NCBI RefSeq assembly: GCF_018139625.1
Contig: NZ_JAGSOH010000003.1
Location: 62,001 to 126,000 of the forward strand
Direction: 5' to 3'
Origin: Actinospica acidithermotolerans
GTDB lineage: Bacteria; Actinomycetota; Actinomycetes; Streptomycetales; Catenulisporaceae
DNA: 64,000 nt
Of this stretch, positions 1 to 64,000 are shown one piece after another; position 1 is the stretch's first letter; every line of letters begins with the position of its first letter. The notes under the pieces were generated by a model. That model ran no database searches. It was not told where the DNA came from and saw only the letters and a program-made list of their open reading frames with translations. The translations under genes were made by a program, and so were the position numbers.

Positions 1-2
1 CC

Positions 3-473
3 GACGACGACTTCGAGGCCTTCCTCCTGGAGGTTCTGGCCGACACCGCGGTGACGATTCCCGAGCTCGGCACCGTCCGCGCCGCCGTCGCCCCGATCGT
101 CGTCTTGACCTCGAACCGGACGCGCGACCTGCACGACGCCCTCAAACGCCGCTGCCTCTACCACTGGATCGACTACCCGGACACCGAGCGGCTCGTCGAG
201 ATCGTACGACGGCACGCGCCCGAAGCGCCGTACGACCTCGCGGCCGATGTCGCCGCCGCAGTGCGCCGGCTCCGGGGCCTGCAGCAAGTCCAGAAGGCGC
301 CGGGGATCGCCGAGAGCATCGACTGGATCTCCGCACTGGCGCTGCTGGGCGTGCCGCGGCTGGACGCGGACGCCGCGGGCAGCACCCTCGGCCTGCTTCT
401 GAAGTACCGCGAAGACCACGAACTCGTCCGCGAACGCGGCATCGGCTGGCTCGTCGGCGCATCCGATGCCTGA
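3..473 (+). CDS. MoxR-family AAA+ ATPase, C-terminal part (5' end outside the window)
   Basis: The reading frame is already open at base 3, so only about the last 156 residues are visible. The stretch LTSNRTRDLHDALKRRC followed by YHWIDYP is the sensor-1/arginine-finger region typical of MoxR AAA+ ATPases, and the rest is the helical lid domain. Walker A and B must lie upstream of the window. MoxR proteins act as chaperone-like ATPases that work with von Willebrand factor A proteins. The stop overlaps the start of the next gene (a VWA protein) by 8 bases, which supports a two-gene moxR-VWA operon. The identification is good; the substrate is unknown. Confidence 0.9.
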   Translation, partial: DDDFEAFLLEVLADTAVTIPELGTVRAAVAPIVVLTSNRTRDLHDALKRRCLYHWIDYPDTERLVEIVRRHAPEAPYDLAADVAAAVRRLRGLQQVQKAPGIAESIDWISALALLGVPRLDADAAGSTLGLLLKYREDHELVRERGIGWLVGASDA

Positions 474-1731
474 TCTCCTCCTCTTCGACTCCGCCGTCTT
501 CTGCGCCCGCTTCGCCGCCGCCCTGCGCCGCGCCGGGATTCCGGTGCCGCCGGAACGCGCCGACCGGTTTCTCCGCGCCCTGCGACTGGTACCGCCGACC
601 CACCGAGCCGAGCTCTACTGGTGCGCGCGGCTGGTGTTCGTCTCCGATCGCGACCAGGTCGAGCGGTTCGACGGCGTATTCGATCTCATCTTCGGCGGCA
701 GTCTCGACCGGGCCGAGAGCCGCGGCGGACACGACCGCCAACCGCTCCCCTCGTCGCAGGAGCCGGCCGCCGGACCCTCGCCCTCCGGCGCCGAACCCCG
801 CTATCGCCGGCCGGAACCGCTGCCCGGCGGCACGCCGGTCATGCAGCCGCGGCGCACACCCGGAGAGCCGGCGCCGCACGAGGCGGCCATGCCGGTCCGT
901 GCGCAGGCCAGCACCGCGGAAGCGCTCGCGCACAAGGACCTCGGCAAGCTCGAGCCCGAGGAACTCGCCGCGCTGGACCGGCTCGTCGGCGCGCTCGCGT
1001 TCAGCATCCCGCCGCGTCGCGGCCGCCGGCGGGAAGCGGATCGAGCCGGCCGTCGCACCGACCTGCGCCGCACCCTCCGCCTGAGCCTGCGCACCGGCGG
1101 GCAGCCGATCACGCTGGCACGCTCGCGCAACCGGCTCAGGCCCCGCAAGCTCGTGCTGCTCTGCGACATCTCCGGATCCATGGAGCCGTACACGCGTGCT
1201 TACCTGCGGCTCTTCCCCCGGCTCTACGCGCGCGGCAGCGCCGGACAGCGCGTGGCCGCGGAGACATTCGTCTTCGCGACCCGGCTGACCCGCCTCACCC
1301 CGCTGCTGCGCCACACGGACCCGGACACCGCGCTGGCCCGGGCCGGCGCCGCCGCACCGGACTGGTCCGGCGGAACGCGCATCGGCCGCTCGCTGGGCAC
1401 GTTCACCGACCGGCACGGCAGGCGCGGCATGGCCCGTGACGCGATCCTGGTGATCTTCTCCGACGGCTGGGAGGGCGAGGACCCCGCCTCCGTCGGCCGC
1501 GAGATGCAGCGGCTCGCCCGCCTCGCCCACCGGATCGTATGGGTGAACCCGAGGAAGGCCGCGCCCGGATACGCGCCGCTGGCGGGCGGCATGGCCGCCG
1601 CCCTGCCGTACTGCCACGCCTTCGTCAGCGGCCACACATACGCCGCCCTCGCCGAAGTGGTCGACGCCGTCGCCGGCTTCGGCCGAAGCCGTCGCCCGGC
1701 GGCTGGACCGGCCGGGCAGGCGGGACCCTGA
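466..1731 (+). CDS. VWA domain-containing CoxE-like protein, MoxR partner
   Basis: A 421-residue cytosolic protein. A metal-ion-dependent adhesion (MIDAS) motif, D-x-S-x-S, is at about D234-S236-S238 (CDISGSM). A second conserved stretch, [10 protein letters not shown], lies near residue 330. Residues 90-145 are proline- and charge-rich and probably disordered. Proteins of this kind (CoxE-like) pair with MoxR ATPases in metal-centre or complex maturation. The ATG at 466 overlaps the end of the moxR gene, so translation is probably coupled. Nothing nearby identifies the client complex, and no CO dehydrogenase genes are visible. Confidence 0.9.
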
Positions 1732-1898
1732 CCCTGGCGGGGCCGCGGCGCTCAGCGCAGGGCGGCGTGGGGCGCGCCGACGAGGGGGTGAGGCTCGAAC
1801 GCTTCTCCTGCCACCACCGGATCGCGCTGGACCGGCCGGACGTCCGGATCGAGCTGCCCGAAGACACCTGCGGCCTGCTTCCGGGCGGTGGCTCCCTC

Positions 1899-1938
1899 GC
1901 CGTTCACCGGCCCGAGGACCTTCGGCCCGGTGAACGGC
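1899..1938. terminator. Stem-loop between the MoxR/VWA pair and the DUF4389 gene
   Basis: A perfect 12-bp inverted repeat (1899-1910 with 1927-1938, arm GCCGTTCACCGG) encloses a further 4-bp CCGA/TCGG stem. There is no T tract. It lies 168 bases after the VWA stop and 47 bases before the DUF4389 start, so it may be a U-less terminator or a leader structure. The remaining bases of 1732-1985 hold no gene I can support. Confidence 0.4.
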
Positions 1939-1985
1939 GGCCCAATGCCCTAAACGAAGCCGCGGGGGCGGGCGAGGGTGGAGGC

Positions 1986-2675
1986 ATGAGCACAGAGACC
2001 GATGCCCTCGCGCCGGCCGCGGGTTACCCGGTGCGCGTCGAGGGCGAACTGAGTGAACAGCTCTCGCGCTGGCTGTGGCTGGTCAAGTGGCTGCTGGCGA
2101 TCCCGCACTACGTCGTGCTGTGGTTCCTCTGGATCGCCTACCTGCTGCTGAGCATCGTGGCACTCGTCGCGATCCTCGTCACGCGGCGGTACCCGCGCGG
2201 GATCTTCGACTTCAACGTGGGCGTGCTGCGATGGAGCTGGCGCGTCGCGTTCTACTCGTACGGGGCGCTCGGCACCGACCGCTACCCGCCGTTCTCGCTG
2301 CAGGACGATCCCGACTACCCGGCTTGGCTGCACGTCGAGTACCCGGGAGAGCTCTCCCGCGGCAAGGCGCTGCTGAAGTGGTGGCTGCTGGCGATTCCGC
2401 ACTACCTCGTCGTGGGAGTCCTCGTCGGCGGATTCCACACCGGCACGAGCGCTCAGGACTACGGGCTGATCGCCGTGCTGATGCTGATCGTCGGGGTGAG
2501 CCTGCTGTTCGTCGGCCGGTACCCCAGGGGCCTGTTCAGCCTGGCGATGGGGGCGGACCGTTGGGTGCTGCGCGTCGCCGCGTACGCGAGCCTGATGACC
2601 GACGCCTATCCCCCGTTCCGCCTCGACCAGGGCGCCCGAGAACGGATCCCGGCGCCGGTTGACGTAGGGAGCTGA
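1986..2675 (+). CDS. DUF4389 family membrane protein
   Basis: A 229-residue protein. It carries two copies of a DUF4389-like unit: a hydrophobic stretch after [12 protein letters not shown] (about residue 35) and again after [13 protein letters not shown] (about residue 135), each followed by an RYPRG(I/L)F motif and a YPPF motif. Two or three membrane segments are expected per unit. The function is unknown. The ATG at 1986 was chosen because it follows a purine-rich GGGTGGAGGC; the frame stays open upstream but reads as low-complexity non-family sequence. The SRPBCC gene starts one base after its stop, suggesting an operon. Confidence 0.8.
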
Positions 2676-2676
2676 C

Positions 2677-3330
2677 ATGCGATCGAGCAGAACGCTGAGA
2701 AGGGGCGCCGCCGGCCTGGGCACGGCGGTCGCCGCGGGGACGGCCGTGGCCGCGGGCTACCCGCTGCTGCTGCGCCGGCGCTGCCTGACCTGGGGCGCGG
2801 AGCCCGACGAGGTCCGGGCCCCGATGCCGGGCGACGACCTGCTGCGCGGGGCGCCGCTGGTGACCACCCGCGCCGTGACCGTCGATGCGCCGCCCAAGGC
2901 GGTCTGGCCGTGGCTGGTGCAGATGGGCCCGGGACGCGGCGGGGCGTACACCTACGACTGGATCGAGAACCTGTTCGGCCTGAACATGCACAGCGCGGAC
3001 CGGATCCTGCCGGAGTTCCAGGATCTCCGGGTCGGCGACAGCTTCGCGATGGGCAACGGTCCCAGACTGCGCGTCGAGATCCTGGACCCGGAGGCCGCAC
3101 TGGTGCTGCGTTCCGAGGACGGCGCCTGGGTGTGGGCCTTCGGCCTGATCCCGCGCGACGCCGCGGCGGACGCCACCCGCCTGATCAGCCGCAACCGGAT
3201 CGCCGCGCCGCCCTCCGGCCCGGTCTCCCGCGCGTTGTTCCGCTACGTGATGGAGCCCGGCAGCCTCGTGATGGAACGCAAGATGCTGCTGGGGATCAAG
3301 CAGCGCGTCGAGCGCCCGGCAGACCCCTGA
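2677..3330 (+). CDS. SRPBCC-fold protein with an N-terminal membrane anchor
   Basis: A 217-residue protein. Residues 1-30 are Arg/Gly/Ala-rich and hydrophobic, resembling an uncleaved anchor or twin-arginine-like signal. From about residue 60, VTTRAVTVDAPPKAVWPWLV is a typical START/SRPBCC opening strand, followed by the GRGGAYTYDWIENLFGL segment common in actinobacterial SRPBCC proteins. This fold binds hydrophobic ligands; the ligand cannot be predicted. It directly follows the DUF4389 gene and is probably co-transcribed with it. Confidence 0.75.
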   Translation: MRSSRTLRRGAAGLGTAVAAGTAVAAGYPLLLRRRCLTWGAEPDEVRAPMPGDDLLRGAPLVTTRAVTVDAPPKAVWPWLVQMGPGRGGAYTYDWIENLFGLNMHSADRILPEFQDLRVGDSFAMGNGPRLRVEILDPEAALVLRSEDGAWVWAFGLIPRDAAADATRLISRNRIAAPPSGPVSRALFRYVMEPGSLVMERKMLLGIKQRVERPADP

Positions 3331-3419
3331 CCGCGCAGCCGGTACATCCGCCGCCGCGTCCCATCTCAGTGAGCGGAAGAGCGGCGGCCAGCGGCCGCGG
3401 CGACCGGCGACCGATGCCC

Positions 3420-3438
3420 GGATGACAATCTGTCATCC
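3420..3438. terminator. Short perfect hairpin between convergent genes
   Basis: GGATGACA-ATC-TGTCATCC forms an 8-bp stem with a 3-base loop. It overlaps the stop codon of the PfkB gene and separates it from the convergent SRPBCC gene. There is no T tract. It could terminate either transcript. It resembles the TetR boxes near 26460, but its spacer is 3 rather than 5 bases. Confidence 0.35.
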
Positions 3439-4329
3439 ACACGCGGCGAGCAGGACCTCGCGGCTGACGGCGTCGGCGCGGGTGGCGGGCACAGTGCACG
3501 CATAGGCGCCCGCGACCGCGCCGTACGACGCGCAGCGGCGCGGATCATCGCCGCTGAGCCAGCCGAACAGGAAGCCCGCGGCGAACGCGTCGCCGGCCCC
3601 GTTCGTATCCACCACCGGGCCCGGCGGGACCGCCGCGGGCACGTGCGTGAGCTCTCCGTCGGCGAGCAGGAGCGCGCCTTCGGCGCCGGCCGTGGCGACC
3701 ACGATCCGGGCCCTGCCGCGGGCGGCGATCGAACGCATGGTGCGCTCCGGGGCGGACAGCGCCGTCGTGGACAGGAACACCACGTCGGCGGCGAGCGCGA
3801 AGGGCTCGTGGTAGGAGCTGATCCCGTCCCAGTCGTGGAGGTCCGTGGAGAGGGTCACCCCGGACTCGCGCAGCGCCGGGAGCGCCCCGGCGAAGGGCTG
3901 GGTGATCACGACGTGCGCGTGCCGGCTGGCGGCGGCGAGGGCGCGCACCGTCGCCTCCGGCAGCGGGTCGCCGTCCCCGGCGCGGGTCGCGTCGTAGAGC
4001 GAGAGCCGGCGCCCGTCCGGGCCGACCAGGTTCACCGCCCGCTTGGTTCCCCGGGCCGAGGCCACCGCGGTCAGCGGAATGCCCCGGTGGCGGTGGAGCG
4101 CGCGGACCAGCTCGCCCTCCGGGTCGTCGCCGATCAGGTCGACGTGGTGCGTGCGCAGGCCCAGGGCGCCGAGGCCGAGAGCCACGAAGTCCCCGCTCTG
4201 CCCGGCCCGCGTCACGATGCCCGGATCGATCAGGTAACTGTCGGCGTACGGCAAGGGCAGTTCGGGCACGCGCACGACGGTGTCGACGCCGGCACCCCCG
4301 AGCACCAGGACATCGATTTCGCAGCCCAT
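3433..4329 (-). CDS. PfkB-family carbohydrate kinase
   Basis: A 298-residue ribokinase/PfkB-type sugar kinase. The N terminus (VLVLGGAGVDTVVRVPELP) and the C-terminal signature DTNGAGDAFAAGF, with the catalytic Asp at about residue 247, are both intact. It is the last gene of the alpha-glucoside operon, 69 bases after the LacI gene on the same strand. It may phosphorylate the sugar released by the GH13 enzyme or another furanose/hexose. The family also includes nucleoside kinases, so the substrate is inferred only from context. Confidence 0.85.
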   Translation of the reverse strand: MGCEIDVLVLGGAGVDTVVRVPELPLPYADSYLIDPGIVTRAGQSGDFVALGLGALGLRTHHVDLIGDDPEGELVRALHRHRGIPLTAVASARGTKRAVNLVGPDGRRLSLYDATRAGDGDPLPEATVRALAAASRHAHVVITQPFAGALPALRESGVTLSTDLHDWDGISSYHEPFALAADVVFLSTTALSAPERTMRSIAARGRARIVVATAGAEGALLLADGELTHVPAAVPPGPVVDTNGAGDAFAAGFLFGWLSGDDPRRCASYGAVAGAYACTVPATRADAVSREVLLAACG

Positions 4330-4398
4330 TGATGGACGCCTTCCGGTAAGCCGACGGGGCGGAACCTCAGCCGCGTCCTGCGACGCGGGCGCCCGCCG

Positions 4399-5433
4399 TC
4401 ACTTGCGTGCCGCGGTGGAGCCCCGCACCACCAGCTCCGGCGGGTAGACGAACTCGTCGCGCGGGCCCGGGATGCCGTTCATCTCCTCGAGCAGCACTCC
4501 GACGGCAGCCTCGGCGATGGCCTGCACCGGCTGGCGCATGGTGGTCAGCGGCGGGTCGGTGAAGGCGATCAGCGGGCTGTCGTCGTATCCGATCACGGAG
4601 ATGTCCTGCGGAACGGACAGGCCCAGCTCCCGCACCGCCCGCACGGCGCCGAGGGCCATCATATCGCTGCCGCACACGATCGCGGTGCAGCCGCGCTCGA
4701 TCAGCGTCTTGGCGGCCTGCTGGCCGCCGGCCACCGAGAAGATCGTGTGCGCGATGCGCTCGCGCGCGGTGGCCTCGTCGAGGCCCAGCAGCGCGCCGCT
4801 CGCCGCGAGGAAGCCCTCGACCTTGCGCACCACGGGGACGAAGCGGGCCGGTCCGGTGGCCATGCCGATCCGCTCGTGGCCCAGCTCCACGAGGTGGCTG
4901 ATCGCCTGGCGCATCGAGTACCGGTCGTCGGTGGCGAAGAACGGCGCCTTGACCTCCGAGATGTGCCCGTTGATCAGCACGATCGGCAACCCGCGCTCGA
5001 CCAGCCGGCGGTAGCGGTCCGGGTCCGCGGTGGTGTCCGCGTGCAGGCCGGAGACGAAGACGATTCCGGCCACGTCGCGCTCGAGCAGCATCTCGGTGTA
5101 CTCGTCCTCGCTCGCGCCGCCCGGCGTGAGGGTGCACAGCATCGGCGTGTACCCGTGCCGGGTCAGGATCGGCTCGATCGCCTGCGCGTAGGCGGGGAAG
5201 ATCGGGTTGTCGAGCTCGGGGATCACCAGCCCGATCAGCCCCGCCGAGCGCTGCCGGGAACGCGGCGGGCGCTCGTAGCCGAGCATGTCGAGCGCGGCGA
5301 GCACCGACTGGCGGGTGGCCAGGCCCACGCCGGACTTGCCGTTGACCACCCGGCTGACGGTGGCCTCGGACACCCCGGCGTGCGCGGCGACGTCCGCGAG
5401 CCGGATCCCCGTTGTGGTTCGCTCGGCGCTCAC
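4399..5433 (-). CDS. LacI-family transcriptional repressor of the alpha-glucoside operon
   Basis: A 344-residue regulator. The N-terminal helix-turn-helix (IRLADVAAHAGVSEATVSRV, residues about 10-29) is followed by the hinge and a periplasmic-binding-protein-like sugar-sensing domain with the usual FFATDDR and GYDDSPLIAF segments. It lies 54 bases downstream of the GH13 gene and in the same direction, so it is probably autoregulated through the operon. Candidate operators (CTTGCG/CGCAAG repeats) lie upstream of the binding-protein gene at 10779-10850. The inducer is probably a maltose- or trehalose-like glucoside. Confidence 0.9.
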   Translation of the reverse strand: MSAERTTTGIRLADVAAHAGVSEATVSRVVNGKSGVGLATRQSVLAALDMLGYERPPRSRQRSAGLIGLVIPELDNPIFPAYAQAIEPILTRHGYTPMLCTLTPGGASEDEYTEMLLERDVAGIVFVSGLHADTTADPDRYRRLVERGLPIVLINGHISEVKAPFFATDDRYSMRQAISHLVELGHERIGMATGPARFVPVVRKVEGFLAASGALLGLDEATARERIAHTIFSVAGGQQAAKTLIERGCTAIVCGSDMMALGAVRAVRELGLSVPQDISVIGYDDSPLIAFTDPPLTTMRQPVQAIAEAAVGVLLEEMNGIPGPRDEFVYPPELVVRGSTAARK

Positions 5434-5487
5434 AGTGCTCGGTTCCGTTCCCTGTATCCGTACTCTGACTATTCGGCGGGGCGCGGG

Positions 5488-7149
5488 TCAGCCCGCGTGC
5501 CACCATGCGGCGCTGTCCGGAGGGAGGACGATCTCGGCCGCGGGGGCGCAGCCCTGTGCGGCGTCGGGCAGGGCGGTGCTGGCCAGGATGAGCCTGCCCG
5601 GGTGGGGCACGGCCACCGGCTGGCCACTGGCGTTCACGGTACACGCAAACCCCGGCCCACGGGTGAAGACGAGCGCACCTCGGGGCGCATCTCGCCATTC
5701 GAGACGGCCGTCGCCGAGGCCGGGTATCTCCCGGCGCAGCTTCAGCGCCCGCCGGTAGAGGCCGAGGGTGGAGGACGGGTCCTCCCACTGCTTCTCGACC
5801 GTCAGCCCCCGCCACCGGGCGGGCGCGGGAAGCCAGCCCTCGGCGATGCCCAGCGGCGTGAAGCCGTACGGGGACTCCTCGCCGCCCCAGGGCAGCGGGA
5901 CCCGGCATCCGTCCCGGCCGGAGGACCCGTCGGCGCTGCGCAGCCGCTGCGGATCCTGGAGCAGCTCCTCGGGCAGGTCGAGCACCTCTTCCAGCCCGAG
6001 CTCCTCGCCCTGGTACAGGTACGCGGAGCCGGGCAGCGCGAGCATGAGCAGCGCGGCGGCGCGGGCCCGGCGCAGGCCGGCCTCGCCGCCGCCATAGCGG
6101 GTCACGTGGCGGCGGATGTCATGGTTCGAGAGCACCCACGTGCTCGTGGCGCCGACGAGTTCCGCCGTGCGCACCGAATCCGCGATCACCCGCCGCAGCG
6201 CGTCGGCGTCCCAGGCGGTCCCGAGGAAGTGGAAGTTGAAGGCCTGGTGCGCCTCGTCCGGCCGGACGTACGCCGCCAGGCGCTCGATCGACGGCGCCCA
6301 GGCCTCGGCGACCGCGATGCGCTCGCCGGGGTACGAGTCGAGGATCCGGCGCCAGGAGCGGTGGATCTCGTGCACCTCGTCCTGGTCGAAGTACGGCAGC
6401 ACGGAGCTGCCGAGCATCTCGATCTGGTCGGTGTACCCGGCGTCCGGCAGGCCCTCCTGCTTGACCATGCCGTGCGCCACGTCGATCCGGAAGCCGTCCA
6501 CGCCGCGGTCGAGCCAGAACCGCAGGATCTCCTCGTGCTCGGCGCGCACCTCCGGGTGGCGCCAGTCCAGGTCGGGCTGCGCCGGGTCGAACAGATGCAG
6601 GTACCACTCCCCCGGCGAGCCGTCCGGCTCGGCGATCCGGGTCCAGGCCGGACCGCCGAACACCGACTCCCAGTCGTTCGGCGGCAGGCCGCCGTCCTCG
6701 CCCTTGCCCGGCCGGAACAGGTAGCGCTCGCGCGCGGCGGATCCCGGTCCGGCGGCGAGCGCCTCGCGGAACCAGCGGTGCGCGGCCGAGGTGTGGTTGG
6801 GGACGATGTCGAAGATCACCTTCAGGCCCAGGGCGTGCGCCTCGGCGATCAGCGCCTCGGCGTCGCCGAGCGTGCCGAACAGCGGGTCGACCTCGCGGTG
6901 CTCGGCCACGTCGTAGCCGCCGTCGGCCATCGGGGAGGCGTAGAACGGGGTGATCCACACCGCGTCCACACCGAGTTCCCTGAGGTACGGCAGCCGGGTG
7001 CGGACGCCGAGCAGGTCGCCGACCCCGTCGCCGTTGCCGTCGGCGAAGGATCGGATGTAGACCTGGTAGATCACGGCGTCGCGCCACCATGCGGCGGGGC
7101 GGTTCTCCGGACTGTCCGGGAGCGTCTGCGAGAGTGCGGGCGCTGACAT
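5488..7149 (-). CDS. GH13 alpha-glucosidase / oligo-1,6-glucosidase-type enzyme
   Basis: A 553-residue cytosolic (alpha/beta)8 glycoside hydrolase. Conserved regions are visible in order: DAVWITPFYASPMADGGYDV near the N terminus, the FDIVPNHTS region, DGFRIDVAHGM with the nucleophile Asp, AVAEAW with the acid/base Glu, and LSNHDIRRH with the transition-state Asp. The lack of a signal peptide fits hydrolysis after import by the neighbouring ABC transporter. It is separated from the permease gene by a MITE-like insertion. Exact linkage specificity (1,4, 1,6 or 1,1) cannot be read from the sequence. Confidence 0.9.
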   Translation of the reverse strand: MSAPALSQTLPDSPENRPAAWWRDAVIYQVYIRSFADGNGDGVGDLLGVRTRLPYLRELGVDAVWITPFYASPMADGGYDVAEHREVDPLFGTLGDAEALIAEAHALGLKVIFDIVPNHTSAAHRWFREALAAGPGSAARERYLFRPGKGEDGGLPPNDWESVFGGPAWTRIAEPDGSPGEWYLHLFDPAQPDLDWRHPEVRAEHEEILRFWLDRGVDGFRIDVAHGMVKQEGLPDAGYTDQIEMLGSSVLPYFDQDEVHEIHRSWRRILDSYPGERIAVAEAWAPSIERLAAYVRPDEAHQAFNFHFLGTAWDADALRRVIADSVRTAELVGATSTWVLSNHDIRRHVTRYGGGEAGLRRARAAALLMLALPGSAYLYQGEELGLEEVLDLPEELLQDPQRLRSADGSSGRDGCRVPLPWGGEESPYGFTPLGIAEGWLPAPARWRGLTVEKQWEDPSSTLGLYRRALKLRREIPGLGDGRLEWRDAPRGALVFTRGPGFACTVNASGQPVAVPHPGRLILASTALPDAAQGCAPAAEIVLPPDSAAWWHAG

Positions 7150-7203
7150 GATGTGCGAGTCCTCATTCGGTGGGGTGCGGGGAGGGAGGGGTTGTGCTTG
7201 GAC

Positions 7204-7371
7204 CTAGGGCGTGTTTTGAAACTATCGCCGGGTCCGCGACGCCTGCCACGCACGCTCGCCGCGTTGCCGGATCGCCCACGTACGCCCAGTATGCGGACGA
7301 CCCGGCGCCTTGCGATCGCACGCGTCAGACGCCGCGGCCTGATCCGACGCTAGTTTCAAAACACGCCCTAG
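7204..7371. mobile_element. 168-bp MITE-like element with 21-bp perfect terminal inverted repeats
   Basis: The two ends, 7204-7224 and 7351-7371, are perfect inverted copies beginning CTAGGGCGTGTTTTGAAAC. Weaker inverted similarity continues inward for about 30 bases. There is no open frame for a transposase. The outer CTAG may be a duplicated palindromic target or part of the repeat. Such elements are moved in trans by a full-length insertion sequence with matching ends. It sits between the permease and glucosidase genes, and its right end supplies the TAG stop codon of the permease gene. Confidence 0.75.
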
Positions 7372-8270
7372 CCCTTGGCCGTGCCCGCCGTGAGGCCGGC
7401 CACCAGGTGCCGCTGCACCAGGAAAAACACCAGCGCGGCCGGCACGATGATCAGGACGGCTCCGGCCGCCATCGGGCCCCAGTCGGCCACGAACTGGTTG
7501 ACGAAGGTCTGCATGCCGACCGGCAGCGTGTACTTGTCAGGGCTCTGCAGGAACTGGGACGCGTAGGCGACCTCTCCCCAGGCGGTGAGGAAGCTGTAGA
7601 ACGCCGTCACCGCCAGGCCCGGGCGCGCCAGCGGGACGATCAGCCGCCAGAAGGTGCCGAAGGGGCTCAGTCCGTCGAGCCGGCCGGCCTCGTCGATCGC
7701 CGTCGGGATGCCGTCGAAGTAGCCCTTGAGCATCCAGGCGCAGAACGGCACCGCCGTGGTCGCGTAGACCAGGATCAGGCCGAGCAGGTTGTCGAGCAGG
7801 TGCAGGTTCTTGAGCACCACGAACAGCGGAACGATGAGCACCGCGACCGGGAACATCTGGACGACCAGGAACAGCCACATCAGCGGGCGGGCGCCGGGAA
7901 AGCGCATCCGCGAGACCGCGTAGCCGGCGGTCGCGGCGATGAACACGCCGAAGACCATCGTGCCGGCGGCGACGATGAGCGAGTTGAGGATCCAGCCGCC
8001 GAAGCCCTGCTGCAGCACGACGCGGTAGTTGTGCAGGCTGAGCGGACCGAGCTGGTCGGTCATCTCGACGGTGCTGTCCGGCTTGAACGAGGTCAGCACC
8101 ACCCACAGCACCGGCGCGGCGGCGATGAGGCTCGCGACGAGCAGGGTCAGATGCAGGGCCGCCGACGCGGCCGGCGAGCGGCGCCCGCGCCGGTAGGAGC
8201 GGCGGGGGGCGGCGGGCGCGCCGGATTCGTCTGGCGCGCTGCGGACGGCGGACACGGTGCGTGCGGTCAT
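7368..8270 (-). CDS. Sugar ABC transporter permease, MalG/CUT1 type
   Basis: A 300-residue inner-membrane permease with about six membrane segments. The binding-protein-dependent transport EAA loop is visible (EAGRLDGLSPFGTFWRLIVP). The ATG at 8270 overlaps the stop of the upstream permease gene by 4 bases (ATGA). The last three bases of the gene, TAG, are contributed by the terminal repeat of the MITE-like element. The original C terminus may therefore have been slightly different. It forms the translocation pore with the MalF-type subunit; no dedicated ATPase gene is present, so a shared MsiK-like ATPase is likely. Confidence 0.92.
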   Translation of the reverse strand: MTARTVSAVRSAPDESGAPAAPRRSYRRGRRSPAASAALHLTLLVASLIAAAPVLWVVLTSFKPDSTVEMTDQLGPLSLHNYRVVLQQGFGGWILNSLIVAAGTMVFGVFIAATAGYAVSRMRFPGARPLMWLFLVVQMFPVAVLIVPLFVVLKNLHLLDNLLGLILVYATTAVPFCAWMLKGYFDGIPTAIDEAGRLDGLSPFGTFWRLIVPLARPGLAVTAFYSFLTAWGEVAYASQFLQSPDKYTLPVGMQTFVNQFVADWGPMAAGAVLIIVPAALVFFLVQRHLVAGLTAGTAKG

Positions 8271-9202
8271 GCGGCGGCCTCCTGGCCGCGGCCGAGCGCG
8301 CGGCGGTAGAACGTGGCGAACAGCAGCAGCATCGAGAGGATGATCACGCCGTAGGTGGAGGCGCCGGCGTAATCGCGGGTCTGGCTGAAGGCGTCGTTGT
8401 AGGCCTGGGTCACCAGGATGTTCGTCGCGCCGCCCGGGCCGCCGGCGGTGACCAGGTAGATGATGGCGAACTGGTTGAAGGTCCAGATCACGCCGAGCAG
8501 GGTGACCGTGGTGGCCACCGGCCGCAGACCCGGCATGGTCACGTGGAGGAAGCGGCGCAGCGGGCTGGCGCCGTCCACCTCGGCGGCCTCGAGCAGCTCG
8601 CCGGGGATGGCCTGCAGGCCGCCGAGGAAGGCGACCATCATGAACGGCACGCCGATCCACACGTTGACGAGGATCACGGAGAACTTGGCGCCGGTCGCGC
8701 TGCCCAGCCAGTCCACCGCGGGCAGTCCGGCCCGGGTGAACACCCAGTCGAGCAGGCCGTTGGGGCTGTTGAGGATCAGCCGCCAGGAGAACGCGGCGAC
8801 GAACGAGGGCACGGCCCACGGCAGGATCAGCAGCACGCGGTACACGCCGCGGCCGCGCAGGCGCCGGTTGAGCAGCTGGGCGAGGCCGAGGCCGATGCCG
8901 ACGGTCGGCACCACGCAGCCGACGGTCCACTCGAGCGTCCAGACGAGCGTCTGGTAGAACTGCCCGTCGCCGCCGGAGAGGATGTAGCCGTAGTTGTGCA
9001 GGCCCACCGACCTGAAGCTCGCCGGGATGTGGTTCGCGCCGATCGTGCGGCCCATGTTGAGGTCGTTGATGTTTGTCAGGGAGTAGTAGACGCCCATGAC
9101 CAGCGGATAGCCGACCAGCACGAGCAGGACGAGGGTGACGGGCAGCGCCATCGCCCAGGCGTACCAGTAGCGGTCGTAGCTTCTTCGAAGTCTGCTGAAC
9201 AT
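8267..9202 (-). CDS. Sugar ABC transporter permease, MalF/CUT1 type
   Basis: A 311-residue permease. The start at 9202 (MFSRLRRSYDRY) precedes the first membrane segment. The EAA loop reads EAAEVDGASPLRRFLHVTMP. Upstream in-frame sequence is only an out-of-phase shadow of the binding-protein gene. The 155-base gap to the binding-protein gene is typical of sugar operons, where the binding protein is made in excess. It pairs with the downstream MalG-type subunit. Confidence 0.92.
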   Translation of the reverse strand: MFSRLRRSYDRYWYAWAMALPVTLVLLVLVGYPLVMGVYYSLTNINDLNMGRTIGANHIPASFRSVGLHNYGYILSGGDGQFYQTLVWTLEWTVGCVVPTVGIGLGLAQLLNRRLRGRGVYRVLLILPWAVPSFVAAFSWRLILNSPNGLLDWVFTRAGLPAVDWLGSATGAKFSVILVNVWIGVPFMMVAFLGGLQAIPGELLEAAEVDGASPLRRFLHVTMPGLRPVATTVTLLGVIWTFNQFAIIYLVTAGGPGGATNILVTQAYNDAFSQTRDYAGASTYGVIILSMLLLFATFYRRALGRGQEAAA

Positions 9203-9357
9203 GCTCGATTGCTCGCTCGTTCCCCGGCTCGCGGCCGGACGGACGGAAAGGGAGAGGTGCAGGCGCCGGCGGAGGCCGGGTGGTCCCTCCGGGACCGCGC
9301 GGCGACAGGCGGTGCGCACGCGGTCCCGGAGGAGTTCGGGGTCGGACGGAGCCCGGG

Positions 9358-10671
9358 TCAGCCGGTCGTCCAGCCGGAGTCGACGCCGTTGTTGAGCACC
9401 TTGAGCATCTGCTGGGCGACGGACTGCAGGCCGGCCTGGGCGCTCGCCTTGCCGGAGAGGATGCTCTGCACGCCGGTGTCGAAGGGGGTGAACAGGTCGG
9501 AGCCCTGCGGGATGGCCGGGCGCGGCATGTCGTCCTTGATCACCGCGTCGAAGGCGGTGAGCGCGGCGTTCCCGGTGACCTGCGGGTCGGACCAGGCGGC
9601 CTGGTGGGTCGGCAGGGTGTTGTTGCGGGAGGCCACGTACGCCTGGCTGGCGGCGGAGTTGATGTACTGCACGAACAGCTCGGAGGCGCTGAGGCTGGCC
9701 GAGCCGGCGTAGACGACCAGATCCTGGCCGCCGGTCGGGGTGCCCGCCCGGACCGAGCCGGCCGGCACCGGGGCGATGCCGAGGTTCGCCTTGTCCGTGA
9801 AGGCGCTGCCCGACTGGTCGTCGGCGGTGGACCACGGGCCGTTGAGGACCATCGCGACCTTGCCCGACTTGAACGCGTTCTGCATGTTCGTGTAAGCGTT
9901 CGACGACGTGTCCGTCTCGGCGGCGCCCGAGGAGATCAGATCCTGGACGATGCCGAACGCCTTCACCACCGCCGCGCTCCCGACGGTGACCTTCTTGCCC
10001 GAGGTGTCGACCATGTCGCCGCCCTCGCCGTAGATGAAGGGCAGCATGAAGTAGCTGGAGTCGCCGCGCAGGAAGATCGCCGGCTTGCCGGTCTTCGCCT
10101 TGATGGCCAGCGCGTCGGTCTTGAGGGCGGCCCAGGTGGTCGGCGCGGAGCCGATGCCGGCGGCGGTGAACTCGGCCTTGTTGTAGAGCAGCGCCAGCGC
10201 GTCGGTGACCTGCGGGACGCCGTAGGTCGCGCCGTTGTACTTGGTGGTCGCGGCGGGGGCGGAGAGGTAGTCGGAGGCGTCGGACAGGGCCGGGGTGCCG
10301 TCGAGCTTCTGCAGGTACCCGGCCTGGGCCAGCGCGGGAACCCAGCCGATGTCGGAGCGGAAGACGTCCGGGGCGCCGCTGCCGCCCGCGGCGGCGGTCT
10401 TGAAGGCGTTCTCCGCGGTGCCGAACGCCTTGTTCACATAGGTGACCTTGATGCCGGGGTACGCGGCCTCGAACTTGGCTATCAGGGCCTTGTAGGCAGG
10501 CGCCTCGGCCTGCGGGTCGGAGGTGTCCCAGAAGGTGACCGTGCCCTTGGCCGAAGCCGGATCGGTCGAGCCGGCGGCGGCAGTGCTCGAAGAGCCCCCG
10601 CTGCTGCACGCCGCGAGCGTAGACGCCGCGAGTATCGATGCCAGAACCGCCGGGATGCTTCGTCGCATCAC
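9358..10671 (-). CDS. Extracellular sugar-binding lipoprotein of an ABC transporter, MalE type
   Basis: A 437-residue protein. The signal peptide ends in a lipobox (STLAACSSG, Cys at about residue 22), so the mature protein is lipid-anchored outside the cell. The mature domain starts with GTVTFWDTSDPQAEAPAY and contains FEAAYPGIKVTYVN, typical of CUT1 alpha-glucoside binding proteins. It is the first gene of the operon that continues through two permeases, a GH13 glucosidase, a LacI repressor and a PfkB kinase. Operator-like repeats lie 110-180 bases upstream. Confidence 0.93.
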   Translation of the reverse strand: MMRRSIPAVLASILAASTLAACSSGGSSSTAAAGSTDPASAKGTVTFWDTSDPQAEAPAYKALIAKFEAAYPGIKVTYVNKAFGTAENAFKTAAAGGSGAPDVFRSDIGWVPALAQAGYLQKLDGTPALSDASDYLSAPAATTKYNGATYGVPQVTDALALLYNKAEFTAAGIGSAPTTWAALKTDALAIKAKTGKPAIFLRGDSSYFMLPFIYGEGGDMVDTSGKKVTVGSAAVVKAFGIVQDLISSGAAETDTSSNAYTNMQNAFKSGKVAMVLNGPWSTADDQSGSAFTDKANLGIAPVPAGSVRAGTPTGGQDLVVYAGSASLSASELFVQYINSAASQAYVASRNNTLPTHQAAWSDPQVTGNAALTAFDAVIKDDMPRPAIPQGSDLFTPFDTGVQSILSGKASAQAGLQSVAQQMLKVLNNGVDSGWTTG

Positions 10672-10778
10672 ACGAGCTCCTTGTCCGCAAAGTCAGGAAA
10701 GAACCAAGGTCCCGAGACGGCTCACGCGTCCCGGGGGCCCCGTCATCGGGGCACGAGCCAGAAAGCTAGCAGTACCAA

Positions 10779-10850
10779 CGCAAGACTTCCAGCTTCTTGC
10801 GGAAAACCTGCGTATAGCTTGCGTCCTGATTCGGAAAGACTTGCGCAAGT
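10779..10850. promoter_or_regulatory. Cluster of LacI-type operators upstream of the sugar operon
   Basis: CGCAAG (10779-10784) and CTTGCG (10796-10801 and 10818-10823) are followed by the perfect 12-bp palindrome ACTTGCGCAAGT (10839-10850). Repeated TTGC/GCAA elements are characteristic of actinobacterial maltose-type LacI regulators. The sites fit control of the binding-protein gene starting at 10671 by the LacI protein encoded at 4399-5433. The 352-base gap 10672-11023 also holds a DosR-like box for the opposite gene. Confidence 0.55.
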
Positions 10851-10919
10851 AAGCACGATGTCATCCAACCCGGCACTCCCGGCGGGATCGCCGCATGCCG
10901 GGAGGAATCGGACGGCCGT

Positions 10920-10934
10920 GGGCCGAACGTCCCC
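10920..10934. promoter_or_regulatory. DosR/DevR-like box upstream of the flavodoxin gene
   Basis: GGGCCGAACGTCCCC; read on the other strand it contains GGGACGTTCGGCCC, close to the dormancy-regulator consensus GGGACTTNNGNCCC. It is centred about 97 bases upstream of the flavodoxin ATG. It is one of five such boxes within 8 kb. Confidence 0.5.
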
Positions 10935-11023
10935 GAATCCGTGCGCCGCAAGGCCTGGGACGCCGGGCACGGGCCCGCGGCACGCTGGAATCGAGGCCCG
11001 CACGACAATCGCGGAGGTGTGAG

Positions 11024-11536
11024 ATGCATGTGCTGATCGCCTATGCGACCGCGCACGGCTCCACCCAGGGGATCGCCGAGCATCTCGGGAAGGTCCTGGC
11101 GGCCCACGGGGCGGACGTCGAGGTCCGGTCCGCCGGGGACGTGGACGCGATCGACGGCTACGACGTCTTCGTGATCGGAAGCGCCGTCCACGACCAGCGC
11201 TGGCTGCCGACGGCCGTGGACCTGGTGCGCCGGCACGCCGGGGAACTGTCCGGCCACCCGGTCTGGCTCTTCAGCGTAGGGATGCCGGGCGCGCTGCGCC
11301 GGCCGCTCAATCGCTGGGCGTACGCCGAGGAACCGAAGCTGCTTGCCCAGTTCGAGGGCGTGCTCGAGCCGCTCGGCCATCGCCTGCTCTCCGGCGTCGT
11401 CAGGCCGGATCAGCTGCCGTGGACCGGCAGGCTGGCCTTCCGGGCGATCGGCGGCCGCTACGGCGACTACCGCGACTGGTCCGAGATCGAGGCATGGGCC
11501 GCGACCATCGCGGCGACGAGCGCTATCGACTCCTGA
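11024..11536 (+). CDS. Flavodoxin-domain protein (HemG/protoporphyrinogen-oxidase-like)
   Basis: A 170-residue flavodoxin-fold protein. The FMN phosphate loop is visible at the N terminus (YATAHGSTQGIAEHL). The GSAVHDQRWLP segment matches the HemG-like flavodoxin family. The ATG at 11024 has a GGAGGTG ribosome-binding site; upstream in-frame sequence is not conserved in character. Its likely role is FMN-dependent redox chemistry, possibly oxygen-independent protoporphyrinogen oxidation. The upstream DosR-like box suggests induction under hypoxia or redox stress, together with the neighbouring stress genes. Confidence 0.85.
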   Translation: MHVLIAYATAHGSTQGIAEHLGKVLAAHGADVEVRSAGDVDAIDGYDVFVIGSAVHDQRWLPTAVDLVRRHAGELSGHPVWLFSVGMPGALRRPLNRWAYAEEPKLLAQFEGVLEPLGHRLLSGVVRPDQLPWTGRLAFRAIGGRYGDYRDWSEIEAWAATIAATSAIDS

Positions 11537-11647
11537 TCGAGCCCGTCACGCCGCCCCCGCGCACGGCCGGTGCGCCGGTGAACTTCGCTTCCGGCGCACC
11601 GCTTCACCGCAGGCAGCGACCGGCTCCGGCCCGCGGCCCGCACCTCA

Positions 11648-11663
11648 AGGGCCGAAAGGCCCT
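11648..11663. promoter_or_regulatory. DosR/DevR-like box upstream of the SpoIIE-type phosphatase gene
   Basis: AGGGCCGAAAGGCCCT is an imperfect palindrome of the same AGGGCCG-NNN-GGCCCT type as the box at 18871. It is centred about 60 bases before the phosphatase start codon. Confidence 0.5.
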
Positions 11664-11715
11664 GTCCGACCGGCGTTGCGCGGGAAAGGCTTTGATCAGC
11701 ACTTCCGAACCGACT

Positions 11716-12966
11716 ATGGCCGAACTCATGAGCTCACCGAGGACACCGCTGTGGCGCCATCCGCGTGCGATCACCGCCGGGATGCTGGTAGTCCTCGCCA
11801 CGATGCTCCTCATCGACGAATTCACGCCGCCCAGCATCCGGCTCGGGCCCGTGATGGTGGCCGTTCCCGCGCTCGCCGCCGTCTTCTGCACACCGCTCGA
11901 AGTGCTCCTGATCCTGGCGGCCACGCTCGTCGCCGTCATCCTCGCCGCTGACGTGAACCAGCAACTGGACCAGGCGAACTTCCCCGTCCAGCTCGGCGCC
12001 ATCGCCCTGATCTCCATCGCCGCCCTCGGCGCGAGCATCGTGCGCGCGCGGCGGGAACGCGACCTGGCCAAGTCGCGAACCGTCGCCGAGGTCACCCAGC
12101 GGCTGCTGCTGCGGCCGCTGCCCCGGCGGATCGGCGAGCTCTCCTTCTCGTCGCTGTACCTGGCCGCGGACGAGGAGGCGCTGATCGGCGGCGATCTCTA
12201 CGGCGTGATCGACACCGGTGACGGGGTGCGCGTCCTCATCGGCGACGCCCAGGGCAAGGGCCTGGCCGCATTGGAGATGGCCAGCTACGTCCTGGGCGCG
12301 TTCCGCCGGCTCTCCCGCCGACGCCTGCCGCTGACGTCGCTGGCCGCCGCGATGGACGAGGAGTTCCGCACGGAGCTGGCGGAGTCCGCGGCGATGAGCG
12401 GCGATCCCCGGCGCACCCGCGGCGGCAGCTACCAGGAGGAGGGCTTCGTGACGGCCCTGCTGCTCGAGATCCCGAAGAGCGACGGCGCCCTGAGCGTATT
12501 GAACCTGGGCCACACCGAGCCGTTCCTGATCCGCCAGGGCACCGCCACACCGATCCGGCCCGGCGCCTTCGCGGCCCCCCTCGGCCTCGGCGACCTCTCC
12601 GGACCGGCGCCCGCCGCCGACGCCGTGCCCTTCCCGCCGGACGCGACGATCCTGCTGTACACGGACGGCCTGATCGAGGCCCGCAACCGGGCCGGCGAGT
12701 TCTATCCCTTCGCCGAGCGGCTCAACCGCCTCGCCGACCTCCATCCCGACGATCTCCTCCGTGCGATCCACGACGACCTACGCCGGTACGTGGGCACCAG
12801 ACTCTCCGACGACATCGCGATGGTGGCGATCCGACGGAGCGGAGTCCCCTCTCGGGTCGAGTCCGTGGTGGACGAGGCGGGGGGTATGGCCGGCGGCTTC
12901 GACCGGAGCCGCCCCGTGGCCGACGCCGGTCGCGGCGGGCTGGAGCGGTCCGCCGACCAGGTGTGA
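11716..12966 (+). CDS. Membrane-anchored PP2C/SpoIIE-type serine phosphatase
   Basis: A 416-residue protein. Three or four membrane segments occupy about residues 15-110. A short RARRERDLAKSRTVAEVTQ helix links to a SpoIIE/RsbU-type phosphatase domain. Metal-ligand motifs are visible: GGDLYGVI, IGDAQGKGLAA, LYTDGLIEARN and the terminal SDDIAM. Such proteins dephosphorylate anti-anti-sigma factors. No partner anti-sigma or STAS gene is present in the window. The start could be 11716 or the in-frame ATG at 11728; neither has a strong ribosome-binding site. The 3' end overlaps the DosR-like box of the next gene. Confidence 0.85.
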   Translation: MAELMSSPRTPLWRHPRAITAGMLVVLATMLLIDEFTPPSIRLGPVMVAVPALAAVFCTPLEVLLILAATLVAVILAADVNQQLDQANFPVQLGAIALISIAALGASIVRARRERDLAKSRTVAEVTQRLLLRPLPRRIGELSFSSLYLAADEEALIGGDLYGVIDTGDGVRVLIGDAQGKGLAALEMASYVLGAFRRLSRRRLPLTSLAAAMDEEFRTELAESAAMSGDPRRTRGGSYQEEGFVTALLLEIPKSDGALSVLNLGHTEPFLIRQGTATPIRPGAFAAPLGLGDLSGPAPAADAVPFPPDATILLYTDGLIEARNRAGEFYPFAERLNRLADLHPDDLLRAIHDDLRRYVGTRLSDDIAMVAIRRSGVPSRVESVVDEAGGMAGGFDRSRPVADAGRGGLERSADQV

Positions 12967-12987
12967 GGTCCCGGGACCTCCGCCCCT
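12965..12987. promoter_or_regulatory. Palindrome and DosR/DevR-like box upstream of the universal stress gene
   Basis: GAGGTCCCGGGACCTC (12965-12980) is a perfect 16-bp palindrome that overlaps the phosphatase stop codon. From 12973 the sequence GGGACCTCCGCCCCT matches the dormancy-box consensus at nearly every fixed position. It is centred about 90 bases upstream of the universal stress protein ATG at 13071. Confidence 0.5.
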
Positions 12988-13070
12988 GGTGCGCTCCGCG
13001 TCGGCGGATGACCGTGGAAATGCAGGGGTTGCCGCGTGCAGCGATCGCCTACCTCGGTTGGAGGAGAGCC

Positions 13071-13912
13071 ATGACGATGACAGCCGGGCCGGCCGGGCGA
13101 TACATCGTCGCCGGGGTCGACCACTCGCCCGGGGCGCGGTGCGCGGCCGAGTGGGCCGCGTACGAAGCCGAAAGCCGGCGTCTGTCCGTGCACCTTCTGC
13201 ACGCGCTGGAGCCCGATACGGATGATCAGGGGCGCGCCGCGGAGGAACTGCTCGACGACGTCGCCCGGCAACTGCGCCGCCACCACCCGGCCGTGACCGT
13301 CACCACCGGGATCGTGCCCGGGCCGGCGACGTCCGCACTGGTCTTCGCGGCCGGGGGCGGCGCCGAGCTCCTGGTCACCGGCTGCCGCGGCTACGCGTCG
13401 GCGTCCGGCATGCCGCCGGGCTCGGTGACCTGCGCCCTGGCGGCCCGGTCGCCGCGGCCGTTCGTCGTGGTGCGCGATCAGCCCACCGACCCCGACCGCG
13501 GGGACATCGTGCTCGGCGTCGGACCGCGGCAGGATCCCGCGGCCGTCCGCTTCGCCCTGCGGCGCGCCGCGCGGCAGGACTCGCGCGTCTTCGCGGTGCG
13601 GGCCTGGCAGCCCGCCGGGCGCAGCTGCGAGGGAGCACGGCCGCCCGGCTCCGAGGCCGTGGATCGCGCGCAGGGCGAGGACGTGATGCGGCTGCTCGAC
13701 GCGGAGCGCGGCACTACCCCGGGGTGCGGGCCATCGTCGAGACGGCCTGCGACGCGCCCGCGCCGGCCCTGCTGCTCGCGGCGAAGGACGCGCAGATGCT
13801 GGTGCTCGGCGCGCACGGCCGGTCCGGCGGCGTGCCCAGGGTCGGCTCGACGGTCTACGAGATGCTCGTGCACTGCCCGGTCCCGGTCGCGATCGTGCCT
13901 TCGGCGGCCTGA
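13071..13912 (+). pseudogene. Tandem universal stress protein (UspA fold) with an apparent frameshift
   Basis: The ATG at 13071 follows a GGAGGAGA ribosome-binding site. The first UspA domain (YIVAGVDHSPGARCAAEWAA onward) and the start of the second domain are in one frame. At about 13700-13726 the coding signal moves to another frame, which encodes the missing C-terminal part: HYPGVRAIVETACDAP, then LVLGAHGRSGGVPRVGS with the ATP-binding glycine motif, ending at 13912. One missing base explains the shift. Either the gene is broken, leaving one intact domain plus an unrelated tail, or this is a sequencing error. Two-domain universal stress proteins are classic DosR-regulon members. Confidence 0.75.
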
Positions 13913-13937
13913 GGCGCGTCAGGGTGCTTCGAAAGCG

Positions 13938-14822
13938 TCAGGGGCGCTCGAAACGCGTGCGGCGGCCGACGACGGCTCCTGCCAGCTCGTCCAGGCTCTC
14001 GCCGGAGGCGTAGGCGCGGGCGCGCAGCAGTGCGGAGGCGTCCTCGAGCCCGCAGCCGAGCTGCTCCGCGATGACGCCCGTCGCCTGGTTGACCAGTGAT
14101 CGCCGGCCCGCGTCCACGAGCTGCGACCAGTCGCCCATCTCCCGCCGGACGTCGGGCAGCACCAGGTGGAACAGGGCGTCGGCGAGCTCACGCAGTCCCG
14201 GGAGGTCGGTCGCGCCGCCGACGACGGGCGGATCGAGGACGGTCAGCGTGCCCGAGGCCGATCCGGGGAGCACGACCGGGACCGCCACCAGCCGATGGAC
14301 GCCGAGGCCGGTGGCCGCGGAACCGAAGGCGGGCCAGTCCGTGTCGAGCTCCGCATCCGTCGCGGCCACCATCCGTCCCTCCACGGCGCTGGTCAGGGTC
14401 GGCCCTTCGCCGCAGACGAACTCCAGGTCCTGCACCGCCTTCGTGCGCTCGTCGGAGACGGCGCACAGCAGTTCCTCGAACGCCGTGCCGAACAGGGTCA
14501 GCGCGGCTCCGCGGGCCTTCGCGACCCCCGCCACCGCCGTCATGAAAAGGGCGGTGGGGCTCAGCGGTGCCGAATCGCCGAGCATCGCGACCAGCCTGGC
14601 CGCGAAGGCCGAGTGCATCGCGGCCGCCGCGTCGTGCCTCGCGGCCACCTTCCGGTGGGTCCCGGCCATCCGCAGGTGCAGCGTGCGCTGTGCCGCGGAG
14701 CCGACGTCCGCCTGCCGCTCGTGCCGCTCGCCGATCCCGGCGGCGCGCCTGGCCCTCGCGCGTTCCAGGGAAGCGCGGCCGAGCGCCTGCCGCAGCAGCG
14801 CTTGCGACGAGTCGTCGGGCAT
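13938..14822 (-). CDS. GAF-ANTAR regulatory protein
   Basis: A 294-residue cytosolic protein. After a charged N-terminal helix of about 80 residues there is a GAF-type sensor domain (residues about 85-225). A C-terminal ANTAR RNA-binding domain follows: LVNQATGVIAEQLGCGLEDA, then LLRARAYASGESLDELA. ANTAR domains act by binding paired hairpins in leader RNAs and preventing termination. The start MPDDSSQALL at 14822 was chosen because further upstream the frame is a shadow of the CheB gene. It is one of three GAF-ANTAR genes within 5 kb. The targets are unknown. Confidence 0.85.
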   Translation of the reverse strand: MPDDSSQALLRQALGRASLERARARRAAGIGERHERQADVGSAAQRTLHLRMAGTHRKVAARHDAAAAMHSAFAARLVAMLGDSAPLSPTALFMTAVAGVAKARGAALTLFGTAFEELLCAVSDERTKAVQDLEFVCGEGPTLTSAVEGRMVAATDAELDTDWPAFGSAATGLGVHRLVAVPVVLPGSASGTLTVLDPPVVGGATDLPGLRELADALFHLVLPDVRREMGDWSQLVDAGRRSLVNQATGVIAEQLGCGLEDASALLRARAYASGESLDELAGAVVGRRTRFERP

Positions 14823-14886
14823 ATCGGCAGCGTAGTCCCCGGCAGCGGCGGAGTCACCAGGTGCGGGCGCGCGCCACGGCCGGCCG

Positions 14887-15534
14887 TCACGCCGCGACGC
14901 GGCGGCCGATCTCTCCGGCCAGCACCTCCAGGGGGAGGATCGCGTCGGGCTCGCAGCGCGAGACGGCCGCGTCCGGCATGCCGCGGACCGCGGCCGTATC
15001 CGGGTCCTCGACGAGCACGGTCCCGCCGTGCTGCTTGATCGCGGCGGCGCCGGCCGAGCCGTCCCGGCCGGCGCCGGTGAGCACGCACGCGATCGCGCCG
15101 GATCCGTACACGGCGGCCACCGAATCGAACAGCCGGTCGGCGGACGGGCGCACGTAGTTGACCGGCTCGGAGTCGGCGAGGCGCACGGTGCCGTCGGACG
15201 CGGCGAGCAGGTGACTGCCCGGCGGGGCCACATACACCACACCCGGTTCGATCCGCTCGCCGTCCTCGGCGAGCCGGACCGGCAGCGCGCTGCTGCGGCC
15301 GAGGACCTGGGCGACGGAGGTGGGGTACTTCGGCGAGAGGTGCTGGACGACGAGCACGGGCATCGGGAATCCGGCCGGAAGCTCGGCGAGCAGCGTGCGG
15401 AGCGCGGCGATCCCGCCTGCCGACGCCGCGAGCGCGAGCACCCGTCGGCCGCCTCCGGCGTTTCCGACGCCTGTCACCGAACCAGCGTAACCGCTGGAGG
15501 TTGCGCCGAGCTCATCCGCGCGTGTCGACACCAT
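14887..15534 (-). CDS. CheB-type methylesterase domain protein without a receiver domain
   Basis: A 215-residue stand-alone CheB catalytic domain. The catalytic triad is visible: Ser38 in LAASAGG, His65 in VVQHLSPKY and Asp158 in LTGAGRDGSAG. The receiver domain that normally regulates CheB is absent. No chemoreceptor, CheA or flagellar gene occurs in the window, so a role outside chemotaxis is likely, in common with the CheR-PAS protein at 18896-20758. The start at 15534 overlaps the upstream GAF gene by 23 bases, which suggests co-transcription. Confidence 0.85.
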   Translation of the reverse strand: MVSTRADELGATSSGYAGSVTGVGNAGGGRRVLALAASAGGIAALRTLLAELPAGFPMPVLVVQHLSPKYPTSVAQVLGRSSALPVRLAEDGERIEPGVVYVAPPGSHLLAASDGTVRLADSEPVNYVRPSADRLFDSVAAVYGSGAIACVLTGAGRDGSAGAAAIKQHGGTVLVEDPDTAAVRGMPDAAVSRCEPDAILPLEVLAGEIGRRVAA

Positions 15535-16075
15535 CGTCCGGAGCCTCCTCGTCGATCCTGCGCATCGTCGCGCCGAGAGAGTCGATCGCCGCCTGCAGAT
15601 GCCGCATCGCCTGACCGCGCACGGCGGTCTCGATCAGGAGCGTCGCGAGTATCCCCGCCAGCCTCAACCGCTCCGCCGAGAGCCGGACGGCCCGCCGCTG
15701 GCAGAGCAGCATCGCTCCCGGATGCTCGCCGTCGTCTGCGGGGATTGCGATGACGCCGGCGCCTCCGCTGGCGCGCAACGCGTCGGCGTAGGCCGGCCAG
15801 CGCTTGTCGTGCTGCCCCAAGGCGAAGCGCACGATCTCGCCGCTGTCCAGGCTCACGGCAGCGGGCCCGGGCGCGCCGCCGGCTTCAAGGGCGCACAGCC
15901 CGTACACGGATTCGTCGGACGCCAGCGCGACGGAGTCGAGAGCGCCGTCATGGGCCAGCAGCACACCGACACCGTCGACGCCGAGCACGCGTGCGACCCC
16001 GGCAGCGTGGGTGTCGGCACGGAACCCGGGCGGTCGTCGCACGACCGTCGGATCCGGCACGGCGCCACTCGTCAT
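15512..16075 (-). CDS. GAF-domain-like protein
   Basis: A 187-residue protein. Residues about 20-150 look like a single GAF sensor domain: GVARVLGVDGVGVLLAHDG, then VRFALGQHDKRWPAYADAL, then GVIAIPADDGEHPGAMLLC. A C-terminal helix (QAMRHLQAAIDSLGATMRRI) could dimerise. Unlike its neighbours it has no ANTAR domain. It overlaps the CheB-type gene downstream, so the sensor may feed into that enzyme. The ligand is unknown. Confidence 0.7.
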   Translation of the reverse strand: MTSGAVPDPTVVRRPPGFRADTHAAGVARVLGVDGVGVLLAHDGALDSVALASDESVYGLCALEAGGAPGPAAVSLDSGEIVRFALGQHDKRWPAYADALRASGGAGVIAIPADDGEHPGAMLLCQRRAVRLSAERLRLAGILATLLIETAVRGQAMRHLQAAIDSLGATMRRIDEEAPDDGVDTRG

Positions 16076-16120
16076 GCCGCCAAGCTAGCCGGGCGTCGGC
16101 GGGCCCAATAGGGCCTCAAG

Positions 16121-16615
16121 TCACACGAGTCGGAATCCGGTAACCATTCGGGGCACGATGCACAGGACCTCGTCCGTGGCCGGCTCGAACCACGGCGCGC
16201 ACAGCCGGAGGTAGCGCTCCCTCATCTCCGGCTCGGTCACCGGCGCGGCCCGGCCGACCACGGAGACGCTCCATCCCAGGCGGGTATCGACGTCGATCGA
16301 GTCGGCCTGGTAGGCGACGACGGAGCCGCCGGCGTCCGTCCCGCAGATCGCGGACAGGGTGCCTCGGGTGTCCGTCCGGAAGATGACCAGCCCGTGCGCG
16401 AGGATGTGGTTGACCGTCCGGATCGCGGGCAGCGCGTCGAGGGTGAACACGACCCGGCCGAACTGCACACTGCCGAGCATCCGCAGCGCCTCGCCCGAGT
16501 CGAGTTCCGCGAGCCGGCGCAGTGCCGCCGGGTCCGAGGCGCCGCGATCACCGTCCCGCCGGATGCCCTGCGGCGTGACGCCGCGGCCGCCTGCCCTGGA
16601 GCCCTGTTCGCTCAA
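16121..16615 (-). CDS. Pyridoxamine 5'-phosphate oxidase-family (split-barrel flavin-binding) protein
   Basis: About 164 residues from the TTG at 16615. The core LRRLAELDSGEALRMLGSVQ followed by FGRVVFTLDALPAIRTVNH is the usual N-terminal strand set of actinobacterial PNPOx-like proteins, which bind FMN or F420. An in-frame ATG at 16726 would add 37 Arg/Ser-rich residues. I prefer the shorter form because a DosR-like box (16744-16758) lies only 18 bases before that ATG, which would put the promoter inside the longer gene. The start is uncertain. PNPOx-like proteins and universal stress proteins are often co-regulated. Confidence 0.75.
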   Translation of the reverse strand: MSEQGSRAGGRGVTPQGIRRDGDRGASDPAALRRLAELDSGEALRMLGSVQFGRVVFTLDALPAIRTVNHILAHGLVIFRTDTRGTLSAICGTDAGGSVVAYQADSIDVDTRLGWSVSVVGRAAPVTEPEMRERYLRLCAPWFEPATDEVLCIVPRMVTGFRLV

Positions 16616-16743
16616 TGTCGATTCCGATCGTGTGGACCGCGCTCGAGGGGAGGCGGCGAGCGAGCCGCGGCCGAGACGCGGGATACATCTAACCCGAATA
16701 CCCGCCAAGCCATCCAGCATCCACACCTTCGCCTGTCCTGCCT

Positions 16744-16758
16744 AGGGCCGAAAGTCCT
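16744..16758. promoter_or_regulatory. DosR/DevR-like box upstream of the PNPOx-family gene
   Basis: AGGGCCGAAAGTCCT; on the minus strand it reads AGGACTTTCGGCCCT, matching the dormancy-box consensus GGGACTTNNGNCCCT at 14 of 15 positions, counting N as a match. A possible -10 (TTAGAT) lies about 55 bases further along the minus strand. The gap 16616-16919 holds no other feature I can recognise. Confidence 0.55.
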
Positions 16759-16919
16759 GTAGCGCGCTGGCTACTCCGGGTGCCGGGACGTATGCTGGAG
16801 GCGCTTTCCAACCAGGGCTAGCCGGAGCACGAACAGCTCCGCGCCCGAAGGTCTGCTGTCCCGGACCCCGACAGTCGGCGATCACGCAATCAGACGCCTA
16901 CGACTGTGCGAGGTCCACC

Positions 16920-17219
16920 GTGCACACCGACCACATCTCCGGCCTTGTCCAAAGCGGTCGCGGCGCCGCGGCCGCGCAGTCGACGGGCGATCTCACCGGG
17001 CCGTCCCCGGAGTCCGCGCGGCACGTGCTGGTGGAGACACTGCTGCGGATCGGGCTCGACCTGCACGTCGCGCTCGAAGCCTCGACCCGGGCGCCGGTGA
17101 CCCGCCACCTGCACAGCGCGGTGGCCCACACGGACGAGGCGCTCCGGCTGGCGCGCCTGGCCGCGCTCGAGCACGCGAGTGCCGCGGAGACCGCCCCCAG
17201 CCGGCCGCATGCGCACTAG
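16920..17219 (+). CDS. Small hypothetical protein
   Basis: 99 residues from a GTG at 16920. Residues 33-85 form a predicted amphipathic helical pair (ARHVLVETLLRIGLDLHVAL, then HLHSAVAHTDEALRLARLAA). I do not recognise the family. It lies in the same direction as the GAF-ANTAR gene that begins 50 bases after its stop, so the two may be co-transcribed. Codon use fits a high-GC gene, but the ribosome-binding site (GCGAGG) is weak. Confidence 0.45.
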   Translation: MHTDHISGLVQSGRGAAAAQSTGDLTGPSPESARHVLVETLLRIGLDLHVALEASTRAPVTRHLHSAVAHTDEALRLARLAALEHASAAETAPSRPHAH

Positions 17220-17269
17220 ACTCCGGACCCGGGCCGGACACACCGCGACAGGGCTAAGGAGCTTCCGCG

Positions 17270-17986
17270 ATGGCCGAAGTCGACCAGTCGGTATTGCGCG
17301 CACTGCTCGACCTGACGGATCTCGAGTCGGGGCACGACGTGACCGCCGCGCTCCTCGAACGCCTCGCGCATCGCGCCGTCTCCCTGCTGCCCGCCGCATG
17401 CTGCGCCGTGGCGGCCGCGGACGAGGACGGCGAGCTCAGCCTCCTGCGCTGCTCCGACGGCGTCGGCTGGACGCTCGGCCTCGCGCAGATCGAGAACCGG
17501 TCGGGGCCGCTCGTCGACTGCTACCGCCGCGGGGTGCCGGTGCAGTGCCCCGACATCCTCTCCGCCCCGGCGTGGCCGCAGCTCGCCGCGGCGGCGTCGG
17601 CGGCCGGCATCCGGGCGTTCTCCGCCGTCCCGCTGCGCCGCCACGACCGCGTGCTCGGCGCGGCCTGCGTGATGCGCGCCGACCCCGGCGACGACCGGCC
17701 TGAGGAGCTCGCGCTCGCCCAGGCGATGGCGGACAGCACCGCCGTCGGCCTGCTCCGGGCCGAGGCCGCCCGTGACGACGGTCGTGCCGTCGACCGCTGG
17801 CGCAGCGCCCTGAGCCGGCAGATCACGATCGACCAGGCCCGCGGGATCGTGGCGCAGCGGCACGGCATCACCGTGGACGCGGCGGCACGGCTGCTCGAAC
17901 AGCAGGCCGAGACGCAGGGGGTCGACCCCGGCGACCTCGCCGAGCGGATCGTGCAAGGCCTCGCGCTCTGGCACCGGGCGAAGTGA
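17270..17986 (+). CDS. GAF-ANTAR regulatory protein
   Basis: A 238-residue protein. A GAF sensor domain occupies residues about 20-165 (LLPAACCAVAAADEDGELSL, then IRAFSAVPLRRHDRVLGAAC). The C-terminal ANTAR domain reads ITIDQARGIVAQRHGITVDA, then LAERIVQGLAL. It probably senses a small molecule or redox state and acts on leader RNA as an antiterminator. The ATG at 17270 follows AAGGAGCTTCCGCG, a good ribosome-binding site. It converges on the next GAF-ANTAR gene. Confidence 0.88.
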   Translation: MAEVDQSVLRALLDLTDLESGHDVTAALLERLAHRAVSLLPAACCAVAAADEDGELSLLRCSDGVGWTLGLAQIENRSGPLVDCYRRGVPVQCPDILSAPAWPQLAAAASAAGIRAFSAVPLRRHDRVLGAACVMRADPGDDRPEELALAQAMADSTAVGLLRAEAARDDGRAVDRWRSALSRQITIDQARGIVAQRHGITVDAAARLLEQQAETQGVDPGDLAERIVQGLALWHRAK

Positions 17987-18019
17987 GCGGATCCGGCCGG
18001 CTCTCGCGCGCGACCCGCG

Positions 18020-18802
18020 TCAGCGCGGCCTCGCGAGGTCCTTCGGCACCTCGGCGACACCGTCGACGATGGCGCGTGCCACGTCGTGCAGCCGCAGGCC
18101 GCGCCTGCGGGCGACGGACCGCAGCAGCTCGAAGGCCTCGTCGATCGTCCGGCCGTGCCGCTCCGCGAGGATCCCCTTGGCCTGCTCGATCGGGACCCGC
18201 GACGCGATACCCCGCTGGAGCTGGGCGACCTCGACCGCGCTCTCCTGCCGGCGGCGCTGGAAGTAGAGACCGGTCGCCACGGCCTCGGCGAGCGCCGGCG
18301 CGAGCCGTGCGGCCTCGGAGTCCGGGAATCCGGGGTCGCCCGAATAAACGGTCATCGCTCCCAGCCGGTCGTCCAGGGAGAGCAACGGAACGCTCAGCAC
18401 GGAGCAGTATCCGGCCTGGGACGCGGCCCGGGCCCAGTCGGGCCACCGCGCGCCGTCCGAGACCGTGTCGGGGCAGCGGACCGCGACCTCGGCGGCGGCG
18501 CAGTCCACGCTCGGGCCGAGCCCTGCGCGGATCTCCGCGGCGGCGAGCTGCTCGACGCCCTCGCCCCAGGCGGCACCGCACTCGAGCCGTCCCTCTTCGG
18601 ACGCCAGCAGGAGGGCCACTCCCGGCGCGCCGAGCACGCGGGAGCACTCGGCCGCGAAGTAGCGCAGGTGCCCGTCGAGGTCGTGCACCGCCTCCGCGGT
18701 GTCGGCACCGTCGTTGAGCAGGTCGTACACCTGCCTGGAGTCCAAGACCCGGCCCCTTTCCGTCCCGCACGTCGCCGGCGCGCCGCATACGCAGGTCCGC
18801 AC
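18020..18802 (-). CDS. GAF-ANTAR regulatory protein
   Basis: Up to 260 residues. GAF domain at about residues 40-175 (LGAPGVALLLASEEGRLECG, then YCSVLSVPLLSLDDRLGAMT) and ANTAR domain at the C terminus (VPIEQAKGILAERHGRTIDE, then LHDVARAIVDG). The N-terminal 18 residues from the ATG at 18802 are Cys-rich and may not be translated; a TTG at about 18747, preceded by GGAAAGGGGCC, is an alternative start. A DosR-like palindrome at 18871-18886 lies upstream, linking it to the stress island. Confidence 0.85.
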   Translation of the reverse strand: MRTCVCGAPATCGTERGRVLDSRQVYDLLNDGADTAEAVHDLDGHLRYFAAECSRVLGAPGVALLLASEEGRLECGAAWGEGVEQLAAAEIRAGLGPSVDCAAAEVAVRCPDTVSDGARWPDWARAASQAGYCSVLSVPLLSLDDRLGAMTVYSGDPGFPDSEAARLAPALAEAVATGLYFQRRRQESAVEVAQLQRGIASRVPIEQAKGILAERHGRTIDEAFELLRSVARRRGLRLHDVARAIVDGVAEVPKDLARPR

Positions 18803-18870
18803 GCGCGGCCGGCACGGGTGCCAATGGCTGAATACTGGGCGAAAATACCCGCGCGCCGGGCCGCGCGGCT

Positions 18871-18886
18871 AGGGCCGTTCGGCCCT
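18871..18886. promoter_or_regulatory. DosR/DevR-like palindrome upstream of the GAF-ANTAR gene
   Basis: AGGGCCG-TT-CGGCCCT is a near-perfect inverted repeat of the same class as those at 11648 and 16744. It is 69-84 bases upstream of the ATG at 18802. It is also 10 bases beyond the stop of the CheR-type gene, but its position fits the minus-strand GAF-ANTAR promoter. Confidence 0.5.
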
Positions 18887-18895
18887 TCCGCCGCC

Positions 18896-20758
18896 TCAGT
18901 CCTCCGCCTGGACCTGCTCCATGAGCAGCACGACGCCGCCGTCCTGGTCAAGCGGCGAGCAGGCGATCGAGCACAGGATGCGCCGCCCGATCCGGTTGAC
19001 CGCAGACAGGTGGACCGGGCCGATCCGGCGCCCCGTGCCGCGGCACTCCTGGACCGCCTCCTGGAGCTGCGCGGTCGGCAGCCCGAAGTCGAGCCCGAAG
19101 AACGGCTGGCCGTCCACCTCGGCCGTCCGCAGGCCCCAGAGGTCCTCCGCGCCGCGGTTCCAGCTGCGCACCCTCAGCTCGCCGTCCAGCACCACGACCC
19201 CGGCCGCGATGCTGGTCAGCACCCCGGCGAGGAACGCGTGCGCCTCGTCGAGCTCCGCGGTGCGCGAACGCAGCTCCTCGTTCATCGTCTGGAGCTCCTC
19301 GTTGCCGGATTCGAGCTCCTCGTTGGTGGTCTCCAGCTCCTCGTTGGTCGACTGGAGCTCCTCGTTGGTGGTCTCCAGCTCCTCGATGCTCGACTGGAGC
19401 TCCTCGTTGGTGGTCTCCAGCTCCTCGTTCGTCGACTGCAGCGCCTCGTACGCCGATTCGAGGTCCTGCCGGATCCGCTGGAGCTCGTGCTGGAGCCGGG
19501 TGGCGACGGTGGTGTCGAGGAAGCTGAGCGCGACCCCGACCCGCTCGCCGTCCGGGCTGAACAGCGGCTGAATGTTGATATCAAGAAACTGGCTCTCGCC
19601 GCCGGCCGTCGGCCGCTCCACCGCCGCCACCCGCACCGTGCGGCCCTCGTCCGCGGCCTGCTCGATCAGGGAGCGGAGTTCGACCGGGCGATAGGACAGC
19701 TCCAGGTCCTGGAACGGACGGTTCACGTCGGCCGGCGTCAGGCCGAACAGGGTGCGCGCCTGGTTGTTGAAGATCACCACGGCCCCCTCCTCGTCGAGCG
19801 CGATCAGTGCGTGCGGCGAGGTGTCGAGCGCGAGGTCGCGTACGAGGCGCTTGCGGCCGACGTCGCGCACGTCCCGCCCGAGCGCGACCTCGAGGCGGGG
19901 CAGCACCGCGGTGTGCGGCAGCGGGGTGTTTCCGATCCGGCGTCGGAAGAGCCGGTGCCGCATGCTGTCGACCTGGAAGCGCTCGCCCTCGGACAGCAGC
20001 ATCTCCGCCTTGCCGAGGAAGAGGTAGCCGCCGGGCCGCAGCGCGAAGTGGAAGCGCTCGATGATCTGCGACTGCGCCTCCATGTTGAAGTACATCAGGG
20101 TGTTCCGGCACACCAGCAGATCGAGGCGCGAGATCGGCGCGTCCCTGGTGATGTCGTGACGCCCGAAGATCACCCGCCGCCGCAGGTCGGCGCGGAACGC
20201 GTGGTTTCCCCCGGCCGTCTCGAAGTACCGCTCGCGCAGTTCCGGCGCGAGCGCCTCGAGCGCCCGGTGCGGGTAGACGCCGCCGCGCGCCTCGCGCAGC
20301 GCCTCCTCGTCCACATCGGTGCCGTAGATCTTGAGCCGGCGTGCGCACTCCTCGAGCCCGATCGCCTCGGCGAACAGGATGGCCAGCGTGTAGGCCTCCT
20401 CGCCGGTGGAGCAGCCCGCGCTCCAGATCCGGATCTCGTCGTCGGGCGCCTTGTCGGCGAGGATCTGCGGGAGCGCCTCGGCGGCCAGGTACGCCCAGGA
20501 CTCGCTGTCCCTGAAGAACCCCGTGACATTGATCAGGATGGTGTTGAAGAGCTCGTTGAACTCCTCCGGATCCGTCTCGAGCACGTCGCGGTAGTCGCCG
20601 TACGCCGCCGTGCCGACGTCCGCCATCCGCTTCCTGATGCGCCGGGCCAGCGAGGTCCGCTTGTAGCCGGTGAAGTCGAAGCCCCGGGCGTCGCGGAGGT
20701 AGCCGAGCAGATCCTCGAGCTCCCGCTCCGGTGCCGCCGGGTCAGCGGGCGCGGACAT
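18896..20758 (-). CDS. CheR-type methyltransferase with PAS domains and a coiled-coil linker
   Basis: A 620-residue protein. The order is an N-terminal CheR helical domain (YLRDARGFDFTGYKRTSLAR), the SAM-binding CheR domain (IWSAGCSTGEEAYTLAILFA; CRNTLMYFN), a PAS domain from about residue 320, a coiled coil at about residues 435-495 built from repeats of TNEELE/TNEELQ, and a second PAS domain. This is the layout of CheB-CheR hybrids without the CheB part, which is encoded separately at 14887-15534. No chemotaxis genes accompany it. It probably methylates a signalling protein in response to a PAS-sensed cue. Confidence 0.88.
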   Translation of the reverse strand: MSAPADPAAPERELEDLLGYLRDARGFDFTGYKRTSLARRIRKRMADVGTAAYGDYRDVLETDPEEFNELFNTILINVTGFFRDSESWAYLAAEALPQILADKAPDDEIRIWSAGCSTGEEAYTLAILFAEAIGLEECARRLKIYGTDVDEEALREARGGVYPHRALEALAPELRERYFETAGGNHAFRADLRRRVIFGRHDITRDAPISRLDLLVCRNTLMYFNMEAQSQIIERFHFALRPGGYLFLGKAEMLLSEGERFQVDSMRHRLFRRRIGNTPLPHTAVLPRLEVALGRDVRDVGRKRLVRDLALDTSPHALIALDEEGAVVIFNNQARTLFGLTPADVNRPFQDLELSYRPVELRSLIEQAADEGRTVRVAAVERPTAGGESQFLDINIQPLFSPDGERVGVALSFLDTTVATRLQHELQRIRQDLESAYEALQSTNEELETTNEELQSSIEELETTNEELQSTNEELETTNEELESGNEELQTMNEELRSRTAELDEAHAFLAGVLTSIAAGVVVLDGELRVRSWNRGAEDLWGLRTAEVDGQPFFGLDFGLPTAQLQEAVQECRGTGRRIGPVHLSAVNRIGRRILCSIACSPLDQDGGVVLLMEQVQAED

Positions 20759-20872
20759 GGTCTCCCCCCAGGTCGTGCGGGTCTCCGAGGCCGCGGTCTC
20801 TCATTCGGCCAGCGTAGCGGACCCGGAGCTGAGCGTGTGCGCAGTGCGCTCCATGCCGCGATGCAAGCCGTT

Positions 20873-20957
20873 CCCGCACTCGTCCCGCGCTCATCCTGCA
20901 CTCGTCCTGCACTCGTCCCGCGCCCGTCCTGCTCGCGACGGATCGCGAGCAGGACGG
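20873..20957. repeat. 11-bp tandem repeats ending in a 15-bp perfect hairpin
   Basis: Five consecutive 11-base units (20873-20927) follow the pattern CCYGCRCTCGT. They run into a perfect stem, 20924-20938 with 20943-20957 (CCGTCCTGCTCGCGA, loop CGGA). The hairpin lies 82 bases after the stop of the cyclopropane synthase gene, so it may be its terminator, although no T tract follows. Confidence 0.6.
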
Positions 20958-21038
20958 TCACTCCTTCAGTGCTCCTGGGCGGCGGCATCGTCGAACCGCC
21001 GTCGAGCCCTGGCGCTATGCACGGACCCGCAGCCCGCG

Positions 21039-22385
21039 TCAGTCCTGGTCGGCCGAGGCCGAGGGGCACAGCACGAGTTGGTGGACGTCGAGGTAGCCGG
21101 AGGCGAAGCCGGCTTCGGAGTAGGCGAGGTAGAGCCGCCAGGTGCGGCGGAAGGTCTCGTCGAAGCCCAGGGCGCCGAGCCCACCCGCGTTGGCCTCGAA
21201 CCGCCGGCTCCACAGCGCGAGCGTGTGCGCGTAGTGCCGGCCGAAGGACAGGTCGTCGGCCACCCGCAGGCCGACGCGAGCGGCGTTGTCCTTGATCGCG
21301 GTCATCGAGGGGATCAGGCCGCCGGGGAAGATGTACTTGGTGATCCAGGTCTGCGTCCGGGCGGTGGCGTTCATCCGGGCGTGCGGCATGGTGATCGCCT
21401 GCAGGCCGATCCGCCCGCCGGGGTTGAGGAACCCGGCCAGCGCACCGAAGTAGGTGGGCCAGTGCTCGCGGCCGACCGCCTCGATCATCTCCACGCTCAG
21501 GACGGCGTCGAACCTGCCCTCGGTGTCCCGGTAGTCGCACAACCGCGCCTGCACCCGATCGGCCACGCCCTCCGCCTGCGCGCGTTCTCGCGTGAACGCG
21601 AGCTGCCGCTCGGACAGCGTGATCGTGTGCACCCGGGCGCCGCGGGTGGCGGCACGGACGGCCAGTTCGCCCCAGCCGCTGCCGATCTCCAGCACGTCCG
21701 TGCCGGGGCCGACGCCGGTCAGGTCGAGCAGCCGGTCGATCTTGCGCTGCTGGGCCACGCGGAGTTGCTCGACGCCAGGCGCGCCGTCGTGCATTTCCTG
21801 CAGCGCGAGTTCGTGGCGCGGCGCGGCGGCCCGCTGCTGCGGGCTCTGCGCCGAGTCGCGGTCGAACAGCGCGGAGGAGTAGGTCATCGTGGGGTCCAGG
21901 AACAGCGCGAACATCTCGTTCGACAGGTCGTAGTGCCGGGAGATGTTGTCCCGGGCGTCGTTCGAGGTCTGGTTCTCGGTGCGCGGGCGGCGCACCACGT
22001 GCAGGCGGCGCAGACTCTGCAGGGGCGCGGGTACCAGGGTTTCGATGTGCGCTGCGAACACCGCCAGCAACCGGGCCAGGTCGTCCGAGTCCCACTCGCC
22101 CGCCTGGTAGGACTCGCCGAAACCGATCAGCCCGCTCGCCCCGATCCTGCGGTAGAGGGCCTGCGGCCGGTGCACCGTCATCTCCGGATCGCCGGCCGAG
22201 CCCGCGCCGAGCACGGTCCCGTCGAGCAGCCGCAGGCGCACCGGCAGGTCGCGCACCGCGGACCGCACCACCCTCGCCGCCACCGCCCCGCGCAGCCGCG
22301 CCCGCGGCTCGGTGAACACATCCGGCCAGCGCCCGACATCGCGGGAAGCGGCCGCCGCCGCCCGGGTATCAACGTGGATTGCCAT
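21039..22385 (-). CDS. Cyclopropane-fatty-acyl-phospholipid synthase family methyltransferase
   Basis: A 448-residue protein of full length for the family. An N-terminal domain (about 1-130) precedes a SAM methyltransferase core with motif I VLEIGSGWGELAV and FDAVLSVEMIEAVG. The segment HYDLSNEMFALFLDPTMTYS is the CFA/mycolic-acid cyclopropane synthase signature. It methylates or cyclopropanates unsaturated fatty acyl chains at the membrane, a common stationary-phase or stress modification. It is monocistronic in appearance, bounded by a hairpin downstream and a repeat array upstream. Confidence 0.92.
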   Translation of the reverse strand: MAIHVDTRAAAAASRDVGRWPDVFTEPRARLRGAVAARVVRSAVRDLPVRLRLLDGTVLGAGSAGDPEMTVHRPQALYRRIGASGLIGFGESYQAGEWDSDDLARLLAVFAAHIETLVPAPLQSLRRLHVVRRPRTENQTSNDARDNISRHYDLSNEMFALFLDPTMTYSSALFDRDSAQSPQQRAAAPRHELALQEMHDGAPGVEQLRVAQQRKIDRLLDLTGVGPGTDVLEIGSGWGELAVRAATRGARVHTITLSERQLAFTRERAQAEGVADRVQARLCDYRDTEGRFDAVLSVEMIEAVGREHWPTYFGALAGFLNPGGRIGLQAITMPHARMNATARTQTWITKYIFPGGLIPSMTAIKDNAARVGLRVADDLSFGRHYAHTLALWSRRFEANAGGLGALGFDETFRRTWRLYLAYSEAGFASGYLDVHQLVLCPSASADQD

Positions 22386-22405
22386 GACTCAGGACCTTCT
22401 CCCTA

Positions 22406-22648
22406 GCGTCGCGGACGGTGGTGCCGCGATCATTCGTCACCGTTCGGAACACAGAGGCCGCCGGATGGGTGCATTCCCCAGGCGTCGCGGACGGCGGTGC
22501 CGCGATCACTCGTCACCGCTCGGAACACGGAGGCCGCCGGATGGGTGCATTCCTGCATTACCCAGGCGGCGCGAACGGTGGTGCCGCGATCACTCGGTGC
22601 CGCGATCATCCGTCACCGTTCGGAACACGGAGGCCGCCGGATGGGTGC
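22406..22648. repeat. Three imperfect tandem copies of a 75-84-bp repeat
   Basis: Copies at about 22406-22480, 22482-22565 and 22566-22648. The shared core includes GGTGCCGCGATCA, CGTCACCG(T/C)TCGGAACAC and GAGGCCGCCGGATGGGTGC. The third copy contains an internal doubling of GGTGCCGCGATCA. The array fills the 468-base gap between the divergent cyclopropane synthase and fasciclin genes. The copies are adjacent without unique spacers, so this is not a CRISPR. Function unknown; multiple regulator-binding sites are possible. Confidence 0.75.
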
Positions 22649-22853
22649 GCGCACGGCTGCCGTCGCCGGAAGATCCGTGGCGCGGGCGACGCCGCCCGCC
22701 GCCCAGCCGGCACCCGGGGACCACTTCGCGACCGAGGAGTGCTTCGGATTGCCCCCTGACGATGTGGGATTCCCCACTCAATCCGTCTCGGCGAGCGGCC
22801 CGAATGGCCTCCCGTAAGAGTTCGGATTCCCTTCGCTGAGGAGTGACCCACCC

Positions 22854-23525
22854 ATGATCGCCACTCGCACGTCCCGCCGTCTGGTCCCCGCCGCCGTAGC
22901 CGCGATCGCGCTCAGCGCGGGCCTGGCCGCGTGCAGCTCGAGCGGTTCGAGCACAACCGCCTCGTCCAGCTCCAGCGCCCCGATGACCTCCAGCGCGCCC
23001 ATGACGTCCTCGGCGGCCTCCGCCGGCGGAGCAGCCGGCACCGACTTCGGCTCCGCGTGCTCCGCGGTGCCGAGCTCGGGCGCGGGCAGCTTCTCCGGCA
23101 TGGCCCAGGCCCCGGTGGCCACCGCCGCCTCGAACAACCCGGTCCTGTCCACGTTGGTGAGCGCGGTCAAGCAGGCCGGCCTGGTCGACACGCTCAACAG
23201 CGCGCAGGGCATCACGGTCTTCGCCCCGGCGAACGCGGCGTTCCAGAAGATCCCGTCCGCCACGCTCGCCTCGGTGCTGGCGAACAAGGCCGAGCTCACC
23301 AAGATCCTGACCTACCACGTCGTGGCCGGGCAGCTGACCCCGGCCGAGCTGGCCGGCACCCACAAGACGCTCGAGGGCGGCAGCATCACCGTGGCCGGCA
23401 GCGGCGAGTCCTTCACCGTGACCGGCGGCTCGTCCTCGAACACGGCCAACGTGATCTGCGGCAACGTGCAGACCGCCAACGCGACCGTGTACATCATCGA
23501 CAGCGTCCTGATGCCGGCCGGCTGA
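22854..23525 (+). CDS. Fasciclin-domain lipoprotein
   Basis: A 223-residue exported protein. The signal peptide ends in a lipobox ([12 protein letters not shown], Cys at about residue 25), then a Ser/Ala-rich spacer of about 40 residues. One fasciclin (beta-Ig-H3) domain follows: [20 protein letters not shown], then [16 protein letters not shown], then [10 protein letters not shown]. These domains mediate adhesion at cell surfaces. The ATG at 22854 follows GAGGAGTGACCCACCC, a fair ribosome-binding site. It lies behind a three-copy tandem repeat that probably contains its promoter. Confidence 0.92.
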
Positions 23526-23608
23526 CCCGCCACGCCTTCGGCCCTGAGGCAAGGGGCCACCGAAATCGCCGGACTGGCCGGCGGCGGGCGACGGCGTCCG
23601 CCGCCGGC

Positions 23609-25375
23609 TCAGTCGGGGATGACCGGGATGATCAGGTGGGACCGGTGGTCCGGCCCCGTATGCAGGGTGAGGGTGCCGGCGTAGACGTCGTCCGGCCGGG
23701 TCGACGGGTCGTTGTGCAGGAACGGCCCGGAGCCGGTGAAGGCGACCCGGAGGTCGGGGTGGGCCGCGGCCGCCTCGACCGCGGGTGGATGGACGTAGTC
23801 GTGCGCCTGCACGTCGAGGGCGAGTGTGTAGCCTGCGGGCAGGTTCAGGCTGGTCGGCAGGATCTCGACGTCCACCGCGTAGATCGTGCCCGGCTCCAGC
23901 GGCTCGGCGCGGTCATGGGGGTGGACGGGCAGGAACGGCCGGGACTGCTCGGGATCGAGTGCGCGGTGGGAGGCGCGCAGCCAGCCCTGGCTGATCGGCA
24001 CGTGCGGATCGTTGGCCCCGAGGAAGGTGATCTCCGAGCCGTCGGGGCGGAAAGCGCGCAGAACGAGGAACAGGTCCGCGTCAGGCGTCGAGGATTCGAT
24101 GTACAAGCGCGCCGCGACCGGTCCGGCCACGTCCAGGTCTTCCGGCAGGAGGTAGGCGAACCAGGCCCGGCCCTGCTTTCCCGTGTAGGACGTCGATGCG
24201 CGCCCGGTGCTCGGTGCCGGGCTCATGGAGCCGTCCGCGGCATCGAGGTAGAGCTTCGTCCACCGCGTCTCGGGAAGCGGCCAGTCGCTCGAGGCATGCT
24301 CGCCGACTCGGCCGTCCGGGTGACGGGTCCTCAGGTGCACGCGAGGCTGCTTGTCCCAGCCGGTGTCCTCGCCCTTGAGGAAGTGGCCGAGGAATCGCTT
24401 CTGCAGGTCCAGTCCGTACTGCGCGTAGAAGAGCGAGAAGTGCGTCTCGTCGTGCATCGCGAGCCACTTCTCCGCGGAGCCGGCGAGCTCGAACCCGCGC
24501 GTGTTGCCGCGCAGATGCAGGCCGAGCCCGCCCCAGTTGCCCGCGGAGAGCACCGCCGCGGTGATGCGAGACAGATCGCGCGTGCGCGCGCGGTGGTAGT
24601 CGTCGATCAGCGGATGGCTTCGGTCCACGGCCACGAGATCGACTCGGTTCGCGGCGAGTTGCTCGGCGGTGAGCGTCTCATCGCCGCAGACCAACTGCCC
24701 GGTGATCGGGTTGCGCCCGCCCCGCTCGCCGAGACCGTGCTGCGCGCCGCCTGCGATCGCGCCGTACCAGAAGCGCTCGAAGGTCGTGTAGATGCCGCCG
24801 TGGTAGATGACGTCGCGGTACCAGTCCGCCGCGCCCTCCCACGCGACCAGCGCGGCCAGGTGCGGCGGCTGGAGCGTGGCGACCTGCCAGGCGTTCATCG
24901 CGAAGTAGGAGATGCCGTTCAGGCCGACCTTCCCGTTGCTCCACGGCTGCGTACCGGCCCACTCGATGCACTCGTACATGTCACGGATCTCGCGCTCGGA
25001 AAGCGGGTCCAGGAAGCCCGGCGAACGGCCGGAGCCGCGGGAGTCGACGCGTACCAGGGCGTAGCCGTCCGGAACCCACTTGTCCGGGTCGACGAGTTCG
25101 AACACCTGGAAGGCCTCACTCGTGCCCTCGGTGATGTCCGGATGCATCGCGACCATGGTCCGATACGACTCGGCCTGGTAGACCTGAAACGGCTTTCCCT
25201 TGCCGTACGGGCCGTACGTGAGGATGACGGGGTAGTTGCCCGGTGCGGTCGGGCGGAAGACGTCGGCTCGCAGCACGTTCCCGTCGTCGACCGCGATCGG
25301 CACGTCCCACTCGACGGTCATGTCGCCGACGACGTCGATGCGGAACGGCCCGTCCGGCCTCGTGTGCTTGATCAT
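23609..25375 (-). CDS. CocE/NonD-family serine hydrolase
   Basis: A 588-residue alpha/beta hydrolase of the X-Pro dipeptidyl-peptidase S15/cocaine esterase family. YGPYGKGKPFQVYQAESYRT and YALVRVDSRGSGRSPG are family hallmarks. The nucleophile Ser is in GLNGISYFAMNAWQVA. The C-terminal beta-sandwich ends in DVEILPTSLNLPAGYTLALD. There is no signal peptide, so it acts in the cytosol on an ester or amide. It follows the epimerase-like gene by 15 bases, and both are probably controlled by the divergent TetR repressor. Confidence 0.9.
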   Translation of the reverse strand: MIKHTRPDGPFRIDVVGDMTVEWDVPIAVDDGNVLRADVFRPTAPGNYPVILTYGPYGKGKPFQVYQAESYRTMVAMHPDITEGTSEAFQVFELVDPDKWVPDGYALVRVDSRGSGRSPGFLDPLSEREIRDMYECIEWAGTQPWSNGKVGLNGISYFAMNAWQVATLQPPHLAALVAWEGAADWYRDVIYHGGIYTTFERFWYGAIAGGAQHGLGERGGRNPITGQLVCGDETLTAEQLAANRVDLVAVDRSHPLIDDYHRARTRDLSRITAAVLSAGNWGGLGLHLRGNTRGFELAGSAEKWLAMHDETHFSLFYAQYGLDLQKRFLGHFLKGEDTGWDKQPRVHLRTRHPDGRVGEHASSDWPLPETRWTKLYLDAADGSMSPAPSTGRASTSYTGKQGRAWFAYLLPEDLDVAGPVAARLYIESSTPDADLFLVLRAFRPDGSEITFLGANDPHVPISQGWLRASHRALDPEQSRPFLPVHPHDRAEPLEPGTIYAVDVEILPTSLNLPAGYTLALDVQAHDYVHPPAVEAAAAHPDLRVAFTGSGPFLHNDPSTRPDDVYAGTLTLHTGPDHRSHLIIPVIPD

Positions 25376-25390
25376 CGTGGAGGTTCCGTT

Positions 25391-26356
25391 TCACTTCGCG
25401 GCGAAGTACGCCGGCCGATCGAGATCCGTCAGCAGGTCGGGTCCGGCCGGGCTCCAGCCGAGCTCCTTCCTGGTCAGCTCGCTCGAAACGTGGTTGTCCC
25501 GGGCCACGAAGGCGGCGAGCCAACCGAAGTGGCCTGCCGCCTCCTCGTTCGTCAGCGACTTCGCCGGCACGTCCAGTCGCTTGGAGATCAGCTGCGCGAT
25601 CGAACGCATGGAGACCCCCTCCTCCGCGACGGCGTGGTAGCGCGAACCGGCCGAGCCGTCCTCGAGCGCCAGCCGGAACAGGCGCGCGACGTCCTGCTTG
25701 TGCGCCGCCGGCCACCGGTTCGCACCCTGACCGACGTAGGCTGCGACGCCCTTCTTCCTGGCGGCCGCGATGAGCCGGGGAATCATCGCCTTGTCGCCGT
25801 CCCCGTGCACCGTCGGCGGAATGCGCACCACCGAGGCGCGCACGCCCTGCGAGGCGAGCGCCAGGGTCGCCACCTCAGAGCCGATCCGCGCCGCGCCCGG
25901 CGATGTGGGATCCGGCGCCTCCAGCTCGGTCACCGGATGCCCGGTGGCGAGTGTCATCGTCGGGAACGCCACGACGAGCGGACCGCCCGAGGACTTGAGC
26001 ACGGACCCGAATACGTCGATCGCCCTCCGATCCGCGCCCGCGCCCGCCGCGGCGAACCGCGTCGTGATGCCGCGCGGACTGCCTCCCAGCAGGACCCCGA
26101 GCCGGGTGCCGAGCGACATGTGCCCCATCCCGTGGAGATACGCCAGGTGGATCACGCCATCCGCCTGCGCAGCTCCGCGCTGCAGGCTGCCCGGATTCGC
26201 CAGGTCACCCCGAAGCACCTCGGCTCCGGTCGCGGCGAGCCGCGCGGCGCCGTCCTCCGTGCGGGCCATGCCGAGCACATCGTGCCCGTGCTCCTGCAAC
26301 TCCCCCACCAGGGCCGTACCGATGTATCCGCTCGCGCCAGTCACGAAGACACGCAT
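25391..26356 (-). CDS. NAD-dependent epimerase/dehydratase-family (SDR) protein
   Basis: A 321-residue extended short-chain dehydrogenase-like protein. The Rossmann start is MRVFVTGASGYIGTALVGEL, with the GxxGxxG motif. The segment VIHLAYLHGMGHMSLG replaces the usual YxxxK region, so catalysis by the classical Tyr/Lys pair is not obvious. The ATG at 26356 has a strong GGAGGAG ribosome-binding site. It is the first gene of an operon with the CocE-type hydrolase and diverges from a TetR gene across paired operators. Confidence 0.88.
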   Translation of the reverse strand: MRVFVTGASGYIGTALVGELQEHGHDVLGMARTEDGAARLAATGAEVLRGDLANPGSLQRGAAQADGVIHLAYLHGMGHMSLGTRLGVLLGGSPRGITTRFAAAGAGADRRAIDVFGSVLKSSGGPLVVAFPTMTLATGHPVTELEAPDPTSPGAARIGSEVATLALASQGVRASVVRIPPTVHGDGDKAMIPRLIAAARKKGVAAYVGQGANRWPAAHKQDVARLFRLALEDGSAGSRYHAVAEEGVSMRSIAQLISKRLDVPAKSLTNEEAAGHFGWLAAFVARDNHVSSELTRKELGWSPAGPDLLTDLDRPAYFAAK

Positions 26357-26432
26357 GGGGAACTCCTCCTCGATTGCCCGGTAGGCGGCGCCTCCCGGGC
26401 GACGAAGCCGTCGGCGGCTGCCGAGCAGCCGT

Positions 26433-26481
26433 GACGACACCTGATGTCATCACGATACCCGTGATGACACTGAATGTCATC
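26433..26481. promoter_or_regulatory. Two tandem TetR operators in the epimerase/TetR intergenic region
   Basis: GACGACA-CCTGA-TGTCATC (26433-26451) and GATGACA-CTGAA-TGTCATC (26463-26481) share 7-base arms around a 5-base spacer. They are 30 bp centre to centre, about three helical turns. They lie 77-125 bases upstream of the epimerase ATG and upstream of the divergent TetR gene. A CCAGCTC-GT-GAGCTGG palindrome abuts the second box (26481-26496). Confidence 0.65.
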
Positions 26482-26573
26482 CAGCTCGTGAGCTGGCGCT
26501 TCGCCTCTCTTCACAGTTCAAGAACCCTTTGGCGGCGGCTCGCGCTCGGCGGAGCCTGGCCGATGACGACCGC

Positions 26574-26592
26574 CATGACATACAATGTCTAT
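26574..26592 (+). promoter_or_regulatory. TetR promoter -10 element within a third operator-like box
   Basis: CATGACA-TACAA-TGTCTAT has the same spacing as the two upstream boxes, with weaker arms. TACAAT (26581-26586) is a good -10 element for the tetR gene beginning at 26657. No convincing -35 is seen. The position fits autorepression. Confidence 0.45.
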
Positions 26593-26656
26593 GCCGCGAC
26601 TCCGCGAACAGGCGCACGTGGCGACGATGGGCACCGGCGAACGTGAGGATTCACCG

Positions 26657-27223
26657 ATGGGACGATGGGAGCCGGACACCCGCGGCCGCCTCGAGCGGGC
26701 GGCCATCGAGCTTTACCTTGAGCAGGGCTTCGACCAGACCACCGTGGCCCAGATCACCCATCGCGCCGGGTTGACCACGCGCACGTTCTTCCGCCACTTC
26801 GCCGACAAGCGCGACGTGCTCTTCGCGGGTCGGCGGGAGCTCAGCGAGCGCGTCGCCAAGACCATCGCCGCCGCGCCTCCCGCCTGGTCCGCGGCCAGGG
26901 CGGGCGCCTCGGGCCTCAACATAGCCGCCGCCGCCCTGCAGCTGCGCCGCGAGGAGGCCAAGGATCGGCGAGCCCTGATCCGGTCCACTCCGGAGCTGCG
27001 GGAACGCGAACTGCTCGGGTACGCCGAGATGGCCGAGACGGTCGCCGAGGCGCTGACCGACCGCGGTCTCGAGCAGCGCGCGGCGCGGGTGACCGCGACG
27101 GCGCTCCTCGCCGCGTTCCAGGTGGCGTTCGAGTACTGGGGAGACCACCCGGACCGCGAACTGCCCCAACTGGTGAACGAGACGCTCGACGAGCTCAAGA
27201 GCATCGCCGGCTCCGACTTCTGA
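26657..27223 (+). CDS. TetR-family repressor
   Basis: A 188-residue regulator. The N-terminal helix-turn-helix is clear (LEQGFDQTTVAQITHRAGLT, then TRTFFRHFADKRDVLF). The ATG at 26657, with GTGAGGAT upstream, was preferred over the in-frame ATG at 26585 because the latter lies inside the probable promoter and operator. It is divergent from the epimerase/CocE operon and probably represses both it and itself through GATGACA-N5-TGTCATC boxes. The inducer is unknown. Confidence 0.88.
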   Translation: MGRWEPDTRGRLERAAIELYLEQGFDQTTVAQITHRAGLTTRTFFRHFADKRDVLFAGRRELSERVAKTIAAAPPAWSAARAGASGLNIAAAALQLRREEAKDRRALIRSTPELRERELLGYAEMAETVAEALTDRGLEQRAARVTATALLAAFQVAFEYWGDHPDRELPQLVNETLDELKSIAGSDF

Positions 27224-27269
27224 GCGGTCAGCGCCGTGCGGTCCGAACCGAGCGCTCCAAACAGCACGC

Positions 27270-27320
27270 GATGACATTCAGCGTCATCGTCATGACAGGC
27301 TTATGACATCAGACCTCATC
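27270..27320. promoter_or_regulatory. Two more GATGACA-N5-TGTCATC-type boxes between convergent TetR genes
   Basis: GATGACA-TTCAG-CGTCATC (27270-27288, one arm mismatch) and TATGACA-TCAGA-CCTCATC (27302-27320, weaker) repeat the motif found upstream of the first TetR gene. Here the flanking genes converge, so the sites do not lie in front of any gene in the window. Confidence 0.5.
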
Positions 27321-27363
27321 GGGCCGCCGCGATTGCCGCGGCGTCGGCCCGTGATCCCGCCCC

Positions 27364-27954
27364 TCAACCGGCGGTCGTGGCGAGTCCGGTGAGCAGCAGG
27401 TCCACCATGCGGCGGGACCGGTAGTCGGGAAAGGTATCGACGCCGATGCACAGGTTGCCGACGGCGAGCATGAGGTCATAGGCCCTCACATCGGCGCATA
27501 TCGCACCGGCGGCGGCGGACGCTTTCAACAACCGGTCGAGCACGGGCAGCAGACGTTCGACGAACTCGTTGTGCAGGCTCTCGAATCCGGCCTGGTCCGA
27601 GTGCATCGCCTCGGCGAGACCGTGCTTGGTGACCAGGAAATCGGCGAAGTGGTGAACCCACCGGCGCAGCGCCTCGTACGGTTTGTCGTCGGCCGGCGCC
27701 TCCATGGGGGCCGCGGCGGCGAGGGCGTCGACCTGGTGCCTGAAGACCGCCACCACCAAGTCCGCCCGAGTGGGGAAGTGGCGGTAGATGGTGGCGACCC
27801 CGAGGCCCGCTTCGGCGGCGATCTCCCGCACGGGTGCATCGACTCCCGAACGCACGAACACGGCTGCCGCGGCGTCGAGCAGCGTCTGCTCGTTTCGGCG
27901 CACGTCGGACCGCTTGTGGCCCGCCGGTTCCGCCGGCGTGCCGGCCGTGGCCAT
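27364..27954 (-). CDS. TetR-family repressor
   Basis: A 196-residue regulator. The helix-turn-helix region reads VDAPVREIAAEAGLGVATIY, then RHFPTRADLV. The ATG at 27954 follows GGGGAGAGG, a good ribosome-binding site; in-frame sequence further upstream is not family-like. It lies downstream of the alpha/beta hydrolase gene, in the same direction, with 143 bases between. It probably controls that gene through the twin palindromes at 29093-29138, or its own promoter through the 17-bp repeats at 28028-28061. Confidence 0.88.
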   Translation of the reverse strand: MATAGTPAEPAGHKRSDVRRNEQTLLDAAAAVFVRSGVDAPVREIAAEAGLGVATIYRHFPTRADLVVAVFRHQVDALAAAAPMEAPADDKPYEALRRWVHHFADFLVTKHGLAEAMHSDQAGFESLHNEFVERLLPVLDRLLKASAAAGAICADVRAYDLMLAVGNLCIGVDTFPDYRSRRMVDLLLTGLATTAG

Positions 27955-28027
27955 CACAAGCACCTCTCCCCTGCAGACCGGAGGACGCTCCGTCCCGTGA
28001 CTCGGAACAGCACTCCGTATTGCAATG

Positions 28028-28061
28028 ATGCCAGACATCCCGCGATGCCAGACATCCCGCG
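28028..28061. repeat. Two tandem copies of a 17-bp unit upstream of the second TetR gene
   Basis: ATGCCAGACATCCCGCG occurs twice back to back (28028-28044, 28045-28061). Each copy contains most of an imperfect palindrome GATG-N5-CATC. It lies 74-107 bases upstream of the TetR start at 27954, so it is a candidate autoregulatory operator. Confidence 0.55.
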
Positions 28062-28097
28062 GCACGCCGCCTGCCGGTCACCCGGGCGGGGTCCCGG

Positions 28098-29030
28098 TCA
28101 CTTCGAGTCGATCCTGCCGAGCGGGTCCGTGGCCGCTGCGAGTGCGTCCCGTGCCGTGGGCCATGCCTGGGCGTCCAGACCGAGCGCGGTGCGCAGGTAG
28201 GCCAAGGCCATCTGCCGCACCAGGGCGACGCGCTCGGGGCTCTCGTCGGTGGTGCGGGTGTCGAAGGAACCGTGGATGCCGCCGAGGCCGTGCTCGGCGC
28301 CGAAGAGGGTGAGCAGGTCGGTGGCGCCCGGGCTGAGGCGGTAGCCGTCGGTGAACCAGTCGGGGCCGCGGACCGTCAGCGGGGACTGGTCACGGTCGCC
28401 GCCGACGATGAGGCTCGGGGTCTTCAGGTCGGCGAAATCGGGGCTCATGAAGGGGAAGTACTGGGCGGCCAGCGGAGACAGGTCGTCACCGCCGGTGCCA
28501 GGCAGGCAGAAAAGCACCGCGGCGGTGACGCGCGGGTCGGTCATGCTCTCGCCCACACTGCCGTCGGCGCCCACGACGCGTGCACCCGCCAGCGTGCTCG
28601 CCGTCTGCGCGCCCCAGGAGTGTCCGGCGACCGCGATGCGGTCGCGGTCGACGCGCCCGGCAAGGCCGGGCACCTCGGCCTCGATCGTGTCCAGGTGGTC
28701 CAGGACGCCGATGAGATCGTCCGTCCGGATGCGCCAGATGCGCGGGGTGCGGGGGTCGTCCGGGGCGAGTCCGAGGGAGTCGAGGTGGGTGGGCTGCACC
28801 ACGACGAAGCCGTGCGCGGCCCAGAACTCGGCCAGCGGCGCGTAGTCATCCATGGTCAGCGTCATGCCGTGGGAGAAGACGACGACCGGCAGGCCGCCGC
28901 CGCTCGTCGGCGCGGTGACGCGCACCTCGAGGTCCTGGCCACGGCCGGGAACGGTGAGGGAGACGGGCCGCACCGAGATGATCGGAGCGCTCGCGGGGAG
29001 TTCGGGGTCTGCGGATGCAAAAGCACTCAT
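28098..29030 (-). CDS. Alpha/beta hydrolase (platelet-activating-factor acetylhydrolase-like/dienelactone-type)
   Basis: A 310-residue cytosolic hydrolase. The nucleophile elbow is GHSWGAQTAS, an oxyanion-hole segment is VVVFSHGMTLTMDDY, and the catalytic His is in FGAEHGLGGIHG. The ATG at 29030 follows AAGGAAAGCC. Twin inverted operators (29093-29138) lie 63-108 bases upstream. The adjacent TetR gene on the same strand is the probable regulator. The natural ester substrate is unknown. Confidence 0.85.
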   Translation of the reverse strand: MSAFASADPELPASAPIISVRPVSLTVPGRGQDLEVRVTAPTSGGGLPVVVFSHGMTLTMDDYAPLAEFWAAHGFVVVQPTHLDSLGLAPDDPRTPRIWRIRTDDLIGVLDHLDTIEAEVPGLAGRVDRDRIAVAGHSWGAQTASTLAGARVVGADGSVGESMTDPRVTAAVLFCLPGTGGDDLSPLAAQYFPFMSPDFADLKTPSLIVGGDRDQSPLTVRGPDWFTDGYRLSPGATDLLTLFGAEHGLGGIHGSFDTRTTDESPERVALVRQMALAYLRTALGLDAQAWPTARDALAAATDPLGRIDSK

Positions 29031-29092
29031 CGTGATGGCTTTCCTTAGCTGGGCAGGGCCGGGCGAGAGGCGAACGATCCCGGCGCGAGCAA

Positions 29093-29138
29093 AACGGATC
29101 GTCGTTCCGTTCACAACCATACGGAACGGCGATCCGTT
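29093..29138. promoter_or_regulatory. Twin inverted operators upstream of the alpha/beta hydrolase gene
   Basis: AACGGATCGTCGTTCCGTT (29093-29111) and TACGGAACGGCGATCCGTT (29120-29138) are each ACGGA-N7-TCCGT palindromes. The second is the reverse complement of the first with two changes. They are 27 bp centre to centre. This arrangement is typical of a TetR dimer-of-dimers site. Confidence 0.6.
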
Positions 29139-29157
29139 TCACAAGGGGCCACGGCCA

Positions 29158-29362
29158 CTCAGTCACGTCGGCGCGGCTCAGGCGGCGGCTCAAACGGCGC
29201 GGCTCAGTCGGCGGCGCGGTTAAGTCGGCGGCTTAGTCGGCGCGGCTCAACCGGCGGCTCGGCCCGCGCTCAGTCGGCGCGGCTCAGTCGGTGGCTCAAT
29301 CGGCGCGGCTCAGGCGGCGGCTCAATTGGCGTAGCTCAGTCGGCGCGGCTCAGTCGGCGGCG
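29158..29362. repeat. Degenerate 12-25-bp tandem array around the histidine kinase stop codon
   Basis: About a dozen variants of CGGCGCGGCTCAGTCGGCGG fill the interval between the hydrolase promoter and the kinase gene. The kinase reading frame ends inside the last unit: its final Ala-Asp-stop is GCCGACTGA, the reverse complement of the repeat core TCAGTCGGC. The array may have grown by slippage from the gene's 3' end. Confidence 0.6.
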
Positions 29363-30791
29363 CGTGGGAGGTCGATCCGGACGAGAGCGCCGCCGCCGGG
29401 TGCCTCGTGGATGGCGATGGACCCGCGGTGCGCGGCGGCGATCTCCTGTGCGATCGCCAGGCCGAGACCGGTGGTGCCGCTTCCGCGCTCGCGGCTCGCG
29501 TCCAGTCGGACGAAGCGGCCGAAGACGCGTTCGCGCTCCTCGGCCGGGATGCCGGGGCCGTCGTCGGCGATCTCGATCCGGACGGTGCCGGGCACGGAGG
29601 TGTCGATGCTGAGCTTTACGCGCTCGCGAGCGTGGCGGACCGCGTTGTCGAGGATGTTGCGCACCATCCGCTCCAGCTGCTCCGGATCGCCGAGCACGTA
29701 GACATCCGACCCCGCCGTGGTCGCCCCGTCAGGCGCCTCGGACGCCGCATCGGACGCCTCGGTCGCCGCATCGGACGCCTCGGACGCGGCATCGGACGCC
29801 TGGGGCGCGGCTTCGCGGAACTCGATGCGAATGCCGGAGGCGGGGGTCGAGACTCGCAGTTCCCGGAGCAGCGGCTCGATCGCGACGCGGCTGGGTGTCT
29901 GCACCAGAAGCCGATCGTCGCTGCGGGCCAGCAGCAGCAACTGCTGCACCAGGCTTTCGAGCCGCTCGGACTGGCGCGCGGCACGCTGCGCGATCTGGAC
30001 CCACGGAGCGCGGTCCGGATGGGCGAGGCCGACTTCGAGGGCGGTGCGGATCGCCGCCAGCGGGGTGCGCAGCTCGTGCGACGCGTCCGCGACGAAGCGG
30101 CGCTGCCGTGTCGCCGAGTCCTCCAGGCGGGCGAGCATGCCGTTCATCGTGCGGGCGAGCTCGCCGATCTCGTCGCGGGCGGCGGGCTCCGGCACGCGCT
30201 GCGAGAGATCGGCCGCGCCGATCTCGGTGACCGTGCGGCGGATCCTCTCCACCGGGCGCAGCGCGCGGCCCACCACGAGCCAGACGGTGGCGCAGGCGAG
30301 CAGCAGGATCACCGGGACCCCCACCAGCAGCAGCCGGCCGAACGTCTCGTTGATCTGGTTGAGCGCGTCCGAGGTCGTCAGCGTGATGATGGTCACCGGG
30401 TGCCCGTCGACGACGGCGCGGGTTCCGGCCACGCGCACCTCGCCGTCGAGATTCGCGCCGGTGCCGGCCTGCCTGACCGGCGCTGCGGCGCCGGCCGGCT
30501 GCGCGTAGAGCGCGGGAAGGCCCGACAGGGCGCGGGTCGCGGCCAGAACGTGCACGCCGTCTCCTTCGAGCACCTGGGCCTGGGCCCTGGCGTCCAGCGG
30601 CGAAGCCGGGAGCGGGCTCGGCCACGCTCCCGACTGGCCGGACTGCTCGATCTGCGCGGCATAGGTGCGCAGCTCGTCGTCGGCGGTCCGGTGCGCCGAA
30701 CCGACCTGGACCAGGTACATGATCACGAGGCCGAGTGCGACGGCGGCCGTGAGCGCCACGCCCGCCACCGCGGTCACCCGGGTGCGTACGG

Positions 30792-30795
<4 letters not shown>
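29350..30795 (-). CDS. Sensor histidine kinase of the MMPL-linked two-component system
   Basis: A 481-residue membrane kinase. One membrane helix (residues about 10-30), an extracytoplasmic domain, a second helix near residue 145, HAMP (RPVERIRRTVTEIGAADLSQ), the HisKA phospho-acceptor in FVADASHELRTPLAAI, and HATPase with N- and G-boxes (NILDNAVRHARE, DDGPGIPAEER, GLGLAIAQEI). A run of Ala-Ser-Asp-Ala-Ala-type repeats (about residues 333-354) is inserted between HisKA and the N-box. The GTG at 30795 overlaps the response regulator stop (GTGA). Confidence 0.9.
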
Positions 30796-31469
<674 letters not shown>

Positions 31470-33629
31470 CTACCCAGCATCCCCGATCGGCAGCGGCTCG
31501 CGCTCGGGGTCCGCGGCGGCGGACGGCGTGTCGGGACCGATCCGCAGCAGCCGGGCCGCCCATCCGGGCATCCACCAGTTGAGCCGGCCGAAGAGCGAGA
31601 CCAAGGCCGGCAGCAGCAGCATCCGCACGACGACGGCGTCGAGCAGGACCCCGGCGGCCAGTCCGGCCGCGATCTGCCGCACCGTGACGTCGTTGGCCGT
31701 CGAGAGCGATGCGAGCGCGAGGAACAGGATCAGCGCGGCGCTGGTGACCAGCCGCCCGGTGCGCGAGACGCCCTCGATGATCCCCGCCGTCGTCGAGCGC
31801 GTGCGCTCATAGCCCTCGCGGACCCGGGAGAGGATGAAGACCTCGTAGTCCATCGACACCCCGAACAGGAACCCGAAGATCAGCACCGGCGCAAGCGTGT
31901 CGATCGCGCCGTAGCTGCGCGCACCCCACAGCGTCTGCATCCCGAAGCCGTGCTGGAAGACGAGCACGAGCAGGCCGTAGGAGGCCGCGACCGAGAGGAC
32001 GTTGAGCAGCACGGCCTTAGCCGGCAGCAGGATCGACTTCAGGCCGCGCGCCAGCAGCAGGAACGTCACGACCGCGACGACCGCGAACAGGATCGGGAAC
32101 GCCCCGTACGTGGAATTGGTCAGATCGATGTTGACCGCGCCCTCGCCTCCGACGAGCACGCCGGAGGGTACCGCGTGCCGAATGTCCGCCAAGGAGCTGC
32201 CGCCCTGGGAGGTGCCGACCTCGAATCGCGGGATCGCGAAGACCATCGCCGATCCCTGATGCTGCCACGCCGATCCGGTCGGGGCGACGGCGCCGTGCAG
32301 GCTCGCCAGCGAGGAGAGCGAGGATGCGACCGCACCCGCGTCCGCGGCATGCGGGACATAGACGGGCACGGTGGTCAACGTGCCCGCGGGGAACCCGTCG
32401 GCCTCGAGCGTGTGCAGCCCGTCGGTGTAGCTGCCGCTTGTGGCCAGGTTGGCTGTGGCCGGCAGCCCGATGTCGATGGTGGCGGCGACGCCGGCCAGCA
32501 CGCCGAGGATGCCCAGGCCCAGCACCGCCGCGAGGATCCGGCGGCGGATGACCAGCTTGGCCCAGCCGGTCCAGAAGCGGCTCGCGGCCCCGGCCGAGCG
32601 GCGGCGCGGCCAGTCGACGCGCGGGCCGATCTTGGACAGCAGCGCCGGCAGCAGGGTGAGCGCGACCAGCGTCGCCGTCGACGGGATGAACAGGCCCGAG
32701 ACGCCGATGCCGCGCACCAGGGAGTTCGGCACCACGATCAGCGCGAACAGGCCGAGTGAGGCGACGAGCCCGCTGAACCACACCGAATGCCCGGCGCGCT
32801 TGACGGCGAGGCGGACCGCGTCCGCGTTCTCGTGTCCCGCTGCGCGTTCCTCGCGCCAGCGGGTGACCACCAGCAGCGAGTAGTCGATGGACAGGCCGAG
32901 GCCGAGCAACGCCACGATGTACTGGACCGCCGGGTTGAGCGGCGAGGAGGACGGCATCGCGTAGGTCAAGCCATAGATGAGCAGCTGCATCGTGAGCACT
33001 GAGATGAGCGCCATGATGATCGGCAACGCCGCCAGCAGCGAGCCGAACACCCAGGCGAGCACGATCAGCGCGCCGAGGGCACCGAAGATCAGCTCGCCCG
33101 TCACCGTCGAGTTGCCGCTGGCGGTGTTCCCGGCCTCCAGCGCGCGGAGACTGGTGCCGGACACGCTCAACGAGGGCGCGGCGGCCTTGGCCGCGTGCGT
33201 GAGCGCGTCGATCTGATCCGTCGTCATGTCGTCGCCGTCGTGCGGTGGATAGGCGAGCACGACGGTGCTGGTGCTTCCCCGCCCCACCAGCGCCTGCGCG
33301 CCGGTCGAGGCGTAGGACACGAGCCGCACTTGCGGATCGGCCTTCTCGATCGCCGCGTCCACCGCGCGCAGCTGGGTCGCGGCGGCCGGGCTGGACACGG
33401 TCTCGCCGGACGGCAGACCGAGTGCGAGGACCCCGGGATCCGAGGTCGCGCCGCCGTAGCCGGCGGCGATCTGGACGTCGGCGGTATAGGCCGCGCTGCT
33501 GAGATGAGTCCCGCTGACCAGCCGACTCGACACAGTCGGCGCTACGACGATGCCGACCACGGTGATCACCAGCCAGGCGGCCAGCACCATCAGCCGGTGC
33601 CTGATCACCCAGGCACTGAGTTTTTCCAC
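31470..33629 (-). CDS. MMPL-family RND transporter
   Basis: A 719-residue polytopic membrane protein. It begins VEKLSAWVIRHRLMVLAAWL with the first membrane helix and has two large extracytoplasmic domains. The family motif GLGLSIDYSLLVVTRWREE occurs in the first half and FGVSMDYEVFILSRVREGYE in the second, each carrying the Asp-Tyr pair used for proton coupling. MMPL proteins export lipids or lipophilic compounds. The GTG start follows GGAGGAGAAG. It is the first gene of the operon with the response regulator and kinase. Confidence 0.92.
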   Translation of the reverse strand: MEKLSAWVIRHRLMVLAAWLVITVVGIVVAPTVSSRLVSGTHLSSAAYTADVQIAAGYGGATSDPGVLALGLPSGETVSSPAAATQLRAVDAAIEKADPQVRLVSYASTGAQALVGRGSTSTVVLAYPPHDGDDMTTDQIDALTHAAKAAAPSLSVSGTSLRALEAGNTASGNSTVTGELIFGALGALIVLAWVFGSLLAALPIIMALISVLTMQLLIYGLTYAMPSSSPLNPAVQYIVALLGLGLSIDYSLLVVTRWREERAAGHENADAVRLAVKRAGHSVWFSGLVASLGLFALIVVPNSLVRGIGVSGLFIPSTATLVALTLLPALLSKIGPRVDWPRRRSAGAASRFWTGWAKLVIRRRILAAVLGLGILGVLAGVAATIDIGLPATANLATSGSYTDGLHTLEADGFPAGTLTTVPVYVPHAADAGAVASSLSSLASLHGAVAPTGSAWQHQGSAMVFAIPRFEVGTSQGGSSLADIRHAVPSGVLVGGEGAVNIDLTNSTYGAFPILFAVVAVVTFLLLARGLKSILLPAKAVLLNVLSVAASYGLLVLVFQHGFGMQTLWGARSYGAIDTLAPVLIFGFLFGVSMDYEVFILSRVREGYERTRSTTAGIIEGVSRTGRLVTSAALILFLALASLSTANDVTVRQIAAGLAAGVLLDAVVVRMLLLPALVSLFGRLNWWMPGWAARLLRIGPDTPSAAADPEREPLPIGDAG

Positions 33630-33663
33630 CTTCTCCTCCTCAAGACGGTTCGGTTCGATCAGG

Positions 33664-33696
33664 AGGCTACGGATCGATGCCTTACACGACGCTTAC
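33664..33696 (-). promoter_or_regulatory. Promoter of the MMPL-regulator-kinase operon with a response-regulator box
   Basis: On the minus strand GTAAGCGTCGTGTAAGG (33696-33680), a direct repeat of GTAAG with an 11-base period, is followed after exactly 10 bases by TAGCCT (33669-33664), a -10 element. The same arrangement precedes the DedA operon. The 11-base direct repeat is typical of OmpR/PhoB-type regulators bound in place of a -35 element. The predicted start site is near 33657. Confidence 0.6.
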
Positions 33697-33758
33697 GTCG
33701 CGTCGGTGCCCGCGTTGCCGGTCTGGGGGCGTCCATTGACGCTCGACTGGACGCCAAA

Positions 33759-33811
33759 GCGTGTGCCGGGCGGGCCGATGGGAAAGATCCATCGGCCCGC
33801 CCGGCACACGC
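33759..33811 (-). terminator. Strong terminator after the second MMPL gene
   Basis: A perfect 23-bp stem (33759-33781 with 33789-33811, arm beginning GCGTGTGCCGGGCGGGCC) has a 7-base loop. On the minus strand it is followed by TTTGG. It lies 21 bases after the stop of the MMPL gene at 33832 and isolates that operon from the next one. A second, 8-bp hairpin follows (33728-33735 with 33748-33755). Confidence 0.8.
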
Positions 33812-33831
33812 CGGAGCAGCTGTCGCGGCGG

Positions 33832-35994
33832 CTACAGGCGAGACCCCGCCTCAACGGGCACCTCGATCGGTGCCGCCGGTCCTTCGATCCGAAGGAGCCT
33901 CGCCAGCGGCTGCGGCATCCACCAGTTCCAGCGGCCCATGGCCGCGACGAATGCGGGGACTATCAGTGTCCGTACGATCAGGGCGTCGATGAGGATGCCG
34001 GCGCCGATGCCGGTCGCGATGATCTCGACGGTGATGTCGGGGGCGGAGCTGAGCGAGGCGAAGGAGATCGCGAGGATCACGGCGGCGCAGGTGACGAGCC
34101 TTCCGGTACGCGCGAGCGAGCCGATCACCGCCTCGTCGGTCGAGCCGGTGCGGTCGTACTCCTCGCGCATGCGGGCCAGGATGAAGACCTCGTAGTCCAT
34201 GGAGATCCCGAAAAGGAATGCGAAGGCGATGATGGGAATCCAGTTCTGGATGGAGCCGGTAGCCGGCACGCCGTAGATCTGGTTCGAGCCGTGGCCGTTC
34301 TGCCAGAACAGCACCAGGAATCCGAAGGACGCGCCGAGCGAGACCACGTTGACGATCACCGCCTTCGCCGCGAGCACGACGGAGCGGAAGCTGCGCACCA
34401 GCAGGAGGAAGGTGAGGATCGACAGGATGGCGAGCAGGAGCGGGAAGTTGCCGTAGACCGCGTGGTTGAAGTCGACGTTCTGCGCGGTGTTCCCGCCGAC
34501 CTCGACGCCCGGCACGCCGGACAGGGCCGAGCGCAGGCGGGCGACGGTCGCGGTCCCGGCCGACGTGTTGCCCTCGTCGGTGGGCACGACGCTGATCAGG
34601 GCGGCGCCGCCCTGGCGGAACGAACTCGTGGCCGGCGCGAGCACGGTGTAAACGCCTTGGGTCCGACTGGCGATGGCGGCGACCTGGTCGGCGGCCGCCT
34701 GTCCCCCGTGGGTGGTGAGCACCTGGATGGGGAAGACGACCGCGCTCGGCACGCCGGTGGCCTCCAGGCCGTGCAGGGTCCGCGCGGGCACGCCGGTGCC
34801 GCCGAGGGAGTCGGCGCGCGCCGGACCGGTGTTGATCGACAGCGCGGGGGCCGCGAGAAGGAGCACGGCGGCGATGCCGACGGCGCCGGCGATCCACTTG
34901 CGCCGCACGATCACGCGGGTCCAGGCCGCCCAGGCGCGGCTGTAGGTGGTCGAGCCGCTGCGCACGAACCGGCGTCTGTCCAGGGTCGGGCCGAGGGCGG
35001 AGAGAATGATCGGCAGCAGCGTGACGGCCGCGGTGATGGCGGAGAGCGGGATGAGCATGCCGCCGATGCCGATGCCCCGCAGGAACTGAGCCGGCATCAC
35101 GACGAGGCAGAGCAGGCCGATCGCGACGGTCAGCCCGCTGAGCATCACGGCTCGTCCGGCGGTGGGCGCGGCGGCGATGATCGCCTCCTGGTTCGAGCGC
35201 CCGGCTTCGCGTTCCTCGCGCCAGCGGGTGACGAGCAGCAGCGAATAGTCCACGGCGATGCCCAGTCCCATGACCGCGACCAGGTACTGCACCAGGAAGT
35301 TGACGCTCATGAGCTGGGTCTGCGCGAACACGAGCAGCAGGCTGACGAGGATCGAGGGGATCGCGATCAGCAGCGGGACGAGCGCGATCGCGGAGCCGAA
35401 GACGAACAGCAGGACGACGAGGGCGCCGATGCCGCCGATGAGCGTCTCGACCAGGATTCCCGGGCCCCCGCCGGCGCTCGCGCCGCCGACGGTCTGGAGT
35501 TGCTCGAATCCGGTGACCGAGACGGACACTCCGTGCGGGGCGGCGGATTCGAGCGCGCCGGGAATCGCCTCCATGACGCCGGAGCCCGCCGCGACGTCGG
35601 GGTTGGGCATGTCGAACAGGGCCCAGGTGGTGCGGCCGTCGGCGGAGACGAGCTTCGGGTCGCCCGTGTTCGCGTAGTCCGCGACAGCCAGATGACCGGC
35701 GCGGTTCGCGGCGGCGAACGTGCGTGCGGCGATGGCCTGTCCGGTCGCCGTGCGCATGTTCTCGTTCGCCGGGAGTGTCAGGACCGCGATCGTCGGCTGC
35801 TCGTTGCCGTCGATACCGAAGGTCTGCATGATGTGCGCGTTCGCGTCGTAGCCGGCGGTCCCGGGAGTGGCGAGGCTGTGCGAGAGCCGGTTGACGGTGG
35901 TGGTCGCCAGTGCGGCCCCGAGGGCCGCCATCAGCAGCCAGGCGAGAACGACCGCGCGCCGATGGTCGAGGCAGTACCGCGTGATCGAGGTCAC
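33832..35994 (-). CDS. MMPL-family RND transporter
   Basis: A 720-residue paralogue of the MMPL protein encoded next door. N-terminal helix SITRYCLDHRRAVVLAWLLM; motifs GLGIAVDYSLLLVTRWREER and FGISMDYEVFILARMREEYD carry the coupling Asp-Tyr pairs. It probably exports a lipid or hydrophobic small molecule. It follows the cytochrome-like gene by 42 bases and ends at a strong terminator. It belongs to the DedA-cytochrome-MMPL operon, whose promoter matches that of the other MMPL operon. Confidence 0.92.
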   Translation of the reverse strand: MTSITRYCLDHRRAVVLAWLLMAALGAALATTTVNRLSHSLATPGTAGYDANAHIMQTFGIDGNEQPTIAVLTLPANENMRTATGQAIAARTFAAANRAGHLAVADYANTGDPKLVSADGRTTWALFDMPNPDVAAGSGVMEAIPGALESAAPHGVSVSVTGFEQLQTVGGASAGGGPGILVETLIGGIGALVVLLFVFGSAIALVPLLIAIPSILVSLLLVFAQTQLMSVNFLVQYLVAVMGLGIAVDYSLLLVTRWREEREAGRSNQEAIIAAAPTAGRAVMLSGLTVAIGLLCLVVMPAQFLRGIGIGGMLIPLSAITAAVTLLPIILSALGPTLDRRRFVRSGSTTYSRAWAAWTRVIVRRKWIAGAVGIAAVLLLAAPALSINTGPARADSLGGTGVPARTLHGLEATGVPSAVVFPIQVLTTHGGQAAADQVAAIASRTQGVYTVLAPATSSFRQGGAALISVVPTDEGNTSAGTATVARLRSALSGVPGVEVGGNTAQNVDFNHAVYGNFPLLLAILSILTFLLLVRSFRSVVLAAKAVIVNVVSLGASFGFLVLFWQNGHGSNQIYGVPATGSIQNWIPIIAFAFLFGISMDYEVFILARMREEYDRTGSTDEAVIGSLARTGRLVTCAAVILAISFASLSSAPDITVEIIATGIGAGILIDALIVRTLIVPAFVAAMGRWNWWMPQPLARLLRIEGPAAPIEVPVEAGSRL

Positions 35995-36036
35995 GTGTCG
36001 GCCTTTCAGGGATCGAAGATATTCGGTGATGAGCGG

Positions 36037-36678
36037 TCAGTGGTGTTTCGGGAACAGCGCGAGGTAGCTTCCGGCATGGCCGGAGAGGGCGATCGCCAGG
36101 AGCGCGCCGAGAACGAGCGCGCCCAGAACGAGCGCGCGCCGTGCCGCCGCGCCGGGCACGCGGACACCTGCGCGGCCGAGCAGGTCGGCCGCGGCCTGGC
36201 CCACGGCGTCGAGGAAGTGCGGCACGACGTGTGCCACGACGGCCACGAGCCACAGGTAGAAGGTCACCTTGTGCACGTCCAGGGCCAGCGTGTGCAGCGA
36301 GTGCGGTCCGTTGTAGGTCAGAATGCCGCTGCCGACGAGGGCTACGGTCAACACGACGATCACGGGACCGAGGACGCGCAGGTACGTGGGCGGGGCGCCG
36401 CGTCGCCGGTAGTCCGGATCTCCGCGGTAGTACTTGGCCATGCGCCAGCCGGTGCTGCCTAGCTTGACGAGCACGGGCGGGGCGAGCAGGTAGCCGATGA
36501 CGACGTGCGCCGTCAGCACGTTGCGCACACCGAGGATCTCGGTGACGATCTCGGCGGCGAACAGCACAAGCAGCAGTACGCCGGTGAGCGCGGTCAGGCG
36601 CGCGTTGCCCTCGGTCGGATCGGCACTGTGCTCCGGCCGGGCCAGTTGTCCGGGACCGCTGTGCGTAGGGGTGGTCAT
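36037..36678 (-). CDS. b-type-cytochrome-like membrane protein
   Basis: A 213-residue protein with about four or five membrane segments. Histidines sit in or next to membrane helices (LTAHVVIGYLLAPPVLVKLG; LDVHKVTFYLWLVAVVAHVV; PHF), resembling the haem ligands of cytochrome b561/ferric-reductase-like proteins. I cannot assign it more precisely. It overlaps the DedA gene by 4 bases (ATGA) and precedes the MMPL gene, so the three are co-transcribed. It could supply electrons or sense redox state. Confidence 0.7.
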   Translation of the reverse strand: MTTPTHSGPGQLARPEHSADPTEGNARLTALTGVLLLVLFAAEIVTEILGVRNVLTAHVVIGYLLAPPVLVKLGSTGWRMAKYYRGDPDYRRRGAPPTYLRVLGPVIVVLTVALVGSGILTYNGPHSLHTLALDVHKVTFYLWLVAVVAHVVPHFLDAVGQAAADLLGRAGVRVPGAAARRALVLGALVLGALLAIALSGHAGSYLALFPKHH

Positions 36679-37346
36679 CGTGTATCCGCCAATTCAGCGA
36701 CGGGAACAGGGGCGGGCGCTTGCTCGTCGGGGTACGCCGCGTCGGCACGCGCCTCGAGGCTGCGCATCGATCGTTTGACCAGGAGGCCGACCACGACGGA
36801 GAGCGCGATCGAGACGCCCACGCCGATGAATGTCAGCGCACTACCGAGCCCGCTCGCCGCGCCGCCGAGGCCGTAGGCACCGAACGCGATCGCGGGGGCC
36901 CACACCAACGCGCCGGCGGCGTTCGCCACGACGAATCCGGGCCGCCTCATCGCGACCATCCCGGCGATGAACGCGGCATACGTGCGTAGGCCGGATATGA
37001 ACCTCGAGTAGAAGACGACCGTGCCGCCGTGGCGGTCGAAGAGGTATCGGCCGACCTTGAGCCTGCGCGGTGTCAGTCCGACGTGGCGTCCGTAGCGTCG
37101 CGCCAACCGCGCTCCGCCGCGTCGGCCGATCCAGTAGCCGATGTTGTCACCGATGACAGCGGCCCCGGCGGCCACGGCCGCGATCACCGCGATGTTCAGC
37201 CGGTGCGTGGAGCCCGCGTAGAGCGCCGCCGCGATCAGGGTGGTCTCCCCCGGCATCGGGACGCCCAGGCTCTCGACCGCGATGAAGACGAATACCGCGA
37301 GATAGCCGTACGACTGGAGCAAGTGGTTGATCAGTGCCAAGCTCAT
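36675..37346 (-). CDS. DedA-family membrane protein
   Basis: A 223-residue membrane protein. Hallmarks are FVFIAVESLGVPMPGETTLI near the N terminus, GDNIGYWIGRRGG and FDRHGGTVVFYSRFISGLRT with the conserved basic and aromatic residues. Recent work links DedA proteins to recycling of lipid carriers and membrane homeostasis. The predicted transcription start (7 bases after the -10 TAGCCT at 37358-37353) falls on or next to the ATG, and no ribosome-binding site is seen, so the mRNA is probably leaderless. Confidence 0.9.
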   Translation of the reverse strand: MSLALINHLLQSYGYLAVFVFIAVESLGVPMPGETTLIAAALYAGSTHRLNIAVIAAVAAGAAVIGDNIGYWIGRRGGARLARRYGRHVGLTPRRLKVGRYLFDRHGGTVVFYSRFISGLRTYAAFIAGMVAMRRPGFVVANAAGALVWAPAIAFGAYGLGGAASGLGSALTFIGVGVSIALSVVVGLLVKRSMRSLEARADAAYPDEQAPAPVPVAELADTR

Positions 37347-37352
37347 ACGGGC

Positions 37353-37385
37353 AGGCTAGGAAATAGTTCCTTTCAGAACGCTTAC
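37353..37385 (-). promoter_or_regulatory. Promoter of the DedA-cytochrome-MMPL operon with a response-regulator box
   Basis: On the minus strand GTAAGCGTTCTGAAAGG (37385-37369) is followed after exactly 10 bases by TAGCCT (37358-37353). It matches the promoter at 33664-33696 at 14 of 17 box positions, with the same spacing and the same -10. It very likely binds the response regulator encoded at 30792-31469. Confidence 0.6.
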
Positions 37386-37435
37386 CGCGCTCTTCCGAAC
37401 AGAGCAGCGCGGCTCCGGCGCGGCGGTTACGCGGT

Positions 37436-38401
37436 TTACGCAGCGGGTTGAGCCGCGAGGGCGCGCAGGAGCCCGTCGACGGCGAGGTGGGACATGCGCT
37501 CGCGGGTGCGGGCGGTGGCGCTGCCCGCGTGCGCTGTGAGGACGACGCGCTCGGTCCGCTCGAGCAGGACAGGGTGGACGCGGGGCTCATGCTCGAACAC
37601 GTCGAGGGCGGCGCCCGCGATCCTGCCGGCGACCAGCGCCTCTGCGAGCGCCGCCTCGTCGATGAGCGGACCGCGCGAAGTGTTGATCAAGTAGGCGTGC
37701 GGCTGCATCATCGCGAGCGCCCTGGCGTCGATGATGTGGTGGGTGTCCTCGGTGAGCGGCGCGTGCAGGCTCACGAAATCCGAGGACTTGAGAAGCTCGG
37801 ACAGCGGCGCGTGGCGGGCCTCGAGCTGCGCGGGCAGATCGGTGCGCGGTCGCCGCGAGTGATAGAGCACGGACATCCCGAAGGCGGCGGCGCGGCGGCC
37901 GACGGCCTGGCCTATGCGTCCCATGCCGACGATTCCGAGCGTCGCCCCCGCGATGTCCGCGCCCATGAGTTCGTCCAGCAGCTTCCAGCCGTGGAAGCCG
38001 CCTGAGCGGATGAGCGCGTCGGACTCGGTGATGCGGCGGGCAACGGCCATGAGCAACGCGAAGGTGAGGTCGGCGGTCGCCTCGGTCAGCACGTCCGGGG
38101 TGTTGACGACGTGCACGCCGTGGACGCGTGCGGCCTCCAGATCGATGTGGTCCATGCCCGCGGAGACGGTCGCCACGACGCGAAGGCCGGGCTGGGACAG
38201 CACGTGCTCGTCCACCCGGTCGGTCAGCTGGCAGACCAAGGCCTGCGCTTCACCGAGCCGCTGGACGATCTCGTCCGAGGTCAGCGGCACCGGGCTGGCC
38301 AGGTCCGTCACCTCGAGTCCCGCGGACACCATTTTCGCCGAAGCGCTGCGATGGATGGGCTGGGTGACGAGCACCGCCGGACGGCGCGAGACGGGGGTCA
38401 T
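37436..38401 (-). CDS. D-isomer-specific 2-hydroxyacid dehydrogenase
   Basis: A 321-residue NAD(P)-dependent dehydrogenase. The Rossmann motif is LGIVGMGRIGQAVGRRAAAF. Catalytic residues are visible: Arg in NTSRGPLIDEAAL, Glu in VFEHEPRVHP and His in VLTAHAGSATA. The family interconverts 2-oxo acids and D-2-hydroxy acids such as glyoxylate/hydroxypyruvate. It overlaps the GntR gene by 4 bases and is divergent from the ABC/hydantoinase operon. It could therefore reduce a 2-oxo product of that pathway or oxidise the substrate. Confidence 0.9.
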   Translation of the reverse strand: MTPVSRRPAVLVTQPIHRSASAKMVSAGLEVTDLASPVPLTSDEIVQRLGEAQALVCQLTDRVDEHVLSQPGLRVVATVSAGMDHIDLEAARVHGVHVVNTPDVLTEATADLTFALLMAVARRITESDALIRSGGFHGWKLLDELMGADIAGATLGIVGMGRIGQAVGRRAAAFGMSVLYHSRRPRTDLPAQLEARHAPLSELLKSSDFVSLHAPLTEDTHHIIDARALAMMQPHAYLINTSRGPLIDEAALAEALVAGRIAGAALDVFEHEPRVHPVLLERTERVVLTAHAGSATARTRERMSHLAVDGLLRALAAQPAA

Positions 38402-39114
38402 GCGGTGATACGTCCTTCCTCGTGGCCGGTGGCCGCCTCGTCGGCTCCGGCGAGCAGCAGGTCGACGCCGGCGACGGCGTGGCGCCGGAACGTCCGTTCG
38501 ACGGCGTCGGGGTCGCGGCTGCGCAGCGCCTCGAGGATGTCGCGGTGGCCCTGGATGCGGCGCGCCGCGACGTCGGGGTGCAGGCGCATCGACTCGATCG
38601 AGCGGGCACGGCGCTCCTGACCCATGAAACCCACGCTCTGGATCAGTCCGCGCAGTGTGGCGTTGCCCGCGGCCCGTTCGATCTCCTGGTCGAACTCGCG
38701 GGCGAGGCGCAGGTACTCGGCGACTGTGCGCACCCGGGCCGAGCCGAGCGCGTCGACGATCGAGGCCATCCGATCCAGCGCCGCCTCGTCGAGCTTGAGG
38801 GTGGCGAAGCGCGCTTCGAGGGCGCGCAGTGCGGCGCCGGTGAGAAGCAGTTCGTGAAGGGACTCCGGCGAATGCTCGACGACGCGGAGCTCACGCGCGG
38901 AGACCCGTTCGATCAGGCCGTCCTGCTCGAGTCTGCGCAGCGCTTCGCGGACCGGGGTGGGGCTGACGTTCAGGCGGGCGGCCAGTCCGCGCTCGGTCAC
39001 CCGCTCGCCGGATGCGAACGTGCCGGTCGCGATGCCTTCGCGGATGGCCTGGTAGGCCTGGTCCGCGAGCGACCGGCTGCGCTGGAGCAGCGGTAGTTCC
39101 GGCGCGTCACTCAT
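38398..39114 (-). CDS. GntR-family (FadR/FCD subfamily) repressor
   Basis: A 238-residue regulator. The winged helix is clear (VTERGLAARLNVSPTPVREA, then LRRLEQDGLIERV), followed by the helical FCD ligand-binding domain (residues about 85-225), which usually senses carboxylates through a metal site. It is divergent from the ABC/hydantoinase operon. TGCTATAGCA-type boxes lie in the shared promoter region, including one (39162-39171) upstream of its own start, so it is probably autoregulated. The ligand is probably an organic acid of the pathway. Confidence 0.92.
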   Translation of the reverse strand: MSDAPELPLLQRSRSLADQAYQAIREGIATGTFASGERVTERGLAARLNVSPTPVREALRRLEQDGLIERVSARELRVVEHSPESLHELLLTGAALRALEARFATLKLDEAALDRMASIVDALGSARVRTVAEYLRLAREFDQEIERAAGNATLRGLIQSVGFMGQERRARSIESMRLHPDVAARRIQGHRDILEALRSRDPDAVERTFRRHAVAGVDLLLAGADEAATGHEEGRITA

Positions 39115-39161
39115 CGGGGTCCTTCCGTCAAACGTCCCTGGTCGGCGGCCACGCTACCACT

Positions 39162-39293
39162 TGCTATGGCGAGTCGCACGGCAGTGCCATGCGCTCCGAG
39201 CTGCGGACGTGGCGGCGGGCTCGAGTGGGTTGACAAGTCATGCGGTAGCACATAGCGTGCGCTGTCATATGCTATAGCAACGATGCTATAGCG
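39162..39293 (+). promoter_or_regulatory. GntR-controlled promoter of the ABC/AtuA/hydantoinase operon
   Basis: TTGACA (39230-39235), a 17-base spacer and TAGCGT (39253-39258) form a good housekeeping promoter. Operators of the TGCTATAGCA type occur at 39270-39279 (perfect palindrome) and 39284-39293, just downstream of the predicted start, and as TGCGGTAGCA at 39241-39250, between the -35 and -10. TGCTATGGCG at 39162-39171 lies near the GntR gene. The arrangement predicts repression of the operon by the divergent GntR protein. Confidence 0.7.
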
Positions 39294-39307
39294 AGAAGGA
39301 GGTTACT

Positions 39308-40426
39308 ATGCGCATGCCAGGAAAAGCCGTGCTCGCCGGCGGCACCGCCCTCGCGGTCTGCGCCGCCCTCGCCGCCTGCTCGACCGGCACATCGGCGCCG
39401 GCGTCCTCGGCCACGACCCTTTCCGCGCCCGAATCGGTCGCCTCTCTGCAGCAGAAGGCCGCGTCCGAGAAGGGCCTCGTCGTCTACGCCAACGTGCCGA
39501 ACCAGTACTTCCAGCCGGTGATCGCCGCCTTCAACAAGCAGTACCCGAAGATCCAGGTCCAGGTCACCACGCTCGACGACCACGCGATCTTCTCCAAGTA
39601 CGAGGCCGAGGCCGCGCAGGGCGCCCGCACCGCGGATCTGCTCGTCGCCAGCGCCCCGGCCTCGTGGGTCGAGGCCGAGCAGAACGGCGTGCCCGCCGCC
39701 GTCACGCCCGCGGGTCTCGGAGCGTTCCCGTCGTGGGTGAATCAGGGACACGGCGTGTACGTGATGTCGGCCGAGCCGATGCTGCTCGGCTACAACGAGA
39801 AGCTGCTCTCCGCATCGCAGGTCCCGCACACCTGGTCGCAGCTCGCCGCGGACGCGAAGGCGGATCCGTCGCGGTACCGCATGGTCTCGTACCCGATCAC
39901 CAACACGCTCGACTACGCCGGCGTCTACGGTCTCGAGCACCTGATGGGAGGCGAGAAGACCATGAACATATTCGCCGCGCTGGCACCGGTCACCACGACC
40001 TACAACGAGGGCCTCGACCAGCTTCAGCAGGTGGTGCGTGGTTCGGCTTCGCTCAGCTACATGACCTCCGGCCTCGCGCAGGGCGCCCTCAGCCAGTACA
40101 AGGGCCTGGCCGGCTACACGTTCATGCAGGACGGCACTCCCCTGGTCCCGCGGGCCGTCTCGGTCACCGCGAAGGCGTCGAGTCCGGCGTCTGCGCAGTT
40201 GTTCCTCGACTTCCTCTACAGCGAGGCCGGGCAGCAGGCGCTGTGCGCCGGCGGTTTCGAGGCGACGATGAACGGCTTCCAGCCTGCGAACGGCTGCACC
40301 GCGTCGCTCACCTCTCTCGCGAAGGAGGTGCCCGCGAGTTCGACGTACCTGGTGCCGATCGACCAGGCGGTGCTCGACCAGCAGCCCGAGATCACCTCCG
40401 AGTGGAACCGGGTGTTCCACCGGTGA
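39308..40426 (+). CDS. ABC transporter substrate-binding lipoprotein (Fbp/PotD-like cluster)
   Basis: A 372-residue exported protein. The signal peptide has a lipobox (CAALAACSTG, Cys at about residue 26). The mature part starts LVVYANVPNQYFQPVIAAFN and continues YPKIQVQVTTLDDHAIFSKY, the fold used for iron, polyamine and 2-aminoethylphosphonate-type ligands. AGAAGGAGG is a strong ribosome-binding site before the ATG. It is the first gene of the large catabolic operon. The ligand is probably the pathway substrate rather than iron, judging by the genes downstream. Confidence 0.9.
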   Translation: MRMPGKAVLAGGTALAVCAALAACSTGTSAPASSATTLSAPESVASLQQKAASEKGLVVYANVPNQYFQPVIAAFNKQYPKIQVQVTTLDDHAIFSKYEAEAAQGARTADLLVASAPASWVEAEQNGVPAAVTPAGLGAFPSWVNQGHGVYVMSAEPMLLGYNEKLLSASQVPHTWSQLAADAKADPSRYRMVSYPITNTLDYAGVYGLEHLMGGEKTMNIFAALAPVTTTYNEGLDQLQQVVRGSASLSYMTSGLAQGALSQYKGLAGYTFMQDGTPLVPRAVSVTAKASSPASAQLFLDFLYSEAGQQALCAGGFEATMNGFQPANGCTASLTSLAKEVPASSTYLVPIDQAVLDQQPEITSEWNRVFHR

Positions 40427-42141
40427 CCACGCTCGAGCTCCCCGCGACGGTCCGACGGCCGCGCGTCCCCGCCTCCTTCGGACAGGCGGCGGTCGGCGCG
40501 CTGGTCGTCGGGCTGGTCGTGGGTCCGTTCATCCCGCTGGTGTACTCCTCGATCCGCAGCAAGGCGCTCTACCTGCCGGGCGGGACGTTCAGCCTCGCCG
40601 GCTACCGGACGCTGTTCGCCGACCCGGCGTACTGGACGGCCGTCAAGAACACGCTGCTGTTCGCCGTGAGCACCACGACGCTCGCGGTCGTCGGCGGCAC
40701 GCTGCACGCGATCCTGTGCACGCGCACCGACCTGCCCGGCCGCCGGGCCTACGGCCTGCTGCTGACGGCGCCGATCGTCGTCCCGCCGCTCGGGCTGGTC
40801 GTGGGCTGGCTGACGATCTACGGCCAGGGCGGCTACCTCACCCAACTGGTGAGCAGGAATCTCCACCTGCCCGTGTGGAACCTCTCCTCGATCCCGGGGA
40901 TGTCGCTGTTCGGCGCGGTCGTGACGCTGCCGATCGCCTATCTGACCGTGCGGGCCGCGCTCTCAGGCACCGACTCGTCGCTGGAGGACGCCGCGCGCAG
41001 CGCCGGCGCCGGTCCGCTGCGGGTGGTCGGCCGGATCACGCTGCCGATGCTGCGCCCTGCCATGCTCAACTGCACGGTGCTGATCTTCTCGCTGTGCCTG
41101 GAGATCCTCGGAATCCCGCTGTTCCTCGGCGGACCGTCCGGCATCGACTTCTATGCCAGCTACCTCTACCGGTCCTGGAGCAACAGCGCGACCCCGGACC
41201 CGCCGTTCGTCAGTGCGGGCGCGGTACTGCTGCTCGTCGTGGTGTCGCTGCTGCTGTTCCTGCGCTCGCGCCTGTCGGGTGCCGAGCAGCGGTTCGTCGC
41301 GGTCGGCACTCGCGGCGGCGGCCTCCGGCGGCCGTTGGAGCTCGGGCGCTGGCGCCGGCCGGCGTCGGCCGCGGTGGGCGCGTTCATCGGCGTCACCAGC
41401 GTCATTCCGCTCATCGGGCTGATCCTGATGTCATTCGTCAGGGTTCTGACGACATTGGAAGCGCCCTGGCGGCTGGCGACCTCGGACAACTGGCGCGCGG
41501 TGGCCACCGATCCGGCGCTGCGCCGGGCGATCACCGACAGCCTGCTGATCGCGGTCGGCGGCGGGGCGGTCAGCGTCGCGCTGGTCGCCGTGGCCGCACT
41601 GGTCGCGCACCGATCGCGGTTCCCGCTGCGCACGGTGCTCGCCCCGACGCTGATGTATCCGCGCGCGGTGCCCGGGGTCATCCTCGGCATCGGATTCTTC
41701 TGGACCTATCTGATGTTCACGCCCGGCTCCCTCGTGCGCAACAACCTGTGGGGCGAGGCGATCGCGCTGTGTGTCAGGAACCTGACGCTCGCGTACGTGG
41801 TGATCCAGCCGAGCCTCGCGCGGCTCAGCGAGGAGCTCGACCGCGCCGGGCGGGCGGCCGGGGCCGGGTGGTGGACGATCGCGCGGCGGATCCTGCTGCC
41901 GATGCTGCGTCCGGCGCTGCTGGCCGCATTCGTCCTGATGTTCATCACGCTGCTCGGCGACTACGACCCGGTGGTCTTCCTGCAGAAGCCGGGAACCGAG
42001 GTGCTCGGCGTGACCATGCTGCAGTACTGGAGCACGGGTGTGCAGGGGCCGGTGGCCGCCCTCGCCGTGATCCAGGTCGTCCTGACCGCGGCCGTGCTGC
42101 TGATCGGCGCGCGCGCACTCCGGAGAGCCTCACATGCCTGA
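40423..42141 (+). CDS. ABC transporter permease, fused two-domain type
   Basis: A 572-residue permease with about 12 membrane segments in two homologous halves. Each half has the inner-membrane EAA loop: LEDAARSAGAGPLRVVGRIT and LDRAGRAAGAGWWTIARRIL. This is the AfuB/SfuB/PhnU-type fused permease that pairs with PotA-type ATPases. The GTG start overlaps the binding-protein stop (GTGA), and its stop overlaps the ATPase start by 8 bases, so translation is coupled across the transporter genes. Confidence 0.9.
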   Translation: MTTLELPATVRRPRVPASFGQAAVGALVVGLVVGPFIPLVYSSIRSKALYLPGGTFSLAGYRTLFADPAYWTAVKNTLLFAVSTTTLAVVGGTLHAILCTRTDLPGRRAYGLLLTAPIVVPPLGLVVGWLTIYGQGGYLTQLVSRNLHLPVWNLSSIPGMSLFGAVVTLPIAYLTVRAALSGTDSSLEDAARSAGAGPLRVVGRITLPMLRPAMLNCTVLIFSLCLEILGIPLFLGGPSGIDFYASYLYRSWSNSATPDPPFVSAGAVLLLVVVSLLLFLRSRLSGAEQRFVAVGTRGGGLRRPLELGRWRRPASAAVGAFIGVTSVIPLIGLILMSFVRVLTTLEAPWRLATSDNWRAVATDPALRRAITDSLLIAVGGGAVSVALVAVAALVAHRSRFPLRTVLAPTLMYPRAVPGVILGIGFFWTYLMFTPGSLVRNNLWGEAIALCVRNLTLAYVVIQPSLARLSEELDRAGRAAGAGWWTIARRILLPMLRPALLAAFVLMFITLLGDYDPVVFLQKPGTEVLGVTMLQYWSTGVQGPVAALAVIQVVLTAAVLLIGARALRRASHA

Positions 42142-43192
42142 GATCAGGGTTCAGAATCTGCGCAAGTCCTTCGGCGCCTCGACGGTGCTCGACGGGATCG
42201 GGTTCACCGTCCGCGACAAGGAGTTCGTCACCCTTCTCGGTCCCTCCGGCTGCGGAAAGACGACGACGCTGATGTCCATCGCCGGGTTCCAGACCCCGGA
42301 CGAGGGAGTGATCGCGGTCGGCGGCGACGTGTTCGTCGACCGGGCCGCCGGGGTCGATCTGCCCGCGGAGCGCCGCGATCTCGGCATCGTGTTCCAGTCG
42401 TACGCGGTCTGGCCGCACATGACGGTCGCGCAGAACGTCGCCTTCCCGCTGTCGCTGCGCAAGGTGGACAAGCGCACCGCGCGTGGACGCGTCGCGGAAG
42501 TGCTGGAGCTCGTCGAACTCGGCGCGCACGCGGATCGCTACCCGCATCAGCTTTCGGGTGGCCAGCAGCAACGGGTCGCGCTGGCCCGGGCGATCGCCCC
42601 CTCCCCCAGGGTGCTGCTGCTCGACGAGCCCTTCTCGAATCTCGACGCGAAACTGCGCGAGCGTGCTCGGGACCGGCTCAAGCAACTGCAGCTCTCGCTG
42701 GGCCTGACGACCGTGTTCGTCACGCACGACCAGGACGAGGCGCTCGCGATGAGCGACCGGATCCTGGTGATGAACGGAGGGCGGATCCTGCGGGACGGCA
42801 CGCCCGAGGAGGTCTACCGCGAGCCCGGAGCCCGGTTCGTGGCCGAGTTCCTCGGCCAGTGCAACTTCGTCACGGGATCGATCGAAACCGGGCCCGGCGG
42901 CGGGGCTGTCCTGCGAACGCGCGACTTCCCCGACGGCATCGCCATCCGCGCGGACGGCGTGAGTGCGAGCGGCGCGGCGACCGTCGCGGTTCGGCCGCAC
43001 GACATCGAACTCTGCGGACCGGACGGGAACGGGGCCGAAGGAACCGTCGTGGAGAGCGTGTTCCTCGGCGACCACTACCGCTACACCGTCGCGGTCGGCG
43101 GCGCCCGGCTGGAGGTGCACGCAGCGCGGCCCGTCGCGCCGGGCCCCGTCCGGGTGCGGATACCACCGCACTCGGCCGTGCTCGTCGACTGA
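42134..43192 (+). CDS. ABC transporter ATP-binding protein, PotA/FbpC type
   Basis: A 352-residue ATPase. Walker A is GPSGCGKTT, the signature motif is LSGGQQQRVALARAI, Walker B is VLLLDEPFSNLD, and the switch His is in VFVTHDQDEAL. A C-terminal TOBE domain follows (VRPHDIELCGPDG). It energises the fused permease encoded just upstream, forming a complete importer. The start overlaps the permease stop by 8 bases. Confidence 0.93.
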   Translation: MPEIRVQNLRKSFGASTVLDGIGFTVRDKEFVTLLGPSGCGKTTTLMSIAGFQTPDEGVIAVGGDVFVDRAAGVDLPAERRDLGIVFQSYAVWPHMTVAQNVAFPLSLRKVDKRTARGRVAEVLELVELGAHADRYPHQLSGGQQQRVALARAIAPSPRVLLLDEPFSNLDAKLRERARDRLKQLQLSLGLTTVFVTHDQDEALAMSDRILVMNGGRILRDGTPEEVYREPGARFVAEFLGQCNFVTGSIETGPGGGAVLRTRDFPDGIAIRADGVSASGAATVAVRPHDIELCGPDGNGAEGTVVESVFLGDHYRYTVAVGGARLEVHAARPVAPGPVRVRIPPHSAVLVD

Positions 43193-43224
43193 CCCGAACC
43201 ATGAGCGATCTCAGGAGTGACACC

Positions 43225-44613
43225 GTGTCCGATTCCACTTCCCCTCCGCGCAGCGTGGCCGTACTCGTTCCGGCGGGCATGCTCGGCGCCGGCTTCGACC
43301 CGGTCACCGTCGAGCGTGGTCTGCGCCTCGGAGCCGACGTGATCGCGATCGACGCCGGATCCACCGACTCCGGCCCGCACTACCTCGGCGCCGCGGAACC
43401 GAAGACCGCGGACGGCGCCGTCCGCCGCGATCTGCGAATCCTCCTGCACGCGGCGCATGAGGGCGGCATTCCGCTCATCGTCGGCTCGTGCGGAACGAGC
43501 GGCACCGACAGCGGCGTGCAGCGGGTCTCGGGCATCGTCCGCGAGATCTGCGCCCAGGACGGGCTGCGGCTGGCGGTCTCCGAGATCTACAGCGAGCAGA
43601 GCCCCGCGGATCTCATCGCGCGCCTGGACGCCGGGCGGATCCAGCCGCTCGCCCCGCTCGGGCCGCTCGACGCCGCGACCATCGGGAGGTGTTCGCACAT
43701 CGTGGGCATGATGGGCCACGAGCCGATCGCGCACGCGATCGCGGCCGGCGCGCAGGTCGTGCTGGCCGGGCGCGCGACCGACACGGCGCTGGCCGCCGCG
43801 GTGCCGCTGATGCGCGGCATGCCCGCCGGTCCGACCTGGCACGCGGCGAAGGTCGTCGAGTGCGGCGGCCAGTGCACCACGAATCCCCGCGCAGGCGGCG
43901 TTCTCGCGCGTATCGACGAGGACGGGTTCACCATCGAACCGCTCGACCCGGAAGCGGAGTGCACACCGACCTCGGTGGCCGCGCACATGCTGTACGAGAC
44001 CGCGAACCCGTTCACCATGCGCGAACCGGCGGGCACGCTTCAGGTCGGCGACGCCCGCTACACCGCCGTCGACCATCGCACGGTGCGCGTGCAGGGCTCC
44101 CGATTCGAGCCTGCGGATCAGCACACGATCAAGCTCGAAGGTTCCGCCGTCACGGGCTACGAGACGATGTCGTTCGTCGGAATCCGCGACCCGCGCATCC
44201 TCGCCTCGATCGACGAATGGGCCGCTCTGCTGCGCAAGCTGCTCGCCGAGCGGGTCGAGAGCACGCTCGGCCTCGCCGAGTCCGCCTGGCAGGCGGACTT
44301 GCGCCTCTACGGCCATAACGCGATCCTCGACGAGCTCGAGCGCGAGACGACCGCGCCCCGCGAAGTCGGCGTGATGCTTCTGGTCTCCGCGTCGACGCAG
44401 GAGCTGGCCACAGCGATCTCCAAGGTGGCCAACCCGCTTCTGCTCCACCTGCCGCTGCCCGACATGGCCTATCTGCCGAGCCTCGCGTTCGCGTTCTCGC
44501 CGGCGCACATCGACCGCGGAGCCTCGTACGAGTTCGTACTCAACCACGTCGTCGAGGTCGACGATCCCCTCGAGCTGTTCCACATCGACATCGACCTCCC
44601 GGAGGCCTCATGA
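43225..44613 (+). CDS. AtuA-like (acyclic terpene utilisation/DUF1446) family protein
   Basis: A 462-residue protein. VAVLVPAGMLGAGFDPVTVE, then GADVIAIDAGSTDSGPHYLG, then PLIVGSCGTSGTDSGV match the AtuA-like family. This family is found beside hydantoinase- or carboxylase-like subunits in catabolic clusters, and its biochemical role is not settled. The GTG at 43225 has AGGAG seven bases upstream; an in-frame ATG at 43201 is the alternative and lies 9 bases after the ATPase stop. It is followed by the DUF4387 gene with a 4-base overlap. The pairing with DUF4387 is conserved in such clusters. Confidence 0.85.
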   Translation: MSDSTSPPRSVAVLVPAGMLGAGFDPVTVERGLRLGADVIAIDAGSTDSGPHYLGAAEPKTADGAVRRDLRILLHAAHEGGIPLIVGSCGTSGTDSGVQRVSGIVREICAQDGLRLAVSEIYSEQSPADLIARLDAGRIQPLAPLGPLDAATIGRCSHIVGMMGHEPIAHAIAAGAQVVLAGRATDTALAAAVPLMRGMPAGPTWHAAKVVECGGQCTTNPRAGGVLARIDEDGFTIEPLDPEAECTPTSVAAHMLYETANPFTMREPAGTLQVGDARYTAVDHRTVRVQGSRFEPADQHTIKLEGSAVTGYETMSFVGIRDPRILASIDEWAALLRKLLAERVESTLGLAESAWQADLRLYGHNAILDELERETTAPREVGVMLLVSASTQELATAISKVANPLLLHLPLPDMAYLPSLAFAFSPAHIDRGASYEFVLNHVVEVDDPLELFHIDIDLPEAS

Positions 44614-44930
44614 CCGAGCCGACACTCGCGGACCTCGCACTGGAGATCCGCGCCAAGAACGCCGGACCGTTCTGGATGACGATGGAGGCATTCATGGCCG
44701 ACGACGCCGGGTACCGCGCCGCGGAACAGCTCATCACCGCGGACACTGTCGCAGCCCTCTACCACGTCGATGCGGAGGACCTGCAGATCTTCAGGCTTCC
44801 CGAGCTGCGAGTCGTGAAGGTGTCCGTCCCCAGGCCGCTGCCTCAGGGCAGTCTCCGGGACCGGGACATGCACGCAGGGCAGCACCACGTGCCACTCGCC
44901 TCGCTGCGGGTACCCGAAGGGGGGCAGTGA
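44610..44930 (+). CDS. DUF4387 protein (AtuA-associated)
   Basis: A 106-residue protein. LALEIRAKNAGPFWMTMEAF, then AALYHVDAEDLQIFRLPELR match the small DUF4387 family that accompanies, or is fused to, AtuA-like proteins. The function is unknown; it may be a second domain of the AtuA-like enzyme. The ATG overlaps the AtuA stop (ATGA) and its stop overlaps the HyuB start (TGATG), which implies tightly coupled translation. Confidence 0.85.
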   Translation: MTEPTLADLALEIRAKNAGPFWMTMEAFMADDAGYRAAEQLITADTVAALYHVDAEDLQIFRLPELRVVKVSVPRPLPQGSLRDRDMHAGQHHVPLASLRVPEGGQ

Positions 44931-46633
44931 TGGCCGTCGCCGACCAGACGCCCGACGCGGTGGACCTCGAAGTGCGCTGGAGCCGCGTGGCCGCCATCAC
45001 CGACGAGGCTGCGACGACGCTGCTGCGCGCGGCGTTCTCCACCATCATCCGCGAGTCCAACGACTACACCGTGGTGCTGATGGATCCGGCCGGTCGCACC
45101 GTCGCCGAGTCCCGCGCCGGCATCCCCGCGTTCGCCGCGTTGATCGGGACGCTGACCGCCCGGCTGCTGGAAGTCCACCCGGCCGAGACCTGGCACGAGG
45201 GCGACGTGGTGATCACCAACGATCCGTGGATCGCCACCGGGCACCTCCCGGACATCGCGATGATCAGCCCGGTGTTTTACGGCGGCGCGCTGGTGGCTTT
45301 CGCAGGCAGTGCCGCACATGTACCGGACATCGGGGGCACCGCGACACTCGGCGCCACCGACCTCATGGCCGAAGGCCTGTTCATCCCGCCGATCCACCTC
45401 TATCGCGACGGTGCGCGCAACGAAGGAGTCGTCGCGCTGCTGAGGGCGAACGTGCGACTGCCCGTCCAGGTGTGGGGCGACCTCGAAGCCCAGATGGCCG
45501 CACACGAGGTCTGCCGACGCCGGGCCGTCGAATTGCTCGACGACATCTGCGAGCCCGACTTCGGCCCGCTCTCGAACGCGCTGCACGCGATGTCCGACCG
45601 CAGCACCCGTACCGCGATCGCGGCGATCCCAGACGGCGTGTACCGCTCCTCGCTCGACGCCGACGGGGTCGAAGGCCGGCCGACGCATATCGAGTGCGCC
45701 ATCACCGTCGAGGGCGAACACATCGAGATCGACTACGCCGGAAGCTCCCCGCAGGTCGGATTCGCGACGAACTGCACGCTCAACTACACAACCGCGTACT
45801 CGGTCTACCCGCTCAAACTCCTGCTTGACCCGGGATCGCGCACCAACCACGGCTCATACCGGTCCATCACGGTCAAGGCCCCGGAAGGCAGCATTCTGAA
45901 TCCGGTCTTCCCCGCCCCCGTGCTCGCGCGGCACCTGACCGGCCATCTGCTGTCCTGCGCGATCTACCGGGCACTCGCCGACGTCCTTCCGGATCGGGTT
46001 CTGGCGGACAGTGGCGGCGCACCGGCGATGCGCGTCCAGTTCGCCGGACGCGACAAGTCAGGCGCGCCGTTCGCGGCCATCCTGTTCGCCAGCGCCGGAA
46101 TGGGCGCGTGCGCCGGCCACGACGGGCGCTCGACCACCGCGTTCCCGACCAACTCCGGAAGCGGCAGTATCGAGGCACTCGAATCGACTGCTCCGCTCCT
46201 GTTCCGGCGCAAGGAGTTCCGAACCGACTCGGGCGGGGCGGGCACCCGCCGCGGGGGCCTCGGCCAGGACATCGAGATCGTCAACCCAGGCGACACGCCG
46301 CTGCGTGTGGCGCTGCTCGGCGACCGTTCCAGCCACCCCGCGCTCGGAATCGTCGGCGGACTGCCGGGCGCCCCCGCGCACGCCGAATACGACGACGGCA
46401 CCGTCCCGGCGCTCAAGTCCCTCTCGACGCTGGAGCCGGGTTCGGCGATCACGATCTCCTTCGCCGGCGGCGGGGGTTACGGACCGCCGAGCGGACGCGA
46501 TCGCACGGCGATCGCCGAGGACCTGCGCGCCGGCCTGATCACGGGCGCCGCGGCCATCCGCGACTACGGCACCGAAGCCGTCACCGCCGCACGCTGTTCG
46601 ACCGAGAACGAGGATCCAGAGGGTAGGGACTGA
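44930..46633 (+). CDS. Hydantoinase B/oxoprolinase-type subunit (HyuB-like)
   Basis: A 567-residue protein. The N terminus RWSRVAAITDEAATTLLRAA, then STIIRESNDYTVVLMDPAGR, and GDVVITNDPWIATGHLPDIA are HyuB hallmarks. The family works with HyuA subunits in ATP-dependent 5-oxoprolinase, N-methylhydantoinase or acetone-carboxylase-like enzymes. The ATG at 44930 overlaps the DUF4387 stop and its own stop overlaps the HyuA start. A strong GGGGGG-type ribosome-binding site is present. The substrate cannot be read from the sequence. Confidence 0.9.
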   Translation: MAVADQTPDAVDLEVRWSRVAAITDEAATTLLRAAFSTIIRESNDYTVVLMDPAGRTVAESRAGIPAFAALIGTLTARLLEVHPAETWHEGDVVITNDPWIATGHLPDIAMISPVFYGGALVAFAGSAAHVPDIGGTATLGATDLMAEGLFIPPIHLYRDGARNEGVVALLRANVRLPVQVWGDLEAQMAAHEVCRRRAVELLDDICEPDFGPLSNALHAMSDRSTRTAIAAIPDGVYRSSLDADGVEGRPTHIECAITVEGEHIEIDYAGSSPQVGFATNCTLNYTTAYSVYPLKLLLDPGSRTNHGSYRSITVKAPEGSILNPVFPAPVLARHLTGHLLSCAIYRALADVLPDRVLADSGGAPAMRVQFAGRDKSGAPFAAILFASAGMGACAGHDGRSTTAFPTNSGSGSIEALESTAPLLFRRKEFRTDSGGAGTRRGGLGQDIEIVNPGDTPLRVALLGDRSSHPALGIVGGLPGAPAHAEYDDGTVPALKSLSTLEPGSAITISFAGGGGYGPPSGRDRTAIAEDLRAGLITGAAAIRDYGTEAVTAARCSTENEDPEGRD

Positions 46634-48786
46634 TGACCGAGACCATCGCGACCTGCACCATAGGCGTCGACGTCGGCGGCACCTTCACCGACCTCGTCCT
46701 GCACGATGCCGCCCGCGCGACCACCCGGACGGGAAAACTCCTGACCACGCCCCAGGATCCGAGCCGTGCCATCATCGACGGCATTCGCCGCCTGCTCGAC
46801 GAGGCGGGCGTCCCGATCGAACGGGTCGCGGCGATCGTGCACGGCACGACCCTGATCACCAACACGGTGCTGGAGCGCACCGGGGCGAAGGTCGGGCTAA
46901 TCACCACGGAAGGCTTCCGCGACATCCTGGAGATGGGTCGTGAGACGCGCCACGACACCGACGACCTCTACGCGCGGCCCGCGCCCGTGATCGTGCCGCG
47001 CCATCTGCGCATCGGCGTTCCAGAGCGCATCTGCGCCGATGGCACCGAGCTCGTGCCGCTGGACGAGTCCGCGGTCCTCAAAGCGGCTCACGAACTCGTC
47101 GAGGAGCACGGAGTCGAGGCCTTCGCGATCTCGTTCCTGCATTCATACGCCGATCCTTCGCATGAGCGGTTTGCGTACGAGCTCATCCGGTTCGCGTATC
47201 CGAATATGCCGATCAGCCTCTCCTCCGACGTGGCCCCCGAAATCGGCGAGTACGAACGCACCAACACCGCCTGCGTGAACGCCTACGTCCAGCCCGTCGT
47301 CAGCGCGTACCTCGACCGGCTCGAGGAGCGGCTGCACGGGCTGGGGTTCGCCGGAACGCTCACCCTCATGCTCTCCAGCGGCGGGCTGACCACCCTGGAG
47401 CACGCCAAGGCGTTCCCGGTGAAGCTGCTCGAATCCGGGCCGGCCGCGGGAGCCATCGCCGCCGCGCATCTGGCCGAACTAGCCGGCGAGGACCAGGTGA
47501 TCGCCTTCGACATGGGCGGCACCACCGCGAAGATGAGCGTCGTCGAACGCGGACTGCCGCACATCAAGCACGAGTTCGAGGCCGGGCGGCTGGACCGCTT
47601 CAAGCCCGGCTCCGGCCTCCCGCTCAAGCTCGCCGTCGTCGACATGATCGAGATCGGCGCAGGCGGCGGCTCGATCGCGTCCCGCGACGAATTCGGCCTG
47701 CTCAAAGTCGGACCGCGCAGCGCCGGCTCGGAGCCCGGACCGGTCGCCTACGGCCGCGGCGGCACCAGCCCGACCGTCACCGACGCCGATCTGCTCACCG
47801 GGCACCTGGATCCGGACAACTTCCTCGGCGGGGAACTCACGCTGGGGCTGCCCAAGGTGCGCGAGGCGTTCGAGAGGCTCGCCGAGTCGCTCGGCCTCGA
47901 CGCCGAGCGCACCGCGAGCGGAGCGCTGGAGATCGTCACGGAGAACATGGCCGCCGCGACCCGCGTGCACCTGTCCGAAAAAGGGCGCGATCCTCGCGCG
48001 TACGCGCTGATGGCGTTCGGTGGCGCGGGGCCAGTGCACGCCTACACACTGGCGAAAAGTCTCAAGATGTCGCGGCTGATCGTGCCGATGGGCGCGGGCG
48101 TCTTGTCAGCGTACGGATTCCTCGTCGCCGACCCGGCCGTGGAGGACGTGCGCGGCTATGCGACACCCCTGGGCGACGCCGACTGGGCGAAGGTCGGCGA
48201 GCTGTATCGCGAGATGGAATCCCATGCGACGTCGCTGCTGAGCGGGGCAGCCTCGGCGGGGACGGAGATAGCCCGCTCTCGGTCCGTCGACATGCGCTAC
48301 CTCGGACAGGGCTTCGAGATCACCGTACCCATGCCCGGGGGCCGGCTGTCGGCGGCGTCGGCGGGGAGGCTGAGTGAGGAACTGCGGCATCGGTTCACGC
48401 GTGAATACGCTGCTGTGTTCGGCCGCGCGCTTCCCGAGGGCACACCCGAGGTGACCAACTGGCGACTCACCTCCACTGTGCCCAAGGCTGTCCCCTCCCT
48501 GACCGACGCCTCTCACGAGCAGGGCGGAGATTCCGACGACAACGACCGCGGTGCCTGGCGCGGCAAACGCAGCGTGCTGATCTCTGGGTTCGGCATCCGC
48601 GAAGCAGACGTTTACGACCGCCGGGCACTCGCCCCGGGATCCAGTCTGCGTGGCCCGGCGGTCTTCGAGGAGCACGAAACCTCCTGCGCCATCGGCCCGG
48701 ACGCGGTCGCCTTCGTCGACGCACACCGCAACCTGGTCATCGATATCGACTACGCAACGCGCATAGATCAAGGAGTCAACTCATGA
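46633..48786 (+). CDS. Hydantoinase A/oxoprolinase-type ATPase subunit (HyuA-like)
   Basis: A 717-residue protein. The N-terminal actin-like phosphate motif is IGVDVGGTFTDLVLHD, followed by VHGTTLITNTVLERTGAKVG. The second ATPase segment is IAFDMGGTTAKMSVVERG and a C-terminal motif is ALMAFGGAGPVHAYTLAK. It couples ATP hydrolysis to ring opening, amide hydrolysis or carboxylation together with the HyuB subunit upstream. It overlaps both neighbours by a few bases. Confidence 0.92.
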   Translation: MTETIATCTIGVDVGGTFTDLVLHDAARATTRTGKLLTTPQDPSRAIIDGIRRLLDEAGVPIERVAAIVHGTTLITNTVLERTGAKVGLITTEGFRDILEMGRETRHDTDDLYARPAPVIVPRHLRIGVPERICADGTELVPLDESAVLKAAHELVEEHGVEAFAISFLHSYADPSHERFAYELIRFAYPNMPISLSSDVAPEIGEYERTNTACVNAYVQPVVSAYLDRLEERLHGLGFAGTLTLMLSSGGLTTLEHAKAFPVKLLESGPAAGAIAAAHLAELAGEDQVIAFDMGGTTAKMSVVERGLPHIKHEFEAGRLDRFKPGSGLPLKLAVVDMIEIGAGGGSIASRDEFGLLKVGPRSAGSEPGPVAYGRGGTSPTVTDADLLTGHLDPDNFLGGELTLGLPKVREAFERLAESLGLDAERTASGALEIVTENMAAATRVHLSEKGRDPRAYALMAFGGAGPVHAYTLAKSLKMSRLIVPMGAGVLSAYGFLVADPAVEDVRGYATPLGDADWAKVGELYREMESHATSLLSGAASAGTEIARSRSVDMRYLGQGFEITVPMPGGRLSAASAGRLSEELRHRFTREYAAVFGRALPEGTPEVTNWRLTSTVPKAVPSLTDASHEQGGDSDDNDRGAWRGKRSVLISGFGIREADVYDRRALAPGSSLRGPAVFEEHETSCAIGPDAVAFVDAHRNLVIDIDYATRIDQGVNS

Positions 48787-49484
48787 ACGTGGACCTCGAA
48801 CACCTCGCGGCCCTCGCCGAGTGGGACACCCCCGCGCTCAGCAACGCGCTCGACCTGCTTCGGCTGCGCTCGTTCAACGGCGGGTACACCGACGGCTCGA
48901 TCCAGCGGATCACCGGCACCGCCGCCGGCGGATCCGGCGTCGGCGGCCCGCCCATGGTCGGCCGCGCGGTGACCGCACGCATGGTCGCCAGAGACGCGGG
49001 CGACGATGCGATCCCCGTCTCCCAGCTGCATCGGGCGGTCAGCGAGATGGAGGGGCCGGTCGTCGTCGTGGTCGAGGACTGCGACGCTCCGCCCGGTGCG
49101 GGGGCGTTCCTCGGCGAGGTCAACGGCAGCCTGCTGGCCGCCCTCGGCATCGCCGGCGTGGTGACGAACGGCCGGGTGCGCGACGTCGACGTGCTGCGTG
49201 ACCTGCCTTTCGCCGTACACGCCGCAGGCCTGTGCGTCGCCCGGTCGTACATGCGGCTGACCGCAGTGGGCGAGCCCGTCACCGTGGCCGGGATGCGCGT
49301 GAAGCCGGGCGACGTCCTGCACGGCGACGAGCACGGCGTACTGCAGATTCCGGCGGAGGCGCTGCCCGGCATCTTCGAGAAGGCTGAGCTGATCCGCGAG
49401 GACGAGCAGAACGTCGTCGGCTGGTCCAAGTCCACCGACTTCAGCATCCCGAAGCTGCTCGAACTGCGGCGCGTCAAGCACTGA
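48783..49484 (+). CDS. RraA-like/HMG-aldolase-family protein
   Basis: A 233-residue protein. LAEWDTPALSNALDLLRLRS at the N terminus, the metal- and substrate-binding GVVTNGRVRDVDVLRDLPFA, and a C-terminal GDVLHGDEHGVLQIP segment match the RraA/4-hydroxy-4-methyl-2-oxoglutarate aldolase family. In catabolic operons such proteins are usually class II pyruvate aldolases or oxaloacetate decarboxylases rather than RNase E regulators. It is the last gene of the operon, overlapping HyuA by 4 bases and followed by a long hairpin. Confidence 0.88.
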   Translation: MNVDLEHLAALAEWDTPALSNALDLLRLRSFNGGYTDGSIQRITGTAAGGSGVGGPPMVGRAVTARMVARDAGDDAIPVSQLHRAVSEMEGPVVVVVEDCDAPPGAGAFLGEVNGSLLAALGIAGVVTNGRVRDVDVLRDLPFAVHAAGLCVARSYMRLTAVGEPVTVAGMRVKPGDVLHGDEHGVLQIPAEALPGIFEKAELIREDEQNVVGWSKSTDFSIPKLLELRRVKH

Positions 49485-49504
49485 CAGGAGAACGGGGACA
49501 GGCT

Positions 49505-49576
49505 CAGCCGGTGAGTCATCCGTGGCACCGCGTCCGCACTCGCCCCCCCCCCCGGCTGCGGATGGCTCACCGGCTG
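49505..49576. terminator. 18-bp stem with an 11-C run in its loop
   Basis: CAGCCGGTGAGTCATCCG (49505-49522) pairs with 49559-49576 with one T-G wobble. The 36-base loop contains 11 consecutive C (49543-49553). It lies 20 bases after the RraA-like stop and 53 bases before the stop of the convergent secreted-protein gene, so it can end both transcripts. The C run is prone to slippage and base-calling errors. Confidence 0.65.
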
Positions 49577-49628
49577 TGATCTCACATGGCGACTGTATGC
49601 ACGGGCCGCCAGCAAGGACCAGCGGATA

Positions 49629-50285
49629 CTAGTTGCTGCACCATCCGCCTTGGCCGGCTCCGGTGTTCCACCACGAGTTGCTGCCGTTGTAGAAGTTGTG
49701 GGTCCACCCCACGCCGTCGCAGTGGAACGCGCCGTAGTAGATGAACGTCACCGGGGTGGCGTTGTAGTAGATGTCCTGTTCGTTGTTCTGGTCGATCGGG
49801 ATGAACTCGCTGTCCGCCCAGCCGCCGTTTGTGCTTACCGTGTTGGTTTCCAGGTAGCCGAAATGCACGTTGGTGACCGTGTCCTCGATGTATACCGCCG
49901 CAGTGGAGACGACTGCGGCGTTCGCGCTGCTGGTGATGTGCAGCTCGGCGTAAGCCGAGCGGCAGGAGGAGAAGTAGCCCAGATACAGGTACCCGATGTC
50001 ATCGCCGTTTTCGGCCTTGAGGTCCAGCGCAGGCGTCACGCCTACCGGATTGACGCATCTCGTGGCCTGTGCCGACACGCCGTGCGTACCCTTGTTCAGA
50101 CGCGTGAGAGCCGCGATATCGGCGGCCGTCGGGACGTAGTTGGCGCGTCTGGGAGTTGCGGAGGCGACAGCCTTCGTATGTGCGGTGGTGGGCGCTCCGG
50201 TCGTGGAAGCGGCGGAGCTTGTCGCGCCGAGCGCGCCTAACGCGAGCGCAGCTCCGACGACTGCGAGACTCTTCGATCCCTGCAT
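49629..50285 (-). CDS. Secreted protein of unknown function
   Basis: A 218-residue protein with a Sec signal peptide (KSLAVVGAALALGALGATSS, cleavage near residues 24-26). The mature part has an Ala/Thr-rich spacer and then a Cys-, Tyr- and Asn-rich beta domain (DIGYLYLGYFSSCRSAYAEL; IPIDQNNEQDIYY), ending in Trp/Gly-rich NSWWNTGAGQGGWCSN. Four cysteines suggest two disulphides. I do not recognise the family. A 15-bp palindrome at 50379-50393 lies about 95 bases upstream of the start. Confidence 0.75.
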   Translation of the reverse strand: MQGSKSLAVVGAALALGALGATSSAASTTGAPTTAHTKAVASATPRRANYVPTAADIAALTRLNKGTHGVSAQATRCVNPVGVTPALDLKAENGDDIGYLYLGYFSSCRSAYAELHITSSANAAVVSTAAVYIEDTVTNVHFGYLETNTVSTNGGWADSEFIPIDQNNEQDIYYNATPVTFIYYGAFHCDGVGWTHNFYNGSNSWWNTGAGQGGWCSN

Positions 50286-50378
50286 CGTGGATTCTCCCCC
50301 TGATCTGGGAAACGGTGTGGTGCCGCCGGCCCCCGCCGGCGCCTTACCAATCCCTTGCGCCGCGTAGTTGCCGAGCCA

Positions 50379-50393
50379 CTGACACCGTGTCAG
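50379..50393. promoter_or_regulatory. Perfect palindrome upstream of the secreted-protein gene
   Basis: CTGACAC-C-GTGTCAG lies 94 bases upstream of the secreted-protein start (50285, minus strand) and 46 bases beyond the stop of the oxygenase-like gene. It is probably a regulator-binding site, though the regulator is unknown. Confidence 0.4.
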
Positions 50394-50438
50394 CCCGATG
50401 TAGCATCCGCGTAGCGGACGTGTAGCGCGCCCGCGAGC

Positions 50439-51347
50439 TCACCCCTCGCGCGTCGCCGTCGTGGTATCGAGGGGTTCGTGGGAGGCGAGTACCCAGCGTG
50501 TGGCGCGCATCAGCGCGTGGCCCGCGACCGGTACCGCGGTCGCTTCGCTGATCGGGAGGTAGGGCAGGCGCAGTGGCCAGCGTGTCCAGCGGGGCAGGCT
50601 GCCGACCGCGGCCGCGGCGATGACGCCGTAGGGGGCGCGGGCCGGGAGCGGGAGCGGCGGATTGAGCAGCAGGAAGCGGGCCGCCGCGCGGGCCTGCGGG
50701 GTTCCGGCCAGCTCGGGCCGGTAGGCCTCGATCCGCTCGGCGAGCTGCGCGGTGGTGACCGGAGGATCGATGACCCCGAGCGCTTCGGCGACCACGGCGG
50801 CATCGGCCACGTAGCCGTCGGCTTCCTGATCGGTCAGCGGAGCGGCGCCGTAGCGTTGGTGGCAGCGCAGGAAGCTGTCGACCTCGGCCACGTGGACCCA
50901 GGCGAGCAGATGCGGGTCGTCCGCGCGGTAGGTGCGTCCATCGGGTGCGGCGCCGTGCACACGGGTGTGAACGGCCTTCACCGCGTCGACCGCACGCTGC
51001 GCGTCCTCGGCCGAGCCGTAGGTGGTGATGGCCAGGAACGCGCCGGTCCGCTGGAGCCTGCCCCACGGGTCGGCCCGGTATCCGGAATGCTCGGTGACCG
51101 CCGCGATCGCGAGCGGGTGCAGCGACTGCAGCAACAGGGCGCGCAGTCCCCCGACGAACATGGCCGCGTCGCCGTGCACGCGTCTGATCGGACGGTCCGG
51201 CCCGAACCAGCCGGAGCGCGCCCGCACGATCCTTTGGCGCACCGCGGGTCCCCCCGGACCGGCGATGCGGGCGGCCAGCATTCCCGCGAGCGAGCGGCGT
51301 AGAGCCTCGACTGGATCCGCCGAGCGTTCTTGGCTCGTAAGCGGCAT
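50439..51347 (-). CDS. MpaB/DUF2236-family oxygenase-like protein
   Basis: A 302-residue protein. RIRRVHGDAAMFVGGLRALL, then QSLHPLAIAAVTEHSGYRAD, then LAWVHVAEVDSFLRCHQRYG match the DUF2236 family, which includes the MpaB oxygenase and the haem-dependent latex-clearing protein. Conserved Arg/His residues in these segments are the expected haem-pocket residues. Its role here is unknown. It appears monocistronic. Confidence 0.85.
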   Translation of the reverse strand: MPLTSQERSADPVEALRRSLAGMLAARIAGPGGPAVRQRIVRARSGWFGPDRPIRRVHGDAAMFVGGLRALLLQSLHPLAIAAVTEHSGYRADPWGRLQRTGAFLAITTYGSAEDAQRAVDAVKAVHTRVHGAAPDGRTYRADDPHLLAWVHVAEVDSFLRCHQRYGAAPLTDQEADGYVADAAVVAEALGVIDPPVTTAQLAERIEAYRPELAGTPQARAAARFLLLNPPLPLPARAPYGVIAAAAVGSLPRWTRWPLRLPYLPISEATAVPVAGHALMRATRWVLASHEPLDTTTATREG

Positions 51348-51680
51348 GTTTGGCCTCCGATCCTGATGCCGAGTCTACGCTCGCCGATCGGCCCGATCGG
51401 CCCGATCGCCGTCGTGGAACCCGGGAGGGGACGGGTCGAGGCAGCCGACACGTGGCATGCGGTGTCACCGGGTTGTGAGCCCGACCTGCGTTCTGGGGCG
51501 CATTGGTGTCGCCGCGGACGCATGGGACTTCCCTGGCCGGTCATGTGGAAGAGACGCCCTGGTCATGCCGTGGCGAGTGCGTCTGCCTACTCGAGGCCGC
51601 TTTCGGTCTTCCGGGGTAGACGCCTCCGGTAGGGCCGGGGCTGCGCGAATGCTCCCGACTGCTTGGGAGGTGGTCTGCCC
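51348..51680. other. Intergenic region without a recognised gene
   Basis: A 333-base gap between the divergent oxygenase-like and transporter-fusion genes. It holds a short 9-base repeat (GATCGGCCC, about 51387-51409) and must contain both promoters. No convincing riboswitch, tRNA or small gene is seen. Confidence 0.4.
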
Positions 51681-53687
51681 GTGTTGAGCGCGCTGCTGGC
51701 CGTGCTGGCCGCCTTCGCCAGTGGCTTGGCCTCGGTGTTGCAGCGCAAGGAGGCGCGGGACCGCCCGGCGAGCGAGAGCCTCAGCTGGAGGCTGCTCTGG
51801 CATCTGGTGCGCCGTCCGGTGTGGCTGGCCGGTATCGCCTGTCTGACCGCGGGCTTCCTGCTCCAGGCAGTGGCTCTCGGGCTCGGCCGGATCTCCGTGG
51901 TCGAGTCGCTGCTCGTGCTGGATCTTCCAGTGGCGCTCGTTTTCTCACCGCTCATTCTGCACGGCAGGCACCTGCGAGCGCGCGAGTGGGCTGCGGTGGC
52001 GGCGATGGTGGGCGGGCTGGCCGGGCTCCTCCTGAGTTTGTCGCCGTCGGGCGGTACGGGCGCGTCGGTGTCCGGGGTGACGTGGGCGCTGGCGGTCGGG
52101 GCGAACGCCCTCCTGGTGCTGGCATGCGTGTTGTGGGCCCGATCGATGCCGGAGGGCACGCGCAAGGCGGCGGTCCTGGGTGTGGCCGTGGGCTGCGGGT
52201 TCGGAATGACCGCGGCTTTGGTCAAGGGCGCGAGCGCCGCCTCCGGCATCGGTGGCCTGTTCACCCGCTGGCAGCTCTACGCCGTGATCATCACGGGGGC
52301 CGGGTCGCTCTTCCTGCTCCAGTCCGCAGTCCGGGCGGGACGCCTGCTGGCCGCGCAGCCGGGCCTGTCGCTCGGCGATCCCGTGATCTCCATCCTGTGG
52401 GGAAGCCTGGTCTTCCGCGAGACCATGCGCGGGGGCTGGCTCATCGTCGCCGCCGCGGCCTCGGCCGCTCTCGTGGGCGGCGCCGTCGTCGTGCTCGCGC
52501 GCTCGCCGCTGCTCGCCGACGACCAGGACGAGCCGGACGAACAGGACGAGCCCGAATCCGGCCGCCGTGATCGGCCGGGCGAGCGGGCACGCCGATCCGG
52601 CCGATCCAGCCGATCCAGGCGAAAGGACACGGCGGACGCGCCAGGGCCGCGCCGGGCCGTGGCGGCCGGATGGACGCGCTGGTGGCAGGCGGTGCGGCGG
52701 CACGCCGCCGTCCCGTACGTCCAGCGCCGCGCGCACGAGATCGCCGGCGTGCTGATCGCGGCGGCCGTGCTGGACCTCGCGGCGGCGTTCGGCCTCGCCC
52801 GCGTCGCCGGCTTCCGGGTACTCCGGCACACGCTCGCCCACTTCGAGCCGCTGTGGCTGATCGCCGCCGCCGCGGGCCTGGCCGTCTCGTTCGCCGGTTT
52901 CGCGGCCTCCTGCCGGGTCATCTACCGCGCCGAGGGCGGACCTGATCCCGGCCGCAGACGGATGACCGCCGTGACGGTCGTCGGCCACGGCGGCCTGCTG
53001 GCGCACGGCCGGGGCGGCCTGGACCGGGACACGCTGCGCGCGGCCGGGGCCAGCGACCGGGAGGCCCGGATGCGCGCGAACGTGCTGGCGGGGATGGAAC
53101 TCGCCGTCCTCGGCTACCTGGGCACGGCGGTGAGCGTCGCCGTCCTCGTACTCGGCCTGACGGCCCCGCCCACCGACTTCACCCTGCCCTGGGCGGTCAT
53201 CCCGATCCCGGCCACTGCAGCGGCCTTGGCCTTCACCGCGTGGCTCCGTCCACGTCTGCGGACGGGCAGCCGCCGACAGGAGAGCCTCGCCATGCTCCTT
53301 GACTCCGCCCTCGTCATCCGGACCCTGCTGCTGCGACCGCGCAAGTACGGCGTCGCCGTGCTCGGCATGCTCGTCTTCTGGCTCGGCGAGGCGTTCTCGG
53401 TCTGGGCCGCGGTCGCGGCGTTCGGATTCCTGATGGACTGGGCCGCGCTCGCCGTCGGCTTCGCCACCGGCATGCTCTTCTCCCGCCGCGTGGGCCCGCT
53501 CGCCGGAGCCGGGCTGCTGATGGTCGTGCTGCCGTTCACGCTCTGGCACAGCGGCGCCCCGGTGGCGATGGCCGTCGCCGCGGTGTTCGTCTACCGGGCG
53601 CTGAGCCTCTGGCTGCCCTTCCCCTTCGCCCTCGTCTACCTGCCCGAGCTGCGCAGACTGAAGCCGTACCGGACTCAGCGGTCGTAG
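51681..53687 (+). CDS. Fusion of a DMT/EamA-type transporter with a flippase-like (UPF0104/AglD-type) domain
   Basis: A 668-residue membrane protein. Residues about 1-280 carry ten probable helices and DMT-like sequence (ASGLASVLQRKEARDRPASE; LSLGDPVISILWGSLVFRET). A highly charged linker at about 281-335 is rich in Asp/Glu and Arg/Ser. Residues about 350-668 carry further helices resembling lysylphosphatidylglycerol-synthase-type integral domains (LLAHGRGGLDRDTLRAAGAS; VFWLGEAFSVWAAVAAFGFL). The GTG at 51681 follows GGGAGG. The domain assignment of the second half is tentative. The protein may move a lipid-linked or small polar compound. Confidence 0.7.
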   Translation: MLSALLAVLAAFASGLASVLQRKEARDRPASESLSWRLLWHLVRRPVWLAGIACLTAGFLLQAVALGLGRISVVESLLVLDLPVALVFSPLILHGRHLRAREWAAVAAMVGGLAGLLLSLSPSGGTGASVSGVTWALAVGANALLVLACVLWARSMPEGTRKAAVLGVAVGCGFGMTAALVKGASAASGIGGLFTRWQLYAVIITGAGSLFLLQSAVRAGRLLAAQPGLSLGDPVISILWGSLVFRETMRGGWLIVAAAASAALVGGAVVVLARSPLLADDQDEPDEQDEPESGRRDRPGERARRSGRSSRSRRKDTADAPGPRRAVAAGWTRWWQAVRRHAAVPYVQRRAHEIAGVLIAAAVLDLAAAFGLARVAGFRVLRHTLAHFEPLWLIAAAAGLAVSFAGFAASCRVIYRAEGGPDPGRRRMTAVTVVGHGGLLAHGRGGLDRDTLRAAGASDREARMRANVLAGMELAVLGYLGTAVSVAVLVLGLTAPPTDFTLPWAVIPIPATAAALAFTAWLRPRLRTGSRRQESLAMLLDSALVIRTLLLRPRKYGVAVLGMLVFWLGEAFSVWAAVAAFGFLMDWAALAVGFATGMLFSRRVGPLAGAGLLMVVLPFTLWHSGAPVAMAVAAVFVYRALSLWLPFPFALVYLPELRRLKPYRTQRS

Positions 53688-53710
53688 ACGAGCCGTGGTC
53701 GGCGGGGGGC

Positions 53711-54472
53711 TCATCGGAGCTCGCGCGGCTCCTCGTGATCGCCGGGGACCGGCCGGATCAGGTCGGGTCCGTTGTTGCGCACGTTGTTGACCTCGGTGCT
53801 CACCGGGTCGACCTGCATCCCGAGGGTGGCCGGCACCAGCATGGCGCGCAGGTCGTCGGCGTCGCCGGGCTCGGGGGCGAGCCAGGCGTCGTAGCCCTCG
53901 GCGGGCACGATCAGCGGGGCGCGGTCGTGAATGCGGCCTACCTCGTCGGTGGCCTGGGTCGTCAAGACGACGCAGGTCCAATGCCAGGCCTCCGGATCGT
54001 CACGGGTTCGCTCCGGATCCCGCCACAGCTCGTAGAGGCCCGCCATCGCCAGGGGCGCGCCGTCCGCGCGGTGGATGAAGTACGGCTGTTTGCGCGCCGC
54101 ACCGCCCTTCTCGCGTGCGGGGGGCTTGTCCCACTCGTAGTAGCCCGATGCCGGCAGGATGCAGCGGCGTTTGGCGAACGCCTGGCGGAACGACGGCTTG
54201 TCCGCCGCGGTCTCGATCCTCGCGTTGATCAGCCGGCTGCCGATCGACGGGTCCTTGGCCCACGACGGCACCAGGCCCCAGTGGAGCACGCGCAGCTGCC
54301 GCTGCCGCGCTCCCGGTCGTTCGCGCGGTTCGCGTGCCATGACGCCCAGGACCGGCTTGGTGGGCGCCACGTTGTAGTCCGGCTCCACCGGAGCGTCCAC
54401 CACGACCCGGTCGACGCCGAACTCCTCGGCCAACTGCTGCGGAGTGTGGACCGCGACGTACCTACCGCACAT
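53711..54472 (-). CDS. SRAP-domain protein (YedK/HMCES-like, abasic-site shield)
   Basis: A 253-residue protein beginning MCGRYV, with the catalytic Cys2 that crosslinks to abasic sites in single-stranded DNA. Other family landmarks are YNVAPTKPVLGV, WGLVPSWAKDPSIG, NARIETAADKPSFRQAF, CILPASGYYEWDKP with the catalytic Glu, and a histidine in RIHDRAPLIV. The ATG at 54472 is fixed by the need for Cys2. It may be SOS-linked, but I see no LexA box. Confidence 0.93.
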   Translation of the reverse strand: MCGRYVAVHTPQQLAEEFGVDRVVVDAPVEPDYNVAPTKPVLGVMAREPRERPGARQRQLRVLHWGLVPSWAKDPSIGSRLINARIETAADKPSFRQAFAKRRCILPASGYYEWDKPPAREKGGAARKQPYFIHRADGAPLAMAGLYELWRDPERTRDDPEAWHWTCVVLTTQATDEVGRIHDRAPLIVPAEGYDAWLAPEPGDADDLRAMLVPATLGMQVDPVSTEVNNVRNNGPDLIRPVPGDHEEPRELR

Positions 54473-54678
54473 GTCTTCGAGCCTACGATCGGCGGCGCGC
54501 CGTCGCCCGTCGGCATCCAGGCCGGAACACGCCGTCGAAGGGGGGCTTGAGGCCTGCCCCAGCAGGTCGCCGGGTTGCGATTGGCTCGGGCACGCCGCCT
54601 CGTTCGGAAAGCGACGGCCGCGCTGCCCGCTCACCCGAACGCCGGGATGAGCGGGCGGCGCCCGTCATACACGGGGTC

Positions 54679-55797
54679 TCAGCCGAGCCGGATCACCGGC
54701 TTGATCGTGCGGCCTTCGTGCATGTCCGCGGCCGCCCGGCCGATCTCATCCAGCGGGTAGTGCCGTACCAGGCGCTCCAGCGGCAGGCGGCCGGCGCGGT
54801 GCAGGGCGACCAGGTGCGGGATGAGGGTCTCCGGGTCGGCGTCGCCGAGGGTGACGCCGATGACGCGCTTGCCGGTCAGCAGGCCCTGGACGTCGAGCGC
54901 CACCTCGGTCCCGGCCGGCGGAGCGCCGACGACCGCGCACGCGCCGCGCGGGGCCAGGGCGTCGACCGCCGTGCGCAGGACCGCCGGGACGGCCGTGGTC
55001 TCGACCGCGTTGTCCGCGCCGCGCCCGCCGGTGGCCTCCAGCAGCGACCGGATCACGTCCTCGGGGCGCAGGCCGGTCGCGTCGATCGTGTGCGTGGCAC
55101 CGAGCTCCCGGGCCAGCTCAAGACGCTCGGGTACGCGGTCGATCGCGACGATCGAGCTCAGCGGCAGCAGGCGCGCTGCCATGACTGCCGCCAGACCGAC
55201 CGCGCCGCTGCCGAAGATCGCGATCGAAGCACCGGGCTCGGGCCGCAGGATGTTCCAGACGCTGCCGAAGCCGGTCTGCACGCCGCAGCCGAGCGGCGCG
55301 AGGACCTCGAGATCCGCGTCCGCGTCCACCTTGACCACGCCGCGCTCGTCGGCCAGCGCGTACTGCGCGAACGACGACTGGCCGAAGAAGTGCCCGCCGA
55401 TCGCGCCGCCGTCGCGCGTGACGGTGGCCGTGCCGTCCGCGCGCACGCCGCTGATCAGGTTGCTCGGCAACCAGGCCGCGCAGTACGCGGGATGCCCGCC
55501 GCGACAGGACTCGCAGCGCCCGCAGGAGGTGAAGCTCAGCAGCACCTTGTCACCGGGCACGACGCGGGTCACGGCGGAGCCGACGCGCTCGACGATCCCC
55601 GCCCCCTCGTGACCGAGGATCCCGGGAAGCTTGAACGGGATGCCGCCGGCCTGGACGCCCAGGTCTGTATGGCAGAGCCCTGCGGCCACGACGCGGACGA
55701 GCACCTCGTCCGGTCGCGGTTCATCGAGCACGACGTCCTGCACGGCGAACGCGGCCCCAGGTCCCTCGACGACCGCGGCTCTGGTCTCGATCGGCAT
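54679..55797 (-). CDS. Zinc-dependent alcohol dehydrogenase, MDR family
   Basis: A 372-residue enzyme of the benzyl/aryl-alcohol dehydrogenase type. The catalytic zinc ligand Cys is in AAGLCHTDLGVQ, with GHEGAGIVERVG supplying His-Glu. The structural zinc lobe is CGRCESCRGGHPAYC. The NAD-binding motif is IAIFGSGAVGLAAV. It oxidises an alcohol to an aldehyde, which the aldehyde dehydrogenase encoded just upstream (17-base gap, same strand) can convert to an acid. The substrate is probably aromatic or a medium-chain alcohol. Confidence 0.92.
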   Translation of the reverse strand: MPIETRAAVVEGPGAAFAVQDVVLDEPRPDEVLVRVVAAGLCHTDLGVQAGGIPFKLPGILGHEGAGIVERVGSAVTRVVPGDKVLLSFTSCGRCESCRGGHPAYCAAWLPSNLISGVRADGTATVTRDGGAIGGHFFGQSSFAQYALADERGVVKVDADADLEVLAPLGCGVQTGFGSVWNILRPEPGASIAIFGSGAVGLAAVMAARLLPLSSIVAIDRVPERLELARELGATHTIDATGLRPEDVIRSLLEATGGRGADNAVETTAVPAVLRTAVDALAPRGACAVVGAPPAGTEVALDVQGLLTGKRVIGVTLGDADPETLIPHLVALHRAGRLPLERLVRHYPLDEIGRAAADMHEGRTIKPVIRLG

Positions 55798-55814
55798 GGA
55801 TGGACTCCTCGTCT

Positions 55815-57272
55815 TCAGGCCACGGAGATGAGCACGGACTTGGTCTGCAGGTACTCGTCGAGGCCCTCGGGACCGCCCTCGCGGCCGTAGCCGGACTGGT
55901 TCACGCCGCCGAACGGCAGCGCGGCGTCGAGCAGCGCCCAGCCGTTGACCCAGACGATCCCCGCGCGCAGCCGCTCCGCGACCCGGTGCGCGCGGGCGAT
56001 GTCGGTCGTCTGCAGTCCGGCGGCGAGTCCGTACTGCGTGCCGTTCGCGAGGGCCACGGCCTCGTCCTCGGTGTCGAACGGCTGGACCGTGAGCACCGGG
56101 CCGAAGATCTCGTCCTGCACGAAGGTCGAGTCCTGCGACACGTCGGCCAGGACGGTCGGCGCCGCCCAGAAGCCGGGCCCGTCGTGCACCGGGCCGCCGC
56201 CGTACACCTTCGCGCCGCCCTGGCCGGCCTTGTCCAGGAAGGCCCGGACCTTGGCGAGGTGCCGGGGTCCGGCCATCGGGCCGATGACGGTGCCCTCGTC
56301 GAAGGGGTCGCCGACCGGGACGTGGCCGATCGCGCCCGCCAGCGCCGCGACGACCTCGTCGTACACGGGACGCTGCACGAGCAGTCGCGATCCGGCCATG
56401 CAGAACTGGCCGGTGTTGAAGACGAAGCCCGAGATCGCGGTGTTGATCGCGGCTTCGAGGTCGGCGTCCGCGAACATGATGTTCGCGCTCTTGCCGCCGA
56501 GCTCGACCGTCACATGCTTGAGCGTCTCGGCCGCGGCCGCCGCGATCCCGCGGCCCACCGCGGTCGAACCGGTGAACGCGATCTTGTCCACCCGCGGATC
56601 GCGCACCAGCGTCTCGCCCACCGAACCGTCGCCCGGCAGCACGTTGAACACGCCGTCCGGGACCCCCGCCTCGTGCAGCACCTCGGCGATCCGCAACGCG
56701 GTCAGCGGAGTCTCCTCGGCGGGCTTGTGGATCACGGTGTTCCCCGCGGCGAGCGCGGGCGCGATCTTGATCGAGGACAGGATGAGCGGGAAGTTGAACG
56801 GCGTGATCGCCGCGACCACGCCGATCGGCTCGCGGCGCGTGTAGGCGAAGGTCGGGCGCCCCGTCCGCCTGACCGAGCCCTCGATCCCGGCCGCCAAGGC
56901 GCCGTAGTAGTCGATCTGGTCGATCGTCGTGGCCACATCCACCATGCGCGTGAACATGATCGGCTTGCCGGTGTCGAGCGACTCGAGCCTGGCCAGCTCC
57001 TCGGCCTGTCCGCGCAGGATCTCCGCCGCCCGAAGCAGGATCCTGCCCCGCTCGCGCGGCGCAAGCCCAGACCACGAGCCGTCGTCGAACGCCCGCCGCG
57101 CGGCGGCCAGCGCGAGCTGCGTCTCGGCCGGTCCGGCCTGGGCGACCGAGGCCACGGCCGCCCCGGTCGCCGGATCCAGGATCTCGCGCACTCCGTCGGC
57201 GGCGACCCACGCCCCGCCGATGAACAGCTCACCCGGCGGCAAGCCGATGTCGTCCTTGATGGTGGGGGGCAT
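55815..57272 (-). CDS. Aldehyde dehydrogenase (NAD-dependent)
   Basis: A 485-residue enzyme of full family length. VITPFNFPLILSSIKIAPAL, AFTGSTAVGRGIAAAAAETL, the general-base Glu in HVTVELGGKSANI and the nucleophile Cys in NTGQFCMAGSRLLV are intact. The C terminus (PFGGVNQSGYGREGG) is typical. It is the first gene of a two-gene operon with the zinc alcohol dehydrogenase, forming an alcohol-to-acid oxidation route. Confidence 0.93.
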   Translation of the reverse strand: MPPTIKDDIGLPPGELFIGGAWVAADGVREILDPATGAAVASVAQAGPAETQLALAAARRAFDDGSWSGLAPRERGRILLRAAEILRGQAEELARLESLDTGKPIMFTRMVDVATTIDQIDYYGALAAGIEGSVRRTGRPTFAYTRREPIGVVAAITPFNFPLILSSIKIAPALAAGNTVIHKPAEETPLTALRIAEVLHEAGVPDGVFNVLPGDGSVGETLVRDPRVDKIAFTGSTAVGRGIAAAAAETLKHVTVELGGKSANIMFADADLEAAINTAISGFVFNTGQFCMAGSRLLVQRPVYDEVVAALAGAIGHVPVGDPFDEGTVIGPMAGPRHLAKVRAFLDKAGQGGAKVYGGGPVHDGPGFWAAPTVLADVSQDSTFVQDEIFGPVLTVQPFDTEDEAVALANGTQYGLAAGLQTTDIARAHRVAERLRAGIVWVNGWALLDAALPFGGVNQSGYGREGGPEGLDEYLQTKSVLISVA

Positions 57273-57370
57273 GGTGCGGTCTCCTCGTCCTCGAGGGGCG
57301 GCGACGCGGGGGCCCCGCGCGTGGAGCCGACATTAGGCAGCTATCCGACTGCCGTCAAGAGTATGCACTG

Positions 57371-57413
57371 CATCCGGCGCGAACATCCGGATGGCGCTGC
57401 ATCCGGATGGCGC
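57371..57413. promoter_or_regulatory. Repeated CATCCGG(ATG) boxes upstream of the aldehyde dehydrogenase operon
   Basis: CATCCGGATGGCGC occurs at 57384-57397 and 57400-57413, with a partial copy, CATCCGGCGC, at 57371. CATCCGGATG is itself a palindrome. The boxes are 99-141 bases upstream of the dehydrogenase start and near the start of the divergent hypothetical gene, so they may control either. Confidence 0.45.
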
Positions 57414-57502
57414 GGCCCGAGACCCCGCCACGTTTCGACAGACGGCAGCACGAGCGAAGGGGATAACCGCTGTGCGGCGAGCGGGTTAGCGGCTATCGTG
57501 AG

Positions 57503-58090
57503 GTGCACGTAGAAGATGGCTTATTCACTTTCAGCTACGGGGGCGGAATGTACCGGCGAACTGCGGGCGGCGGAGCGGGCGGCCGATTTCCCGGTATGGC
57601 GCCGCGTCTCGCGGGCTTTACCGGGCCGGTGGTGGTCGCGGCGGATGTGCCGGAGGGCCTGATCGCTCTGCCCGGGTTCCAGGAGGCCGACGGGCGGCCC
57701 TGGTCTGTGCAGGTGCGGTATCGCGATCCCGGCGATGCGCGGCGGCGCGTGGTCGTGCGCACGACACGCGGCGCTCTGGACTGGACGCCAGTGATCGGCA
57801 CCGTGGAGAACGTGTACACGGTGATGGCCAACTGCGAGGCGAGGCCGGTCGAGCCGGTACTCGAGCACGCGACGCTGGTGGAGGTCGACGACGCTGGTGC
57901 TGTACCAGGCGTGCGGATCGACTGCCGTGACGGTGACTGCGCGGTGGCGTTCGATTGGCAGGGCCAGCACGTCTATGTCGTCGGGGTTCGGGAACTCGTG
58001 GACGGACTGCGACTGCGTAGCGGCGCCGTAGCCGACTTCGAGGCCTACGACGCCGCGCATCTCGCCAGGTACGGCCCGGGGGCTCAGTAG
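57503..58090 (+). CDS. Hypothetical protein
   Basis: Up to 195 residues from a GTG at 57503; the in-frame ATG at 57548, preceded by GGGGGCGGA, is an equally good start (180 residues). It is a soluble, mostly beta-rich protein (GPVVVAADVPEGLIALPGFQ; WSVQVRYRDPGDARRRVVVR). I do not recognise the family. The 3' end overlaps the convergent secreted-protein gene by 7 bases. Confidence 0.6.
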   Translation: MHVEDGLFTFSYGGGMYRRTAGGGAGGRFPGMAPRLAGFTGPVVVAADVPEGLIALPGFQEADGRPWSVQVRYRDPGDARRRVVVRTTRGALDWTPVIGTVENVYTVMANCEARPVEPVLEHATLVEVDDAGAVPGVRIDCRDGDCAVAFDWQGQHVYVVGVRELVDGLRLRSGAVADFEAYDAAHLARYGPGAQ

Positions 58091-58689
58091 AGGTTCGTCG
58101 AGGCGCTGACGTTCGCGGCCTCGCAGGTGGTGCCGTTGTCCAGGAACGCGGCGCCGCTGGTGACCTCGGCCCACGAGTAGCCGGTGACGGAGTGGTGGGT
58201 CTCCCATGTCGTGTACCACTGGTGGTCGCTGGCGAGGTAGTCGCCCCAGCTCTCGTTGCCCACACCGGCGTTGTCGGTGACGGACACATTCCAGCTGAAG
58301 AGCCAGGCGCCGTCGTCGACGGTGAAGCCGGTGTAGACGTTCGCGGCCTTGCCGCCGATGGCGGTGTAGTCCATGGTGGCGGTGCCACAGTTGCCGGGGA
58401 CGGTCGTGTTCGGCACGACCGCGCTGTTCGCGCCCTTGGCGACCGCGTACTGGTGGCCGTCGGGCGCGGTCTTGACCAAGTATCCGTGTGCTCGTGCGAC
58501 TGTGGCATTGAAGCCGACGACGTGCATCTGCACCGTGACCCGCACGGTGTGCGGCGCCGCGGCGGCGCTGGCGGTGCCCGCAGTGGCGGCGGTGAGGCCC
58601 ACCAGCGCAATGACGGCGGCGGACAGCGCGAGCACGCGCCGGCCACTGCCTGATGTGAGTTTGCGCAGGACGGAACCGAACGATCTCAT
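58084..58689 (-). CDS. Secreted protein of unknown function
   Basis: A 201-residue protein. The ATG at 58689 follows GGAGGGGT, a strong ribosome-binding site. A long signal peptide (RRVLALSAAVIALVGLTAAT, cleavage after TASAAAA, near residue 45) precedes a beta-rich mature domain with two cysteines (VPGNCGTATMDYTAIGG; DNGTTCEAANVSAS). The family is not recognised; like the secreted protein at 49629, it is Asn/Tyr/Trp-rich with Thr/Ser stretches. Confidence 0.75.
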   Translation of the reverse strand: MRSFGSVLRKLTSGSGRRVLALSAAVIALVGLTAATAGTASAAAAPHTVRVTVQMHVVGFNATVARAHGYLVKTAPDGHQYAVAKGANSAVVPNTTVPGNCGTATMDYTAIGGKAANVYTGFTVDDGAWLFSWNVSVTDNAGVGNESWGDYLASDHQWYTTWETHHSVTGYSWAEVTSGAAFLDNGTTCEAANVSASTNLY

Positions 58690-58886
58690 CTGACCCCTCC
58701 GGATGATTCGGATGTGCCGTGCGAAGTTGCGGTAAACGGGGAATCGCTCTCTTCCGCCCCCGTCCGAGCAGAGTAGAGCCCTTATTCGCTCGCCCACAAC
58801 TGCTTTACGGTCGCGGCGGCATCCTCGCGGGATCAGGCGGCCGGAACTCCGGCCATGCGGGCTGCCCGGACGGCCGGGGCACGGTC

Positions 58887-59030
58887 GACTGCATCAAGGC
58901 CTTATCCGAGACCGACCTGACTGAGGACCTCAAGCGCATCCAGGTCCCAACTCTGCTCATCCACGGCGACGACGATCAGATCGTTCCGCTCATCGCGTCG
59001 GCCGAGAAGGCGGTCAAGCTCCTGGCATGA
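58887..59030 (+). pseudogene. Relic of an alpha/beta hydrolase (non-haem haloperoxidase-like), internal fragment
   Basis: About 47 residues, DCIKALSETDLTEDLKRIQV, then PTLLIHGDDDQIVPL, match the region before the catalytic Asp and His of haloperoxidase/arylesterase-type hydrolases. The nucleophile region upstream and the catalytic His downstream are both missing. The reading frame continues upstream only as non-family sequence and ends just after AVKLLA. It is a decayed remnant. Confidence 0.6.
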
Positions 59031-59116
59031 CCGACGAAGTCGCCGAGCGCATCGCCACACTCGGCGCCGTGGGTCGGGGAACCTCCAGCGCTTTGGTAGC
59101 CGAGCGGACGTGGGAG
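59027..59116 (+). pseudogene. Relic resembling a Dps/ferritin-like protein fragment
   Basis: Immediately after the hydrolase relic, with a 4-base overlap, a different frame encodes MTDEVAERIATLGAVG, then RGTSSALVAERTW. This resembles the middle of Dps proteins (DEVAERIATLGG). No flanking Dps sequence is present. It appears to be a second gene fragment joined to the first by deletion. It abuts the stop of the TetR gene at 59123. Confidence 0.45.
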
Positions 59117-59122
59117 CCCGGA

Positions 59123-59719
59123 TCATCCTCGCCCGGCGTGATCTGCCGCGGCATCGAACAGCTCGATCGCGGTCGCGGCGGCATGCTCAAGAAGCGCGTC
59201 GGCCGCGGCCCGGTCTGCCAGTGCCCTGGAGATCTGGATGCTGCCGGCCATCATCGCGAACGCCGTCGTTACGGCAGTGCGCGAGGCCGCGGGGTCGCCG
59301 GGCGTCAGACGCTGCGCGAGCGCATCGATGAGCCCACTGAGCCCAGCGGTGTAGGTCTGCCTCGTAGCGTCGGTGCAGCGGCCGATCTCGTCGAGCAATG
59401 CGGCGGACGGGCAGCCGCCGACATGGTCGTCGCGGTGCGCGGCGGACAAATAGCCCCGTACGAACTCCTCGATACCGGCGCGGCCGGCGGGCAGGGCGTC
59501 GACGACTTGCTGCTGCTGGGCGAGCTGGTCTGCTACGGCGTTCGCCACCAGGTCGTCCTTCGAGGCGAAGTGCTTGTAGAAGGCCCCGTTGGTCAGGCCC
59601 GCGTCCGCCATGAGCCCGGCGATGCCGGTGCCGTCGATCCCGTCAGCCTTGAACAGGCGGCCGGCCGAGTCGAGGATCTTCCGCCGCGTCTCGTCCTTGT
59701 GCTCCTTGGAGCGCCTCAC
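59123..59719 (-). CDS. TetR-family repressor
   Basis: A 198-residue regulator. The helix-turn-helix is RRKILDSAGRLFKADGIDGT, then IAGLMADAGLTNGAFYKHFA. It is divergent from the alpha/beta hydrolase gene at 59829. A palindrome, TAGATTA-CAGTCA-TAATCTA (59770-59789), sits in the 109-base intergenic region and is the probable operator for both genes. The subfamily resembles regulators of redox or electrophile responses, but the ligand is unknown. Confidence 0.9.
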   Translation of the reverse strand: MRRSKEHKDETRRKILDSAGRLFKADGIDGTGIAGLMADAGLTNGAFYKHFASKDDLVANAVADQLAQQQQVVDALPAGRAGIEEFVRGYLSAAHRDDHVGGCPSAALLDEIGRCTDATRQTYTAGLSGLIDALAQRLTPGDPAASRTAVTTAFAMMAGSIQISRALADRAAADALLEHAAATAIELFDAAADHAGRG

Positions 59720-59769
59720 ATGTCCTCCCGTGCCAACCGGTCTGGGTTGCGTACCGGGAACCAGTCTAA

Positions 59770-59789
59770 TAGATTACAGTCATAATCTA
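59770..59789. promoter_or_regulatory. TetR operator between divergent TetR and hydrolase genes
   Basis: A perfect 7-base inverted repeat, TAGATTA and TAATCTA, separated by CAGTCA. The AT-rich composition contrasts with its surroundings and is probably also part of the promoter(s). It is 50 bases upstream of the TetR start and 40 bases upstream of the hydrolase start. Confidence 0.6.
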
Positions 59790-59828
59790 AATCAGTCCGT
59801 CAACGCCCCTCCGAAGGAGAGACCCATC

Positions 59829-60662
59829 ATGGACAGCTACGCCACCGTCAAGACGCAGACCGTCGAGGCCGACAACGGCATCACGTACGCCTACCGCGAC
59901 CTCGGCGAGGACAGCGCCGCGCAGCCGCTGGTGCTGCTCCAGCATTTCCGCGGCAACCTCGACAACTGGGACCCCGCGCTCGTCGACACCCTCGCCGCCG
60001 GCCGCCGGGTCATCACGTTCGACAACCGCGGCGTGGGTGCCACCACCGGCACCGCCCCGAACACCGTGGCCGCGATGGCCGAAGACGCCATCGCGTTCAT
60101 CACCGCGCTCGGCCTGACCACCGTCGACCTGCTCGGCTTCTCCCTCGGCAGCTTCGTCGCCCAGGAGATCGCCCTGATCCGCCCGAACCTGGTCCGCCGC
60201 ATCGTGCTCGCCTCCGCGGCACCCCAGGGCGCCTCGGGGATCCACGGCTGGTCGCCGGATGTCGTCGCGGCAGTCGGCGGCCAGACCGCTTCGGCCGAGG
60301 GCTACGTGAGCATCTTCTTCACCAAGCCCGAGAACGCCACCGCCGCCGGACGCGTTTTCGGCACCCGCACCGAGGGCCACGACGCACCCGTCACCTGGCC
60401 CACCGTCACCGCCCAGTACGACGCGATCACCCGCTGGGGCATCCCGAACCACGCCCTACTCCAGCGGGTACAGGGCATCACCCAGCCGGTGTTCGTCGCC
60501 AACGGAGACAGCGACCCGATGATCCTGCCCCGGTACACCCACCTGCTCGCCGGCCTGCTGCCCGACGCCACCACCAAGATCTACCCGGACGCCGCCCACG
60601 GCTTCCTGTTCCAGCACCACGAGCAGTTCGCCGCCGACGTCGCCGCATTCCTCGACCGCTGA
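59829..60662 (+). CDS. Alpha/beta hydrolase
   Basis: A 277-residue hydrolase. The oxyanion segment LVLLQHFRGNLDNWDPALVD, the nucleophile in GFSLGSFVAQEIAL, a catalytic Asp in VANGDSDPMILP and His in YPDAAHGFLFQHH are intact. The ATG at 59829 has GAAGGAG eight bases before it. Upstream in-frame sequence is the antisense of the TetR gene. It is divergent from, and probably repressed by, the TetR protein. Such pairs often respond to an oxidant or xenobiotic ester. Confidence 0.9.
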   Translation: MDSYATVKTQTVEADNGITYAYRDLGEDSAAQPLVLLQHFRGNLDNWDPALVDTLAAGRRVITFDNRGVGATTGTAPNTVAAMAEDAIAFITALGLTTVDLLGFSLGSFVAQEIALIRPNLVRRIVLASAAPQGASGIHGWSPDVVAAVGGQTASAEGYVSIFFTKPENATAAGRVFGTRTEGHDAPVTWPTVTAQYDAITRWGIPNHALLQRVQGITQPVFVANGDSDPMILPRYTHLLAGLLPDATTKIYPDAAHGFLFQHHEQFAADVAAFLDR

Positions 60663-60747
60663 GCGAAGCCCTCAATCCGAACCGGCCGGAAGGAGCAGCC
60701 TAACCACCCCTGCCAACCGATCAGCGTTCCCTCCGACAGCCGGGCCG

Positions 60748-60770
60748 GCCCGCGCTTCACCCGCGCGGGC
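60748..60770. terminator. Possible GC-rich hairpin between convergent genes
   Basis: GCCCGCG (60748-60754) pairs with CGCGGGC (60764-60770) around a 9-base loop. There is no T tract. It lies between the hydrolase stop and the convergent hypothetical gene. Confidence 0.3.
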
Positions 60771-60814
60771 AGACCGGCGCCGGTGTCCGCGAATCGTTCG
60801 ATACCCCGACACCG

Positions 60815-61249
60815 TCAGGTAGGTATCCCGCGGGAGAGATCGAACCCGGACTGCTCGTCCCACGCCACCGCCGACCACAAGCGCTCCAGCGCCGCCCAGA
60901 TCCGGTCCACCAGCACCCAGTCCGGGTGACCGCCGCTCAGCGAGATCACCGCATACAGGTCGCTGCCCCAGATCCCGCGCGCGTCGTCCGGGTCGATCCT
61001 GATCACCACCTCGGCGTTATGGGCGACCCCGAGATGAACCTCCAAGGTCAGCCTGTCGCCCTCCGCCATTCCCTCGGGTGTCCTCGTCGCCAGCCGGTAC
61101 GCCGCGACCTCATCTACCGGCATCACCGGGCCGCACACCTCGGCGAGGACAGAAGCGCCGTCAGTGAGCACTTCGTCCAGCAGCCGACCGATTGCATCCT
61201 GCGCGTTCTGCTCGCCGCAGCGACCGAAGAACGAGAGCCTGTACACCAT
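60815..61249 (-). CDS. Hypothetical protein
   Basis: A 144-residue protein. VYRLSFFGRCGEQNAQDAIG at the N terminus, then LTLEVHLGVAHNAEVVIRID, then LISLSGGHPDWVLVD-type beta segments. It is soluble with no membrane segment. I do not recognise the family. It begins 15 bases after the stop of the upstream small gene at 61265, so the two are probably co-transcribed. Confidence 0.6.
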   Translation of the reverse strand: MVYRLSFFGRCGEQNAQDAIGRLLDEVLTDGASVLAEVCGPVMPVDEVAAYRLATRTPEGMAEGDRLTLEVHLGVAHNAEVVIRIDPDDARGIWGSDLYAVISLSGGHPDWVLVDRIWAALERLWSAVAWDEQSGFDLSRGIPT

Positions 61250-61264
61250 CTCCGTGGCCGCCGC

Positions 61265-61534
61265 TCACGCTTCGGCTTCGTCGGCAGGGGCGACCGCGAG
61301 CGGGAAGCCGAGCGCATCGAGCAGGGCGATGAAGGCGTCCTCGACGAACACCTCGTGTGAGCGCAGCACAGCGTCGATCGTGCCCTGATTCACTGTCGTC
61401 GTCACCCCGGCTGCAACCGCCCACTGGATTGCTGCCTCGGCTGCGGCGGGCACCGCGCGCACGCCGTCGAATGCCGGCGCCGCCAACAGCGACCCGTCGC
61501 TGCGCCCGAACACGAACTGGCCTGAGAACCCCAC
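61265..61534 (-). CDS. Small hypothetical protein
   Basis: 89 residues from a GTG at 61534, chosen because AGGGAGGT lies just upstream; a longer frame to an ATG at 61672 would overlap the divergent gene at 61665. It begins VGFSGQFVFGRSDGSLLAAP and contains WAVAAGVTTTVNQGTIDAVL and HEVFVEDAFIALLDALGFPL. It is soluble and possibly immunity-protein-like in size. The family is not recognised. It forms a likely two-gene unit with the protein encoded at 60815. Confidence 0.55.
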   Translation of the reverse strand: MGFSGQFVFGRSDGSLLAAPAFDGVRAVPAAAEAAIQWAVAAGVTTTVNQGTIDAVLRSHEVFVEDAFIALLDALGFPLAVAPADEAEA

Positions 61535-61664
61535 CGAGACCTCCCTGACGATGCCGCGAGAACGATACGCGCCAGCGCCGACAGAAACCCGCACGATCAA
61601 CGGCTGCGCTGCCGCATCGCTCGCCGATCGACGGAATCGAGCGGCTCCTCTAACCTCTGCTCCC

Positions 61665-62786
61665 ATGACCACCCGGTTCGATCATCAGCTCGCCGAGATA
61701 CGTGCTGCCATGCAGCAGGGCAGCGATCGGCACTTCTTCCAGGCTCTTCGCGCTCTGGCCTCTGATACCGAGGACTTGAGCGACGAGGAGTCGACCACGC
61801 TCGTCCAGAAGATCGCACCAATGCTGCCCGGGCTGGTCGGAACGTTCGCCAAACTGGCCATCGTCGCGGGTGCCATGGTCGAGCGAGGCGCTTCGCCGAT
61901 GTCCCTGGCTGAAGTCCTCCCAGAGCGGGTCCTCATGACCATGGCGAGCTACCTGACGCTTGAGCGGATCTGGGATCGGGCCGCGCAAGGACGGCCGCTG
62001 CCCGAGTTCACGCCGCCCCTCGATCAGATGCTATTGCACGAGATCGAGGAAACGGTGGCGGTGTACGTCAGGCGTTCTGGACAGTCTGAGCAGGCTGAAC
62101 AGTCCGGGCGGAGGATCGCGCAGATCGCCTACTCGTGGTTCAGTCTCGAGGACTGGATCAACCCCTTGATCTCCGCGATGACGAGCAGTCGCGAGTTCCG
62201 TGACGCGATGGCATGGCGCGAGGACATAGCCGACGGGGCAGGCAGGCTCAAGCACCGCTCCGAGCGCGCATACTGGCTGCACGGCCTCTGCCTTGTGCGC
62301 GACGACGAGCCGCTGATCGTGCTCGACCCGACAACCGGCCGCGGCTTCCGGCTCACCATGAGCGGGGTGGGCGACAACTACCAACTTCACACGCTCCTCG
62401 CCGACCGGCTCATTCGGCCGGAGCACGGGGGACTGCTCGATACGCAGCCGCCGGAGCCGGCTTGGGTCGAAGCGGCCACCACCGCCTCTCCTGGGCCATT
62501 CGACGTGACCAACCCGATCATGCGCAGATTCCGCCTGTTCGACGGCCACGGCGGCTACGTGTACCCCGAGGGCCGGCCGGCCGACATCGAGCCGCTCGAC
62601 GGCGTGCGAGTGCTCGTACTTCATCCGCCGAACGGAAACTACGGCTGGAGCAACGGCCGGGCCTACGCGAGCATGGTTCCCACGCTCACGCTCGACCGGG
62701 AGATCGAACCGGCGGAGGCAGCCCAATGGCTCTCCCGTATCGCACCCGCCCGGGAGACCGACATGATGGCACGCAGCCCCCGGTAG
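61665..62786 (+). CDS. Hypothetical protein
   Basis: A 373-residue soluble protein. The N-terminal half is helical (VQKIAPMLPGLVGTFAKLAI; VLPERVLMTMASYLTLERIW). The C-terminal half is beta-rich (LVRDDEPLIVLDPTTGRGFR; YASMVPTLTLDREIEPAEAA). I do not recognise the family. The ATG at 61665 begins MTTRFDHQLAEIRAAM. It diverges from the small gene starting at 61534. No motif suggests a catalytic function. The 257 bases after it hold no gene I can support. Confidence 0.6.
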   Translation: MTTRFDHQLAEIRAAMQQGSDRHFFQALRALASDTEDLSDEESTTLVQKIAPMLPGLVGTFAKLAIVAGAMVERGASPMSLAEVLPERVLMTMASYLTLERIWDRAAQGRPLPEFTPPLDQMLLHEIEETVAVYVRRSGQSEQAEQSGRRIAQIAYSWFSLEDWINPLISAMTSSREFRDAMAWREDIADGAGRLKHRSERAYWLHGLCLVRDDEPLIVLDPTTGRGFRLTMSGVGDNYQLHTLLADRLIRPEHGGLLDTQPPEPAWVEAATTASPGPFDVTNPIMRRFRLFDGHGGYVYPEGRPADIEPLDGVRVLVLHPPNGNYGWSNGRAYASMVPTLTLDREIEPAEAAQWLSRIAPARETDMMARSPR

Positions 62787-63043
62787 CCGGCGGAATCCGC
62801 TACGGGAGCAATCACCCGCAGCCAGGGGGAGTTCAGCTCGAAAGGAGAGGCCGACCAGCGGCATGACGCCGCGCGACTGGAGCTTCTTGCTCGCAGCCCG
62901 CGCGGTCGCGAAAGAGTGCGCTGCAGGGCGAGGAGGTCGGCACGTCCAATGACGTCTCGCGTGCCAACCCTTCAGGCTCCGATCCGGGGCCGCTGCGCGA
63001 CAGCCCGGGGAATAGCCGGCCGGCGGCACGGGTTTCCGGAAGT

Positions 63044-63871
63044 ATGACCACTGAGGATCTTGGCCGTGTTGCGATCTGGGCTCCCTACACCCACGTGGAT
63101 GCGCACGTCGCAATCGAACTGGAAGAGCTCGGCTACGGCGCGATCTGGCTCGGCGCGTCTCCTGGTGCCCAGCTGGACATGGTGGACCCGCTGCTGGACG
63201 CGACTGAGCGACTGACCGTCGGCACCAGCATCGTCAACATCTGGGCGTCCGCGCCCGGCCCGGTGGCGGAGTCGTTCCACCGGCTGGATCAGAAGCACCC
63301 CGGCCGGTTCTTACTGGGCATCGGCGCAGGCCATCCGGAGGCCACCTCGGACTACCGCAAGCCGTACGACGCGCTGGTCGACTACCTCGACAAGCTGGAC
63401 GAGCACGGCGTGCCGGTACAGCGACGCGCGCTGGCCGCGCTCGGGCCGCGCGTGCTCGAGCTGGCCCGTACCCGCACGGCCGGAGCGTTGCCGTACCTCA
63501 TCACCCCTGAGTACACGCGCGGCGCACGGAAGCAGTTGGGGCCGAACGCGCTGCTGGTGGCCGAGCAGAAGATCGTGCTCGACGCGGATCCCGAGCGCGC
63601 CCGCGAAATCGGCCGGAAGCGCGTCGGGATGTACCTGGGCTTGTCGAACTACGTCGCGAATCTCAAGCGCATCGGCTTCACCGAGGAGCATCTGGAGTCT
63701 CCCGGCAGCGACCGGCTGATCGACGAGCTGGCCGTACACGGCGATGTCGAGGCGGTCGCCGCAGGGCTGCGCGCGCACCTGACCGCGGGCGCGGACCAGG
63801 TCGCGATCCAAGTGCTTTCCGCGGACAACGACATCCTGGGCGCGGCGCGCGCCCTCGCCGGGAGGGTGTGA
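63044..63871 (+). CDS. F420-dependent LLM-class oxidoreductase
   Basis: A 275-residue luciferase-like monooxygenase-fold enzyme. LGRVAIWAPYTHVDAHVAIE, then LEELGYGAIWLGASPGAQLD, then FLLGIGAGHPEA match the family that uses reduced F420 or FMN. The C terminus (VAAGLRAHLTAGADQVAIQV) is typical. It reduces or oxidises an unknown small molecule. It appears monocistronic. The ATG at 63044 was kept for lack of a better start. Confidence 0.9.
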   Translation: MTTEDLGRVAIWAPYTHVDAHVAIELEELGYGAIWLGASPGAQLDMVDPLLDATERLTVGTSIVNIWASAPGPVAESFHRLDQKHPGRFLLGIGAGHPEATSDYRKPYDALVDYLDKLDEHGVPVQRRALAALGPRVLELARTRTAGALPYLITPEYTRGARKQLGPNALLVAEQKIVLDADPERAREIGRKRVGMYLGLSNYVANLKRIGFTEEHLESPGSDRLIDELAVHGDVEAVAAGLRAHLTAGADQVAIQVLSADNDILGAARALAGRV

Positions 63872-63927
63872 GTTCGTCGTCGTCGGCTTCGCTGGAAGGT
63901 GTTGGGGTTTTCCGCAGTCGTGCCGGC

Positions 63928-64000
63928 AGAGATCCGCGGCGATCGGGGGCGATCGGCGGCGATCCGCGGCGATCGGCAGAGATCCGCGGCATCGGCGGAC
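63928..64000. repeat. Short tandem repeat array continuing past the window end
   Basis: Repeated variants of GATCCGCGGCGATCGGC with GCAGAGATCCGCGGC occur from 63928 to the end. The units are 9-18 bases and imperfect. The array starts after the oxidoreductase gene and is cut off by the window edge. Confidence 0.6.

Follow-up and report, generated by a model that had tools for sequence, protein, structure and literature searches.

The window analyzed here is a 64-kb stretch of the genome of Actinospica acidithermotolerans, whose minus strand carries two operons, arranged DedA-CYT-MMPL2, hairpin, MMPL1-RR-HK. The features concerned, in window coordinates, are as follows.

29350..30795, minus strand: HK, a sensor histidine kinase with two TM segments and HAMP, HisKA and HATPase domains; its GTG start overlaps the RR stop
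30792..31469, minus strand: RR, an OmpR/PhoB-type response regulator of 225 aa (PF00072 and PF00486), the proposed reader of both boxes
31470..33629, minus strand: MMPL1, an MMPL-family transporter of 719 aa (Pfam PF03176, E 5e-57), first in operon 1
33664..33669, minus strand: TAGCCT, the -10 element for MMPL1-RR-HK, 10 bp past box 1
33680..33696, minus strand: regulator box 1, GTAAGCGTCGTGTAAGG, with half-sites GTAAG (33696-33692) and GTAAG (33685-33681); the same layout occurs at MMPL1 promoters elsewhere
33759..33811, minus strand: hairpin between MMPL2 and the MMPL1 promoter, with a 23-bp perfect stem, a 7-nt loop and no U tail (z -6.7 against shuffles)
33832..35994, minus strand: MMPL2, an MMPL-family transporter of 720 aa (PF03176, E 4e-73)
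36037..36678, minus strand: CYT, a multi-helix membrane protein of 213 aa with invariant His58, His136, His150 and His154, overlapping the DedA stop
36675..37346, minus strand: DedA/VTT-family membrane protein of 223 aa (PF09335, E 2.6e-13), first in operon 2
37353..37358, minus strand: TAGCCT, the -10 element for DedA-CYT-MMPL2, followed after 6 nt by the DedA ATG
37369..37385, minus strand: regulator box 2, GTAAGCGTTCTGAAAGG, with half-sites GTAAG (37385-37381) and GAAAG (37374-37370); also at the DedA promoters of genome G009 and of Actinacidiphila acididurans

Profile searches confirmed the membership of the transporters and of the DedA protein in the MMPL and DedA/VTT families, as an earlier note on this sequence had assigned them. 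The VTT domain of the DedA protein scored 51 bits against a gathering score of 33.9, and the protein reached neither of two NCBIfam cut-offs, that of DedA and that of the undecaprenyl-phosphate transporter UptA (52.3 bits vs. 250 for the UptA equivalog). MMPL1 and MMPL2 share their family with mycobacterial MmpL3, MmpL4 and MmpL5, and of the proteins with solved structures MmpL3 matches MMPL2 best in sequence, but the window proteins are of ~720 aa and stayed far below the cut-off of the MmpL3 trehalose monomycolate exporter equivalog (194.8 and 196.3 bits, respectively, vs. 1400). RR belongs to the OmpR/PhoB family by its PF00072 (8e-31) and PF00486 (4e-22) domains and a conserved DVIxLDVMLPG motif, and the adjoining gene encodes its paired kinase, with HAMP, HisKA and HATPase_c domains. 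Compared with the NCBIfam equivalogs CseB, MtrA, PhoB, CopR/CzcR-type and RppA, RR reached no curated cut-off, scoring best with TIGR01387 (210.6 bits vs. 279.2; CseB 187 vs. 350; MtrA 182 vs. 300).

No Pfam or NCBIfam family was found for CYT by profile search. Its structure model is weak (pLDDT 61) and gave no fold match with E <0.001. His58, His136, His150 and His154 are invariant among four homologues and lie in helices, which fits a b-type cytochrome, making CYT a putative cytochrome-b-like protein. In an Acidimicrobiaceae MAG (L058 6905-9478), the gene of a CYT homologue (51%) immediately precedes a different response regulator-kinase pair (RR 40%), an arrangement that independently connects CYT with two-component signaling.

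Promoter layout and predicted transcript ends

The earlier note described one pattern occurring 3.7 kb apart upstream of both operons. Both sites were located on the minus strand, as GTAAGCGTCGTGTAAGG-CATCGATCCG-TAGCCT at 33696-33664 upstream of MMPL1-RR-HK and as GTAAGCGTTCTGAAAGG-AACTATTTCC-TAGCCT at 37385-37353 upstream of DedA-CYT-MMPL2, with the starts of the two boxes 3,689 bp apart and a joint layout of GTAAG-N6-G(T/A)AAG-G-N10-TAGCCT. The near-identity that had also been claimed holds for the box, the length of the spacer and the -10 element, but not for the spacer sequence, in which 3 of the 10 bases are identical.

At both sites the half-sites are direct repeats one helical turn (11 bp) apart, as in boxes of OmpR/PhoB-type activators, and the N10 between box and TANNNT is constant in 14 aligned promoters, keeping the box at a fixed distance where it overlaps the -35 region. 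A sigma-70 -35 hexamer, sought 16 to 18 nt from the -10 element, was absent from both promoters (the bases there are GCGTCG, AGCGTC and CGTCGT for box 1 and GCGTTC, AGCGTT and CGTTCT for box 2), and a sigma-70 consensus scan returned no promoter. Assuming a start 7 nt after the -10 element, box 2 begins at -39 and is centered near -28.5, and transcription is predicted to begin at 37346, the A of the DedA ATG, and at 33657 for MMPL1. Since the half-sites are one turn apart, the second ends 11 bp before TANNNT and no -35 hexamer is present at 16 to 18 bp, the layout read from these sequences is that of an activator replacing the -35 element.

Proteins bound over the -35 region often repress, and a box covering that region could let the regulator act as a repressor that blocks polymerase there. 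Neither promoter, however, has a usable -35 hexamer and the interval varies between genomes, so that promoter activity free of an activator is unlikely, and we consider repression very unlikely. Conserved elements at a fixed spacing from the -10 would also suit recognition by an alternative sigma factor, but what is conserved is a pair of half-sites, nearly the same in sequence and offset by 11 bp on a single face of the helix, with a variable interval between them; the second half-site is too near the -10 element for a -35, the -10 itself fits TANNNT, and no sigma-factor gene lies within the two operons, making a sigma-factor promoter highly improbable. An activator in place of the -35 element remains our preferred reading of the layout.

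For the MMPL1 transcript of the window, a 28-nt leader containing GAGGAGG is predicted. At the DedA promoters of the window (37346-37358) and G009 and at the copper-monooxygenase promoters of genomes G012 and G013, the ATG falls exactly 6 nt after the -10 element (loci outside the window: L060 3791-3805, L061 4459-4473 and L062 1766-1780); in G012 (L061) it begins a frame of 16 codons that overlaps the GTG with which the following gene starts. Because the ATG thus lies at the predicted transcription start, these DedA, G012 and G013 transcripts are probably leaderless, a common class in Streptomyces; in S. avermitilis, leaders of <9 nt are found on 22.2% of mRNAs (PMC8780764). At the other end of operon 2, a simple terminator scan missed the hairpin at 33759-33811 for its lack of a U tail, and it was found by folding. 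It is the probable terminator of operon 2, and ending the transcript there would explain the need for a second promoter.

The box across genomes

Occurrence of the box at many unrelated sites would have counted against the earlier note, but a scan of the whole 7.9-Mb genome returned just the two promoter sites, both on operons of this RR-HK system. GTAAGCGTNNTGNAAGG is present at exactly two positions, and no further site comes within one mismatch of it (iid expectation ~0.02); GWAAG-N6-GWAAG-N11-TANNNT likewise has exactly two matches (expectation ~0.04) with none for the reversed control. Allowing two mismatches yielded 24 other genomic sites, compared with 18 for the reversed control, and these are accordingly mostly chance. 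In a profile built without this genome, the window sites ranked first and second at 34.3 and 31.7 bits, the third site within the window scoring 8.7, and with leave-one-genome-out profiles that also omitted near relatives every true site outranked all other sequence in its locus. Several training sites came from pattern searches, so column conservation in the profile is partly selected and the held-out genomes are the fair test. Together, the genome-wide counts, reversed-pattern controls and leave-one-genome-out profiles rule out a chance repeat.

RR orthologues were sought in 60 relatives and their loci retrieved for box search, and a comparison of twelve bacterial genomes ties the box to the RR-HK pair: in the retrieved loci, every close RR orthologue is accompanied by a box. 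The MMPL1 promoters read GTAAGCGGGGTGTAAGG-N10-TAGCCT in G001, GTAAGCGTTCTGAAAGC-N10-TACCGT in G009 and GTAAGCATCCGGTAAGG-N10-TAGGGT in G011, and the DedA promoter of G009 reads GTAAGCAAGCTGCAAGC-N10-TAGCTT. G009, which belongs to another genus, keeps the twin boxes and the colinear operons of the window with different spacers. This bears on whether the two window promoters are alike merely through recent copying without regulatory meaning, for which their shared locus and orientation and near-identical box and -10 element would speak. Copying leaves unexplained that boxes were conserved while spacers diverged, in another genus as well, and promoter duplication as the sole cause was rejected, as neither the spacers nor the flanks of the window promoters align; such copying is scarcely credible, and even if the box was copied long ago, it is kept by selection.

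The company of the box changes while that of the regulator does not. In G012 and G013 no MMPL gene lies next to RR-HK, and the box is found 3' of HK, before a gene for a copper type II monooxygenase-like lipoprotein. In A. acididurans (RR 82% identical), MMPL1 and DedA-CYT-MMPL2 form a divergent locus, with RR-HK ~48 kb away on that contig, and the box is present on all three promoters (RR, MMPL1 and DedA). Genome G707, from a family outside the order (RR 74% identical), carries GTAAGCGTCCGGAAAGG-TGCCGATCCC-TAGCGT, with a 10-base spacer, before MMPL1-RR-HK, a box that was predicted before the locus was retrieved. Regulators of 53 to 59% identity (L067-L069 and L071) have no adjoining MMPL1-like gene and no such box. 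Pattern scans agree. The tight pattern gave six matches in 14 genomes of the family, all beside RR-HK orthologues (control 0), and a looser one gave 10 across 392 genomes of the order (~3.3 Gb; two for the reversed control), nine of them at MMPL or DedA promoters that belong to the system or to its sister clade and the tenth overlapping a tRNA. The order-wide scan added G276 (MMPL1-RR-HK) and G311 (MMPL1 alone).

Several observations count against the assignment of the box to this regulator: G311 has a box-bearing MMPL1, yet only an unlinked RR of the sister clade (60%); G001 and G276 carry the box on the MMPL1 promoter only; and A. acididurans has degenerate -10 elements (CATCAT behind its RR box and GATCCT behind its DedA box) and a truncated DedA. 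Nevertheless, as the box stays with RR-HK in G012, G013 and A. acididurans despite changed neighbors or location, the comparison indicates that it tracks the regulator and not the transporter. The proposal of the earlier note that the regulator at 30792-31469 controls both units is very probably right, given that the box follows RR-HK across genera and families, and its view of the box as an OmpR-type site whose 11-bp repeats substitute for the -35 element gains strong support from the same cross-genome comparison and from the missing -35 hexamer. The lipid-type exporters, the haem-protein-like membrane protein and the single envelope response of that note would be candidate functions for the two units.

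Decayed copies were also encountered. From the A. acididurans DedA gene (L057 6447-6986) the N-terminal half is missing, as is the -10 element from its promoter, with the regulator box intact. In a relic second copy in G009 (L129 4304-4089, minus strand; L120), an MMPL1 promoter box with a decayed -10 element precedes the first MMPL1 codons, which run on into the beginning of a kinase-like fragment (65% over aa 9-48).

Regulator specificity and related activators

A sister RR clade (G006, G008, G011b and G311; 60-63% identical) has boxes of the same geometry, also before MMPL-RR-HK, with TTAAG as the first half-site. The RR tree separates the two clades with support of 96/98 for the GTAAG clade and 100/99 for the TTAAG clade, and the recognition helix reads HRLRRK in the former and HHLRRK in the latter, a change that may have caused the change of half-site. 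Upstream of the sister-clade MMPL promoters (L063 5780-5880; L065 7890-7965; L066 7920-8010) lie TTGCTATAGCAA palindromes and a second TTAAG-type repeat, which suggest a further regulator.

Boxes of this design are known from other regulators. The Streptomyces OmpR-family response regulators PhoP and AfsQ1 also read direct repeats of 11-nt units, AfsQ1 with GTnAC-n6-GTnAC, the same 5+6 layout as here, and PhoP with units containing GTTCACC (PMC6988585). In contrast, the half-site here is GTAAG/GAAAG (or TTAAG), the regulon is local, and RR has no named match at equivalog level. PmrA binds head-to-tail to half-sites of the CTTAAG/TTTAAG type with 5-bp spacing, i.e., an 11-bp period (PMC3973317), and HP1043 activates from boxes that overlap promoter sequences (PMC8345958). 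Both share the 11-bp period and TAAG-like cores with our boxes, but these regulators come from distant bacteria, are distant in sequence and have other targets, and HP1043 is phosphorylation independent and was modeled in another DNA orientation.

Close in position is AfsR, for which two 11-bp repeats centered at -29.5 replace a good -35 element and the activator dimer carries sigma region 4 (PMC10936776); the center of box 2 is within 1 bp of that of the afs box. SARP sites, too, are 11-bp direct repeats near the -10 element (PMC10936776), and a different activator of OmpR fold, such as a SARP/AfsR-type protein, might therefore read the boxes. Moreover, GTAAGCGATCTGTAAGC-N9-TAGCGT lies upstream of a SARP-NOD (SARP/AfsR-like) gene in G006 and G011 (L116 and L121, ~1500-1640), as either a further target or the SARP's own site, and a SARP could read such sites. 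A SARP, however, is not a phospho-receiver response regulator, and the 3' repeat of SARP sites lies 8 bp from the -10 element (PMC10936776), compared to a gap of 10 to 11 bp here. No SARP was present among the proteins scanned in or beside the two operons, in this genome the box is found only beside RR, the boxes follow the RR-HK genes across genera despite changed neighbors, and the half-site shifts along with the RR clade. We regard a SARP as an unlikely reader of the boxes, with RR the preferred candidate.

Proposed mechanism and significance

A rare box on both operons, its presence with RR-HK across genera, families and altered neighborhoods, and the half-site shift in the sister clade point to the regulator at 30792-31469, which very probably binds and activates both promoters, its own included. 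In the mechanism we infer, the RR-HK pair at 29350-31469 would be an autoregulated two-component system in which the kinase phosphorylates RR, and the phosphorylated regulator would bind GTAAG-N6-G(T/A)AAG as a head-to-tail dimer, one half-site per helical turn. With the box at the -35 position, ending 10 bp before the TANNNT -10 element, the bound dimer may offer sigma region 4 a docking surface instead of a -35 and thus recruit RNA polymerase, activating rather than repressing. MMPL1-RR-HK would then be switched on in a positive feedback through an mRNA whose leader contains a Shine-Dalgarno sequence, and DedA-CYT-MMPL2 through a predicted leaderless mRNA from the DedA ATG, the promoters being twinned because the strong hairpin past MMPL2 would terminate the upstream transcript. 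We put the probability of this explanation as a whole, an autoregulated RR-HK pair activating both operons through a box that replaces the -35, at about 0.86.

The papers searched contained no description of this two-component system, whose local regulon is new but follows a form of bacterial regulation that is well known. A wider and more doubtful proposal is that it represents an undescribed module of several actinobacterial families whose box has moved onto differing envelope genes, most targets other than MMPL1 being leaderless from the first codon, and that it might serve an MMPL-linked export response in which DedA and a redox protein assist the exporters. Its targets do differ, comprising a second MMPL, DedA and a putative membrane cytochrome here and a secreted copper-monooxygenase-like lipoprotein in two relatives.

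These findings turn a motif noticed by eye into the assignment of a box to a regulator, in a bacterial group with little regulatory data. They also provide a compact natural test case for activator-dependent promoters without a -35 element and for leaderless output. By connecting MMPL transporters to a DedA-family protein and to a membrane protein with conserved histidines, the box offers a concrete lead to the partners of these exporters.
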